Assembly (NCBI RefSeq): GCF_018771565.1
Contig: NZ_CP076326.1
Location: forward strand, 2,170,001 to 2,234,000
From: Thermoflexus hugenholtzii
GTDB taxonomy: Bacteria > Chloroflexota > Anaerolineae > Thermoflexales > Thermoflexaceae
Reading direction: 5' to 3'
DNA: 64,000 nt
A program made the translations under genes and the position numbers. The stretch's first letter is position 1, and each line of letters begins with the position of its first letter. This document shows positions 1-64,000 of the stretch, piece after piece. Under the pieces are notes generated by a model that saw only the letters and a list, made by a program, of their open reading frames with translations, had not been told where the DNA came from and did not search any database.

Positions 1-684
1 GGCCTTGGCGGCCCGGTAGTTCTCCCATGTGCCGTGGAAGTTCAGGTGCTCGTGGGTGAGGTTGGTGAGGACGGCGATGTCGAAGTCGCAGGCGGTGACC
101 CGGTGCTGGGCCAGGCCCTCGGAGGTGGTCTCCAGCACGGCGTGGGTGAGGCCCGCCTCGACCATCTCGCGGAGATAGCGCTGGACTTCCGGGGCCTCGG
201 GCGTGGTGGTGTGGAGGCCGGTCTCATAGACCCGATCCCCGATCACGGCGTTCACGGTGCTGATCATCCCCGCCCGGACCCCGGCGGCGGTGAGGATGGA
301 GTGGATGAGGTTCACGGTGGTGGTCTTGCCGTCGGTCCCCGTCACACCGATCAGGATCAACCGGCGGGAGGGGAAGTCGTGGAAGGCGGCGCAGAGCCAG
401 GCCAGCGCCTCCCGTCCGCTGGGAACCTCCACGTAGGCCACGTCCTCCGGGAGAGGGAGCGTCTCCCGGGGCCGCTCCCCGACCACCGCCGCCGCCCCGC
501 GGGCCAGGGCGTCGGGGATGAAGGCGTGCTTGTCGTGCTGCAGCCCGCGGTAGGCCACGAAAAGGGCTCCCGGCCGGACCTGCCGGGAGTCGGTCACCAC
601 GTCCTGAATCCACGGGTCGCCACCGGTGTGACGATACGGGAAAGGAAGGGCCTGAAGCAGCTGGGAGAGGGTCCGAGGGGCCAT
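1..684 (-). CDS. murE: UDP-N-acetylmuramyl-tripeptide synthetase MurE (N-terminal part, runs off window)
   Basis: Cytoplasmic Mur ligase that adds the third stem-peptide residue to UDP-MurNAc-L-Ala-D-Glu using ATP. The first 228 residues are visible. The N-terminal domain carries the VVTDSRQVRPGALFVA segment of UDP-binding MurE domains. The ATP loop GVTGTDGKTTT lies at about residues 113-123, followed by TTPE, ETTSEGL and NLTHEHLNFHG, all typical of MurE rather than MurC, MurD or MurF. The start is the ATG at 684-682, preceded by GGGAG, and lies 21 nt after the trmD stop, so the two are probably co-transcribed. The amino acid added (mDAP, Lys or Orn) cannot be told because the specificity region is outside the window. 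Confidence 0.93.
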   Translation of the reverse strand, partial: MAPRTLSQLLQALPFPYRHTGGDPWIQDVVTDSRQVRPGALFVAYRGLQHDKHAFIPDALARGAAAVVGERPRETLPLPEDVAYVEVPSGREALAWLCAAFHDFPSRRLILIGVTGTDGKTTTVNLIHSILTAAGVRAGMISTVNAVIGDRVYETGLHTTTPEAPEVQRYLREMVEAGLTHAVLETTSEGLAQHRVTACDFDIAVLTNLTHEHLNFHGTWENYRAAKA

Positions 685-705
685 GGCGATCTCCCGGCCA
701 GGATG

Positions 706-1530
706 TCAACCGCGCGCTTCATCCGGCAAGGGTGCGGAGGGCTCCCCAGGGGGCGCCCCTTCGAGCAGGGGGGCCAGGAGGGCGCGGCGCTCCGCTTCCC
801 AGCGGGCGATCCAGGAGCGCTCCTCTTCGGTGAGGGCCGCCCGGAGGAGGAGATCCGGGCGACGTTCCCAGGTCCGCCGGAGGGACTGCATCCGGCGCCA
901 CCGGGCGATGGCCTGGTGATGGCCGGAGCGCAGGACTTCGGGGACCTCCCAGCCCCGATAGACGGCGGGGCGGGTGTAGTGGGGATGCTCCAGGAGGCTC
1001 CCCGCGAAGGAGTCGTGCCGCGGGGCCTCCGGATCGCCCAGCACGCCGGGCACCAGGCGCACCACAGCGTCGAGGATCACCAGGGCGGCGGGCTCGCCGC
1101 CGGTCAGGACGAAGTCGCCGATGGAGATCTCGTCGGTCGCCAGGTGCTCCCGCACCCGTTCGTCCACGCCCTCGTAATGACCGCAGATCAGCACCAGGCG
1201 GGGATGGCCGGCCAGCTCCCAGGCCACCTCCTGGGTGAAGCGCCGCCCGGCCGGGTCCAGGAGGATGATGGGGATCTGCATACGCTCGGCCTCCGGGACC
1301 TCCGCCAGGATATGCTCCACGGCGTCGAAGATCGGCTCCGGCCGCATGACCATCCCGCCGCCCCCGCCGTAAGGCGTGTCATCGGTCACCCGATGCCGTC
1401 CGATGCCGAAGGCGCGCAGGTTGTGGATCACGATCTGAACGTGTCCAGACTCCTGAGCGCGCTTCAGGATGCTGACCCGCAGGGGGCTCTCAAAGTATTC
1501 CGGGAACAACGTCACGACGTCAATCCGCAC
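706..1530 (-). CDS. trmD: tRNA (guanine-N1)-methyltransferase TrmD
   Basis: SPOUT-family enzyme that methylates G37 of tRNAs with G at position 36, preventing +1 frameshifting. The 274-aa product begins RIDVVTLFPEYFESPL and carries TDDTPYGGGGGMVM, ICGHYEGVDERV and ISIGDFVLTGGE, the knot region that binds S-adenosylmethionine. The start is GTG at 1530, with AAAGGTGAA about 6 nt upstream. The usual partners rimM, rpsP and rplS are not next to it; murE follows instead. The length is somewhat above the usual 240-250 aa because of a C-terminal tail rich in Glu, Arg and Pro. Confidence 0.95.
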   Translation of the reverse strand: MRIDVVTLFPEYFESPLRVSILKRAQESGHVQIVIHNLRAFGIGRHRVTDDTPYGGGGGMVMRPEPIFDAVEHILAEVPEAERMQIPIILLDPAGRRFTQEVAWELAGHPRLVLICGHYEGVDERVREHLATDEISIGDFVLTGGEPAALVILDAVVRLVPGVLGDPEAPRHDSFAGSLLEHPHYTRPAVYRGWEVPEVLRSGHHQAIARWRRMQSLRRTWERRPDLLLRAALTEEERSWIARWEAERRALLAPLLEGAPPGEPSAPLPDEARG

Positions 1531-1570
1531 GCCCGTTCACCTTTCGATGGCGCAAGGGTTGCGGCGGAAG

Positions 1571-1900
1571 CAAGAGTTCGCGGCTAAAGTTGCTCCTACA
1601 AAAAGATGGTTTCTGCAGGAGGGGCTTTCGCCCCGAACTTTCCGCCTTTGATGGCACAAGGCCGCCCCGGCAGGATGAATGCCGAAATGAATTTCGGCTC
1701 ATGCATTGGCTTCAGTCCCAAACCTCGGTCTTTGACGACGCAAGAGTTCGCGGCTAAAGCCGCTCCTACAAAAAGATGGTTTCTGCAGGAGGGGCTTTAG
1801 CCCCGAACTTTCCGCCTTTGATGGCACAAGGGTCTCAGCGAAGCCGCCCCGGCAGGATGGATGCCGAAACGAATTTCGGCTTACGCATTGGCTTCAGCGC
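1571..1900. repeat. Two tandem REP doublets (REPIN-like) in a 175-bp imperfect duplication
   Basis: Two near-identical segments start at 1571 and 1741. Each holds a REP-like element (TTCGCGGCTAAAG... CTCCTAC, 1576-1599 and 1746-1769) followed about 16 nt later by an inverted copy (GCAGGAGGGGCTTT..CCCCGAAC, 1615-1638 and 1785-1808). This head-to-head arrangement of two REPs is that of a REPIN. A flanking GCCGAAAtGAATTTCGGC hairpin is also duplicated (about 1680 and 1857). Single copies of the same REP occur at 29929-29950 and 47093-47115. No RAYT transposase is in the window. Confidence 0.75.
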
Positions 1901-1939
1901 GGCCCGAATTCAATTGTGAAGATCCATCTTTCAAGGCGC

Positions 1940-3213
1940 AAGAAGGATGTTTTTCGGTCGGCGCATGCCGACCGCCGGCCGAAGGCTCTGCGCCGATTGC
2001 AATCGGCCTCTTCAGGCGCTGCGCGCCAGGCGTCGGCCTTCGCCGACGCGAAGGATTTTCCCGGTCGGCGCAGGCCGACCGTCGGCCGTAGGCCTCCGGA
2101 AGCCGAATTCATTCGGCACGCAGGCCGACCGCCGGCCGAAGGCTCTGCGCCGATTGAAATCGGCCTCTCAAGGCGCTGCACGCCAGGCGTCGGCCTCCGC
2201 CGACGCAAAGAACGCTTTCCCGGTCGGCGCAGGCCGACCATCGGCCGTAGGCCTCCGGAGGCCGAATTCATTCGGCACGCATGCCGACCGTCGGCCGAAG
2301 GCTCTGCGCCGATTGAAATCGGCCTCTCAAGGCGCTGCGCGCCAGGCGTCGGCCTCCGCCGACGCAAAGGGTTTTCTCGGTCGGCGCAGGCCGACCGTCG
2401 GCCGTAGGCCTCCGGAAGCCGAATTCATTCGGCACGCAGGCCGACCGCCGGCCGAAGGCTCTGCGCCGATTGGAAATCGGCCCTCCCAGGCGCTGCGCGC
2501 CGGGCGTCGGCCTCCGCCGACGCAAGACCCCTTCCCGGTCGGCGCAGGCCGACCGTCGGCCGTAGGCCTCCGGAGGCCGAATTCATTCGGCACGCATGCC
2601 GACCGCCGGCCGTAGGCTCTGCGCCGATTGAAATCGGCCTCTCAAGGCGCTGCGCGCCAGGCGTCGGCCCCGCCGACGCGAAGGGTTTTCCCGGTCGGCG
2701 CAGGCCGACCGTCGGCCGTAGGCCTCCGGAGGCCGAATTCATTCGGCACGCAGGCCGACCGCCGGCCGAAGGCTCTGCGCCGATTGAAATCGGCCTCTTA
2801 AGGCGCTGACGCGCCGGGCGTCGGCCTCCGCCGACGCGAAGGATTTTCTCGGTCGGCGCAGGCCGACCGTCGGCCGAAGGCCCCTGGAGGCCGAATTCAT
2901 TCGGCACGCATGCCGACCGCCGGCCGTAGGCTCTGCGCCGATTGAAATCGGCCTCTCAAGGCGCTGCGCGCCAGGCGTCGGCCTCCGCCGACGCAAAGAA
3001 CGCTTTCCCGGTCGGCGCAGGCCGACCGCCGGCCGTAGGCCTCCGGAGGCCGAATTCATTCGGCGTGCAGGCCAACCATCGGCCGAAGGCTCTGCGCCGA
3101 TTGAAATCGGCCTCTTCAGGCGCTGACGCGCCAGGCGTCGGCCTTCGCCGACGCGAAGGATTTTCCCGGTCGGCGCAGGCCGACCGTCGGCCGAAGGCCT
3201 CCGGAGGCCGAAT
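1940..3213. repeat. Tandem array of about eight 158-bp units made of consecutive palindromes
   Basis: The landmark GAATTC recurs at 2105, 2264, 2421, 2579, 2735, 2893, 3052 and 3210, a period of 156-159 bp. Each unit is a string of short hairpins: GGTCGGCGCAGGCCGACC, GGCCTCCGGAGGCC, GCCGAATTCATTCGGC, GCCGATTGAAATCGGC, GGCGCTGCGCGCC and GCGTCGGCCTCCGCCGACGC. The period is not a multiple of three, so the long open frames here are by-products of composition. The array begins at the stop codon of the Lon-like gene (3214) and lies 3' of it. A related array lies 3' of the lytic transglycosylase gene, in the same orientation relative to its gene. No coding region is seen in 1531-3213. Confidence 0.85.
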
Positions 3214-5685
3214 TCATTCGACGGACATGTTGCCGCCTCCAGCGTTGCCTCGCCCCTCCTCGCGGGCCTCGGGGGCCTTGCGCTCCCCTCGCTCCTCGCG
3301 GCCGAAGCGCTGCAGGGTCTCCGCCATCTCCCGGAGCCGCTGATCCACGCGCGCGTTGATCGTCCCCTCCGGATACCGGCCGTCGGGCCCGCGCTCCCCC
3401 GCGGGGATGCCGGTGAGGATCTCGATGGCCTCGTCAACGGTGCGGGCGGCCCAGATGTGGAACTTCCCCTCCCGCACCGCCTCGACGACCTCCTCCCGGA
3501 GCATCAGGTTGCGGACGTTGGCCTCGGGGATGATCACGCCCTGCTCCCCTGTGAGCCCCTTGACCTTGCACGTGTAGTAAAAGCCCTCGATCTTCTCGTT
3601 CACCCCCCCGATGGCCTGCAGCTCCCCCTTCTGGTTGATGGAGCCGGTGATGGCGATGCCCTGGCGGATGGGGACGTCGGCGAGGGCCGACAGCAGGGCG
3701 CACAGCTCCGCGCAGGAGGCGCTGTCGCCCTCCACCCCGGAATAGGACTGCTCGAAGACCAGGCGGGCGGAGAGGGTCAGCGGCTTGTCCTGGGCGTATT
3801 TGGAGGCCAGGTAGCCGCTGAGGATGAGGACGCCCTTGGTGTGGATGGGGCCGCCCAGGCGGGCTTCCCGCTCGATGTCGATCACCCCCTCCCGTCCCAG
3901 GGCGACGGTGGCGGTGATGCGGTTCGGCCGGCCGAAGCGATAGTCCCCCAGGTCCAGCACCGAGAGGCCGTTGACCTGGCCCACCTTCGCGCCCTCCACA
4001 TCGATGAGCAGGGTCCCCTCGGCGATCAGCTGGCGGATGCGCTCCTCGATGAGGTTGGAGCGATAGACCTTGGCCTCCAGGGCCTGGCGGACGTGCTCGG
4101 CGGTCACCAGGGGGGAGCCGGCCTTGCGGGCCCAGAAGCTGGCCTCCCGCACCAGGTCCGCCACCTCGGCGAAACGCGTGGAGAGGCGGGTCTGGTCCTC
4201 GGCCAGCCGCCCGCCGTATTCGATCACCCGGGCCACCGCCCCGGCGTCCAGATGGCACAGATCCTCCTTCCGGCAGAGGGTACCGATGAGGGCGATGTAA
4301 TCCCGCATCCCGTTCTCGTCCCAGGGCATCTCGATGTCGAAGTCGGCCTTCACCTTGAAGAGCTCGCTGAACTCCTCATCGTAGAGATACAGCAGGTGGT
4401 AGAGGAGCGGGCTGCCGATGAGGATGACCTTCACGTGAAGGGGGATGGGCTCGGGGTCCAGGGTGCGGGTGGTGAGCAACCCCATGCGCTCTCCGGGCTC
4501 CTCGATCTCGACGGCCCGCTGCCGCAGGGCGCGCTTGAGGCCCTCCCAGACGAAGGGGTTGACCAGAACCCCCTCCACGGGCATCACCAGGTAGCCTCCG
4601 TTGGCCCGGTGCAGCGCCCCGGCGCGGATCAGGGTGAAGTCGGTGTGCAGCACCCCGAGCAGGCTCTCCTTCTCCAGGCGGCCGAAGACGTTGGGGAAGG
4701 TGGGGTTCCACTCGATGATCACCGGGGCTCCCTGCTGCTCGGCGTTGTCCACCAGCACGTTCACGGTGTATTTGCGCAGGGCCAGATCCCCGAAGGCCGG
4801 CAGGGGGAGGGGGAAGGGAAGCCCCGGGGCACCCTCCTCGCGGCTCCGGAACTGGTCCACGTTCTCGACGATGTCCTCCTGCACCGCCTTGAGGTAGGCG
4901 ATCACCTCGGGGAGGTCCCGGTATTTCTCGAAGAGGTCGTCCATCAGCCCCTCGACCACGAAGAGGGCCACCTCCCGGTTCAGCCGGCGCAGCCGCTCCT
5001 GGGCGGCCCGCTCCAGCTGGCGGATCTCCTTGAGGGCCTGTTTGACCTCCTCTTCGAAGGCCTCCCGGCGGCGGCGGAGCAGCTCCTGCATGGCCGGAGG
5101 GAGAGCGGCGAACTGCTGGTCCGTGATGGGCCGTCCGCCCAGGAGGGGGATCACGGCGATGCCCATGGGGGTGACCTCCACCATCATCTCCTGAGCCATG
5201 GCCCGCTGGTTGAGGCGCCTGAGGATCTCCTCCCGCTGCTGGTTGATCTCCTTGAGGATGGCCTCGCGGCGGGCGTTGTATTCATCGCTTTCGAAGACGC
5301 GGGGGATCTCCCGGCGCACCCCCTCGATGAGCCGCTGCATGTCCCGTTGCAGCTCCCGGCCCCGGCCGGGCGGCAGGCGCAGGGCCCGCGGCCGGGAGGG
5401 GTCCTGGAAGTTGTAAACGTAGCACCAGTCGGGGGGCGTAGGCTGGTTTTTCGCCCGGGCCTCCAGGAACATCTGGACGCCGGTCATGCGGCCGACGCCG
5501 GGGGGACCGGCCACATAGATGTTGAAACCCTGGTCCGGGATGTCCAGCCCGAACTCCAGGGCGGCCACCGCCCGGGGCTGCCCGATCAGGCCGGCGAGGG
5601 GGGGATGCTCTTCGGTGGAGCGCAGCGGCAGGGTGTTCGGATCCACGGTGCGGCGCAGGGCCTCCGGCGGAAGGGAACGGGCCAT
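3214..5685 (-). CDS. Lon-like ATP-dependent protease (LonB/YcbZ type, AAA_32 plus Lon proteolytic domain)
   Basis: Predicted ATP-dependent serine protease of 823 aa. The N-terminal AAA region has AGPPGVGRMTGVQMF at about residues 58-72; the usual Walker A lysine position is Arg. A long helical insertion (about 130-290) is rich in Glu, Arg and Gln. The C-terminal Lon domain has GDSAS with the nucleophile at about Ser655, and VNEKIEGF with Lys at about 698. The 43-residue spacing matches the Lon Ser-Lys dyad. The start is supported by AGGAGG 9 nt upstream. It is the last gene of a minus-strand group (DUF2085, EamA, this gene). The stop codon is embedded in the edge of the palindromic array. There is no LonA N-terminal substrate domain. 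Confidence 0.9.
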   Translation of the reverse strand: MARSLPPEALRRTVDPNTLPLRSTEEHPPLAGLIGQPRAVAALEFGLDIPDQGFNIYVAGPPGVGRMTGVQMFLEARAKNQPTPPDWCYVYNFQDPSRPRALRLPPGRGRELQRDMQRLIEGVRREIPRVFESDEYNARREAILKEINQQREEILRRLNQRAMAQEMMVEVTPMGIAVIPLLGGRPITDQQFAALPPAMQELLRRRREAFEEEVKQALKEIRQLERAAQERLRRLNREVALFVVEGLMDDLFEKYRDLPEVIAYLKAVQEDIVENVDQFRSREEGAPGLPFPLPLPAFGDLALRKYTVNVLVDNAEQQGAPVIIEWNPTFPNVFGRLEKESLLGVLHTDFTLIRAGALHRANGGYLVMPVEGVLVNPFVWEGLKRALRQRAVEIEEPGERMGLLTTRTLDPEPIPLHVKVILIGSPLLYHLLYLYDEEFSELFKVKADFDIEMPWDENGMRDYIALIGTLCRKEDLCHLDAGAVARVIEYGGRLAEDQTRLSTRFAEVADLVREASFWARKAGSPLVTAEHVRQALEAKVYRSNLIEERIRQLIAEGTLLIDVEGAKVGQVNGLSVLDLGDYRFGRPNRITATVALGREGVIDIEREARLGGPIHTKGVLILSGYLASKYAQDKPLTLSARLVFEQSYSGVEGDSASCAELCALLSALADVPIRQGIAITGSINQKGELQAIGGVNEKIEGFYYTCKVKGLTGEQGVIIPEANVRNLMLREEVVEAVREGKFHIWAARTVDEAIEILTGIPAGERGPDGRYPEGTINARVDQRLREMAETLQRFGREERGERKAPEAREEGRGNAGGGNMSVE

Positions 5686-5748
5686 CGGGCTTCCTCCTTC
5701 TCACACAGGATCAATGAACACGGATGCCGGGAACGAAGCGGTGTGCTC

Positions 5749-6708
5749 TCATGAAGCATAGTCCGTTTTGTCGTTTCGCTCGGAGCGGGGGGCCCTTGCC
5801 GGCGGGGAGGCGGCGGCCCACAAACCGGCGCCGAGGATCAGGGCCCCGCCGATCAGATGGGCGAGGCCGAGGGGCTCCCGGAGGAGGAAGTGTCCCAGCA
5901 GCGCCCCGTAGAGGGGCAGCGTGTTGTAGAACATCATCGCGCCGCCCGGGCCCAGCCGGCGCACCCCCGCGTTCCACGCCAGGAAGCCCAGGACGGTGGG
6001 GGCGATCCCGATGTAAAGGACAGCCAGGGCCACCTCCGGGCCTCCCCGCAGCGGCAGGAAGCGCTGTTCGATCAGCGCGGCGGGGATCAGCAGGGGGAGC
6101 GCCAGGGCCATGGAGAGGGCGGTGGTGGAGAGGGCGGAGCGGCGGGCCATGACCCGGCGCCCGAGGACCGAGTAAAGCCCCCACAGGGTCAGCGCGGCCA
6201 GCACCATCAGATCCCCGCGCCGGCCCTGCAGGGAGCGCCAGAACGTCGGGGAGCCGCCGGAGATCACGATCCCCACCCCGATCAGCCCCAGGAGGGCGGC
6301 GATCCCCTGCCGCGCGGAGAAGGGCTCCCGGATGAGGAGGGCCGTCAGGAGGCCGGTGATCAGCGGGCCCAGGCCGTTGATCAGCGTGGCGTTGACGGCG
6401 GTGGTCTCGCGCAGACCCCCATAGAGGGTGGGGGCGAAGAAGGCCACACCGGTCAAGGCCATGGCGAGCAGCAACGGGAGGTCCGGCCCGGGCCGGCGCT
6501 CCGTCGGCGGCCGGGCTCGCAGCAGGACCCCGAAGCAGAGGACCGCCAGGGCGAAGCGGAGGGCCGAAAGGGTGAAGGGTCCGATGCTGTCCCGCAGCCA
6601 CCGCCCCAGGATCATGTTGGTGGCCCAGGTGAACGTGGCCAGGTTCACCAGCAACCCTCCCATCACCCAGGGAGGCAACGTCCACCGGATCCTCGCCGTC
6701 GCCTTCAT
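5749..6708 (-). CDS. EamA/DMT-family transporter
   Basis: Integral membrane protein of 319 aa with about ten hydrophobic helices arranged as two EamA repeats; the second begins near DLMVLAALTLWGLYSVLGRRVMARR. Members of this drug/metabolite superfamily export or import amino acids, purines or similar metabolites. The substrate cannot be deduced here. The start ATG at 6708 has AGAGGA 4 nt upstream. The gene begins 13 nt after the DUF2085 stop and ends 63 nt before the Lon-like start, suggesting one transcript. Confidence 0.88.
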   Translation of the reverse strand: MKATARIRWTLPPWVMGGLLVNLATFTWATNMILGRWLRDSIGPFTLSALRFALAVLCFGVLLRARPPTERRPGPDLPLLLAMALTGVAFFAPTLYGGLRETTAVNATLINGLGPLITGLLTALLIREPFSARQGIAALLGLIGVGIVISGGSPTFWRSLQGRRGDLMVLAALTLWGLYSVLGRRVMARRSALSTTALSMALALPLLIPAALIEQRFLPLRGGPEVALAVLYIGIAPTVLGFLAWNAGVRRLGPGGAMMFYNTLPLYGALLGHFLLREPLGLAHLIGGALILGAGLWAAASPPARAPRSERNDKTDYAS

Positions 6709-6721
6709 CGGTCCTCTTCGT

Positions 6722-7453
6722 TCACGCTTCGGTTTCCCCCAGCTCCCGGAAGGATCGGTCCACGTAAGGCAGGGCGAAGCCGCCGGCGCCCAACCCGAAC
6801 AGGACCCCGCTGATCCAGCGCATCCAGGAGTTGAAGGAGCCCAGGGCGTCGCCGACGTAGAACCATTCGGGCAGCCTCCCGCCCGTCAGGGCGACCAGCC
6901 AGGCGTTGTCATAGCGGAAGCCCCGCTCGCCGATCCCATACAGCAGGTCGTTGATCAGATGGGAGGTCCCATCCAGGGCGATGGGCAGGGTGAGGAGGAA
7001 GAGGGCCCACCACGGCAGCGGCCGCCAGCGGCGCCCGCTCAGGGCGAAGAGGAGGGCGGCCAGCCAGAAGCTGGTGTAGGTCGAGATCATGCGGTCCGAC
7101 CAGGCGACCTTGTAACCGAAGACCGGGTCCCCGATGAAGGCGCGCAGCTGGAGGGGATCCTCATACGGCCAGACCTGTCGGATCTCCGAGAGGGAATACA
7201 TCGGCTTGAGGCCGAAGAGGAAGAGGGAGCGCTGGGGGAGCTGATGGCAGAAGAGGCTGTAGAAGGCATACAGCCACCGCGCGGGGGTCTCCCAGCCCAG
7301 GCGCATCAGGATGGGGGCGAGCCAGGGGAGCCCCACGAAGAGGCCGTAGAGGAGGACGAAGGCCCAGATCCATTCCCGGGCCAGCCAGCGGCTCAGGCGA
7401 CCGGTTCGATCCGACGCGGCCGCTATTCGCGGAGACGAGGCGGAGGAAGCCAT
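6722..7453 (-). CDS. DUF2085 family membrane protein
   Basis: The 243-aa product has about five membrane helices and the DUF2085 signature FYSLFCHQLPQRSLFLFG near residue 65. The family's function is unknown. The frame is open further upstream to 7639, but the ATG at 7453 has GGGAGAGGTG at ideal spacing, and an upstream start would overlap the start region of the divergent PLP gene, so 7453 is chosen. First gene of the minus-strand group, ending 13 nt before the EamA gene. Confidence 0.82.
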   Translation of the reverse strand: MASSASSPRIAAASDRTGRLSRWLAREWIWAFVLLYGLFVGLPWLAPILMRLGWETPARWLYAFYSLFCHQLPQRSLFLFGLKPMYSLSEIRQVWPYEDPLQLRAFIGDPVFGYKVAWSDRMISTYTSFWLAALLFALSGRRWRPLPWWALFLLTLPIALDGTSHLINDLLYGIGERGFRYDNAWLVALTGGRLPEWFYVGDALGSFNSWMRWISGVLFGLGAGGFALPYVDRSFRELGETEA

Positions 7454-7613
7454 CGACACCTCTCCCGGATCCATCCGGCGGAGCTGCCGGGTCTTCCCCA
7501 TCCTACCGCGCGGCCCGGCGTCGTGCAACACGGGGCCTCCGGCAGGATTGCCGGAGGGCGCTCGTGGGCCTAAGATCGAAGCCCAAGAAATGATTCCACG
7601 GGAGGAGATGTCC

Positions 7614-8999
7614 ATGCGCGCGCCGTTCTTCGGACCCACCTTTGAGGAGATGCGGGATCCCTCGCGCCAGCCTCCGGAGGTGCGGGCGCGGGCCCTGGCG
7701 GTGCGGGAGCGCGATCCCCTGGATCCTTATAACCTTTTCAACATCACCTGGCGGGATCCGGAGGGTCGGATCTATTACGAGGTTCTCCCCCGGGCGCTCA
7801 CCGGGGTGGAGGCGCCCATCGTGGTGATCTACGCCAAGGATTTCCCCACCGGCTCGCACAAAGTCGGGGCGGCCTATTCCATCCTGATGGAGAAGGTGCT
7901 CCTGGAGGGCCTGCGGCCGGGGGAGCACGTGCTGGTGTGGCCGTCCACGGGGAATTATGGGATCGGCGGGGCCTGGGTGGGGGGACGGATGGGCTTTGAG
8001 GGGATCGTGATCCTGCCGGAGGGGATGAGCCGGGAGCGCTTCGAGCGGATCGAGGCCTATGGGGCGCGGGTGATCCGGACGCCGGGCTCGGAGAGCAACG
8101 TGAAGGAGATCTACGACAAGTGCAAGGAGCTGACGGCGGCCGACCCGCGGGTGCGGGTGCTCAACCAGTTCAGCGAGATGGGGAACTATCGGTTTCACTA
8201 TTACGTCACTGGCAACACCATTGTGGACCTGGCGGCGGAGCTGCGGGAGCGGGGGATTGGGGAGGGGAAGGTGGCGGCCTTCGTTTCGGCGATGGGTTCG
8301 GCGGGGACCATCGGGGCGGGGGATCGGCTGAAGCAGGTCTGGCCGACCTGTCGGGTGGTGGGCGTGGAGCCCATCCAGTGCCCCACCCTGTATCTGAACG
8401 GATATGGGGTTCACGACATCCAGGGGATCGGGGACAAGCATGTGACGTGGATCCATCACGTGATGAACATGGATGCGTTGATGTGCGTGGATGATCTGTC
8501 GTGCAAGAAGGGGTTGCAGTTGCTGGCGGAGGAGGCGGGGTGGAAGGTGCTAATGCGCTGGGGGGTTTCGGAGGAGCAGGTGATGCGGCTGTCGCAGATG
8601 TTCGGCATCAGCGGGATCGCCAACGTGCTGGGGGCGATCAAAACGGCGAAGTTTTACCGGTTCGGGCCGAAGGACGTCATCGTGACGGTGGCCACGGACG
8701 GGGTGGATCGGTATCGGTCGGTGCTGGCGGAGCTCACGCGGCAGTGTGGGCCGATGGACGAGGTGGAGGCCACGGTGCGCCTGGTGCACATCTTCCATGG
8801 GCAGGGGCTGGACTGGATCCAGGAGGGGACGCAGGAGAACCGGCGGCGGTGGCACAACCTGAAGTATTTCACGTGGGTGGAGCAACAGGGCAAGACGGTG
8901 GAGGAGCTGGACGCGCAGCTGGATCCGGAGTGGTGGGAGCGGGAGCAGGCGCGGATCCCTGAGCTGGACCGGTTGTGGCGGGAGGCGCGAGGCTTTTAG
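7614..8999 (+). CDS. PLP-dependent enzyme, fold type II (cysteine synthase/threonine synthase-like)
   Basis: 461-aa protein of the tryptophan-synthase-beta superfamily, which performs beta-elimination or replacement on amino acids. The PLP lysine is predicted as Lys83 in DFPTGSHKVGAAY. The substrate loop STGNYGIGG and the glycine-rich phosphate loop SAMGSAGTIGAGDRLK follow in the family order. The protein is longer than CysK (about 310 aa), with extra C-terminal sequence rich in Trp, Glu and Arg. The start at 7614 has GGAGGAG about 6 nt upstream; an ATG at 7608 is too close to that site. It is monocistronic between a divergent gene and the CRISPR leader. The exact reaction cannot be assigned from sequence. 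Confidence 0.8.
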   Translation: MRAPFFGPTFEEMRDPSRQPPEVRARALAVRERDPLDPYNLFNITWRDPEGRIYYEVLPRALTGVEAPIVVIYAKDFPTGSHKVGAAYSILMEKVLLEGLRPGEHVLVWPSTGNYGIGGAWVGGRMGFEGIVILPEGMSRERFERIEAYGARVIRTPGSESNVKEIYDKCKELTAADPRVRVLNQFSEMGNYRFHYYVTGNTIVDLAAELRERGIGEGKVAAFVSAMGSAGTIGAGDRLKQVWPTCRVVGVEPIQCPTLYLNGYGVHDIQGIGDKHVTWIHHVMNMDALMCVDDLSCKKGLQLLAEEAGWKVLMRWGVSEEQVMRLSQMFGISGIANVLGAIKTAKFYRFGPKDVIVTVATDGVDRYRSVLAELTRQCGPMDEVEATVRLVHIFHGQGLDWIQEGTQENRRRWHNLKYFTWVEQQGKTVEELDAQLDPEWWEREQARIPELDRLWREARGF

Positions 9000-9047
9000 C
9001 CCTCTGGCCGTGGCGTCTGGCCTCGACCTTGCGTTCAGTGGGCGCAG

Positions 9048-9103
9048 AAACCTTCCGCGGACCTCCATGGAAAATCCGGCCACCGGGGGTCCGCGGAAGG
9101 TTT
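9048..9103 (+). terminator. Long inverted repeat after the PLP gene, possible terminator
   Basis: AAACCTTCCGCGGACC (9048-9063) and GGTCCGCGGAAGGTTT (9088-9103) form a perfect 16-bp stem with a 24-nt loop, followed by ATAAAAT rather than a clean U-run. The core CTTCCGCGGACC recurs at 9216-9227 inside the leader, so the element may instead be a protein-binding site of the CRISPR leader. Confidence 0.5.
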
Positions 9104-9360
9104 ATAAAATGATCCCTTCGAACCCCTCTCTTCTCCCCCCATCCCCAACCATCCGCTTCCCTTTCGATCCGAAAAGATCCCTCCATAGGGATCTGATCCC
9201 ATGTTTCGGAAAAGGCTTCCGCGGACCCCCGTCGTCCCCACATCCGTGGAGAAGCCCGCACCCCTTGACAAACCGCACGATCGATGCTATATTTAGGGCG
9301 AACTGGATTTCCGAAGGGGGTTCTCTCTCCCTTCCCCCACTCACCCCCTGAAATCGCAGG
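9104..9360 (+). promoter_or_regulatory. CRISPR leader region
   Basis: Non-coding, locally less GC-rich stretch directly upstream of the first repeat. It contains a 7-bp-stem hairpin AGATCCC/GGGATCT (9175-9194), a third copy of CTTCCGCGGACC (9216-9227), the array promoter (9265-9293) and a pyrimidine-rich segment before the first repeat. Its position at the 5' end relative to the ATTGAAAC repeat end makes it the expected site of spacer integration. Confidence 0.75.
9265..9293 (+). promoter_or_regulatory. CRISPR array promoter
   Basis: TTGACA (9265-9270), 17 nt, TATATT (9288-9293): a near-consensus housekeeping-sigma promoter. Transcription would start near 9300, about 60 nt before the first repeat, and read through the array in the direction that gives crRNAs an AUUGAAAC 5' handle. 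Confidence 0.8.
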
Positions 9361-10135
9361 TCCTCAATCGAACCAGCGTGGGATTGAAACCGCAGCCTCT
9401 GTCGCCTGCGCGGCGGCCTCCTGCACCTTCCTCAATCGAACCAGCGTGGGATTGAAACACAGCGCGGGGATGGCGATGGATTCGTCGAGCAGCGATCCTC
9501 AATCGAACCAGCGTGGGATTGAAACCGAGATCATACGCCGGATGGCCCGGGCGCGGCGTCTGGGTCCTCAATCGAACCAGCGTGGGATTGAAACCCCTGG
9601 GCCGGGCGGCGCTGATTGTGATCTACCTCGCTCCTCAATCGAACCAGCGTGGGATTGAAACTCTGTCCCATCTCCCCCGCCCGCCGCGCCGCCGGCCCTC
9701 CTCAATCGAACCAGCGTGGGATTGAAACGTGGATGGAGGCGCTCTTGCAAAGGACAATCACCGACGATCCTCAATCGAACCAGCGTGGGATTGAAACCAT
9801 AATCTGCATCGCGGCACCTCCCTCACGATAGGGTCCTCAATCGAACCAGCGTGGGATTGAAACGAGCCAGAGTCCGTTCACCGGTTCCGCCTGGACGCCG
9901 TCCTCAATCGAACCAGCGTGGGATTGAAACGGTAGGTGATCTCAACCCGCCCTGGACGGACGACGAGTCCTCAATCGAACCAGCGTGGGATTGAAACCGC
10001 GGATTACCCCACCGCCTGCTCTTCCCGCTCGCGCTCCTCAATCGAACCAGCGTGGGATTGAAACATTGCCCACACGCGTGGTGCCGATGAATTGCCACAT
10101 CCTCAATCGAACCAGCGTGGGATTGAAACGGGGGC

Positions 10136-10165
10136 TTGTTTCGTTTGCGGTGGGCGTGATATAAT
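10136..10165 (+). promoter_or_regulatory. Promoter-like sequence inside a CRISPR spacer
   Basis: TTGTTT, 18 nt, TATAAT lie wholly within one spacer. It may be a captured phage promoter; if active it would start transcription inside the array. Confidence 0.4.
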
Positions 10166-13100
10166 CTCCTCAATCGAACCAGCGTGGGATTGAAACAATC
10201 GATAATGACGAGCGACACGTCGTTCTCCGCGACTCCTCAATCGAACCAGCGTGGGATTGAAACACGACGCCACTGCGGCCTTCGAGGCTGCAGTGGAGGT
10301 CCTCAATCGAACCAGCGTGGGATTGAAACGACTTATTCAGCACTCTGCTTCTCAACGAAGGAATTCTCCTCAATCGAACCAGCGTGGGATTGAAACGTCG
10401 TGTCGTTGACCGCGATGTCGTCAAACCATGCGCTCCTCAATCGAACCAGCGTGGGATTGAAACTACGGTTCAGGGGAGAGCAGATGGCGCATTGCGGATT
10501 CCTCAATCGAACCAGCGTGGGATTGAAACGCTCTTCCCGCTCGCGCACGTGGCGATAGATGAGCGTCCTCAATCGAACCAGCGTGGGATTGAAACGAAAG
10601 AGCGGGAGCTCAAGGAGAGAGAAGTCAAAGCGGTCCTCAATCGAACCAGCGTGGGATTGAAACCGCTGTCGGATGAGGTGAACGAGATCGTGGACAGCGC
10701 TCCTCAATCGAACCAGCGTGGGATTGAAACGGCAAAACAACTGGTTTGGCATTCGGGACGTGGTGAATCCTCAATCGAACCAGCGTGGGATTGAAACGCG
10801 TTCACTGATGCGCAGAGTCTGCTCGGTCTGGACACTCCTCAATCGAACCAGCGTGGGATTGAAACTGACCCTGGTCGTGGAGTGGGAGGCTGATACCAAC
10901 GTCCTCAATCGAACCAGCGTGGGATTGAAACGGATTGTGGGCTGGTGCCGGGAGCGCGGGGTGCCGGTTCCTCAATCGAACCAGCGTGGGATTGAAACAG
11001 CGAATCACGGCCTGGGAGAGCCGCTGGACATCCGGTCCTCAATCGAACCAGCGTGGGATTGAAACCACGAACAAGATAGATGCCGCCCGCCCAGAACAGG
11101 ATCCTCAATCGAACCAGCGTGGGATTGAAACCTTCGAAGGATAGGATCCCCAGTCGATACATTCGGCGCCTCAATCGAACCAGCGTGGGATTGAAACCTC
11201 CCAGGCCCTAAAGAGCCTTTGCCACCAAGGAATTCCTCAATCGAACCAGCGTGGGATTGAAACTTCATCGCCGACGAGAAGAGATCCCTGGCCGGAATGC
11301 TCCTCAATCGAACCAGCGTGGGATTGAAACGCCATTTCGCGCCTCCTTAGGTAGGTTTCCCGCCAGTCCTCAATCGAACCAGCGTGGGATTGAAACTTCC
11401 GGTCGTGTAGAGCTCGATGTGCCCCGCCGGGACTCTCCTCAATCGAACCAGCGTGGGATTGAAACGGCGCTCCTGTCTGTGGTTCTCAACCTTCTAAACC
11501 AGTCCTCAATCGAACCAGCGTGGGATTGAAACTGGTCCAGTTTCCCCAACCGTATGTCCTGGCGTCAAATCCTCAATCGAACCAGCGTGGGATTGAAACG
11601 GCTTTCTTCTCACTGATCTGCTGCAGCGCGCCAGGAATCCTCAATCGAACCAGCGTGGGATTGAAACCGACTTCCCAGCCCTCCCCTACGACGTATTCCA
11701 GCGCGTCCTCAATCGAACCAGCGTGGGATTGAAACCTGGCTGATGGACTGGGCCAGGCGGTTTGGCATCCCGTCCTCAATCGAACCAGCGTGGGATTGAA
11801 ACTGCACAGCAGCTGCTTTGCCAACCGGACCGCCTCCCGTCCTCAATCGAACCAGCGTGGGATTGAAACGTCCGAGTCCAATTCCTCCATCCTGGCTGTG
11901 GGAGGCTCCTCAATCGAACCAGCGTGGGATTGAAACTTAGGCCCCTACTTACTACGCCCTTATTATAGCGCCCTCCTCAATCGAACCAGCGTGGGATTGA
12001 AACCGATCACGGGCTTGTGCTGGGCAATGTAGGGCGCCACCTCAATCGAACCAGCGTGGGATTGAAACCTCCCAGATGGTGATGGACAAGCTGTATGAGC
12101 TGGCTCCTCAATCGAACCAGCGTGGGATTGAAACGGGCCATCTCATCCTTGGGCGAGAGGACGAGGAAGCGTCCTCAATCGAACCAGCGTGGGATTGAAA
12201 CCCCTTCTCGGGCTGGCGGGAAAAACTTGCTCGGGAATCCTCAATCGAACCAGCGTGGGATTGAAACAACGGTCGTTAGTTAGGTTTTTGGCCCAGGCCA
12301 AACGTTCCTCAATCGAACCAGCGTGGGATTGAAACTGTCGTGCACTACCGTTTCCCGGCCAGCCCCTGGTGGTCCTCAATCGAACCAGCGTGGGATTGAA
12401 ACTCGGACTTGGAAATTGGCCACTTGTTCCTCCGCAGCTCCTCAATCGAACCAGCGTGGGATTGAAACTGCTTTCTTGAGCAGCCCCCGAGCCAGCCGGA
12501 TGGCCTCCTCAATCGAACCAGCGTGGGATTGAAACGGTGTGGGCGGCTGGCCTGGCAGATTGGGCCAATCCTCCTCAATCGAACCAGCGTGGGATTGAAA
12601 CTATGACGCAACACGTCATATGGCTAAATCTCGAACATCCTCAATCGAACCAGCGTGGGATTGAAACTGCATCTCGCAGCGAACAGAATAGCACGTGAAC
12701 CACCTCCTCAATCGAACCAGCGTGGGATTGAAACTCCCGGCAGCAGCATAAGGCTTCCCGGCCAGATGGAGTCCTCAATCGAACCAGCGTGGGATTGAAA
12801 CGCGCGATCGCGTGGAGGACATCGGAGACTACATGCAGTCCTCAATCGAACCAGCGTGGGATTGAAACCAACCTCAACGAGTCGATACCCGTGGGGGACC
12901 TCAACAATCCTCAATCGAACCAGCGTGGGATTGAAACTCCACAAACCAACGAAGCGCACACCAACCAGGTGCAATCCTCAATCGAACCAGCGTGGGATTG
13001 AAACGCAGCTGCTCACGCAGCTGCTGCCGCTGGCTGTTCAATCCTCAATCGAACCAGCGTGGGATTGAAACATTGCGGAGCCGCTGCTGGCCGCCCGCCA

Positions 13101-16100
13101 GTGTGATAATCCTCAATCGAACCAGCGTGGGATTGAAACATAAACCGGGGAATCGGGGGGCTCCTCGCCTAAGCTGTCCTCAATCGAACCAGCGTGGGAT
13201 TGAAACTTGGGCTTGGAAGCTTGCGTAGGAGGTGAGTCGTGATCCTCAATCGAACCAGCGTGGGATTGAAACGAAAACGCCAACCACCCAATCGCAGTCG
13301 CCTTCCGCGATCCTCAATCGAACCAGCGTGGGATTGAAACTGGGGGAATGGCGGGCAAACCGGGGATCGAAGCGGATCCTCAATCGAACCAGCGTGGGAT
13401 TGAAACGGTGGTGGACAACCTCAAATACATCGCGGACAAGGTTCCTCAATCGAACCAGCGTGGGATTGAAACCGTTCCTCCGGAAGGTGGAATGTTACTT
13501 GAAGCGACTCCTCAATCGAACCAGCGTGGGATTGAAACAGGGTTTGTGTGGGTTGAGAGGGTTTGGAATCGGCGCTCCTCAATCGAACCAGCGTGGGATT
13601 GAAACTCTCGCTGGCGATTGACCTGGGCTGGCGGGATGGGCTCCTCAATCGAACCAGCGTGGGATTGAAACTTGAGGGGCCGGCGGGGTGATCCCCTGCC
13701 TGTCCTCTCCTCAATCGAACCAGCGTGGGATTGAAACGCGTCGGGGTGGACTGAGGGCTGATTGGTTGTCCGTTCCTCAATCGAACCAGCGTGGGATTGA
13801 AACGTAGGGCTGTGACGCATGGCGGCGCTTCGGTGGGCGGTCCTCAATCGAACCAGCGTGGGATTGAAACCTCTTTGTCATGAGCGAGGCGGATCACTTC
13901 TTCATCTTCCTCAATCGAACCAGCGTGGGATTGAAACGTGGGACTGGTGGCGCTGTTCCTGCTCACGCGAAAGCTCCTCAATCGAACCAGCGTGGGATTG
14001 AAACCTTCGGGGATGACGGAGAGGATCGTGGAACCTGACATCCTCAATCGAACCAGCGTGGGATTGAAACTTGTTTTGGGGGAAGGCATGAAGCGGATCC
14101 GGTTCATTCCTCAATCGAACCAGCGTGGGATTGAAACCCCAGTAGGGAACATCCGCAAACTCCACGGAGCCCTTTCCTCAATCGAACCAGCGTGGGATTG
14201 AAACCCCGCTTTCCGGGGCCACCGCGGAGCACATCCCCAGTCCTCAATCGAACCAGCGTGGGATTGAAACCTACCCGTCGCTCTTCCTCGCCCCGCAGGC
14301 CCCGGGAGCCTCAATCGAACCAGCGTGGGATTGAAACACGGAGGGTTAAAAAATGGCGCGGGAAACGAAAGTCGTCCTCAATCGAACCAGCGTGGGATTG
14401 AAACCGAGGTGCTGCGGTGGTGGAAGGCGCAGCACGGGATCGTCCTCAATCGAACCAGCGTGGGATTGAAACTCTTGAGATCCGGGGTTTCGGATTACAC
14501 GCTGTTGATTCCTCAATCGAACCAGCGTGGGATTGAAACCTCCGCATCCTCTGGGGACGCGGCAAACTTGCGGATCGTCCTCAATCGAACCAGCGTGGGA
14601 TTGAAACGGATGTGGCGGATGGCCTGGCCTTCGTGGCGCTGGATGTCCTCAATCGAACCAGCGTGGGATTGAAACAGTATGTGCGCTACGAGGGCGGCGT
14701 GCTGGACTTTCTCCTCAATCGAACCAGCGTGGGATTGAAACCCTGGAACCAGGGCTCATCCCGGTAGCTCATACGCCGTCCTCAATCGAACCAGCGTGGG
14801 ATTGAAACACCAGGTGGACCATGGGCGCAGAGGACACAATGGGGTCCTCAATCGAACCAGCGTGGGATTGAAACTCAGATCTGCAGCTGCGGCAGCCCGC
14901 ACCTGATTCATCCTCAATCGAACCAGCGTGGGATTGAAACCAGCTTGGCCGGGAGCGCCGATGGGATCACGCTGGGCTCCTCAATCGAACCAGCGTGGGA
15001 TTGAAACGCTGGAGGCCCAGCTGGAGCAGATCGGAAACGGACGGTCCTCAATCGAACCAGCGTGGGATTGAAACAGCGCCGCATGCGTTCCGGAGAGGGA
15101 CTCGATCAAAGTCCTCAATCGAACCAGCGTGGGATTGAAACGAACGTGATTCTCCTCCAGCCACTGCTGCCGACGGCTCCTCAATCGAACCAGCGTGGGA
15201 TTGAAACACTACATCCGCAAATTCTCAGATGCCCTGGGTCGCTGTCCTCAATCGAACCAGCGTGGGATTGAAACCGATGTGCGACTGGCTGGGATAGGTC
15301 CAGCCATTTACAATCCTCAATCGAACCAGCGTGGGATTGAAACGGAGTCGGGCGAGCCAGGGGAACTCTATTGTGCCCTTTCCTCAATCGAACCAGCGTG
15401 GGATTGAAACGTTGGCCAGGCGGGAAGGGAGGGGATTCGTGGAAATCTCCTCAATCGAACCAGCGTGGGATTGAAACCGGCAAAGGCGGATCCTGTCCAC
15501 CGTCCGGTCCACACTCCTCAATCGAACCAGCGTGGGATTGAAACCCGTTTGGCGTCAACACCGATCCGCTCGAGGAGATCGCTCCTCAATCGAACCAGCG
15601 TGGGATTGAAACAGCATCTTCGCGACATTTATGATGCCTTTGTGGAAGATCCTCAATCGAACCAGCGTGGGATTGAAACACGACATCTGGGAGACGCATC
15701 GCCCGCGCTCGTAGCGGTCCTCAATCGAACCAGCGTGGGATTGAAACAGGCGCAGCGGGCGTTTCGCCTGGCCACCCGGGAGCGTCCTCAATCGAACCAG
15801 CGTGGGATTGAAACCTGCTCCGGGCGAGTGGGGCTGTGGAAGAAGTCGTGGTCCTCAATCGAACCAGCGTGGGATTGAAACGAGGGACTTCGATATCGTC
15901 GTCTTCCGGATCGTTGAGTCCTCAATCGAACCAGCGTGGGATTGAAACGGCCAAACGGGGCCAGGCGAACGGATTTAGGCCCAATCCTCAATCGAACCAG
16001 CGTGGGATTGAAACCCACATACCCTCGTGTGGTGGCCATTATGAATTTCGATCCTCAATCGAACCAGCGTGGGATTGAAACTTAGACCATCCCGCGAGAA

Positions 16101-19100
16101 GCGGATGACCCACTCGTGGTCCTCAATCGAACCAGCGTGGGATTGAAACGACGGCTATCGACTCGTTGAGGTCGAAGCCTCGTGTGTCCTCAATCGAACC
16201 AGCGTGGGATTGAAACCTCAAGGAGAGCACCGGGGCAGTGGGCATGAGGGTGGTCCTCAATCGAACCAGCGTGGGATTGAAACCGGGCCGGGCGGGGCCG
16301 TCTCGCATCTCGAATACGTCCTCAATCGAACCAGCGTGGGATTGAAACGGGTGCGACAATCTACCTCCCGGTTGCCGGTGCGTCTTTCCTCAATCGAACC
16401 AGCGTGGGATTGAAACGGGGGACGCCGACGAGGACCTGGCGGGACAGCAGAATCCTCAATCGAACCAGCGTGGGATTGAAACGCAGGATCAGGATCAGCA
16501 CAATCACGGAGATCTGGAAGTCCTCAATCGAACCAGCGTGGGATTGAAACGGCCATATCAAAGCACCTCGATCACGGGCTTGTGCTGGTCCTCAATCGAA
16601 CCAGCGTGGGATTGAAACGGCACATCGTGGAACTGTTTGTCGACGGCGCGAACGGTCCTCAATCGAACCAGCGTGGGATTGAAACCCCATCCCAGCTCAT
16701 CCACCGAAGGTTTGCTTAAGGGTCCTCAATCGAACCAGCGTGGGATTGAAACGTTGGCGGAAAAGTATCGCTACCGGATCATCTCGAACTCCTCAATCGA
16801 ACCAGCGTGGGATTGAAACTACAGCGGCGCTTAGGTAACGGTCATGGGGGCACTTGTCCTCAATCGAACCAGCGTGGGATTGAAACCGGAACCCGCTCCC
16901 TGGAATGAGAGCGAAACCACCCTCCTCAATCGAACCAGCGTGGGATTGAAACCTGGTAAATCCAAAGCGGAAGCCCCACCAACTGCTCCATCCTCAATCG
17001 AACCAGCGTGGGATTGAAACGGGGGGCTGTCTGGGTCGGCTATGCGGTCTGGCTGATCTCCTCAATCGAACCAGCGTGGGATTGAAACAAAGCGCCCGAA
17101 GGACCGCCGAAGACCAGTTGTAAAGTCCTCAATCGAACCAGCGTGGGATTGAAACTAGGAACACGCGTCGTAGTGAAGACCATCGTGGGAAATCCTCAAT
17201 CGAACCAGCGTGGGATTGAAACTTGGGACGGGGACCTATTCGGTTAGCGTTCCATACCGTCCTCAATCGAACCAGCGTGGGATTGAAACCACCGACGTCG
17301 GCGTCGGGGATGGTTCTGCACAAACAATCCTCAATCGAACCAGCGTGGGATTGAAACAGTTAAACGAAGGGAAAATCGTAATCGCTGCGGAGGGTCCTCA
17401 ATCGAACCAGCGTGGGATTGAAACCTCCGTCCTCCCATAAGCAGGAGGGGGAATCCTGGGCAGTCCTCAATCGAACCAGCGTGGGATTGAAACTAAGGGA
17501 GGTGGTCGATGAAGGTAATCGGGCTCTTGATCCTCAATCGAACCAGCGTGGGATTGAAACGATGTTACCCCGCTTCATCCTTTGGCCCCTGGTCCGTCCT
17601 CAATCGAACCAGCGTGGGATTGAAACCAATAACTTTCAGATCGTTGCGGATGAGACGACAGCTCCTCAATCGAACCAGCGTGGGATTGAAACCCCCGCTC
17701 ACGATGAACGTCGGCAGGCCCGCATACTGTCCTCAATCGAACCAGCGTGGGATTGAAACGCCAAACTGCGACGCCGCTGGGAGAGCCTGAATCGGCTCCT
17801 CAATCGAACCAGCGTGGGATTGAAACCCTGCCAGTCCGGCAGGAACGCCGCGAGCGCATTGGCGATCCTCAATCGAACCAGCGTGGGATTGAAACCACCG
17901 AGACCGTCGGGATGTCCGGCGTGGACATCACCTCCTCAATCGAACCAGCGTGGGATTGAAACCACCGAGACCGTCGGGATGTCCGGCGTGGACATCACCT
18001 CCTCAATCGAACCAGCGTGGGATTGAAACTCGACGGCCTGGAACGAGATGGGCGCGATCCGTTTGGCCTCAATCGAACCAGCGTGGGATTGAAACCATCG
18101 TGGTCGTTGAAGTGGATGCTCGGCTCAAAAACTCCTCAATCGAACCAGCGTGGGATTGAAACTAAACGCTGTGCGGGGCGGGGAGGTTCTTGCCGTCCAT
18201 CCTCAATCGAACCAGCGTGGGATTGAAACGCTGGACTTTCTGATGGATCGTGCAGGTCTTCCAATTTCCTCAATCGAACCAGCGTGGGATTGAAACCAAT
18301 TTCCGACTCGGTCGGGTAGGTCCAGCCATTGACCTCAATCGAACCAGCGTGGGATTGAAACTGACGTTCGTCCTGGGAGGGATCTGGAAGACGGTGGCTC
18401 CTCAATCGAACCAGCGTGGGATTGAAACTGCTGAAGATGCTGAAGGCGATCAGGACCCTTCGCGGTCCTCAATCGAACCAGCGTGGGATTGAAACGATAT
18501 TGCCACTGCGCCAGCTCGGAGAGGTAAGCGCTGTCCTCAATCGAACCAGCGTGGGATTGAAACCGGTAGCACCGGACGCGCCCGCGCCAGCATCACGGCT
18601 CCTCAATCGAACCAGCGTGGGATTGAAACACGTGCCCTCCCTAAGCTCGCATTTGAGCTCGTTGTGTCCTCAATCGAACCAGCGTGGGATTGAAACATGC
18701 GTGATACCCGCCCCCATGCCAGGGGATGCGGGCGTCCTCAATCGAACCAGCGTGGGATTGAAACTTGTCGAGATTATCAAGGGCCTGGAGTGCCGGATCC
18801 TGTCCTCAATCGAACCAGCGTGGGATTGAAACATCAGCGCCCAGTACACCGCCGGCAGCGACACAAAGAATCCTCAATCGAACCAGCGTGGGATTGAAAC
18901 ATCAGCGCCCAGTACACCGCCGGCAGCGACACAAAGAATCCTCAATCGAACCAGCGTGGGATTGAAACCGTGATCCTGGTCCACAACCTTGGCGAGACGG
19001 AGATCTCCTCAATCGAACCAGCGTGGGATTGAAACTTCATCGACTACGGACTGGGGGACACGGTCACCGTGTTCCTCAATCGAACCAGCGTGGGATTGAA

Positions 19101-20439
19101 ACAGGAAGGCCCCAACCTCACGCCCGAGCAGAAGCGAAATCCTCAATCGAACCAGCGTGGGATTGAAACGGGGGCGCGATGAGCGAGCGGATGGCGTGCC
19201 TGATCGTCCTCAATCGAACCAGCGTGGGATTGAAACGGAGAACGCTTACGACGTCTCCTTCTATGCCCAGCTGTCCTCAATCGAACCAGCGTGGGATTGA
19301 AACGAATACCGCGGGCCTTCTTTTCGCTGACCTGGACAAGTCCTCAATCGAACCAGCGTGGGATTGAAACGCGACAGCACGCGCGCGATGGCCTCGAGGT
19401 CCCCGCGTCCTCAATCGAACCAGCGTGGGATTGAAACTTCATCAAGCACGGGGAGCTGGCGGAAAGGTGGGGTTCCTCAATCGAACCAGCGTGGGATTGA
19501 AACATTGTTCCGACAATGGAATACGAGGGGGAAGCAACGCTCCTCAATCGAACCAGCGTGGGATTGAAACTTCACCATTCAGGTTCATCGAGATAGCGGC
19601 TCAATCCTCCTCAATCGAACCAGCGTGGGATTGAAACAGGAAGTAGTCCAGGCCCTCCTATCTGCAATCGAGGTCCTCAATCGAACCAGCGTGGGATTGA
19701 AACAAATCATCCGGCCCCACAGCGGATCAAACCGCTCCTTCCTCAATCGAACCAGCGTGGGATTGAAACCGCCAAAGCCGGCCTTCTCGAACATCGAGGC
19801 CCTGGCTCCTCAATCGAACCAGCGTGGGATTGAAACTTAGCCGGATCACCCGGCCAGGTTCCATCTGCACAAATCCTCAATCGAACCAGCGTGGGATTGA
19901 AACTCCACCCGGACAACAACTTGCCCGAAAGCATTAAACATCCTCAATCGAACCAGCGTGGGATTGAAACCAGAATCAGGGGTATAATGGGGGGCGGAAA
20001 ACCTGGTCCTCAATCGAACCAGCGTGGGATTGAAACTTGGCGGGCTGCACCAGCCCGGCGCGCTGAGCAAGGTTCCTCAATCGAACCAGCGTGGGATTGA
20101 AACGATCTTTCGCCAGGCGCGCCGCTTCCGCGATGGCCTTCCTCAATCGAACCAGCGTGGGATTGAAACACACGTTCAAGAAGTTCATCCCCGGCCTGCA
20201 GGAGGTTCCTCAATCGAACCAGCGTGGGATTGAAACCAGTCTGCAGGTGGAGATCGCTTAATTCGCTCAATGATCCTCAATCGAACCAGCGTGGGATTGA
20301 AACCTTCAGGATGTAGTGGGCCCGCTGGCGGGAGACGCCGTCCTCAATCGAACCAGCGTGGGATTGAAACCTTTCCTCCAGAAGGCAGTTCGGTATTTGA
20401 GGTCACAATCCTCAATCGAACCAGCGTGGGATTGAAACA

Positions 20440-20469
20440 TTGACAAGCAATTGCGAATTGCGCTACAAT
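20440..20469 (+). promoter_or_regulatory. Promoter-like sequence inside a second CRISPR spacer
   Basis: TTGACA, 18 nt, TACAAT inside one spacer, in the same direction as the array. It has a consensus -35 and a five-of-six -10, so it is a stronger candidate than most chance matches in DNA this rich in GC. Confidence 0.45.
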
Positions 20470-22308
20470 GGAATTGTCCTCAATCGAACCAGCGTGGGAT
20501 TGAAACTCCGGCAGATCGCCCTGGGGGGCTTCCTCTGGATGGCTCCTCAATCGAACCAGCGTGGGATTGAAACCGTAAAACGTGGCGGCGCTGGCGTCGT
20601 TATCCAGCATTCCTCAATCGAACCAGCGTGGGATTGAAACCTTCTCGTAGGCGACGAAGATGGCCACAGCGAAGGCCTCCTCAATCGAACCAGCGTGGGA
20701 TTGAAACTTGTTAGCGGACAACACCACCCCGCTCTGGCTCCACTCCTCAATCGAACCAGCGTGGGATTGAAACACGGCCCGGAGGGCTGGCGCGTGGTGG
20801 GCAAGCAGTTCCTCAATCGAACCAGCGTGGGATTGAAACTGAGTTTCGTTTCCTTTATCCATATTACGACTATCCATCCTCAATCGAACCAGCGTGGGAT
20901 TGAAACCAATCACGCCCGGCAGGGCGTCCCAGGGGACCTCCCGGTCCTCAATCGAACCAGCGTGGGATTGAAACGTGCGGCATCGACGACGAGCGGATCG
21001 TCGTTGATCATCCTCAATCGAACCAGCGTGGGATTGAAACGGTGATGGAGGAGCTGGCCAAGAACGGTCTCACGGCCTCCTCAATCGAACCAGCGTGGGA
21101 TTGAAACCAGCAAGGGGGGATCAAAAATGCGTGGGAAGCGGATCTCCTCAATCGAACCAGCGTGGGATTGAAACCTGAGACGGGAAAAGCGGGAGGATGG
21201 TTTCCCGCAGTCCTCAATCGAACCAGCGTGGGATTGAAACAAAACGCGATCGAGCGGGCTTACGCTAAAGGCAAGATTCCTCAATCGAACCAGCGTGGGA
21301 TTGAAACAGGCGAAAGCGATCGCGCTAAATTACGTCGTTACTTCTCCTCAATCGAACCAGCGTGGGATTGAAACACAACAGGAGGTGCGGCATGACGCTG
21401 GCGGATTTCTTCCTCAATCGAACCAGCGTGGGATTGAAACGATCGCCGCCCGCGGAAGAGCCCTTCAGCACCACCTTCCTCAATCGAACCAGCGTGGGAT
21501 TGAAACCGTCGTGCTGATCGCGCCGGCGATCGCGCGATAGGTCTCCTCAATCGAACCAGCGTGGGATTGAAACGCTACATCGGTTCATCGTTTCCTTTCT
21601 GAAGGCCTTTCCTCAATCGAACCAGCGTGGGATTGAAACGGAAGACCGCCAACCAGCCGCGGATCCTGAGCCCAAGTCCTCAATCGAACCAGCGTGGGAT
21701 TGAAACAGTACTCCCCGATACGCCGATTCCATACTCGTTCTATCCTCAATCGAACCAGCGTGGGATTGAAACCGGGAATGGGGCATCTTCGGGGGCGATG
21801 CCGAACTTCGTCCTCAATCGAACCAGCGTGGGATTGAAACCAAGCCCCGCCGACGGAGGTCTCGCTCTTTGTAAAGGGTCCTCAATCGAACCAGCGTGGG
21901 ATTGAAACGCCTTCTTTCGCTTCATCGCGATTCACCTCCTTTCCGTCCTCAATCGAACCAGCGTGGGATTGAAACGTCAAGGACCTCAAGGCCCATCTCC
22001 GCGCGCTGGAGTCCTCAATCGAACCAGCGTGGGATTGAAACCGTCGTCGTTTTCTGCGTCGAGGAGCAAATAGAGCGGTCCTCAATCGAACCAGCGTGGG
22101 ATTGAAACGCGAGTCCATCTCGCGCACGAACGCGTCCAGATTCTCTCCTCAATCGAACCAGCGTGGGATTGAAACCGAGATCCTGACGCGCCTGGAACGC
22201 ATAGAAGACAAGTCCTCAATCGAACCAGCGTGGGATTGAAACTTTTGATCCCCTCCCTTTCTGGATTCTGGCAATTGATCCTCAATCGAACCAGCGTGGG
22301 ATTGAAAC

Positions 22309-22684
22309 CTTCGATTTGATCGTTCTCCTGGCGTGCACGGATAAGGTTCCTCAATCGAACCAGCGTGGGATTGAAACGCTACTGACGTCCTGGGCGTTCA
22401 GATTCCAGACGTCATCCTCAATCGAACCAGCGTGGGATTGAAACGCGGCTGGTCGGGCTCTATGAGGCGCGCAATGGAGAGTCCTCAATCGAACCAGCGT
22501 GGGATTGAAACCTTCGATTTGATCGTTCTCCTGGCGTGCACGGATAAGGTTCCTCAATCGAACCAGCGTGGGATTGAAACGCTACTGACGTCCTGGGCGT
22601 TCAGATTCCAGACGTCATCCTCAATCGAACCAGCGTGGGATTGAAACGCGGCTGGTCGGGCTCTATGAGGCGCGCAATGGAGAG
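22309..22684 (+). repeat. Tandem duplication of three spacers within the array
   Basis: The spacers starting CTTCGATTTG, GCTACTGACG and GCGGCTGGTC occur in the same order at 22309 and again from 22512, so three spacer-repeat units were duplicated in tandem, presumably by recombination between repeats. Single-spacer tandem duplications are also present at about 17896/17962 and 18831/18900. Confidence 0.95.
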
Positions 22685-24394
22685 TCCTCAATCGAACCAG
22701 CGTGGGATTGAAACCACTTCATCCGGCACAACAGGCGAGTGTTTACACCACGATCCTCAATCGAACCAGCGTGGGATTGAAACGGCGGATCGGGCTGTTA
22801 CGGTGTTCGAGAATACTGTTCCTCAATCGAACCAGCGTGGGATTGAAACACGAGGGAGTACGAGGGGGAGGCGACTCCGACCCCTCTCCTCAATCGAACC
22901 AGCGTGGGATTGAAACGGGGGTAGGGGTCGGAGCCGGGGTCAGGAACGGGGTCGTCCTCAATCGAACCAGCGTGGGATTGAAACTGTGGCGTTGGAAGTC
23001 AAGAAGCAGGTAGAGGATAGGTCCTCAATCGAACCAGCGTGGGATTGAAACTGGCGTCCTGGATATGGTGAAGGCAATTGTGGTCATTTCCTCAATCGAA
23101 CCAGCGTGGGATTGAAACGCAGGCGCGTCTTGCCGGCTGGGCAACACGCCTATGCCGTCCTCAATCGAACCAGCGTGGGATTGAAACTAAACTCCACGAT
23201 CTCGTTGCCGTCCTCAGCCGGATCTCCTCAATCGAACCAGCGTGGGATTGAAACAAAACCAGCCGGGTGAAGGCCTGGCTGACGGATTTGTCCTCAATCG
23301 AACCAGCGTGGGATTGAAACTGGGTTCACTTGACGGTAGCGACATATCTGAAACTGCTCCTCAATCGAACCAGCGTGGGATTGAAACCGGACCCTGATAC
23401 CCAACCGCTCTTCCACCCTCCTCTCCTCAATCGAACCAGCGTGGGATTGAAACCACTCAAGCCAATCAGGATCACGGGACCAACCCGCCCTCCTCAATCG
23501 AACCAGCGTGGGATTGAAACTCTATCCCACCGCCGTCTTCACTACGACTCGCGTTCCCTCCTCAATCGAACCAGCGTGGGATTGAAACCACTTTTGCGTT
23601 CTCGTTCGTCAGCACCAGCATCTCATTCCTCAATCGAACCAGCGTGGGATTGAAACTGGACGATGGGCGGGAATGAATACGGCCAGTAGGCCTCTCCTCA
23701 ATCGAACCAGCGTGGGATTGAAACCAGTAGGGCTCCGCATAGATCCGAACATCCTCCCCGTTCCTCAATCGAACCAGCGTGGGATTGAAACGACGGTTGG
23801 ACGTGGGGCCCTCCCATCCCCGGGCAGGTCCTCAATCGAACCAGCGTGGGATTGAAACCCGCCCGCCCGGGAGCCGCAGCCGCAGCCCATCCGTTCCTCA
23901 ATCGAACCAGCGTGGGATTGAAACCCTTCACGAACAGGGCCTCCTCGATCGCGGAGAGAAGTCCTCAATCGAACCAGCGTGGGATTGAAACTCCCGGTCC
24001 CGATGGTGGAGGCGCTCGCGAAGGCAATTCCTCAATCGAACCAGCGTGGGATTGAAACCCGGGCTCCTCACCTGCGCCGAAACGATCTCCACCATCCTCA
24101 ATCGAACCAGCGTGGGATTGAAACTCAGCTGTGGAAAACTTGCTACCACTGCAAATTCAAATCCTCAATCGAACCAGCGTGGGATTGAAACCGATTAGCG
24201 CCAATCGGGAGCTACGAAGGGAGCGCGTCCTCAATCGAACCAGCGTGGGATTGAAACCCTGCATGCGCCTGCCACCGAATTCTCGTCACTGGTCGCGTCC
24301 TCAATCGAACCAGCGTGGGATTGAAACGCTGGGAGAACGCCTGGCGGACCGACTCCACGATCTGTCCTCAATCGAACCAGCGTGGGATTGAAAC

Positions 24395-25093
24395 GGCGGC
24401 TCGCGAGGTTCTCCACGGCGGATATCAGCGTCCTCAATCGAACCAGCGTGGGATTGAAACAACGTTAAAGGAAAGTCGCCAAACGTTAAAGGATTCTCCT
24501 CAATCGAACCAGCGTGGGATTGAAACTCCCGGACTTCGGCGAGCGAAGAAGCGGGAAAAACGTCCTCAATCGAACCAGCGTGGGATTGAAACGTTTTGAT
24601 TGTCATTGCAGGCTTGACGGTGCTCTACATCCTCAATCGAACCAGCGTGGGATTGAAACCGCAATCATGCGATCGCGTGCCTCCGCGAGATACCGGCCTC
24701 AATCGAACCAGCGTGGGATTGAAACCGGATTCATTGAGCACCTTCAGTGCCCGCAGGATCCATCCTCAATCGAACCAGCGTGGGATTGAAACTTATCGCG
24801 GGCGATGTTGATCACCTCATCGCCCACCGCCTCAATCGAACCAGCGTGGGATTGAAACTGAAGAGGCGCGGAGGATGTGGATAACCGGCGAGCTGCCCTC
24901 AATCGAACCAGCGTGGGATTGAAACGGCGGCTCGCGAGGTTCTCCACGGCGGATATCAGCGTCCTCAATCGAACCAGCGTGGGATTGAAACAACGTTAAA
25001 GGAAAGTCGCCAAACGTTAAAGGATTCTCCTCAATCGAACCAGCGTGGGATTGAAACTCCCGGACTTCGGCGAGCGAAGAAGCGGGAAAAACG
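24395..25093 (+). repeat. Dispersed duplication of a three-spacer block
   Basis: Block 24395-24562 (spacers starting GGCGGCTCGC, AACGTTAAAG, TCCCGGACTT) recurs identically at 24926-25093, about 530 bp away. The three repeats following the copied spacers have T as first base, whereas their neighbours in the second location mostly have G or C. This indicates copying from the T-type zone into the G-type zone. Confidence 0.93.
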
Positions 25094-27637
25094 TCCTCAA
25101 TCGAACCAGCGTGGGATTGAAACGGAGGAGATCTACCGCCATCTGGCGCCCTACATCGCCCTCAATCGAACCAGCGTGGGATTGAAACCGCAGCGCTTCC
25201 GCTTCCTCCGCACGAAGCGCCGCGCCTCAATCGAACCAGCGTGGGATTGAAACTGGATTACGTTCGAACATGCGGGGGGCAATCGTGATGCCTCAATCGA
25301 ACCAGCGTGGGATTGAAACCCTAACACCGGGGCCCGCGGCGCGGTCATCCGCGACGCCTCAATCGAACCAGCGTGGGATTGAAACGGGCGCGGCGCGAGA
25401 GGCCTGTCCTTCGCTCCAATGTCCTCAATCGAACCAGCGTGGGATTGAAACATTCCAGACCCGTTCGACCCACACGAATCCCAGCCCCCCTCAATCGAAC
25501 CAGCGTGGGATTGAAACGTGCGCTTGGGGGCTCCGGCGTGGGCGATCCGGGTGGCCTCAATCGAACCAGCGTGGGATTGAAACCGCGGTAGACCTCGACC
25601 GCGCGGGAGTATTTGTCGACCCTCAATCGAACCAGCGTGGGATTGAAACCGCGATCATGCGATCGCGGGCCTCCCCGACGTAGCGGGCCTCAATCGAACC
25701 AGCGTGGGATTGAAACGAAGGCCCGGTCGGCCAGCTGAGAGCGCTTGAAGTAAGCCTCAATCGAACCAGCGTGGGATTGAAACGGGGATGCGGGCCACAA
25801 ACTCCCACTTGACGGCCTGGGCCTCAATCGAACCAGCGTGGGATTGAAACGTGAGCAGCTCCAGTTCCGGGAAGGGCGCGAACTTCGCCTCAATCGAACC
25901 AGCGTGGGATTGAAACTTGTTGAAGGAGCGAAAGTTCAGGTGCAGCGGGGAGAGCCTCAATCGAACCAGCGTGGGATTGAAACTCTATCTGCTCTTCTTT
26001 GCTCGGCGCCGGCGGGGGGCCTCAATCGAACCAGCGTGGGATTGAAACTTCTCGTCCTTCGGCGAGATGACGAGATACCGGGGGGCCTCAATCGAACCAG
26101 CGTGGGATTGAAACGATGATATCGATCAGGTGATGGGCTTCCGCATCCAGGCCTCAATCGAACCAGCGTGGGATTGAAACTGCTCATCGGCGGTGAGAGG
26201 GTCTTGGGGATTCTCGAGGCCTCAATCGAACCAGCGTGGGATTGAAACTCAGAAAGCCGATGATAAACCGGTGAAGATGATACTTGCCTCAATCGAACCA
26301 GCGTGGGATTGAAACTTCAGCTGGCCGGGGTGCGACAATCTCCCGCCCGGAGCCTCAATCGAACCAGCGTGGGATTGAAACGGATCCGGACCCTCAGCAC
26401 AGTTCCGTCCTTCTTGCAGCCTCAATCGAACCAGCGTGGGATTGAAACGATCGCCGGCCGGGACGGCCACCACCGACGGCAGAAGGCCTCAATCGAACCA
26501 GCGTGGGATTGAAACAGGAACCAGCAAGTATCGCCCTCCGCGGCTACGACGCCTCAATCGAACCAGCGTGGGATTGAAACTGGAGTGTGTAGACCAGGGC
26601 GCGGCGCGAGAGGCCCGTGCCTCAATCGAACCAGCGTGGGATTGAAACAAACGAGCATATCCGGGATGCCGGTGTGCTTTGTGGCCTCAATCGAACCAGC
26701 GTGGGATTGAAACCGCATCCGGCATCGCTTATCCTCCCAGTGCTGGAGTAGCCTCAATCGAACCAGCGTGGGATTGAAACAGGGCGGCCTGGAAGGGGGA
26801 CAGGTAGATGGGAATCGAGGCCTCAATCGAACCAGCGTGGGATTGAAACGTGTTTTCCAATGAAGGCGGCCAGGTCCTCCAAGGGGGAGCCTCAATCGAA
26901 CCAGCGTGGGATTGAAACAGCCAATGGCAGTGAGATCCACCGACGGCGGGAACCAGCCTCAATCGAACCAGCGTGGGATTGAAACAATCGTGTCCAGGGG
27001 AGAGATACATTGCACCGCCAGAGCCTCAATCGAACCAGCGTGGGATTGAAACCAGTATGTGAACCACCGAGGGGAAGGTGTTTGGTAGCCGCCTCAATCG
27101 AACCAGCGTGGGATTGAAACTAGCTTCCGAGCGGGATCGCGCGATACCGAGGAACCAGGCCTCAATCGAACCAGCGTGGGATTGAAACGCGGGGGCGGCG
27201 GCGGCGGGATCACGGGAAGATACCCGCCTCAATCGAACCAGCATGGGATTGAAACCCCGGCCGGGACGCTGAGGATCTCGAATCCCTCCAGCGCCTCAAT
27301 CGAACCAGCGTGGGATTGAAACTCGGAGGTCGGGCTGCAGCAGAACGAATACGTCTTCCGCCTCAATCGAACCAGCGTGGGATTGAAACTGGGACCTGGC
27401 CAGGGTAAAAGCCCTGATACAGACGAGCCTCAATCGAACCAGCGTGGGATTGAAACCGAGCTAGATCAAAGCGGGCAAGCGCGCGAGGAGGAATGCTCCG
27501 AGGACAGAGGGCGAGAATCGGAAGAGGCGCCGCATGCCGGAACCCCTTATCCGTCGTGCTCCCCGGCCCGGAAGCGCACCGGGAGAACGACGACCGAACC
27601 CGCCTCTAAGATACCACACGAACGATTCGGGACGGGC

Positions 27638-28597
27638 TCAGGGTTCGGGCTCCCCTTCCTCCTCGGGCGCCTCCGGGAGGCGAAGGGCAGGATGACGGCG
27701 GACCGCCCATATGAGCAGCGGCACCAGCAGGCCCAACAGCGGGAAACCCGCCGGCAGGCGCGGCGCCCCCGCAAAGCGATCCAGGTTCCACAGCATCACG
27801 ATCAGGCTCAGCCAGACCGCGCTGAAGTTAGGCCACGGATCCACGCTCCGCATCCAGCGCAACCCCGGGATCCGACGACGGGTGAAGGGCCAGAAGAGGT
27901 TGCTCCCCATCCACCCCAGCTGGTCCTCCACGATGTGCAACGCATACCCCAGCCCCACCATCACCCCCGGCCACCCCCCTCCGATCGCCCCCACGCCCAT
28001 CCCCAAGACGGCCGCCAGCACCAGCGAATGGCTCCACGCGCGATGCCAGGGGAGGAACTCCACCCGCACCGCCTTCCCTTCCGGGCAGAAGGCCAGCGAA
28101 GGCCCCGAGAAGACGTCCACCGTGATCTCCGGATCGTAGTCATACCGCACGGGAACCGGGAGGGGACGGCGGGCCCGCCCGCCCGCTCCCTCGCTCCCCG
28201 GGATCGGCCGCCCGCCGGTGTTCACCACCGGGCCCACCTCCACCTCCACCGCCCCACCCCCGATGTCGAACCGCACCCGGTAGCGCCGCCAGGCGTCCGG
28301 CCCCAGGCGCAGGGTGTGCAACATCAGGCGGACCGCCCGCCCCTCCCGCCAGGCCATCGCCACCGCCGCCACAATCCCCTCCGCGATGACCCCGGGATCC
28401 GGCGGATCCGCTTCGAAATCCACGGAGAGATCCGGCTGCTCCAGCCATCGGGCGAGACGGAAATCCAGGGCGTCCGGGAGCAACGCGGCGATCCCGGCCA
28501 GGGCAGGCCAGATCGCCCCCCGGGCCGCCGCCTGCACCACCTCGGGGAAAAACGTGGCCGCGGCAAGGGCGGAGATGAAGTGGGTGAAGCCCTTCAT
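27638..28597 (-). CDS. Membrane-bound metal-dependent hydrolase (YdjM-like)
   Basis: 319-aa protein with several hydrophobic segments. MKGFTHFISALAAATFFP at the N-terminus and HRAWSHSLVLAAVLGMGVGAIGGG near residue 200 resemble the YdjM/LexA-regulated inner-membrane hydrolase family (PF04307), whose His residues are thought to bind metal. The region between carries a long non-membrane insert (about 60-185). The start at 28597 is chosen to match the family's N-terminus; an in-frame ATG at 28627 is possible. The gene converges on the distal end of the CRISPR array; 27457-27637 between them shows nothing recognisable. Confidence 0.7.
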   Translation of the reverse strand: MKGFTHFISALAAATFFPEVVQAAARGAIWPALAGIAALLPDALDFRLARWLEQPDLSVDFEADPPDPGVIAEGIVAAVAMAWREGRAVRLMLHTLRLGPDAWRRYRVRFDIGGGAVEVEVGPVVNTGGRPIPGSEGAGGRARRPLPVPVRYDYDPEITVDVFSGPSLAFCPEGKAVRVEFLPWHRAWSHSLVLAAVLGMGVGAIGGGWPGVMVGLGYALHIVEDQLGWMGSNLFWPFTRRRIPGLRWMRSVDPWPNFSAVWLSLIVMLWNLDRFAGAPRLPAGFPLLGLLVPLLIWAVRRHPALRLPEAPEEEGEPEP

Positions 28598-28620
28598 CGA
28601 GGCATCCTGTGCGGCGCGCT

Positions 28621-28635
28621 CTATCATGATGATAG
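28621..28635. promoter_or_regulatory. Short palindrome upstream of the membrane hydrolase
   Basis: CTATCATGATGATAG is a 6+3+6 palindrome 24 nt before the hydrolase start, in the 88-nt gap after the glycosyltransferase gene. It is operator-like; no regulator can be named. Confidence 0.25.
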
Positions 28636-28685
28636 CCGGCTGGCCATGCCTTCCCCGGAGACCGGGACCACAGCGAGCCGTCGTC

Positions 28686-29900
28686 CTACCGGGGGAGGAG
28701 GGGACGGACGATGGCCTCGAGGGGCGCCAGGGTCTGTTCCCAGTCGTAACGGGCGACGGCCAGGCGGCGCGCGGCCTCCCCCAGCTGCCGGCGACGGGCC
28801 TCATCCGTGGCTAAGGCGATCATCGCCTCGGCGAACGCCTCCCCATCGGCCAGCCACACATGCTCCTGATCCCGCACCGTTAACCCCTCGCACCCCATCG
28901 GGGTGCTGACAATGGCTTTCCCCATCGCCATCGCCTCCAGGACCTTGAGGCGGGTCCCCCCGCCGGCCCGCAGGGGCGCCACATAGACCGTCGCGGCAGC
29001 CAGATACGGCCGCACGTCGGGCACTTCCCCGACCACCTCCACGCCCGGGATCTCACTGAGGGCGCGCACCGCCGGAGCCGGGCGCCGGCCGACCAGGAAC
29101 AGGCGCGCCGCGGGGAGGGCCGCTCGCACCCGAGGCCAGACGGCCCGGGCCAGCCAGAGGGCCGCGTCGATGTTCGGCCGGTAGTCCATCGACCCGGTGA
29201 ACACGAAGGCCGGTTCCGGGAGCGGAGCCGGCGGGACCGCCTCGGGCCGGAAGAACGCGGTGTCCACCCCGTTGGGCGCCACCACCGGCATGCGGGCCAT
29301 CCCCAGGGCATGGAGATCCCGGGCGTCGGGCTCCGAGACCGCGATCACCGCGTCCACGCCGCGCACCACCCAGGCCTCGTAGCGGCGGAGCCGCCGGGCC
29401 TGGATCCCCGAATAGAGCGCCCCGATCCATCGCCGCGGATCGCGCTGATCCGCCCGGAACAACCGTTCCTGCAGCCGGTATTCGGCGTTCAGCTCATCCA
29501 GGAGGAGGAAGGGACGGGATCCCGGGGGGCGCGGGAGCAGGGCCTCCACGGCCCAGGCCATCTCCAGCCCCTCGATGAGGATGAGGGCGACCGAGCCCCG
29601 GGCCAGGAGCGCCCGCATCCCCTCCACCAGGGCGGGGGTCCGATATCGGAAGGCGAGATCAGGCCGCGAGGAGGTCAGCAGCTGGCGCAGCCGGACCGGG
29701 AGGGGGCGCGGACGCCAGGGGAACAGCCGGATCTCGTGGGTCAGGGCCTGCCAGGAGGGCGGCGGCGGCCCCGGGCGCTCCGAGAGGGCCAGCACGGTGA
29801 CCGGCCCCAGCCGGGCCAGCCGGCGCAACACGTGGAAGGCCCGGATGGAGCCTCCTTTATTAGGGGGATCCGGGAGCTCGGGGGCCAGGAACAGGATCAC
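28686..29900 (-). CDS. Glycosyltransferase family 4
   Basis: 404-aa GT-B fold enzyme transferring a sugar from a nucleotide-sugar donor, probably in cell-surface glycan synthesis. The N-terminal acceptor domain starts ILFLAPELPDPPNKGGSIRAFHVLRRLARLG. The C-terminal donor domain has VFTGSMDYRPNIDA and RAGGGTRLKVLEAMAMGKAIVSTPMGCEG, including the E-x7-E-like donor motif. GTG at 29900, with GAGGT about 4 nt upstream, gives the usual family start; a TTG at 29921 is an alternative. A REP element lies between it and the second glycosyltransferase gene. Confidence 0.85.
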   Translation of the reverse strand: MILFLAPELPDPPNKGGSIRAFHVLRRLARLGPVTVLALSERPGPPPPSWQALTHEIRLFPWRPRPLPVRLRQLLTSSRPDLAFRYRTPALVEGMRALLARGSVALILIEGLEMAWAVEALLPRPPGSRPFLLLDELNAEYRLQERLFRADQRDPRRWIGALYSGIQARRLRRYEAWVVRGVDAVIAVSEPDARDLHALGMARMPVVAPNGVDTAFFRPEAVPPAPLPEPAFVFTGSMDYRPNIDAALWLARAVWPRVRAALPAARLFLVGRRPAPAVRALSEIPGVEVVGEVPDVRPYLAAATVYVAPLRAGGGTRLKVLEAMAMGKAIVSTPMGCEGLTVRDQEHVWLADGEAFAEAMIALATDEARRRQLGEAARRLAVARYDWEQTLAPLEAIVRPLLPR

Positions 29901-29928
29901 GCTGACCTCGATCCTGAGCAAAAGTGGG

Positions 29929-29950
29929 TCGCGGCTGAAGCCGCTCCTAC
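29929..29950. repeat. Single REP-like element
   Basis: TCGCGGCTGAAG..CGCTCCTAC, the same family as at 1576 and 47093, in the short gap between two glycosyltransferase genes. The GCGGCT/AGCCGC stem could form in the transcript. Confidence 0.7.
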
Positions 29951-29960
29951 CAGATGATGT

Positions 29961-31079
29961 TTAACGGCCGAGAACGCGGCGGTAAACCGCCCAGGTCTCG
30001 GCGGCGGCGCGGTCCCAGGAGAAAGCGGCGGACCGCTCCAGCCCCTGGCGGCGCATCCGCTCCCGCTGCGCCGCGTCCTCTAAGAGCGCCTCCATGGCTT
30101 CGGCCCAGCGCGATTCATCTTCGGCGGGCAGGACCATCCCCGCCTCTCCCACCACCTCGGGCAGCGCCCCCCGGTCGCTGACCACCACCGGGGTGCCGCA
30201 GGCCATGGCCTCCAGGGCCGGCAGGCCGAAGCCTTCATACAGCGAGGGGAAGGCCAGGAAGGCCGCCCCGTTGTAGAGGATCGCCAGGGTTTGATCGTCC
30301 GGCCCCTCGATCCAGCGCAGATGATCGGCGATGTGCAGGCGGTGGGGCCATTCCAGGATCTCCTGATACAGCCAGCCCCGCCGGCCGGCCAGCACCAGGG
30401 GCGGGGCGTCCGGGCGGCGCTCCCGCAACCGGGCATACGCCCGCAACAGCATGGGGATGTTCTTCCGGGGCTCCCAGGTCCCGACGAACAGCACATACCC
30501 CGGCTCCAGGCTCAGGCGCGCCAGAGCTTCCCGCACCTGCTCCGGGGGAAGCGGGCGGCACACCGCGCTGGCCCCCTCGTAGATCACCGTGATCCGGTCC
30601 TCCGGAACCCCCAGGTGAGCGATGAGGTCCGCTCGGGTGGTCCAGGAGACGGCGATGATGTGATCGGCCACGGCCACCGCCCGCTCGATCTGCCCGGCGT
30701 AGTAGCGCCGGCTCTCCCCCGTCATGAAATTCGGATACTTCAGGAAGTGCAGGTCGTGAACCGTGATGACCTTCCGGAACGACCCGGAGAACGGGGGGAT
30801 GAAGTCGGGGCTGTGGAGCATGGCCACCCGCCGCAGGCTCACCTCCAGCGGCCACACATGCTGCTCCCAGCGATGATGCGGAGGGGTCCAGGCATGGGCG
30901 ACCCGCACCTGAGGCCCGGCGGCCCAGGTGTTGGGGTCCTTGCGGCTCTGGAAGATCACCAGGCGGACGTCGGGATCGTGGATGACCTGGGGGAGTCGGG
31001 AGGCCAGCTCCAGGATGTAACGGGCGATGCCTTCCCGTCGATATGCCAGCAACCGGGCGTCCAATCCGATCCGTATCAT
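29961..31079 (-). CDS. Glycosyltransferase family 4 (mannosyltransferase-like)
   Basis: 372-aa GT4 enzyme. IRIGLDARLLAYRREGIARYILEL at the start is typical of this branch. The donor half has GYVLFVGTWEPRKNIPMLLRAYARL, AFLAFPSLYEGFGLPALEAMACGTPVVVS and a GEAGMVLPAED segment. The start ATG (31079) overlaps the stop of the upstream sensor gene by 4 nt (ATGA), indicating translational coupling. With the neighbouring glycosyltransferase it suggests synthesis of a surface glycan or glycolipid under the sensor's influence. Confidence 0.88.
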   Translation of the reverse strand: MIRIGLDARLLAYRREGIARYILELASRLPQVIHDPDVRLVIFQSRKDPNTWAAGPQVRVAHAWTPPHHRWEQHVWPLEVSLRRVAMLHSPDFIPPFSGSFRKVITVHDLHFLKYPNFMTGESRRYYAGQIERAVAVADHIIAVSWTTRADLIAHLGVPEDRITVIYEGASAVCRPLPPEQVREALARLSLEPGYVLFVGTWEPRKNIPMLLRAYARLRERRPDAPPLVLAGRRGWLYQEILEWPHRLHIADHLRWIEGPDDQTLAILYNGAAFLAFPSLYEGFGLPALEAMACGTPVVVSDRGALPEVVGEAGMVLPAEDESRWAEAMEALLEDAAQRERMRRQGLERSAAFSWDRAAAETWAVYRRVLGR

Positions 31080-40714: not shown

Positions 40715-41728
40715 ATGTGGCGTGTGGGAATCTACGGGGTGACCGGCTACGCCGGGTTCGAGGTCTTCCGCCTGCTGCGGCGACACCCGGCGGTGGAGAT
40801 CGTCTTCGCCGCCTCGGAGAGCGGCGCCGGCAACGTCCTCTCCCAGCTCTTCCCCACTACGGAGGACTTCCCGGTGGTGGGCTTCGCGGAAGCCCCCCTG
40901 GATCAGGTGGACGCGGTGTTCCTGGCGTTGCCCCACGGGATCTCCGCTTCGGTGGCCCGCCAGGCCCACGCCGCCGGCGTGCGCGTCATCGACCTCTCCG
41001 CCGACTTCCGCCTGAAGGACCCTGCGACCTATGCCCGATGGTATCGGGAAGAGCATCCCGTCCCCGAGCTGTTGCCTGAGGCGGTCTACGGCCTGACGGA
41101 ATGGAACCGGGCGGCCATCCGGGAGGCGACGCTGATCGCCAACCCCGGCTGCTACCCCACCGCCACCCTCCTGGCCCTGCTCCCCCTGGCCCAGGCCGGG
41201 GCCGTGGGGCCCGGCCCCATCGTGGTGGACGCGAAGTCCGGGGTCTCCGGGGCTGGCCGCAAGCCCTCCCTCACCACCCACTTCGTGGAGGTGGATGAGA
41301 ACCTCAGCCCCTACAGCATCGGCCGGGCTCACCGCCATCTGCCGGAGATGGAACAGATGCTGCAGGCCGTTCACGGCGGCCTCGGCCCCCTGGTGTTCTC
41401 CCCCCAGCTGCTCCCGGTGGCCCGGGGCATCCTGGCCACGATCTACGTCCCCCTCGCCCCCGGCTGGACCGAGGCGATGGTCCACGAGCTGCTGACCGAG
41501 GTGTATGGGCGCGAGCCCTTCGTGAAGGTGTTGCCTCGCGGGACGCTGGCGACGCTCCGCCACAGCGTGGGGACGAACTTCTGCGTGCTCTCGGTGACCG
41601 GCGTGCCGGAGGCCGGCATGGTCATCGTGACGTCTTCCATCGACAACCTGATCAAGGGCGCCGCCGGACAGGCGGTCCAGAACTTCAACGTGATGTTCGG
41701 GATCGAGGAGACGGCGGGCCTTCTGTGA
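40715..41728 (+). CDS. argC: N-acetyl-gamma-glutamyl-phosphate reductase
   Basis: 337-aa NADPH-dependent enzyme that reduces N-acetylglutamyl phosphate to the semialdehyde, the third step of arginine synthesis. The N-terminal nucleotide fold has VGIYGVTGYAGFEVFRLL. The catalytic Cys is in LIANPGCYPTATLLAL. KSGVSGAGRKPSLTTHF and YSIGRAHRHLPEM complete the family pattern. GGAGG lies 7 nt before the ATG at 40715; the frame is open upstream, but through the terminator hairpin. First structural gene of the arginine operon; argB starts 28 nt later. Confidence 0.95.
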   Translation: MWRVGIYGVTGYAGFEVFRLLRRHPAVEIVFAASESGAGNVLSQLFPTTEDFPVVGFAEAPLDQVDAVFLALPHGISASVARQAHAAGVRVIDLSADFRLKDPATYARWYREEHPVPELLPEAVYGLTEWNRAAIREATLIANPGCYPTATLLALLPLAQAGAVGPGPIVVDAKSGVSGAGRKPSLTTHFVEVDENLSPYSIGRAHRHLPEMEQMLQAVHGGLGPLVFSPQLLPVARGILATIYVPLAPGWTEAMVHELLTEVYGREPFVKVLPRGTLATLRHSVGTNFCVLSVTGVPEAGMVIVTSSIDNLIKGAAGQAVQNFNVMFGIEETAGLL

Positions 41729-41756
41729 GCGCGCGGCGGTGAGGAGGGGAGAGACG

Positions 41757-42485
41757 ATGCGAGTGATCAAGATCGGCGGCCACGAGCTGGACCAGCCCTC
41801 TTTCCTGGAGGGCCTGATCGCCGCCCTGCGCCGGATGCGACCGCTGCCCCTCCTGGTCCACGGCGGGGGGAAGGCGGTGAGCGCCTGGCAGCAACGGGTG
41901 GGGCTCACCCCGCGCTACATCGGCGGGCTGCGGGTGACTGACGACGAGACCCGGGAGCTGGCGGTGATGACCCTGGCGGGGCTGACCAACAAGTCCCTGG
42001 TGGCGGCCCTGACCCAGGCCGGCCTCCCCGCCCTGGGCCTGTGCGGGGCCGACCTGGCCCTGGTGCGGGTGGAGCCCCTGCCGGAGCTGGGATGGGTGGG
42101 GAAACCGTCGGCGGTGGATGCGGAGCGCCTCCGGCATTGGCTGGCGGAGGGGCTGCTGCCGGTGATCGCCCCCATCGGCCTGGGGCCCGGCGGCCTCTAC
42201 AACGTCAACGCCGACCAGATGGCGGCGGCCATCGCCGCGGCCCTCCCCGCCGAGGAGCTGGTCTTCCTGACCGACGTCCCGGGGGTGCAAGCGGAAGGGA
42301 TGGTCCGGCCTTCCCTCCGCGCCCGGGAGGCGGAGGCGCTGATCGCCGCCGGCGTCATCCGCGACGGCATGATCCCCAAAGTGCGCTCGGCCCTGGAAGC
42401 CCTCGCCGCCGGCGTCCGACGGGTTCGCATCACGAACCTGAGCGGCCTGGAGGCCGGCGGCACCGAGATCCTCGCGGAGGCATAG
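41757..42485 (+). CDS. argB: Acetylglutamate kinase
   Basis: 242-aa amino acid kinase phosphorylating N-acetylglutamate. The N-terminal RVIKIGGHEL carries the ATP-binding Lys, and LLVHGGGKAVSAW the phosphate loop. LYNVNADQMAAAIAAAL and VFLTDVPGV are kinase-family signatures. GAGGAGGGGAGA precedes the ATG at 41757. It lacks the N-terminal helix of arginine-inhibited ArgB forms, so feedback control may be absent. The related LysZ/LysX lysine pathway is less likely because argG and argH are in the same operon and no LysW is present. Confidence 0.9.
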   Translation: MRVIKIGGHELDQPSFLEGLIAALRRMRPLPLLVHGGGKAVSAWQQRVGLTPRYIGGLRVTDDETRELAVMTLAGLTNKSLVAALTQAGLPALGLCGADLALVRVEPLPELGWVGKPSAVDAERLRHWLAEGLLPVIAPIGLGPGGLYNVNADQMAAAIAAALPAEELVFLTDVPGVQAEGMVRPSLRAREAEALIAAGVIRDGMIPKVRSALEALAAGVRRVRITNLSGLEAGGTEILAEA

Positions 42486-42487
42486 CG

Positions 42488-43690
42488 ATGGAGGCAGAGG
42501 CCCTGATCGCCCTGGCGGAACGGGTGCTGGCGCCCACCTACCGGCGCCCTCCCGTGCTCTTCACCCACGGCGAGGGGATGTATGTTTACGACGCGAACGG
42601 CCGGCGCTACCTGGACTTCGTGGCCGGCATCGCTGTCTGCGCCCTGGGCCACGCGGATCCCGGGGTGGCCCAGGTGGTCGCCGAGCAAGCCCGGCGGCTG
42701 GTCCACCTGAGCAACCTCTACCACACCGAGCCCCACCTGCGCCTGGCGGAGGCCCTGGTCGCCCACAGCTTCGCCGACCGCGTCTTCTTCTGCAACTCCG
42801 GCGCTGAGGCCGCCGAGGCGGCCCTGAAGTTCGCCCGCAAGTTCGCCCGGCTCCGCTTCGGCCCCCACAAGACCGGCTTCGTCGCCTTCACCCACAGCTT
42901 CCACGGCCGCACGATGGGCGCCCTCTCCGTGACCGAGAAGCCCGCTTACCGCGAGCCCTTCGCCCCCTTAATCCCCGGGGTGACCTTCGTCCCCTTCAAC
43001 GACGTGGAGGCGGCCCGGGCCTCCATCACGGAGGCGACCTGCGCGGTGATCGTGGAGCCGATCCAGGGAGAGGGCGGGGTGAACGTGGCCACCCCGGAGT
43101 TCCTCCGGGCTCTGCGGGCGCGCTGCGATGAGGTCGGCGCGCTGCTCATCTTCGACGAGGTGCAGTGCGGCCTGGGACGCACGGGGACTTTGTGGGCCTA
43201 CGAGGCATATGGGGTGGAGCCGGATTTGCTGACGGTCGCCAAGCCCCTGGCCAACGGGCTGCCCATCGGGGCCGTCCTGATGCGGGAGGCGGTGGCCACG
43301 GCCCTCCAGCCCGGGGATCACGGCAGCACCTTCGCCGGCGGACCCCTGGTGACGGCGGTGGCCCTCCACGTGTTCCGACGGCTGTGCGATCCCGCCTTCC
43401 TGGCCCACGTGCGGGAGGTGGGGGAATACCTGATGGCGCGCCTGCAGGCTCTGGCGCTCCCCGGCGTGAAGGAGATCCGGGGCCGGGGCCTGCTGGTGGG
43501 GATCGAGATCGAGGGGGACGCCCGGGCCGTGGTCGCCGCCGCCCTGGAGCGGGGCCTGCTGATCACCACCGCCGGCGACACGGTGGTGCGCCTGGTCCCC
43601 CCGCTGATCGTCGAGCGGGCCCACATCGACGAGGCCCTGGGGATCCTGGAGGAGGCCATGCGGGCGGCTCTTCCCTCCCGCCCTTCCTAA
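42488..43690 (+). CDS. argD: Acetylornithine aminotransferase
   Basis: 400-aa class III PLP aminotransferase converting N-acetylglutamate semialdehyde to N-acetylornithine. NSGAEAAEAALKFARKF, SFHGRTMGALSVTEK, EPIQGEGGVN and IFDEVQCGLGRTG are typical. The PLP Lys is in LLTVAKPLANGLPIGA. The ATG at 42488 follows the argB stop by 2 nt; the frame is open further upstream but only inside argB. Confidence 0.93.
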   Translation: MEAEALIALAERVLAPTYRRPPVLFTHGEGMYVYDANGRRYLDFVAGIAVCALGHADPGVAQVVAEQARRLVHLSNLYHTEPHLRLAEALVAHSFADRVFFCNSGAEAAEAALKFARKFARLRFGPHKTGFVAFTHSFHGRTMGALSVTEKPAYREPFAPLIPGVTFVPFNDVEAARASITEATCAVIVEPIQGEGGVNVATPEFLRALRARCDEVGALLIFDEVQCGLGRTGTLWAYEAYGVEPDLLTVAKPLANGLPIGAVLMREAVATALQPGDHGSTFAGGPLVTAVALHVFRRLCDPAFLAHVREVGEYLMARLQALALPGVKEIRGRGLLVGIEIEGDARAVVAAALERGLLITTAGDTVVRLVPPLIVERAHIDEALGILEEAMRAALPSRPS

Positions 43691-43711
43691 CGCCTGAACC
43701 GGAGGCATCCG

Positions 43712-44227
43712 ATGGTGCGGATCCGACCGGCCCGACCGGAGGACATCCCCGCCCTGTTCGCCCTGGTGGACGCTTACGCCCGGCGGGGATTGTTGCTGCC
43801 ACGATCCGAAGAGGAGATCGTGGCCACCCTGTCGGATTGGATCGTGGCGGAGGCGGAGGGCCGGATGGTGGGATGCGGCTCCCTGGTCTGGATGAGCCCG
43901 ACCCTGGTGGAGATCCGCTCCCTGGCCGTGGCCGAGGATTATCAAGGCAACGGCGCGGGGGGCGCCATCGTCCAGGCGTTGGTCCGGCGCGCCCGGGCGG
44001 CCGGGGCCCGGGTCGTGTTCGCCCTCACCCGGGCCGTCCCCTTCTTCGAGCGCCTGGGCTTCGCGGTGACGGAGCGGGAACGTTTCCCCGAGAAGGTCTG
44101 GCGGGACTGCGTGCGCTGCCCCCTGCGGGAGCGCTGCGACGAAGTGGCGGTGGTCTACGCCTTCCCGGAGGATGAGGCCGGAGCGGAAGGCCAACAGCGG
44201 AACCCTGGATCCCGGAACCCCACGTGA
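43712..44227 (+). CDS. GNAT N-acetyltransferase, probable N-acetylglutamate synthase
   Basis: 171-aa GNAT fold protein. VRIRPARPEDIPALFALVDAYARRGLLLPRSEEEI and EIRSLAVAEDYQGNGAGGAIVQALVRRARAAG (acetyl-CoA loop) match the short, stand-alone NAGS-like proteins. FPEKVWRDCVRCPLRERCDE, with three Cys, is also seen in that group. Its place between argD and argG supports a role in making N-acetylglutamate, the first step. The last about 15 residues look like an unstructured tail. There is no ArgJ in the operon, so an acetylated-ornithine release enzyme must be elsewhere. Confidence 0.8.
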   Translation: MVRIRPARPEDIPALFALVDAYARRGLLLPRSEEEIVATLSDWIVAEAEGRMVGCGSLVWMSPTLVEIRSLAVAEDYQGNGAGGAIVQALVRRARAAGARVVFALTRAVPFFERLGFAVTERERFPEKVWRDCVRCPLRERCDEVAVVYAFPEDEAGAEGQQRNPGSRNPT

Positions 44228-44245
44228 ATTTCCGAGGAGGCTCCT

Positions 44246-45478
44246 ATGGTTCGCAAGGTGGTGCTGGCGTATTCCGGCGGACTGGACACCTCCACCATCA
44301 TCCCGTGGCTGCGGGAGACGTATGGGTGCGAGGTGATCGCCTTCTGCGCTGACATCGGCCAGGGGGAGGAGGAGTTGCGCGGGGTGGAGGAGCGGGCCTA
44401 CGCCGGCGGGGCGTCCAAGGTGATCCTCCGCGACCTGCGCGAGGAGTTCCTGCGGGACTACGTGCTGCCCACGGTGCAGGCCGGCGCCGTCTATGAGGGC
44501 AAATACCTGCTGGGGACGGCGATGGCCCGCCCCCTGATCGCCAAACATCAGGTCCAGATCGCCCTGGAGGAGGGAGCGGACGCCGTGGCCCATGGAGCCA
44601 CCGGCAAGGGCAACGACCAGGTCCGCTTCGAGCTGGCCTACCAGGCCCTGGCGCCCCATCTGCGGGTGATCGCCCCATGGCGGGAGTGGTCCATCACCTC
44701 CCGCCGCGAGGCCTATGAATACGCCCGCGCCCACGGGGTGCCCATCGAGTGGAGCACCAGCCGCTACAGCCGCGATCGGAACCTCTGGCACGTCTCCCAC
44801 GAGGGCGGCCCCCTGGAGGACCCGGACTGGGAGCCCGAGGAGGACGTCTTCCTCTGGACCACGGATCCCACCCGCGCCCCGGAGACCCCTGAGACCATCA
44901 CCCTGGCCTTCGAGCAGGGGGTCCCGGTGGCCCTCAACGGCCAGCCGATGGGCCTGGTGCCCCTGATGGAGGCCCTCAACGCCCTGGGGGCCAAGCACGG
45001 CATCGGACGGGTGGATCTGGTGGAGAACCGGCTGGTGGGGATGAAGTCCCGCGGCGTTTACGAGACACCGGGTGGCACCATCCTGGTGGAGGCCCTGCGG
45101 GCCCTGGAGACCCTGTGCCTGGACCGCGAGACCATGCACTTCAAGCAGGCCCTGGCCCTGCGCTACGCGGAGCTGGTCTACTACGGCTGGTGGTTCAGCC
45201 CTCTGCGCGAGGCTATGGACGCCTTCGTGAAGGTCGTGATGCGGAACGTGACCGGGGAAGTCCGCCTCAAACTGTATAAGGGGAACGTGTGGGTGGTGGG
45301 CCGGCGCTCGCCCTACAGCCTCTACCGGGAGGACATCGTCTCCTTCGATACCGTGGGGGCCTACGACCACAAGGACGCCGCCGGCTTCATCCGGCTGTTC
45401 GGGCTCCCGCTCAAAGTGCACGGCCTGGTCCGCCGCGGGCTGCGCGGGGCTCCCCGCGCTCCCGAAGAGCGGGATTGA
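44246..45478 (+). CDS. argG: Argininosuccinate synthase
   Basis: 410-aa ATP-dependent enzyme joining citrulline and aspartate. The PP-loop is [18 protein letters not shown] at the N-terminus. The citrulline/aspartate site has [18 protein letters not shown], and [23 protein letters not shown] and YETPGGTIL follow. Length is typical. The ATG at 44246 has GAGGAG at good spacing and lies 18 nt after the GNAT gene stop. Confidence 0.97.
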
Positions 45479-45551
45479 GGCCCCCCACGGGCCGGGAGGC
45501 TGGCCCCACCGGTTTTCGGATCGGCACGAAGCCCGATCTTCGAACCCCTCA

Positions 45552-45582
45552 GTGTGGGGTCCGCGCCCTGCGGACCCCACAC
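45552..45582 (+). other. Strong hairpin between argG and argH
   Basis: GTGTGGGGTCCGC and GCGGACCCCACAC form a perfect 13-bp stem with a 5-nt loop. It is not followed by a U-run, so a processing or mRNA-stability role, or weak termination separating argH, is more likely than full termination. Confidence 0.55.
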
Positions 45583-45613
45583 CCGCGAAATCCGGGTCGA
45601 GAAAGGAGCGAGG

Positions 45614-46996
45614 ATGCGCCTCTGGGGGACCGCGGAGAACCTGCCGCTGGATCCGGCCTTCGAGCGGCTCAACGCTTCGCTGCCGTTCGACCGTCGCCTG
45701 TATCCCCAGGACATCCGGGGCTCCATCGCCTGGGCCCGGGCCCTGGCCCGGGCCGGGATCCTGAGCCCCGAGGAGCAGCAGGCCATCGAGGAGGGCTTGC
45801 AACGGGTTCGGGAGGAGCTGGACGCCGGCCTCTTCCTCTTCCGGCCCACCGATGAGGACATCCACACAGCGGTCGAACGGCGGCTCACGGAGCTCATCGG
45901 CCCGGCCGCCGGCAAGCTCCACACCGGGCGCAGCCGGAACGACCAGGTGGCGACGGACCTCCGGCTTTTCCTGATGGACGAGTGGCCGGAGCTGGAGGGC
46001 AGGCTGCGCGCGCTGGAGGAATCCCTGGTGCGGCAGGCGGAGGCGCACCCGGATCTCCTGATGCCGGGCTACACGCATCTGCAGCGGGCCCAGCCCATCC
46101 GCTACGCCCAGTGGTGCCTGGCCCACGCCTGGGCTTTCGAACGGGACCGGGAGCGGCTGCAGGAGGCCTTCCCCCGCCTGGCTACCCTCCCCCTGGGCAG
46201 CGGCGCCCTCGCCGGCACGCCCTTCCCCATCGACCGGGAGGCCCTGGCCCGGGAGCTGGGCTTCCGTCAGGTCTCCCCCAACAGCCTGGACGCGGTCTCC
46301 GATCGGGACTTCGTCGCCGAATTCCTCTTCATCGCTGCTATGATCGGGGTTCATCTCAGCCGCCTGGCCGAGGACCTCGTCCTGTTCGCCAGCGCGGAGT
46401 TCGGGTTCATCGAGCTGGATCCCGCCTACACCACCGGCTCCAGCCTGATGCCCCAGAAGCGCAACCCCGACGCCCTGGAGCTGGCCCGGGCGAAGGCCGG
46501 CCGGCTCATCGGGCATCTCACCGGTTTCCTCACGGTGCTCAAGGGCCTGCCCTCCGGCTATAACAAGGACCTCCAGGAGGACAAGGAGCCGGTCTTCGAT
46601 GCGGTGGACACGCTGCGGGCGGTGCTGGCCGTGATGCCCGGCCTGATCGCGACCATGCGGCCGCGGCCGGAACGCATGCGCGCGGCCCTGGAGGAGGCCA
46701 TGCTGGCCACGGAGCTCGCCGACTACCTGGTGCGCAAAGGCGTGCCCTTCCGGGAAGCCCATCGGGCGGTGAGCGCGCTGGTGCAGGAGGCCCTTCGGGA
46801 GGGGGAGGCCCTGAGCGCCCTTCCCCTGGAGCGGATGCGCCGGCATCACCCGGCTTTCGAAGCGGACGTCTTCGCCGCCCTGGACCCCGAGGCCGCGGTG
46901 GAGCGACGGGCCGCCGTGGGGGGGACGGCCCGGGCGGCCGTGGAAGCCCAAATTCGGGCCCTCCGGGCCCGCCTGGCCCCAGCCGACTTCCGGTAG
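45614..46996 (+). CDS. argH: Argininosuccinate lyase
   Basis: 460-aa fumarase-superfamily enzyme releasing arginine and fumarate. KLHTGRSRNDQVATDLRL, DLLMPGYTHLQRAQPI, NSLDAVSDRDFVAEF and the mobile loop GSSLMPQKRNPDALEL (catalytic Ser) are all present. The ATG at 45614 follows GAAAGGAGCGAGG; the frame is open to 45554 but only through the hairpin. Last gene of the arginine operon. Confidence 0.96.
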   Translation: MRLWGTAENLPLDPAFERLNASLPFDRRLYPQDIRGSIAWARALARAGILSPEEQQAIEEGLQRVREELDAGLFLFRPTDEDIHTAVERRLTELIGPAAGKLHTGRSRNDQVATDLRLFLMDEWPELEGRLRALEESLVRQAEAHPDLLMPGYTHLQRAQPIRYAQWCLAHAWAFERDRERLQEAFPRLATLPLGSGALAGTPFPIDREALARELGFRQVSPNSLDAVSDRDFVAEFLFIAAMIGVHLSRLAEDLVLFASAEFGFIELDPAYTTGSSLMPQKRNPDALELARAKAGRLIGHLTGFLTVLKGLPSGYNKDLQEDKEPVFDAVDTLRAVLAVMPGLIATMRPRPERMRAALEEAMLATELADYLVRKGVPFREAHRAVSALVQEALREGEALSALPLERMRRHHPAFEADVFAALDPEAAVERRAAVGGTARAAVEAQIRALRARLAPADFR

Positions 46997-47092
46997 GAGA
47001 GACTTACAGGTTTTCCACGTTCAAACGGCGCTCGGGGCAGGAGTTCCGGCCTCGTTACCGGTAATACCCCAGTCGAGCCCAAAGCCTATCCG

Positions 47093-47115
47093 GTAGGAGC
47101 GGCTTTAGCCGCGAA
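47093..47115. repeat. Single REP-like element
   Basis: GTAGGAGCGG..AGCCGCGAA, inverted relative to the copy at 29929. It lies in the 363-nt non-coding stretch 46997-47359, which otherwise contains a small CTGGGG/CCCCAG hairpin near 47187 and a -10-like TATAAT. Confidence 0.7.
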
Positions 47116-47318
47116 TGATGGCTTGAACCCGGGATCTACGGAACCGGATAAGGGCGTTGGGGGATCGGTTCAGAATTAAGGGGTTCTGGGGATGAGCCCC
47201 AGGGCCGACCGGGGCTTCCGTCTGCGGATCCGCTCATGGCTCTCAAAAACCAAAAAGCCTCGGGTCTTCAGGATGTTCAAGGCGCAGCTGGCACGATAGG
47301 GGTCTCCTCCTCCCGCAC

Positions 47319-47324
47319 TATAAT
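47319..47324 (+). promoter_or_regulatory. Possible -10 element of pepA
   Basis: A consensus TATAAT 35 nt before the pepA start; no good -35 is seen 17 nt upstream. Confidence 0.35.
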
Positions 47325-47359
47325 TCCCTCCGAACCTGGCATACACGGGAGGGATGCCC

Positions 47360-48862
47360 ATGCGCGTGGAAGTTCGGATCGGAGCCGTTCAGGAGGTGGA
47401 GGCGGATGCGGTGGTGGTGAACCTGTTCGAGGGCGTGACGACGCCGGGCGGGGCCACGGCGGCCGTGGATCGCGCCCTGGAGGGTCGGATCTCGCGGGTG
47501 CTCGCCGCCGGGGACTTTCGGGGCCGTCTGGGAGAGACCCTGGTCCTCTACACCGACGGGCGCATCCCCGCGCCCCGGGTGATCCTGGTCGGGCTGGGCC
47601 CGGAGGCTTCTTTTAACGCCGAAAAAGTCCGCCACGCGGCCGCCGCCGCGGCCCAGCGCGCCCGGGACCTGCGGGTGCGGACCCTGGCGACGGTGGTCCA
47701 CGGAGCGGGCCGGGGCGGGCTCTCCCCGGAGGAAGCCGCCCAGGCCACCGTGGAGGGGGTCCTGCTGGGCCTTTACACTTACCAGCGAAAGAAGGAGAAC
47801 GCCGGAGGATCAGGGCCGGAGACCCTTCTGCTGGTGGAGTTCGACGCCGCCAAGGAAGCGGCCATCGCCGCAGGCGCCCGCCGCGCCGAGACCCTCGCCC
47901 GCTTCGTGAACCGGGTGCGGGACTGGGTGAACGAGCCGGGCTCCGATATGACGCCTCGCCGGCTGGCCGAGGAGGTCCGCGGGCTGGCCGCCGAGGTCGG
48001 CGTGCGGGTCCAGGTCCTGGATGAGCACCAGATCACCGCCCTGGGGATGGGAGCCCTCACGGCGGTGGCCCGCGGCAGCGAGGAGCCTCCCCGCTTCATC
48101 ATCCTGGAATACGCGCCGGAGGGCCGCCTGGAGCGGCCAGTGGTCCTGGTGGGGAAGGGGATCACCTTCGACAGCGGCGGGCTCAACCTCAAGAGCGAGG
48201 AAGGCATGCTCACGATGAAGGGGGATATGGCCGGCGCGGCCGCGGTGCTCGGGGCGACCCTGGCCGCCGCCGCGCTGGGGCTGCCGGTCCCGGTGGTGGC
48301 CCTCGCCCCCGCCTGCGAGAACATGCCCTCCGGCAAATCCTACAAGCCCGGGGATATCCTGCGGGCCCTCAACGGCAAAACCATCGAGATCGTGAACACC
48401 GATGCCGAGGGACGGCTGATCCTGGCGGATGCCCTCTCTTACGCCGCCCGCTACGCGCCCCGCGCGGTGATCGACGTGGCCACCCTGACCGGGGCAGCCA
48501 TCATCGCCCTGGGCCAGGATGTGGCCGCCGCCCTGTTCTCGGACCACGAGGAGCTGGCCGCTGCGCTGCTGCGGGCCGCCGAGGCCACCGGCGAGCGGCT
48601 CTGGCGCATGCCCCTGTGGGAGGATTACCTGGAGCGGATCAAGAGCGACGTCGCCGACGTCAAGAACAGCGGGGGTCGCTACGGTGGGCTGGGGACCTCC
48701 GCCATGTTCCTCAAGCAGTTCGCCCCCGAGGGCGTCCCCTGGGCCCATCTGGACATCGCCCCGATGGATATGGCGGAGAAGGCCCGGGGTTACATACCCA
48801 AGGGAGGGACCGGATTCGGGGTGCGGCTGCTGGTGCGCTACCTGGAGGATCCTCGGCCATAG
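47360..48862 (+). CDS. pepA: Leucyl aminopeptidase (M17)
   Basis: 500-aa cytosolic metallo-exopeptidase removing N-terminal residues from peptides. The N-terminal macro-like domain (1-160) is followed by a catalytic domain with GKGITFDSGGLNLKS, MKGDMAGAAAVLG and IVNTDAEGRLILADAL, which supply the two-metal ligands and the bicarbonate site. The start ATG at 47360 has GGGAGGG at 6-7 nt; an ATG at 47354 sits too close to that site. Monocistronic, converging on ilvE. Confidence 0.95.
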   Translation: MRVEVRIGAVQEVEADAVVVNLFEGVTTPGGATAAVDRALEGRISRVLAAGDFRGRLGETLVLYTDGRIPAPRVILVGLGPEASFNAEKVRHAAAAAAQRARDLRVRTLATVVHGAGRGGLSPEEAAQATVEGVLLGLYTYQRKKENAGGSGPETLLLVEFDAAKEAAIAAGARRAETLARFVNRVRDWVNEPGSDMTPRRLAEEVRGLAAEVGVRVQVLDEHQITALGMGALTAVARGSEEPPRFIILEYAPEGRLERPVVLVGKGITFDSGGLNLKSEEGMLTMKGDMAGAAAVLGATLAAAALGLPVPVVALAPACENMPSGKSYKPGDILRALNGKTIEIVNTDAEGRLILADALSYAARYAPRAVIDVATLTGAAIIALGQDVAAALFSDHEELAAALLRAAEATGERLWRMPLWEDYLERIKSDVADVKNSGGRYGGLGTSAMFLKQFAPEGVPWAHLDIAPMDMAEKARGYIPKGGTGFGVRLLVRYLEDPRP

Positions 48863-48905
48863 GGCCCGCCGAGGAGCAGCCCTTTCCTTAGAAGAGAGAA
48901 AATCA

Positions 48906-48940
48906 AGGGCCGGAGGGGCTCCCGGGCGCCCTCCGGCCCT
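48906..48940. terminator. Bidirectional hairpin between pepA and ilvE
   Basis: AGGGCCGGAGGG and CCCTCCGGCCCT form a perfect 12-bp stem with an 11-nt loop. On the minus strand it is followed by TGATTTTCTC, so it serves best as the ilvE terminator. Confidence 0.65.
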
Positions 48941-48958
48941 GGTTGCCCGAGCCCGCGC

Positions 48959-49903
48959 CTATCCGCGGGCGGCCCCTACCGGCTCCGGCACATAGACCGG
49001 GACGCACCAGCTCCGATACTTCGGCACCTTCCCCCGCACCACATCGAAGTAGAGATCATGGAGCCGCCGGGTGATCGGCCCGATCTCCCCGTTGCCCACC
49101 GGCCGCCGGTCCACTGAGACCACCGGGACGAGCTGGACGCCGGTGCCGCACAGGAACATCTCGTCGGCGTAATACAGCTCGGTGCGATCGATGTGGCGCT
49201 CCACCGTCGGGATCCCCAGCTCGTTGTGGGCCAGCTCGATGATGGTGCGCCGGGTGATCCCCTCCAGGATCTCATCGGTCACCGGCGGGGTGATCAGGAC
49301 GCCGTTCCGGATGATGAAGAGGTTCTCGGCGCTCCCCTCGGCCACGTGGCCGTCCTCGGTCAGCACGATGGCCTCGTCGAAGCCGTTGAGCATGGCCTCG
49401 CTCTTGGCCAGGGCGGAGTTCACGTAGGCCCCGGTGATCTTGGAGCGGGCGGGGATGGCGTTGTCGTTGATCCGCCGCCAGGAGGAGACCATCACGTGGG
49501 CCGCCTCCCGCTCGATGTAGTGGCCGAAGGGGGTGGTCCAGATGGTCAGCTCCTCCTTGAGGTTGTGCAGACGGACCCCGATGACCTCGTCCGCCTTGTA
49601 GGCGATGGGGCGGATGTAGACGTCCTCCCGGTAGCCCTCTTTCTGAAGCAGCTCGACGGTGATGCGGGTGAGGTCGTCGGGGGTGTAGGGGAAGCTCATC
49701 AGGAGCATGCGGGCGGAGGCGAGGAGTCGCTCGTAGTGCTCACGGGGCCGGAAGATGAAGAGCTGCTGCTCTTCCTCGTTCCAGTAGGCCCGTATCCCTT
49801 CGAAGACGCCGGTGCCGTAGTTGAAGGCGTGGGTGCGCACGCTGATCACCGCCTCCTCGATGGGCACGATGCGACCTTTGAAGAACGCATAGCGGCCGCT
49901 CAT
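48959..49903 (-). CDS. ilvE: Branched-chain amino acid aminotransferase
   Basis: 314-aa class IV PLP aminotransferase interconverting Val, Leu and Ile with their 2-oxo acids. RTHAFNYGTGVFEGIRAYW, IPARSKITGAYVNSALAKSEA (PLP Lys) and EGSAENLFIIRNG followed by EGITRRTIIELA match IlvE. The ATG at 49903 has GAGGGGGAAGG upstream; the frame extends to 49957 without a better ribosome site. Confidence 0.94.
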   Translation of the reverse strand: MSGRYAFFKGRIVPIEEAVISVRTHAFNYGTGVFEGIRAYWNEEEQQLFIFRPREHYERLLASARMLLMSFPYTPDDLTRITVELLQKEGYREDVYIRPIAYKADEVIGVRLHNLKEELTIWTTPFGHYIEREAAHVMVSSWRRINDNAIPARSKITGAYVNSALAKSEAMLNGFDEAIVLTEDGHVAEGSAENLFIIRNGVLITPPVTDEILEGITRRTIIELAHNELGIPTVERHIDRTELYYADEMFLCGTGVQLVPVVSVDRRPVGNGEIGPITRRLHDLYFDVVRGKVPKYRSWCVPVYVPEPVGAARG

Positions 49904-50171
49904 GGCCTTCCCCCTCTGGAAAGGTGGTGAACATCCAGCGGGCCCGGAGGTCCGCACCGATGCGGAGCGCGGGCCGAGGCCCCGCTTTCATTATAGCGCG
50001 GCCGGGACCCCGCCGGCCCTGGCCGGAACTGGCCGGAACCGGATGGGGCATCCGTTCGCCTGTGCGGTAGAATGATCCATGCGAGGGGAGCGGGATGCAG
50101 AAACCCGGAAGCCCCTGATGGGTGTTCTGAGCGGAAGCGTTCCCGCATTTTGCGAGAGAGGATGGGATGCG

Positions 50172-53081
50172 ATGGCCCTTCGACCCGGGGACTTCAGCTG
50201 GCTGCTGGAGCGACGACGGATGCGGCGGGCCCGCCGCCACCAGGGGGCCGCCCGATGGGTCCGCCTGGCGCTGGCGCTGGGGATCTTCGGCCTCACCGGG
50301 ATGGGATTGTTCGGCGCGGCCGGCGCGGCCGGGGCTGCCGCCCTTTACGTCAGCCTGATCCGCCAGGCCGACCCCGCCCGCATCGAGGCCAGCGCCAGAG
50401 CCTTCGAGACCACCAAGATCTACGACCGCACCGGCCGCGTGCTCCTCTACGAGGTGATCGACCCCACCTGGGGCGACCGCACCTGGGTGCCCCTGGAGCG
50501 GATCCCCCTGGCCCTGCGCCAGGCCACCATCGCCATCGAGGATCGCTCCTTCTACGAGAACCCGGGGATCAACCCTCGCGGCCTGTTGCGGGCCTTCTGG
50601 ATCAACCTGCGCACCGGCGGCGAGGTCGTCCAGGGCGGCTCCTCCATCACCCAGCAGCTGGTGAAGAACACCCTGATCGATCCCCAGGAGCGCTACCAGC
50701 GCTCCTACACCCGCAAGCTCAAGGAGATCCTGCTGGCCCTGGAGCTCTCCCGCCGCTACTCGAAGGATCAGATCCTGGAAATGTATCTGAACACGAACTT
50801 CTACGGGAACCTGGCCTACGGGGTGGAGGCCGCCTCCCAGATCTACTTCGGCAAGCACGTGTGGGAGCTGAACCTGGCGGAGTCCGCCATGCTGGCCGCC
50901 ATCCCCCAGTTCCCCAGCCTGAACCCCATCGACGCCCCCCAGGAGGCCAAGCGCCGTCAGGAGATCGTGCTGGACGCGATGGTGCGGGAGGGCTACATCT
51001 CCCCCGAGGCGGCCGCGGCCGCCAAGGCCCAGCCCCTCCAGATCCGACGCCAGCCCGCCGCGCGTTTCGACATCAAAGCCCCCCACTTCTCCCTTTACGT
51101 CCGCCGCTGGCTGGAGGAGCGCTTCGGACCCGAACTGGTCCACCGTGGCGGGCTCCGGGTCTACACCACCCTGGACTGGGACCTCCAGCAATACGCCGAG
51201 CAGGCCGTCCGCCGCCACGTCGAGAAGCTGAAGGCGGAAAAGCGCAATGTGACCAACGGGGCCCTGGTGGCCATCCGGCCGAAGACCGGCGAGATCCTGG
51301 CCATGGTCGGCAGCGTGGATTACTGGGACGAATCCATCGACGGCCGTTTCAACGTGGCCGTGGACGGCCTGCGGCAGCCGGGCTCCGCCTTCAAGCCCTT
51401 CACCTACGCCACCCTGCTCAGCCAGGGCGTGCCGGCCTCCCACCTGTTCTGGGATGTCCCCAAGACCTTCGATCAGGGGCCGGGGATGCCGCCTTACGCC
51501 CCGGAGAACTACGACCGCAAGTTCCATGGCCCCCAGCGGATGCGGCTAGCCCTGGCCCGCAGCTACAACATCCCGGCCGTGGAGGCCCTGCAGATGGCCG
51601 GGATCGCCAACGTCATCCGCCTCGCCCACCGCATGGGACTCACCACCCTGGATAAAGGCCTGGATTACTACGGCCTGGCCCTCACCCTGGGCGGCGGCGA
51701 GGTGCGCCTGATCGACATGGTCTACGCCTTCAGCGTCTTCGCCAACAACGGCTTCATGGCCGGCGCCCCCGTCCCCGAAGACCGCCGCCGGCCCGGCTAC
51801 CGGGAGCTGGACCCGGTCCCCGTGCTCCGGGTGGAGACCCCCGACGGGAAGGTCCTCTGGGAATACCGCCAGCCGGAGGTCCAGGCCATCCTGGACCCGC
51901 GGGTGGCCTACCTGATCACCAGCATCCTCTCGGACAAGGCCGCCCGCTGGGAGGCCTTCGGGCGCGGCAACGTCCTGGAGCTCTCCCGGCCCGCGGCGGT
52001 GAAGACGGGGACCACCAACGACTTCCGGGACAACTGGACCATCGGCTACACCCCGCAGCTGGCGGTGGGCGTGTGGGTGGGGAACACCGACAACAGCCCG
52101 ATGCGGAACGTCTCCGGGATCGCTGGGGCGGCCCCCATCTGGCACGACGTGATGGAATACGCCCACCGGGACCTCCCGGTGGAGCCCTTCCAGCGGCCCC
52201 CCGGCCTGATCGAGAAGACCATCTGCGCCGTCTCCGGGAAGCTCCCCGGCCCCTACTGCCCGACGGTGAAGGAGCTGTTCATCCCGGGGACGGAACCTCA
52301 AGAGATCTGCGACCTGCACCAGGCCTTCCGTATCAACCGGGAGACCGGCAAGCTGGCCACCGCCAGCACGCCTCCAGACAAGGTGGAGGAGAAGGTCTTC
52401 CTGGTGGTCCCGCCGGAGGCCCTGGGCTGGGCCCGGGAGGCCGGCATCCCCCAGCCGCCCACGGAATACGACACCCAGTTCGCTCAGCCGGCCGGCGACG
52501 TCGCCATCCTCAACCCCGCCCCCTACGCCTACGTCCGCGGGATCGTCCCCATCCTCGGCAACGCCCGGGGGGATGTGGCCTTCTACCGGCTGGCCGTGGG
52601 GGCCGGCCTGAACCCCACCGCCTGGATCCCCATCGGCCCGGAGCACGGCAACGCCGTGGACAACGGGCTCCTGGAGAACTGGGACACCTCCGGCTTCGCC
52701 GACGGCCTCTACACCCTGCAGCTCACCGTGGTCCGCCACGACGGGAGCGTGCACACCGCCGTGGTCCCGGTGACCGTGGACCGCACCCCACCCACGGTGC
52801 GGGTGGTGTATCCGCGGGAGGGGGAGACGTATAAGCTTTCGGAGGAATGGATCAGCGTGGTCACCGAGGTCTCGGACAACTACGCCATGGACCGCGTGGA
52901 GTTCTACGCCGACGGGCAGCCCTTCGCCGTGCGCGATGCGCCGCCCTTCAACGCGAAGTGGTATTTCAACCGGGTGGAGCGGGAGCGCCTGCTGGGCTGC
53001 CACGAGTTCTGGGTGAAGGCCTACGACAAGGCCGGCAACGAGACCGAGAGCAACCACGTCCGCGCCTGCGTCACCCGCTGA
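50172..53081 (+). CDS. Class A penicillin-binding protein (PBP1A-like) with C-terminal Ig-like domain
   Basis: 969-aa bifunctional peptidoglycan synthase. Order: a cytoplasmic basic segment, one membrane helix (about 30-60), and a GT51 glycosyltransferase domain with QATIAIEDRSFYENPGIN (catalytic Glu near 123) and GGSSITQQLVKN. The transpeptidase domain has QPGSAFKPFTYA (Ser near 405), SYN, and KTGTTNDFRDNW (about 610). The last about 150 residues form a bacterial Ig-like beta domain (DRTPPTVRVVYPREGETYKLSE). The ATG at 50172 follows GAGAGGATGG; a TAGAAT -10-like element lies near 50069. It is the only cell-wall polymerase in the window. Confidence 0.93.
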   Translation: MALRPGDFSWLLERRRMRRARRHQGAARWVRLALALGIFGLTGMGLFGAAGAAGAAALYVSLIRQADPARIEASARAFETTKIYDRTGRVLLYEVIDPTWGDRTWVPLERIPLALRQATIAIEDRSFYENPGINPRGLLRAFWINLRTGGEVVQGGSSITQQLVKNTLIDPQERYQRSYTRKLKEILLALELSRRYSKDQILEMYLNTNFYGNLAYGVEAASQIYFGKHVWELNLAESAMLAAIPQFPSLNPIDAPQEAKRRQEIVLDAMVREGYISPEAAAAAKAQPLQIRRQPAARFDIKAPHFSLYVRRWLEERFGPELVHRGGLRVYTTLDWDLQQYAEQAVRRHVEKLKAEKRNVTNGALVAIRPKTGEILAMVGSVDYWDESIDGRFNVAVDGLRQPGSAFKPFTYATLLSQGVPASHLFWDVPKTFDQGPGMPPYAPENYDRKFHGPQRMRLALARSYNIPAVEALQMAGIANVIRLAHRMGLTTLDKGLDYYGLALTLGGGEVRLIDMVYAFSVFANNGFMAGAPVPEDRRRPGYRELDPVPVLRVETPDGKVLWEYRQPEVQAILDPRVAYLITSILSDKAARWEAFGRGNVLELSRPAAVKTGTTNDFRDNWTIGYTPQLAVGVWVGNTDNSPMRNVSGIAGAAPIWHDVMEYAHRDLPVEPFQRPPGLIEKTICAVSGKLPGPYCPTVKELFIPGTEPQEICDLHQAFRINRETGKLATASTPPDKVEEKVFLVVPPEALGWAREAGIPQPPTEYDTQFAQPAGDVAILNPAPYAYVRGIVPILGNARGDVAFYRLAVGAGLNPTAWIPIGPEHGNAVDNGLLENWDTSGFADGLYTLQLTVVRHDGSVHTAVVPVTVDRTPPTVRVVYPREGETYKLSEEWISVVTEVSDNYAMDRVEFYADGQPFAVRDAPPFNAKWYFNRVERERLLGCHEFWVKAYDKAGNETESNHVRACVTR

Positions 53082-53105
53082 GCGCCGGCCCGCAGGCCAC
53101 CCACC

Positions 53106-53134
53106 TTGCCGATCCGCGAGCTCCCGGTTATACT
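53106..53134 (+). promoter_or_regulatory. Promoter of the MalT/SARP regulator gene
   Basis: TTGCCG (53106-53111), 17 nt, TATACT (53129-53134). It would give an about 135-nt, very G-rich 5' leader. Confidence 0.65.
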
Positions 53135-53182
53135 TCAAGCACCAACATCGCTCCAACTTTATGGGACGGGAGGCTGCTGCCC

Positions 53183-53204
53183 GGGAGGGGGCGCGGGAGA
53201 GGGG
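53183..53204 (+). other. G-quadruplex-capable run in the regulator's 5' leader
   Basis: Four G-tracts (GGG, GGGGG, GGG, GGGG) separated by 1-3 nt on the coding strand, between the promoter and the start codon, with further G-runs to 53256. Confidence 0.5.
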
Positions 53205-53276
53205 TCTTCCGGGCGGGGCCCGGCGGGGGTTGGGGGAAGCCGCTGGGCTCCGCCTGCCGGAGCGCAGGGGGGTGCC

Positions 53277-56200
53277 ATGATTGCGGAGCTCCCCATTGCC
53301 AGAACCAAGATCTACCCGCCGGTGCGGCGCGGGCCGCTGCTGGAGCGTCCTCGCTTGCTCAACTTCCTGCACGAGAACATCGATAAGACCCTCATCCTGC
53401 TCTCCGCACCGGCCGGTTACGGAAAGACCGCCCTCCTCATCCAGTTCTATCACGACACCGACCTCCCCGTCGCCTGGTATAGCCTGGATGAGACGGACCG
53501 GAACCTCCACCGCTTCGTGGAGCACCTGGTGGCGTCCCTCCGGGAGCGGTTCCCTGCCTTCGGCCGCCTCACCCTGGGGGTGTTGCGGGCCGGCGCCCCT
53601 CCGGAGACGGTGGCCACCGCCATGATCAACGATATGCTCGAGAACATCCCCGACTACTTCGCCCTGATCCTCGACGACTACCATATGGTGGCCGAGCACC
53701 CTGGCATCCAGATCCTGATGCGCCACCTGCTGGAGCGCGCCCCCGAGCACCTTCACATCCTGCTGGCCAGCCGCGGCCCCTACGGCCTCCCGATGACCCC
53801 CCTGGTCGCCCGCCAGCAGGCCACCGGCCTGGGCGCCCGCCACCTCGCCTTCACCCCTGAGGAGGTCCGCACCCTCTTCGCCCGCCACTACGCCATGGAG
53901 CTCTCCGAGGAGGAAGCCCGGGCCCTGGCCCAGGAGACCGAGGGGTGGATCACCGCCATCCTCCTCCTGGTGGAGCACCTGCGGGAGACCGGGGCCTACC
54001 GCCCCCTGCGGCCCGGCGAGCCCGGCGCCCTCTACCGGTATCTCGAGGAGGAGGTCCTGCGCCGCCAGCCCCCCGAGCTCCAGGACTTCCTCCTGGAGAC
54101 CGCCATCCTCCCCCTCTTCAACGTCGCCGCCTGCAACGCCGTGCGCGCCCGGGACGACTCCGCCCGCTGGATCGAGGAGGCCGACCGCCGCCAGCTCTTC
54201 CTGATCCAGGTCGAGACCACCGCGGAGGGCCCCTGGTATCGCTATCACCATCTCTTCCGGGAGTTCCTCAACCTCCGCCTGCGCTCCTGGGACCCCGCCC
54301 GTTACCGGGTCCTCCATCAGCGGGCGGGCCGGTGGTTCGCCGACCGCGGCGACGCCGAGGCCGCCGTCGCTCACTTCTTAGAGGCCGGGGACCTGGAGGC
54401 CGCCGTCGAGGCCATGGAGGGGGCGGTGCGCAGCGTCTTCGCCGCCGGGCGCCTGGAGACCCTGGGCCGGTGGTTCCGGGCCCTGCCCCCCGCCCGCCTC
54501 CGGCAGGCCCCGCGCCTGTTGCTTTACCAGGCCAAGATGCTCGCCGATACCGGCCGGCCGGAGGCCGCCCTCCACCTCCTGGACCAGGCCGCGGCGGCCT
54601 GCGGGCCGGGGGACGACCAAGTCCGGGTGGAGATCGAGATCCAGCGGGCCTCCACCCTGAACCTGATGGGCCGGCACGCCGAGGCCCTCGCCGCCGCCGA
54701 GGCCGCCCTCGCCGCCTGCCGGCCGGAGTGGACCCACCCCCTGGCCGCCGCCCACCGGCCGCGGGGCTTCGCCCGCCTCGCCCAGGGCCGCCCCCGGGAG
54801 GCCGAGCAGGACCTCCGCCAGGCCATGGCCCTGTTCCGCTCCCTGGAGGCCCCTTATGACCTCGTGAACACCCTCATCGAGCTCGCCGAGGCCCTGCGGG
54901 CCCAGGACCGGCTGGTGGAGATGGACCTCTACCTCCAGGAGGCCCTGGCCCTGGCCCGGTCCTTAGAGAACCCCCGTCCTCTCATCGTGTTGCTGAACAA
55001 CCTGGGCTACACGGCCTACGCCCGGTGCCAGTTCGAGGCCGCCCGGCGCTACTACGAGGAGGGCCTGGGGCTGGCCCGCCAGGTGGGGAACCGGCGGATG
55101 GAGGCTTTCCTCCTCATCGGCCTGGCGGACCTGGCCCGGGACGAGGAGCGGCTGGAGGAGGCCATGGCGGCCTACCGGGCGGCCCTGGAGATCGCCCGGG
55201 AGATCCGCAACGCCTACCTCACCGCCTACGGCCTGGAGGGATTGGGGCGGGCCCTGCGGCTGAAGGGGCAGCCCCGCCAGGCCCTCGCCCCCCTGCGGGA
55301 GGCGGCGGAGATGGCGACCCGCCTGGGGGTGCAGACCCTGGCCGCGGTGGCCGCCCTCTCCCGGGGGATGGCCGAGGTGGAGGCCGGGCAGGCCCTGGAC
55401 GGCCTCTCCCGCATGGCCCCGGCCCTGGAGCGCCTGCAGGGGGCGGACCTGCCCACCCGGGTGTGGGGGCACTTCCTGATGGCCCGGGCCTACTTCCTGG
55501 CCCACCGCCAGCGGGACGCCCTCCAGCAGCTCGCCGAGGCGGCCCGGCTCAACGGGCCGGACCTCCTCGTCGCCCCCCTGCTCCCGGAGCTCCGGCGGGC
55601 CGACCGGCTCTTCCGCGTGGCCGGGCGGCGGGGGGTGGAGTGGCCCCGCATCTGGGACCCCCTGCGCCGGCTTGGGCGGTCCCGCCGGGCCTCCGCCCGG
55701 GCCGCCTCGCCCCCTATGGAGATCCGGGCCTTCGGCCCCGGGGAGGTGTGGATCGAGGGCCAGCGCGTGGCCTGGCCCGAGGGCCGCAAGGCCTGGGAGC
55801 TGTTCTTCTTCATGCTCTCGGTGGGCTCGGCGACCCGGGAGGAGATCGGGGCGGCCCTCTGGCCCGACGCCGACCCGGCCCGCCTCACCGGTCAGTTCCA
55901 CTCGGCCAAGTGGCGCCTCAAGCGGATCCTGAAGCGGGAGGTCCTGGTCTTCCGGGAGGGCCGCTACGCCTTCGACCGCCGCCAGCCCCACTGGTATGAC
56001 GTGGAGATCTTCGAGGCCCACCTCCGGCAGGCCCGGGCCGCCCGGGGGACCCCCGAGGCCCTCTCCCATCTGCGGGCGGCCGTGGAGCTTTACCGGGGGG
56101 ACTACCTGAGCGGCTGGAACGCCGAGTGGGCGGTGGAGCGCCGGGAGCGGCTGCGGGCCCAGTATCTGGAGGCCCTCCTCACCCTGGCGGAGGCGACCCT

Positions 56201-56450
56201 GACGGCGGGGGAGCCGGCGGCGGCCCTGGCCTGGTTCCAGCAGGCCCTGCAGGCCGACCCTTACCTGGAGGCCGCCTGCCTGGGGGCCCTCCGCTGTTAC
56301 CTCGCCCTGGACCAGCCCGGCGCCGCCCTGGATCTCTACCGGCAGTATGCGGCCCGCCTGGAGCGGGAGCTGGGCCTGCGGCCCTCCCCGGAGGCCCAGG
56401 CCCTGTATGAGTCCATCCGCCGCGCCCGGAGCCCGACCGGCCGCCCGTGA
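53277..56450 (+). CDS. MalT-type STAND ATPase fused to SARP-like winged helix and BTAD domain
   Basis: 1057-aa signal-responsive transcriptional activator. The N-terminal MalT-like ATPase has LLSAPAGYGKTALL (Walker A, about residue 40-50), WYSLDETDRN, ALILDDYHMV (Walker B) and ILLASRGPYGLPM. A superhelix of TPR-like repeats runs from about 380 to 800. The C-terminal OmpR-type winged helix (from about 813: MEIRAFGPGEVWIEGQRVAWPEGRKAWELFFFML and on to VLVFREGRYAFD) is followed by a bacterial transcriptional activation domain to the end. MalT itself ends in a LuxR HTH instead. The ATG at 53277 has a G-rich site upstream; the open frame before it lacks a better start. The probable target promoter lies 190 bp downstream. 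The inducer is unknown. Confidence 0.88.
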   Translation: MIAELPIARTKIYPPVRRGPLLERPRLLNFLHENIDKTLILLSAPAGYGKTALLIQFYHDTDLPVAWYSLDETDRNLHRFVEHLVASLRERFPAFGRLTLGVLRAGAPPETVATAMINDMLENIPDYFALILDDYHMVAEHPGIQILMRHLLERAPEHLHILLASRGPYGLPMTPLVARQQATGLGARHLAFTPEEVRTLFARHYAMELSEEEARALAQETEGWITAILLLVEHLRETGAYRPLRPGEPGALYRYLEEEVLRRQPPELQDFLLETAILPLFNVAACNAVRARDDSARWIEEADRRQLFLIQVETTAEGPWYRYHHLFREFLNLRLRSWDPARYRVLHQRAGRWFADRGDAEAAVAHFLEAGDLEAAVEAMEGAVRSVFAAGRLETLGRWFRALPPARLRQAPRLLLYQAKMLADTGRPEAALHLLDQAAAACGPGDDQVRVEIEIQRASTLNLMGRHAEALAAAEAALAACRPEWTHPLAAAHRPRGFARLAQGRPREAEQDLRQAMALFRSLEAPYDLVNTLIELAEALRAQDRLVEMDLYLQEALALARSLENPRPLIVLLNNLGYTAYARCQFEAARRYYEEGLGLARQVGNRRMEAFLLIGLADLARDEERLEEAMAAYRAALEIAREIRNAYLTAYGLEGLGRALRLKGQPRQALAPLREAAEMATRLGVQTLAAVAALSRGMAEVEAGQALDGLSRMAPALERLQGADLPTRVWGHFLMARAYFLAHRQRDALQQLAEAARLNGPDLLVAPLLPELRRADRLFRVAGRRGVEWPRIWDPLRRLGRSRRASARAASPPMEIRAFGPGEVWIEGQRVAWPEGRKAWELFFFMLSVGSATREEIGAALWPDADPARLTGQFHSAKWRLKRILKREVLVFREGRYAFDRRQPHWYDVEIFEAHLRQARAARGTPEALSHLRAAVELYRGDYLSGWNAEWAVERRERLRAQYLEALLTLAEATLTAGEPAAALAWFQQALQADPYLEAACLGALRCYLALDQPGAALDLYRQYAARLERELGLRPSPEAQALYESIRRARSPTGRP

Positions 56451-56639
56451 TCCGCCCTTCCCCCGGAGGCGGCCCCCGGACGCGGCGAGGGGGATCGACC
56501 GGTGCGGGATCGAAGGGCCTGGCCCATCGCGCCGCCCTCTCCTCGCCCGCCGGCGCGGGCGCCCCCCGTTTGAGCCCCGAACCCCTGACAGAATCCCTTA
56601 ACCGCGCCCTTGATTCGTCAGAAATCCCTGCCCATCCCC

Positions 56640-56671
56640 GTGAGAGTTCCGTGAGAGGCCCTCGTTACGAT
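56640..56671 (+). promoter_or_regulatory. SARP-type direct repeats and -10 box before the small-gene operon
   Basis: GTGAGAG (56640-56646), 4 bp, GTGAGAG (56651-56657), 8 bp, TACGAT (56666-56671). Heptamers with 11-bp period whose 3' copy is 8 bp from the -10, with no separate -35, are the rule described for SARP-activated promoters such as those of ActII-ORF4. The start would be near 56678, 24 nt before the 46-codon ORF. An additional imperfect pair CAGAATCCCT/CAGAAATCCCT lies upstream (about 56589 and 56619). Confidence 0.65.
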
Positions 56672-56701
56672 GGAGCCAGAATCCTTTCGGGAGGAAGCGC
56701 C

Positions 56702-56842
56702 ATGAAGGCCCGTGGGCTCGCGCTGGCGACCTGGCTGATGACCCATCCCCAGGCGTTCCGCCTGGCCCTGCTCGCGGTCTGGCTGGTCGGGGCCGTCTTC
56801 CGGCTGGCCAACCCGCCGGCGGGTGGCGACAGTCCTTCGTGA
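56702..56842 (+). CDS. Small hydrophobic peptide, 46 aa
   Basis: Product begins MKARGLALATWLM, has one hydrophobic helix (about 18-35, FRLALLAVWLVGAVFRL) and ends in a small polar tail NPPAGGDSPS. The ribosome site GGGAGGAAG is excellent, 4-5 nt before the ATG. It is the first ORF after the SARP-type promoter. It could be a membrane peptide, a secreted signal precursor, or a short toxin-like peptide; no family is recognised. Confidence 0.6.
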   Translation: MKARGLALATWLMTHPQAFRLALLAVWLVGAVFRLANPPAGGDSPS

Positions 56843-56883
56843 TTCCCGGTCCTGCAGAGATTCCTCGATAAGGAGCGATGACC

Positions 56884-57129
56884 ATGTCGGCGGCGGCGAT
56901 CGACGAGCTGGTGGGCTGGGCCCTGATCGACGAGCGGATCCGCGAGGAGCTGCTGGGCCCCCGCCGGGCGGAGGTGCTGGCCCGCTACGACCTCACTGAG
57001 GAGGAGCGCCAGTGGCTGCTCCGGGTGCGGGCGAAGGACCTGACCGGCTTCGCCGCGGCGGCGGCCCGGTGGCTGGAGCATCGGGCGGCCCGGGACGAGA
57101 CCCCTTTCCCCGATTACCTGTTCGCGTAG
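56884..57129 (+). CDS. Small helical protein, 81 aa, NHLP/Os1348-like
   Basis: Product MSAAAIDELVGWALIDERIREELLGPRRAEVLARYDLTEEERQWLL and on. The pattern 'second helix, REELL..P...L..YDLTEEER..L..I', here ending KDLTGFAAAAARWLE, resembles small nitrile-hydratase-leader-like (NHLP, Os1348) proteins that act as RiPP precursor leaders in several phyla. The C-terminus (RAARDETPFPDYLFA) has no Cys and only one Thr, so a classical modified core is not obvious. ATG at 56884 is 8 nt after AAGGAG; ATG at 56878 is a less well spaced alternative. The downstream ORF starts 7 nt after its stop. Confidence 0.6.
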   Translation: MSAAAIDELVGWALIDERIREELLGPRRAEVLARYDLTEEERQWLLRVRAKDLTGFAAAAARWLEHRAARDETPFPDYLFA

Positions 57130-57136
57130 GTGGGCG

Positions 57137-57556
57137 ATGAGACTCCTGATTGTGGAACAAAACCCGGATATGCGGCTGCTCTACCGCATCGGCCTGCGCA
57201 ACGTGCCGTGGGAGATCCTGGAGGCGGGCACGATGGCGGATGCCCTGGAGCAGGTGACGGCGCGCCATCCGGACATCGTGCTGATCGGCGAGGAGCTGCC
57301 GGATGGCGATCCCTTCGAGCTCTGCGCCCGGATCAAGTCGAACCCGGAGACCCGGGACATCGTGGTGGCCATCGCGGTTTACTACATGGACGGCCTGATC
57401 CGGCGGCGGAGCCAGGAGGTGGAGGCCGATGCCTGCTGGCTGGGCCCGATCCCGCCCCGGGAGCTGCCCAAGCGGCTGGAGGAGCTCTATCACCAGGTCC
57501 GGCAGGCCGTCGCGGGTGGGAACAACGGGTCCTCGAATCGCCCGCCGCAAGGATAA
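57137..57556 (+). CDS. Degenerate response-regulator receiver domain protein
   Basis: 139-aa stand-alone CheY-like fold. MRLLIVEQNPDMRLLYRIGLRNVPWEILEAGTMADAL matches the start of receiver domains and IVVAIAVYYMDGL the later strand. The usual phospho-acceptor position reads IVLIGEELPDGDPFEL, with Gly in place of the Asp, and the acidic pair after strand 1 is E-Q rather than D-D. The conserved Lys in the late loop is also not seen. It would not be phosphorylated in the standard way. It is 7 nt from the 81-aa gene and probably co-transcribed. The tail (AGGNNGSSNRPPQG) is disordered. Confidence 0.75.
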   Translation: MRLLIVEQNPDMRLLYRIGLRNVPWEILEAGTMADALEQVTARHPDIVLIGEELPDGDPFELCARIKSNPETRDIVVAIAVYYMDGLIRRRSQEVEADACWLGPIPPRELPKRLEELYHQVRQAVAGGNNGSSNRPPQG

Positions 57557-57629
57557 ACCCGGGGAACTTCGGCCGGGAGGGGCGGCCCGGAGGCTCGCCT
57601 CTCCCGGCCGCGGGGGAGCAGCATGGAAA

Positions 57630-57644
57630 CGCCCCAAGGGGGCG
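57630..57644. terminator. Short hairpin between convergent operons
   Basis: CGCCCC/GGGGCG stem with a 3-nt loop; on the minus strand it is followed by TTTCC. A weak candidate terminator for ogt. Confidence 0.35.
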
Positions 57645-57671
57645 CCTGCCCGGACCCCCGGGACGGAGGTG

Positions 57672-58187
57672 TCAGCGCTTCTGCGCGGGGAGGGCTCCTG
57701 CACTCCCCTCCAGCAGGAGGAGCCATCGCTTGAGGGAGAGCCCCCCGGTGTAGCCCCCCAGGCTCCCGTCCGAGGCGACCACCCGGTGGCAGGGGATGAG
57801 GATCGGGAGGGGGTTCGCCCCGAGGGCCTGGCCCACGGCCCGGGTCGCCCCCGGCCGCCCGATGCGCCGCGCCAGCTCCGCATACGAGATCGTCTGCCCA
57901 TACGGGATGCGCAGCGTCTCCCGCCAGACTGCTTGCTGAAAGGCCGTGCCCTCCGGATCCAGGGGGACGGTGAACGTTTTCCGTTTCCCCCGCAAATACT
58001 CCAGGATCTGGGCGATGGCCTGGGCGGCCAAGCCTTCGTCCCATCGGATCAGCTCGGGGTGGGCCGCCTGAAGGGCCGCCCACTCTGAAGCGGCGTCCTC
58101 CCCGAAGATCACCCGCCGCACGCCCCGCGCCCCCGCCACCACCCACAGCGTCCCCAGCGGCGTCCCCTCCACCATCGACCAGTGCAT
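57672..58187 (-). CDS. ogt: Methylated-DNA-protein cysteine S-methyltransferase
   Basis: 171-aa suicide repair protein removing alkyl groups from O6-guanine. The C-terminal domain has GTAFQQAVWRETLRIPYGQTISYAELARRIGRPGATRAVGQALGANPLPILIPCHRVV, with the acceptor Cys in PCHRV and the Arg finger in RAVG. The start is uncertain: ATG 58187 (GGAGG 4 nt upstream) gives the usual family length; ATGs at 58202 and 58244 are possible. It diverges from the LysM gene. Confidence 0.93.
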   Translation of the reverse strand: MHWSMVEGTPLGTLWVVAGARGVRRVIFGEDAASEWAALQAAHPELIRWDEGLAAQAIAQILEYLRGKRKTFTVPLDPEGTAFQQAVWRETLRIPYGQTISYAELARRIGRPGATRAVGQALGANPLPILIPCHRVVASDGSLGGYTGGLSLKRWLLLLEGSAGALPAQKR

Positions 58188-58321
58188 GGCGCCTCCGTCC
58201 ATCGAAAGGCTCCCCGCTGCGCAGGCAACGCCGGAATCCTCCATGGATTTTCCCCCCGTTCCGGCTTCTGCTAAAATGCCCCCGCTGCACCCTTTCTTCA
58301 GCCCAAGGTGAGGGAAGATCG

Positions 58322-59119
58322 ATGCGTCGAACCGCTGGCTGGCTGCTCGCGGCATGGATCGGGCTCGCCCTGATGGGCCTCACAGTGGCCGGTCTGGCCG
58401 GCTCCGGACCCCGGGCCCTGGCCCAGGCGGCGGTCACCGCCACCCCGCGCCCCGATGGCTCGATCGTCCACACCGTGCAGGAGGGAGACACCCTCTTCGG
58501 CCTCGCCCTGCTCTACGGCACCACCGTAGACGAGATCCGGGCCCTGAACGGGCTGGACTCGGACCTGCTGATCGTCGGCCAGGAGCTCCTGATCCGGCCG
58601 CCGCAGGCTGCCCCGGCCGCTCCTTCGCCGACGCCCGCGCCGGTGGCGCGCCAGCCGGGGGCGCTGTGCACCGGGGCCTTCGAGGATCGGAACGGGAACG
58701 ACCAGAAGGAAGAGGGGGAGCCCTGGATCGCGGGGGTGCGCATCGCCCTGGTGAACGGGCGCGGCTTTCAGCAGACTCTGATCTCCCAGGCCGGCCAGCC
58801 GGCCTGCGCCCGGGATCTGGAGCCGGGTTACTATCTCCTCGCCCTGGACGATCCGGCCGGCTACCAGGCCTCCGGCTCCCCGCGACGGGAGGTCTGGTTG
58901 CCATGGAACGCGGAAGTGACCCTGCTCTTCGGGCTCCGCCCGGCTGCCGCGTCCCCGGCCCCCACCCCTTCGCCGGCCCCTGCCGCGGCGAGCGCCTCCG
59001 GCCTCGATCTCACCCGCCTGGGGGAGGCGCTGCTGCTCGCCGCCGGGTTCCTCGCGCTGCTGCTGGCCGGGGGCGCGATCGGCTACTGGGTCGGCCAGCG
59101 GCGCGCCCGGCCGCGGTGA
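58322..59119 (+). CDS. Exported LysM protein with SdrD-like domain and C-terminal membrane helix
   Basis: 265-aa envelope protein. An N-terminal signal helix (about 6-30) ends near ALAQA. A LysM domain (HTVQEGDTLFGLALLYGTTVDEIRALNGL..LLIVGQELLI, about 49-91) should bind peptidoglycan. After a Pro/Ala linker comes a domain starting CTGAFEDRNGNDQKEEGEPWIAGVRIAL, like SdrD/Cna-B beta-sandwich units. A Ser/Pro/Ala linker and a C-terminal helix with a basic end (GQRRARPR) follow. GGTGAGGGAAG precedes the ATG, and a TAAAAT -10-like site lies near 58272. glmU is next on the same strand. Confidence 0.82.
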   Translation: MRRTAGWLLAAWIGLALMGLTVAGLAGSGPRALAQAAVTATPRPDGSIVHTVQEGDTLFGLALLYGTTVDEIRALNGLDSDLLIVGQELLIRPPQAAPAAPSPTPAPVARQPGALCTGAFEDRNGNDQKEEGEPWIAGVRIALVNGRGFQQTLISQAGQPACARDLEPGYYLLALDDPAGYQASGSPRREVWLPWNAEVTLLFGLRPAAASPAPTPSPAPAAASASGLDLTRLGEALLLAAGFLALLLAGGAIGYWVGQRRARPR

Positions 59120-59216
59120 GGCATCCGGGGAGAACGGACCCGCGCCGGTGCGCCGCAACCGGGAACGCGGTGGCGAGGAGGATGTCCCCCTGAAAGCAAA
59201 CCGAAAGGATCTGGCG

Positions 59217-60572
59217 ATGACGTGGACGGGAGTGATCCTGGCGGCGGGGTTCAGCACCCGCTTCCGCTCCGAGCGGCCGAAGGTGATCCATCCCCTGGCC
59301 GGCCGCCCGATGATCCGGCACAGCATCGAGGCCCTGCGGGCGGCCGGATCGCCCCATCCTCCCGTGGTGGTCATCGGACCGGCTGCGGACCTGGTCCGGG
59401 AGGCGGCCGGCCCGGGGGTGCGCTTCGTCCTGCAGCCGGTCCCCCGGGGCACCGGCGACGCCGTCCGGTGGGCCGAGCCGCTCCTGCGGGAGGAGGCCTC
59501 CGACCTCCTGATCACCTATGCGGATCTCCCGCTGGTGCGTCCCGAAACCTACCGGCACCTGATGGAGGCTCACCGGGCGCAGGGAGCCACGCTCACCCTC
59601 CTCACCGCCCGACTCCCGGATCCCACCGGCTACGGCCGGGTGGTCCGGGATGAAGCCGGGCGGGTGGTGCGGGTGGTGGAGCAGGCCGAGGCGAGCCCGG
59701 AGGAGCAACACCTCTCGGAGATCAACGTGGGGGTCTACGCGGTGCGGGCGGCCTGGCTCTGGCCCGCCCTGGCCCGGCTGCAGCCCAGCCCGGTGAAGGG
59801 CGAGCTCTACCTCACGGATCTCGTCGCCCTGGCCACGGCGGACGGCGAGCCGGTGGAGGCGGTGCTCCTGGAGGATCCGGAGGAAGCCTTAGGGGTCAAC
59901 ACCCGGGTTCAGCTCGCTGAGGCCGAGCGGATCCTGCGCCGGCGGATCAACACCCGCTGGATGCTGGAGGGGGTCACCCTGATCGACCCCGAGCGTGTCT
60001 ACATCGGGATGGACGCGGTCATCGGCCCGGACACGGTGATCTACCCCGACACCTACATCGAGGGGGAGACGCGGATCGGCCGCCGCTGTCGCATCGGGCC
60101 CAATACCATCCTGCGGGACGCGGTGATCGGGGATGATTGCGTGGTGGAGGCGTCGGTCGTGGAGGGCGCCGTGCTGGCGGATCGCGTCCACGTGGGGCCC
60201 TTCGCCCATCTCCGCCCGGGGACGCGGCTGGCGGAGGAGGTGCGGGTGGGGAACTTCGCCGAGATCAAGAACAGCGTCGTCGGCCCGCGGACCCGGATGC
60301 ACCATTTCGGCTACCTGGGGGACGCCACGGTGGGCGCCGATGTGAACATCGGGGCGGGGACGGTGACCTGCAACTACGACGGGGTGCGCAAGCATCCCAC
60401 AGTGATCGAGGACGGGGCCTTCATCGGCAGCGACACGATGCTGGTGGCCCCGGTGCGGGTGGGACGCGGAGCCAAAACCGGCGCCGGGTCTGTGGTGACC
60501 CGCGACGTCCCGCCGGAGACGCTGGTCTACGGGGTGCCGGCGCGCCCTCGCCCGGCCTCGGGATCCGAGTGA
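59217..60572 (+). CDS. glmU: Bifunctional GlmU (GlcN-1-P acetyltransferase / GlcNAc-1-P uridyltransferase)
   Basis: 451-aa enzyme making UDP-GlcNAc. The N-terminal uridyltransferase half has VILAAGFSTRFRSERPKVIHPLAGRPM and RGTGDAVRWAEPLL. The C-terminal left-handed beta-helix acetyltransferase half has VGPFAHLRPGT, VGNFAEIKNS, MHHFGYLGDATVGADVNIGAGTVTCNYDGV (catalytic His) and KTGAGSVVTRDVP. The start at 59217 (AAAGGAT upstream) matches the usual N-terminus; the open frame begins at 59148 with no homologous sequence. It supplies precursor to the MurE pathway. Confidence 0.94.
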   Translation: MTWTGVILAAGFSTRFRSERPKVIHPLAGRPMIRHSIEALRAAGSPHPPVVVIGPAADLVREAAGPGVRFVLQPVPRGTGDAVRWAEPLLREEASDLLITYADLPLVRPETYRHLMEAHRAQGATLTLLTARLPDPTGYGRVVRDEAGRVVRVVEQAEASPEEQHLSEINVGVYAVRAAWLWPALARLQPSPVKGELYLTDLVALATADGEPVEAVLLEDPEEALGVNTRVQLAEAERILRRRINTRWMLEGVTLIDPERVYIGMDAVIGPDTVIYPDTYIEGETRIGRRCRIGPNTILRDAVIGDDCVVEASVVEGAVLADRVHVGPFAHLRPGTRLAEEVRVGNFAEIKNSVVGPRTRMHHFGYLGDATVGADVNIGAGTVTCNYDGVRKHPTVIEDGAFIGSDTMLVAPVRVGRGAKTGAGSVVTRDVPPETLVYGVPARPRPASGSE

Positions 60573-60581
60573 GGGGAGTTC

Positions 60582-61766
60582 TCAGGCAGCCCCCGACGCC
60601 GCCCGGCGCGCCCGCAACCGGCTGAGACGCGTCACCGCCTCCCGCAGGGTCTCCTCCCGCTTGCAGAAGGCGAAGCGGACCTGGCTGCGCCCTCGCTCCG
60701 GGTGGGCGTAGAAGCTGGAGCCGGGGACCACGGCCACGCCGATCTCCCGGACCAGGTGCATGGCGAAGGCGGTGTCGTCCTCGAAGCCGAAGGCCCGGAA
60801 GTCCGTCATCACGTAATAAGCTCCTTGAGGCCGCCAGACCTCGAACCCCAGCTCCTCCAGGGCGTCCACCAGCAGCCGCCGCCGGCGGTCGTAATCCGCC
60901 CGCAGCGCCTCGTAATAGGCGGGCGGGAACCGCAGGGCCACCGCGCTCGCCTCCTGGAGGGGGGCCGGCGCGCCCACCGTGAGGAAGTCGTGGACCTTGC
61001 GGATCGCGCCGGTGAGGTCCTCCGGGGCGATGCACCAGCCGATGCGCCATCCGGTCACCGCGTAGGACTTCGACATCCCGCTGATGGTGACCGTGCGCTC
61101 CCACATCCCGGGCAGGGTGGCGATGGGGATGTGGCGGTGGCCATCGTAGAGGATGTGCTCGTAGATCTCATCCGTGATGGCGTAGGCATCGTAGCGCTGG
61201 CACAGCTCGGCGATGAAGCGCAACTCCTCCTCTGAGAACACGTGGCCGGTGGGGTTGTGCGGCGTGTTGAGGATGATGGCCCGGGTGCGGGGGGAGAAGG
61301 CCCGCCGCAACGCGTCCGGGTCGAAGGTCCAGTCGGGCGGATGCAGGGGGACGTAGACCGGCTTCGCCCCGCTGATCCAGGTGTCCGGTCCGTAGTTCTC
61401 GTAGAAGGGCTCGAAGATGATCACCTCGTCGCCCGGGTTGAGCAGGGCGAGCAGGGTGGCGATCATGCACTCCGTGGCCCCACAGCACACGGTGATATGC
61501 CGCTCCGGGTCCAGCTCCATGCCGTAAAAGCGGCGATACTTTTCGGCGATGGCGGCCCGCAGGCGGGGGCTCCCCCACGTGATGGCATACTGGTTGTGGT
61601 CCTCGAGGATGGCCCGGGCGGCCGCCTCCTTCAGAGCCTCCGGGGCCGGGAAATCCGGGAACCCCTGAGCCAGGTTGATGGCTCCGAACTGATGCGCCCA
61701 CCGGGTCATCTCCCGGATGACGGATTCGGTGAAATGCGTTACGCGATCTGCGGTGCGAGCCTTCAC
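60582..61766 (-). CDS. Class I/II PLP aminotransferase (methionine/kynurenine aminotransferase-like)
   Basis: 394-aa fold-type I aminotransferase. INLAQGFPDFPAPEALKEAA at the N-terminus, ITVCCGATECMIATLLALLNPGDEVIIFEPFYENY, NTPHNPTGHVFSEEEL, ITDEIYEHILYDG and TISGMSKSYAVTGWRIGW (PLP Lys in SMSKS-like SGMSKS) identify the family; the CCGATE and FYENY motifs point to the kynurenine/methionine transaminase branch. The start is GTG at 61766, with GGAGGGTGGAC upstream; no ATG gives a comparable N-terminus. Convergent with glmU. Confidence 0.87.
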   Translation of the reverse strand: MKARTADRVTHFTESVIREMTRWAHQFGAINLAQGFPDFPAPEALKEAAARAILEDHNQYAITWGSPRLRAAIAEKYRRFYGMELDPERHITVCCGATECMIATLLALLNPGDEVIIFEPFYENYGPDTWISGAKPVYVPLHPPDWTFDPDALRRAFSPRTRAIILNTPHNPTGHVFSEEELRFIAELCQRYDAYAITDEIYEHILYDGHRHIPIATLPGMWERTVTISGMSKSYAVTGWRIGWCIAPEDLTGAIRKVHDFLTVGAPAPLQEASAVALRFPPAYYEALRADYDRRRRLLVDALEELGFEVWRPQGAYYVMTDFRAFGFEDDTAFAMHLVREIGVAVVPGSSFYAHPERGRSQVRFAFCKREETLREAVTRLSRLRARRAASGAA

Positions 61767-62025
61767 CGTCCACCCTCCGGCCGAGTTTGAACCCACAGGT
61801 GGGAAATCCTTCACGCCCTCGCGGCCGGGCGCTTCACGACCGCCGGGCTCCGGGGCGCCGCAAGGGATGCCTTCAAACCTCCAGTGGATTATGGGAGCGA
61901 TGGGCTTTTGTGTCAAAGCGGCTTCCCCGAAATGGCCTGCCGGTTGAACGGGGACCGGGACCCTCTGCCTTTGGCGGTAAAATGGTTCCGGCCTTTGTGA
62001 GGGATCCCGGACGGAGCCATGGGGG

Positions 62026-63744
<1,719 letters not shown>

Positions 63745-63939
63745 GCCGACAAATTCCGAAGAGAAGCGATCTCCAGAGCGGGGCCGCGGCCGGGGGTGGA
63801 GTTGTCCTGCGATTTTAGACACACCCCAGCGCCGGTGAAGTCTCCTCTTTGAGCACAACCTGGGGTAACATAAATAAATGGCGTCCTTTCCGGACCCTGG
63901 CCGACAGGCCGATCTCAGCGAACCGGAGGCGTGAGCGCT

Positions 63940-64000
63940 GTGAACGTCCATCCATCCCAGGAGCCCGAGCCCTCGATCCCGGGGATCCCGGAATACGAGG
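63940..64000 (+). CDS. Start of a gene truncated by the window end
   Basis: GTG at 63940, with GGAGGC 10 nt upstream, opens a frame NVHPSQEPEPSIPGIPEYE that runs to the end. An in-frame GTG at 63931 is directly after the ribosome site. Too short to identify; it may belong with the permease upstream, 195 nt away. Confidence 0.4.
   Translation, partial: MNVHPSQEPEPSIPGIPEYE

What the first reader, a model, noticed from the sequence alone, without database searches (positions are those of the whole stretch)
9361..27456. One of the larger CRISPR arrays: 271 near-identical repeats in 18.1 kb
Hand count along the sequence gives 271 repeats and 270 spacers with no insertion or degraded repeat in the interior. 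Few single arrays are this long, and such length implies very active acquisition with strong constraint on the repeat. The distal repeats are as well conserved as the proximal ones, apart from the first base.
Basis: seen in the sequence. Interest (0 to 1): 0.72.

Follow-up and report, generated by a model that had tools for sequence, protein, structure and literature searches.

The report
Long CRISPR array logging integration slips
A hot-spring bacterium (genus Thermoflexus) carries an ordinary but long immune-memory array of 270 spacers; the one variable base at the edge of its repeats records how the spacer-inserting enzyme occasionally, and for a while consistently, cut one base off register.

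Summary
In detail: 271 copies of a 29-nt core repeat (270 exact) at 9361-27456, with 270 spacers (262 distinct; four small spacer duplications were missed). It is the larger of two same-repeat arrays in a complete Thermoflexus chromosome. Subtype I-B is by linkage (a T. japonica contig carries this repeat and the I-B cas1) and a deduced CCN PAM. 271 repeats is large, but the published maximum is 587 spacers. Repeat uniformity follows from copying and does not by itself show constraint. The "first base" is the interesting part. From old to new it runs G (27 repeats), mixed G/C/T (15), then T with five isolated exceptions. Mixed-zone units and exceptions are one base shorter (65.9 against 67.0 nt). 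Where another spacer overlaps the same protospacer, the base is the protospacer's in 4 of 5 mixed or exceptional cases and 0 of 14 regular ones. I infer a leader-side integration site anchored on the leader end (CTGAAATCGCAGG|), so junction indels or slips change the copied unit (29, 30 or 31 nt). The sister array shows 30/31-nt eras. The system is known; the natural record of register changes is the new part.

The parts
9062..9360 (+). CRISPR leader; last 13 bases CTGAAATCGCAGG (9348-9360) identical in all eight Thermoflexus leaders compared
   Evidence: 98% identical to the leader of the sister array; leader alignment and leader ends
9265..9293 (+). sigma-70-like promoter TTGACA-17-TATATT, probably for the array transcript
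   Evidence: consensus scan, 11 of 12 matches, 0.1 expected; similar elements in related leaders
9361..27456 (+). CRISPR array: 271 repeats, 270 spacers; oldest end at 27456
9361..24659 (+). T zone (newest): repeats 1-229, 30-nt unit T+core, with non-T base before the core at 11168 (G), 12039 (A), 14308 (G), 18066 (G), 18332 (A)
24696..25649 (+). mixed zone: repeats 230-244, base before the core G/C/T, units one base shorter; includes duplicated block (spacers 233-235 = 225-227)
25687..27456 (+). G zone (oldest): repeats 245-271, 30-nt unit G+core
27227..27255 (+). repeat 268, the only core repeat with a substitution (G to A at 27243)

Best explanation
A type I-B CRISPR array of a Thermoflexus chromosome, filled in order from the leader side, most likely by the genome's I-B Cas4-Cas1-Cas2 set encoded elsewhere on the chromosome. 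The leader-side cut is set by the leader end (CTGAAATCGCAGG|); the far cut is set from inside the repeat. The unit copied at each acquisition is whatever lies between: 30 nt (G + core) at first; then, after loss of the junction base, 29 nt for about a dozen acquisitions, in which the base before the core came from the incoming spacer; then 30 nt again with T at the junction. With T at position 1 the cut slipped by one base in at least 5 of 228 acquisitions. Shown: the zones, the unit lengths, agreement of slipped bases with protospacers, leader conservation, and linkage of this repeat to I-B cas1 in a sister species. Inferred: the leader anchor, the junction deletion and later T gain, and the cause of slipping.
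For: Base zones and exceptions. Slipped units average 65.94 nt against 66.98 for the rest; none of 200,000 random draws was as low. Assuming 29-nt copies there and 30-nt elsewhere makes spacer length equal in all zones, 36.8-37.0 nt. From overlapping spacers the array base equals the protospacer base in 4 of 5 mixed or exceptional units and 0 of 14 regular units of this array, Fisher P 0.0013. Leader end identical in eight leaders while the junction is T here, GG in the sister array and G elsewhere. Sister array shows runs of G two before the core that come and go, matching 31/30-nt units. G at the junction: 0 non-G in 665; T: 5 non-T in 228. Repeat linked to the I-B cas1 on a T. japonica contig. 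CCN flank.
Against: Only five informative protospacer tests exist for slipped units and one fails (A242, a weak 13-nt overlap); two of the four that agree rest on diverged homologues and two are reciprocal. In the sister array the length shift between eras is +0.49 nt instead of 1, because spacers 50-66 are unexpectedly long. In L061 the base two before the core is C in nine of the first ten repeats without longer units. No leader with the junction base missing has been seen.
Confidence: 0.78

Rival explanations
1. Ordinary copied mutations: the first base of the leader-proximal repeat changed by several substitutions, and each was copied into later repeats.
For: Copied mutations do occur: the last repeat base switches sharply in the sister array and in T. 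tengchongensis, and the base before the core switches G-C-G in L058.
Against: About ten changes at one site within some 12 acquisitions would be needed, against 2 changes in 27,664 core sites. The five exceptions are not copied onward. It does not predict shorter units or agreement with protospacers.
Confidence: 0.08
2. The base before the core always comes from the incoming spacer, and T or G is a sequence preference of prespacer processing, as reported from memory for a 3' motif in Pyrococcus furiosus.
For: The position is far more variable than the core.
Against: In regular units of this array the array base never equals the protospacer base (0 of 14); units are one base longer than in the mixed zone.
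Confidence: 0.03
3. The zones come from recombination or an assembly join between two arrays, one with T and one with G.
For: Three spacers (225-227) recur at 233-235 next to the mixed zone, and two arrays with this repeat exist in the genome.
Against: A join gives one switch, not many alternations, and does not shorten twelve units. No spacer is shared with the sister array. Flanks are collinear with a relative.
Confidence: 0.06

Closest known systems
Haloarcula hispanica type I-B adaptation (Wang et al. 2016; original not held, read through PMC9458426)
   Same: I-B Cas1; 30-nt repeat with AACC(C) and GTGGG inside; first three repeat bases matter for adaptation and the two motifs dictate integration sites. 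The present repeat holds GAACCAGCGTGGG at similar positions.
   Different: That work used engineered repeats in an archaeon; here natural one-base changes are read from arrays of a bacterium. Not tested biochemically here.
Streptococcus thermophilus type II-A integration (PMC6895254)
   Same: First site set at the leader-repeat junction with G1 favouring it; second site set by a ruler in the repeat; insertions upstream of the ruler keep the leader-side cut and change repeat length.
   Different: Type II-A, engineered targets, 36-nt repeat.
CRISPR arrays of other Thermoflexus genomes (L053, L055-L069)
   Same: Same core repeat and, where seen, the same leader end; arrays A and B lie at loci orthologous to L066 and L065.
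   Different: 68-95 repeats in those seen whole; mostly uniform G before the core; no identical spacers shared between genomes.
Longest reported array, Haliangium ochraceum DSM 14365 (587 spacers, PMC7145573)
   Same: Single very long CRISPR array.
   Different: More than twice as long; different organism; its repeat was not compared.

Membership tests
CRISPR array | near-identical direct repeats separated by unique spacers of similar length | tested here: met
   271 repeats, 262 distinct spacers of 270, period 65-70
CRISPR array | leader at one end with a promoter | tested here: met
   conserved leader and promoter match; transcription not tested
CRISPR array | spacers derived from mobile elements | tested here: inconclusive
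   no match in phage, plasmid or viral collections as far as searched; overlapping spacers with a common CCN flank imply common outside sources
CRISPR-Cas type I-B | I-B cas genes (cas8b, cas7, cas5, cas3, cas1) in the genome | tested here: met
   locus at about 1,264-1,281 kb
CRISPR-Cas type I-B | array adjacent to the I-B cas genes | tested here: inconclusive
   not adjacent in this genome; in T. japonica the same-repeat array and the I-B cas1 are about 3 kb apart
CRISPR-Cas type I-B | PAM on the 5' side of protospacers | tested here: met
   CCN flank in most strong spacer overlaps
CRISPR-Cas type III-A of the same genome | array with this repeat at the csm locus | tested here: not met
   the csm locus carries 15 copies of an unrelated repeat; use of these crRNAs by the III-A complex is not excluded
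Leader-anchored first site plus internal ruler (H. hispanica, S. thermophilus) | junction indels change the copied unit length | tested here: inconclusive
   clear in this array, partial in the sister array, absent in L061

The most novel reading that the evidence does not exclude
Natural type I-B arrays keep a time-ordered record of single-base changes in the register of the spacer integrase: the leader-side cut is anchored on the leader, so junction indels switch the copied repeat between 29, 30 and 31 nt for whole eras, and the identity of the first repeat base sets the slip rate (T at least 2%, G under 0.5%).
Probability: 0.7. Interest if true: 0.55.

Novelty: new member of a known kind. 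Interest (0 to 1): 0.42.

Why it matters
The array itself is a further long I-B array. Its value is as a natural experiment: hundreds of acquisitions in order show how the leader-repeat junction fixes the copied unit and how often the cut slips, a question so far addressed mainly with engineered repeats. The approach (base zones, unit length, and overlapping spacers as stand-in protospacers) needs no virus sequence and can be applied to any set of long arrays.

Tried and rejected
BLAST of the array against phage records (covering 9391-25390) and plasmid records (covering 9391-17390) gave only chance-level hits; the remaining stretches were not run. Five exact scans of viral contigs with cores shared between spacers found nothing, so PAM and protospacer bases were read from overlapping spacers. 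Rfam found nothing in the window. None of the window ORFs scanned was a cas gene, and neither cas1 lies in the window; not every ORF was scanned. An early idea that a leader deletion specific to this array shifted the cut was dropped: related leaders show that the sister array has an extra G. Wang et al. 2016 is not held. Self-targeting by spacers was not tested.

Full report
Observation. The window holds 271 copies of CCTCAATCGAACCAGCGTGGGATTGAAAC at 9362-27456, all on the + strand; 270 are exact and repeat 268 has one substitution. The 270 spacers have periods of 65-70 nt and 262 are distinct; duplicated ones are 128/129, 142/143, 194-196/197-199 and 225-227/233-235.

Setting. The window is positions 2,170,001-2,234,000 of a single-contig genome of 3,316,678 bases. 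Same-genus genomes with the same repeat are Thermoflexus (T. tengchongensis, T. japonica, unnamed MAGs). A second array of 100 repeats lies at 1,099,232-1,105,957 on the - strand; its leader is 98% identical over 328 nt. The cas genes found are elsewhere: around 1,264-1,281 kb two I-B effector modules, a Csx1 and one cas4-cas1-cas2 set; around 781-791 kb a III-A locus with its own cas1, a Cas6 and an unrelated repeat. On one T. japonica contig the present repeat (2984 to about 9300) and the I-B cas1 (12265-13257) lie about 3 kb apart. The array locus is orthologous to an 85-repeat array in another Thermoflexus genome, with flanks 91-95% identical and no identical spacers.

Leader. Eight leaders from four genomes share the end CTGAAATCGCAGG, followed by the junction base(s) and the core. 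The junction is T here, GG in the sister array and G in the other six. A TTGACA-17-TATATT promoter match lies at 9265-9293. Within each genome the two leaders resemble each other more (88-98%) than those of other species (64-74%).

The base before the core. From oldest to newest it is G in 27 repeats, G/C/T mixed in repeats 244-230, then T, with single exceptions at repeats 28 (G), 41 (A), 75 (G), 131 (G) and 135 (A). Repeats 234-236 belong to a duplicated block and were left out of the tests. Across 11 array stretches, positions 1-28 of the core differ from consensus twice in 27,664 sites, so this one position behaves differently. The sister array gives an internal control: its last repeat base changes C to T once, sharply, in the newest nine repeats, which is what a copied mutation looks like.

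Unit length. Mean period is 67.00 in T-type units, 66.93 in G-type units, 66.00 in the 12 independent mixed-zone units and 65.80 at the five exceptions. Pooled, the 17 slipped units average 65.94 against 66.98; no random draw of 200,000 was as low. If the copied repeat is 29 nt in slipped units and 30 nt elsewhere, spacers average 36.8-37.0 nt throughout.

Protospacer test. No virus matched, but some of the 1003 Thermoflexus spacers overlap, so one spacer shows what flanked another's protospacer. For regular T- or G-type units of this array the array base was never the protospacer base (0 of 14). For exceptions it was in 2 of 2, and for mixed-zone units in 2 of 3. Fisher P for 4 of 5 against 0 of 14 is 0.0013. 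Pairs 229/244 and 134/89 are diverged homologues and 40/236 are reciprocal, so this is good but not overwhelming evidence. The same overlaps give the 5' flank CCN in most strong cases, a type I-like PAM.

Sister array. Its second base before the core is G in repeats 1-32 (one exception, C at 20), random in 33-66, G in 67-79 and random in 80-100. Under background composition the run of 13 has P about 1e-7 and the 31 of 32 about 5e-16. This reads as alternation between 31- and 30-nt copied units, and the present leader does carry the extra G. Unit lengths agree only in part (+0.49 nt, P 0.019) because spacers 50-66 are unusually long; this is unexplained. In L061 the base two before the core is C in nine of the first ten repeats without longer units; also unexplained.

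Mechanism. The simplest account is a leader-anchored first cut after GCAGG and a second cut measured from inside the repeat; whatever lies between is copied. Junction indels are then inherited by every later unit, giving eras, while single slips affect one unit only. T at the junction shows 5 visible slips in 228 acquisitions, G none in 665 (P 0.001). This agrees with published work on H. hispanica I-B (first three nucleotides and the AACCC/GTGGG anchors, PMC9458426) and S. thermophilus II-A (first site at the junction, G1, ruler for the second site, PMC6895254). The order of leader changes (loss of G, later gain of T) is inferred, not seen.

Assessment. The finding as submitted is true but ordinary: a long array of probable I-B origin, about half the published maximum of 587 spacers. 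Uniform repeats follow from copying. The zone structure is a modest new insight into integration fidelity, well supported for this array and partly for its sister. Two literature searches found no report of such eras in natural arrays, but only open-licence papers were searched.

Noticed in passing
window 1962-3220: Tandem array of a 158-nt GC-rich unit, 8 copies, 91% matches; similar sequence occurs downstream in the window and in T. japonica and T. tengchongensis contigs. Function unknown.
   Followed up: partly
G000:C1 about 1264000-1281000 (L021, L022): Two I-B effector modules (Cas7/Cas5/Cas3, then Cas8b/Cas7/Cas5/Cas3) in tandem with a Csx1-like CARF-HEPN protein and a single cas4-cas1-cas2 set.
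   Followed up: partly
window 9062-9360 and related leaders: Leaders hold a spaced inverted pair GGGGGTCCGCGGAAGG / CTTCCGCGGACCCCC, largely conserved across species; possible binding site. The two leaders of one genome are more alike than leaders of different species.
   Followed up: partly
array B (L016/L017), spacers 50-66: Units average 68.2 nt, about a base longer than neighbouring 30-nt-type units; no cause found.
   Followed up: partly
L061, first ten repeats: Base two before the core is C in nine of ten, then random, without longer units.
   Followed up: no
L058, repeats 64-66: A 60-nt unit coincides with switches C to G before the core and C to T at the last repeat base; suggests recombination or a chimeric MAG contig.
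   Followed up: no
G000:C1:779816-780955 (L019): III-A locus array of 15 copies of repeat GTCGCAATCCCCTGAGAACGGGTCTCGGCTCTGCAAG, with one repeated spacer.
   Followed up: no
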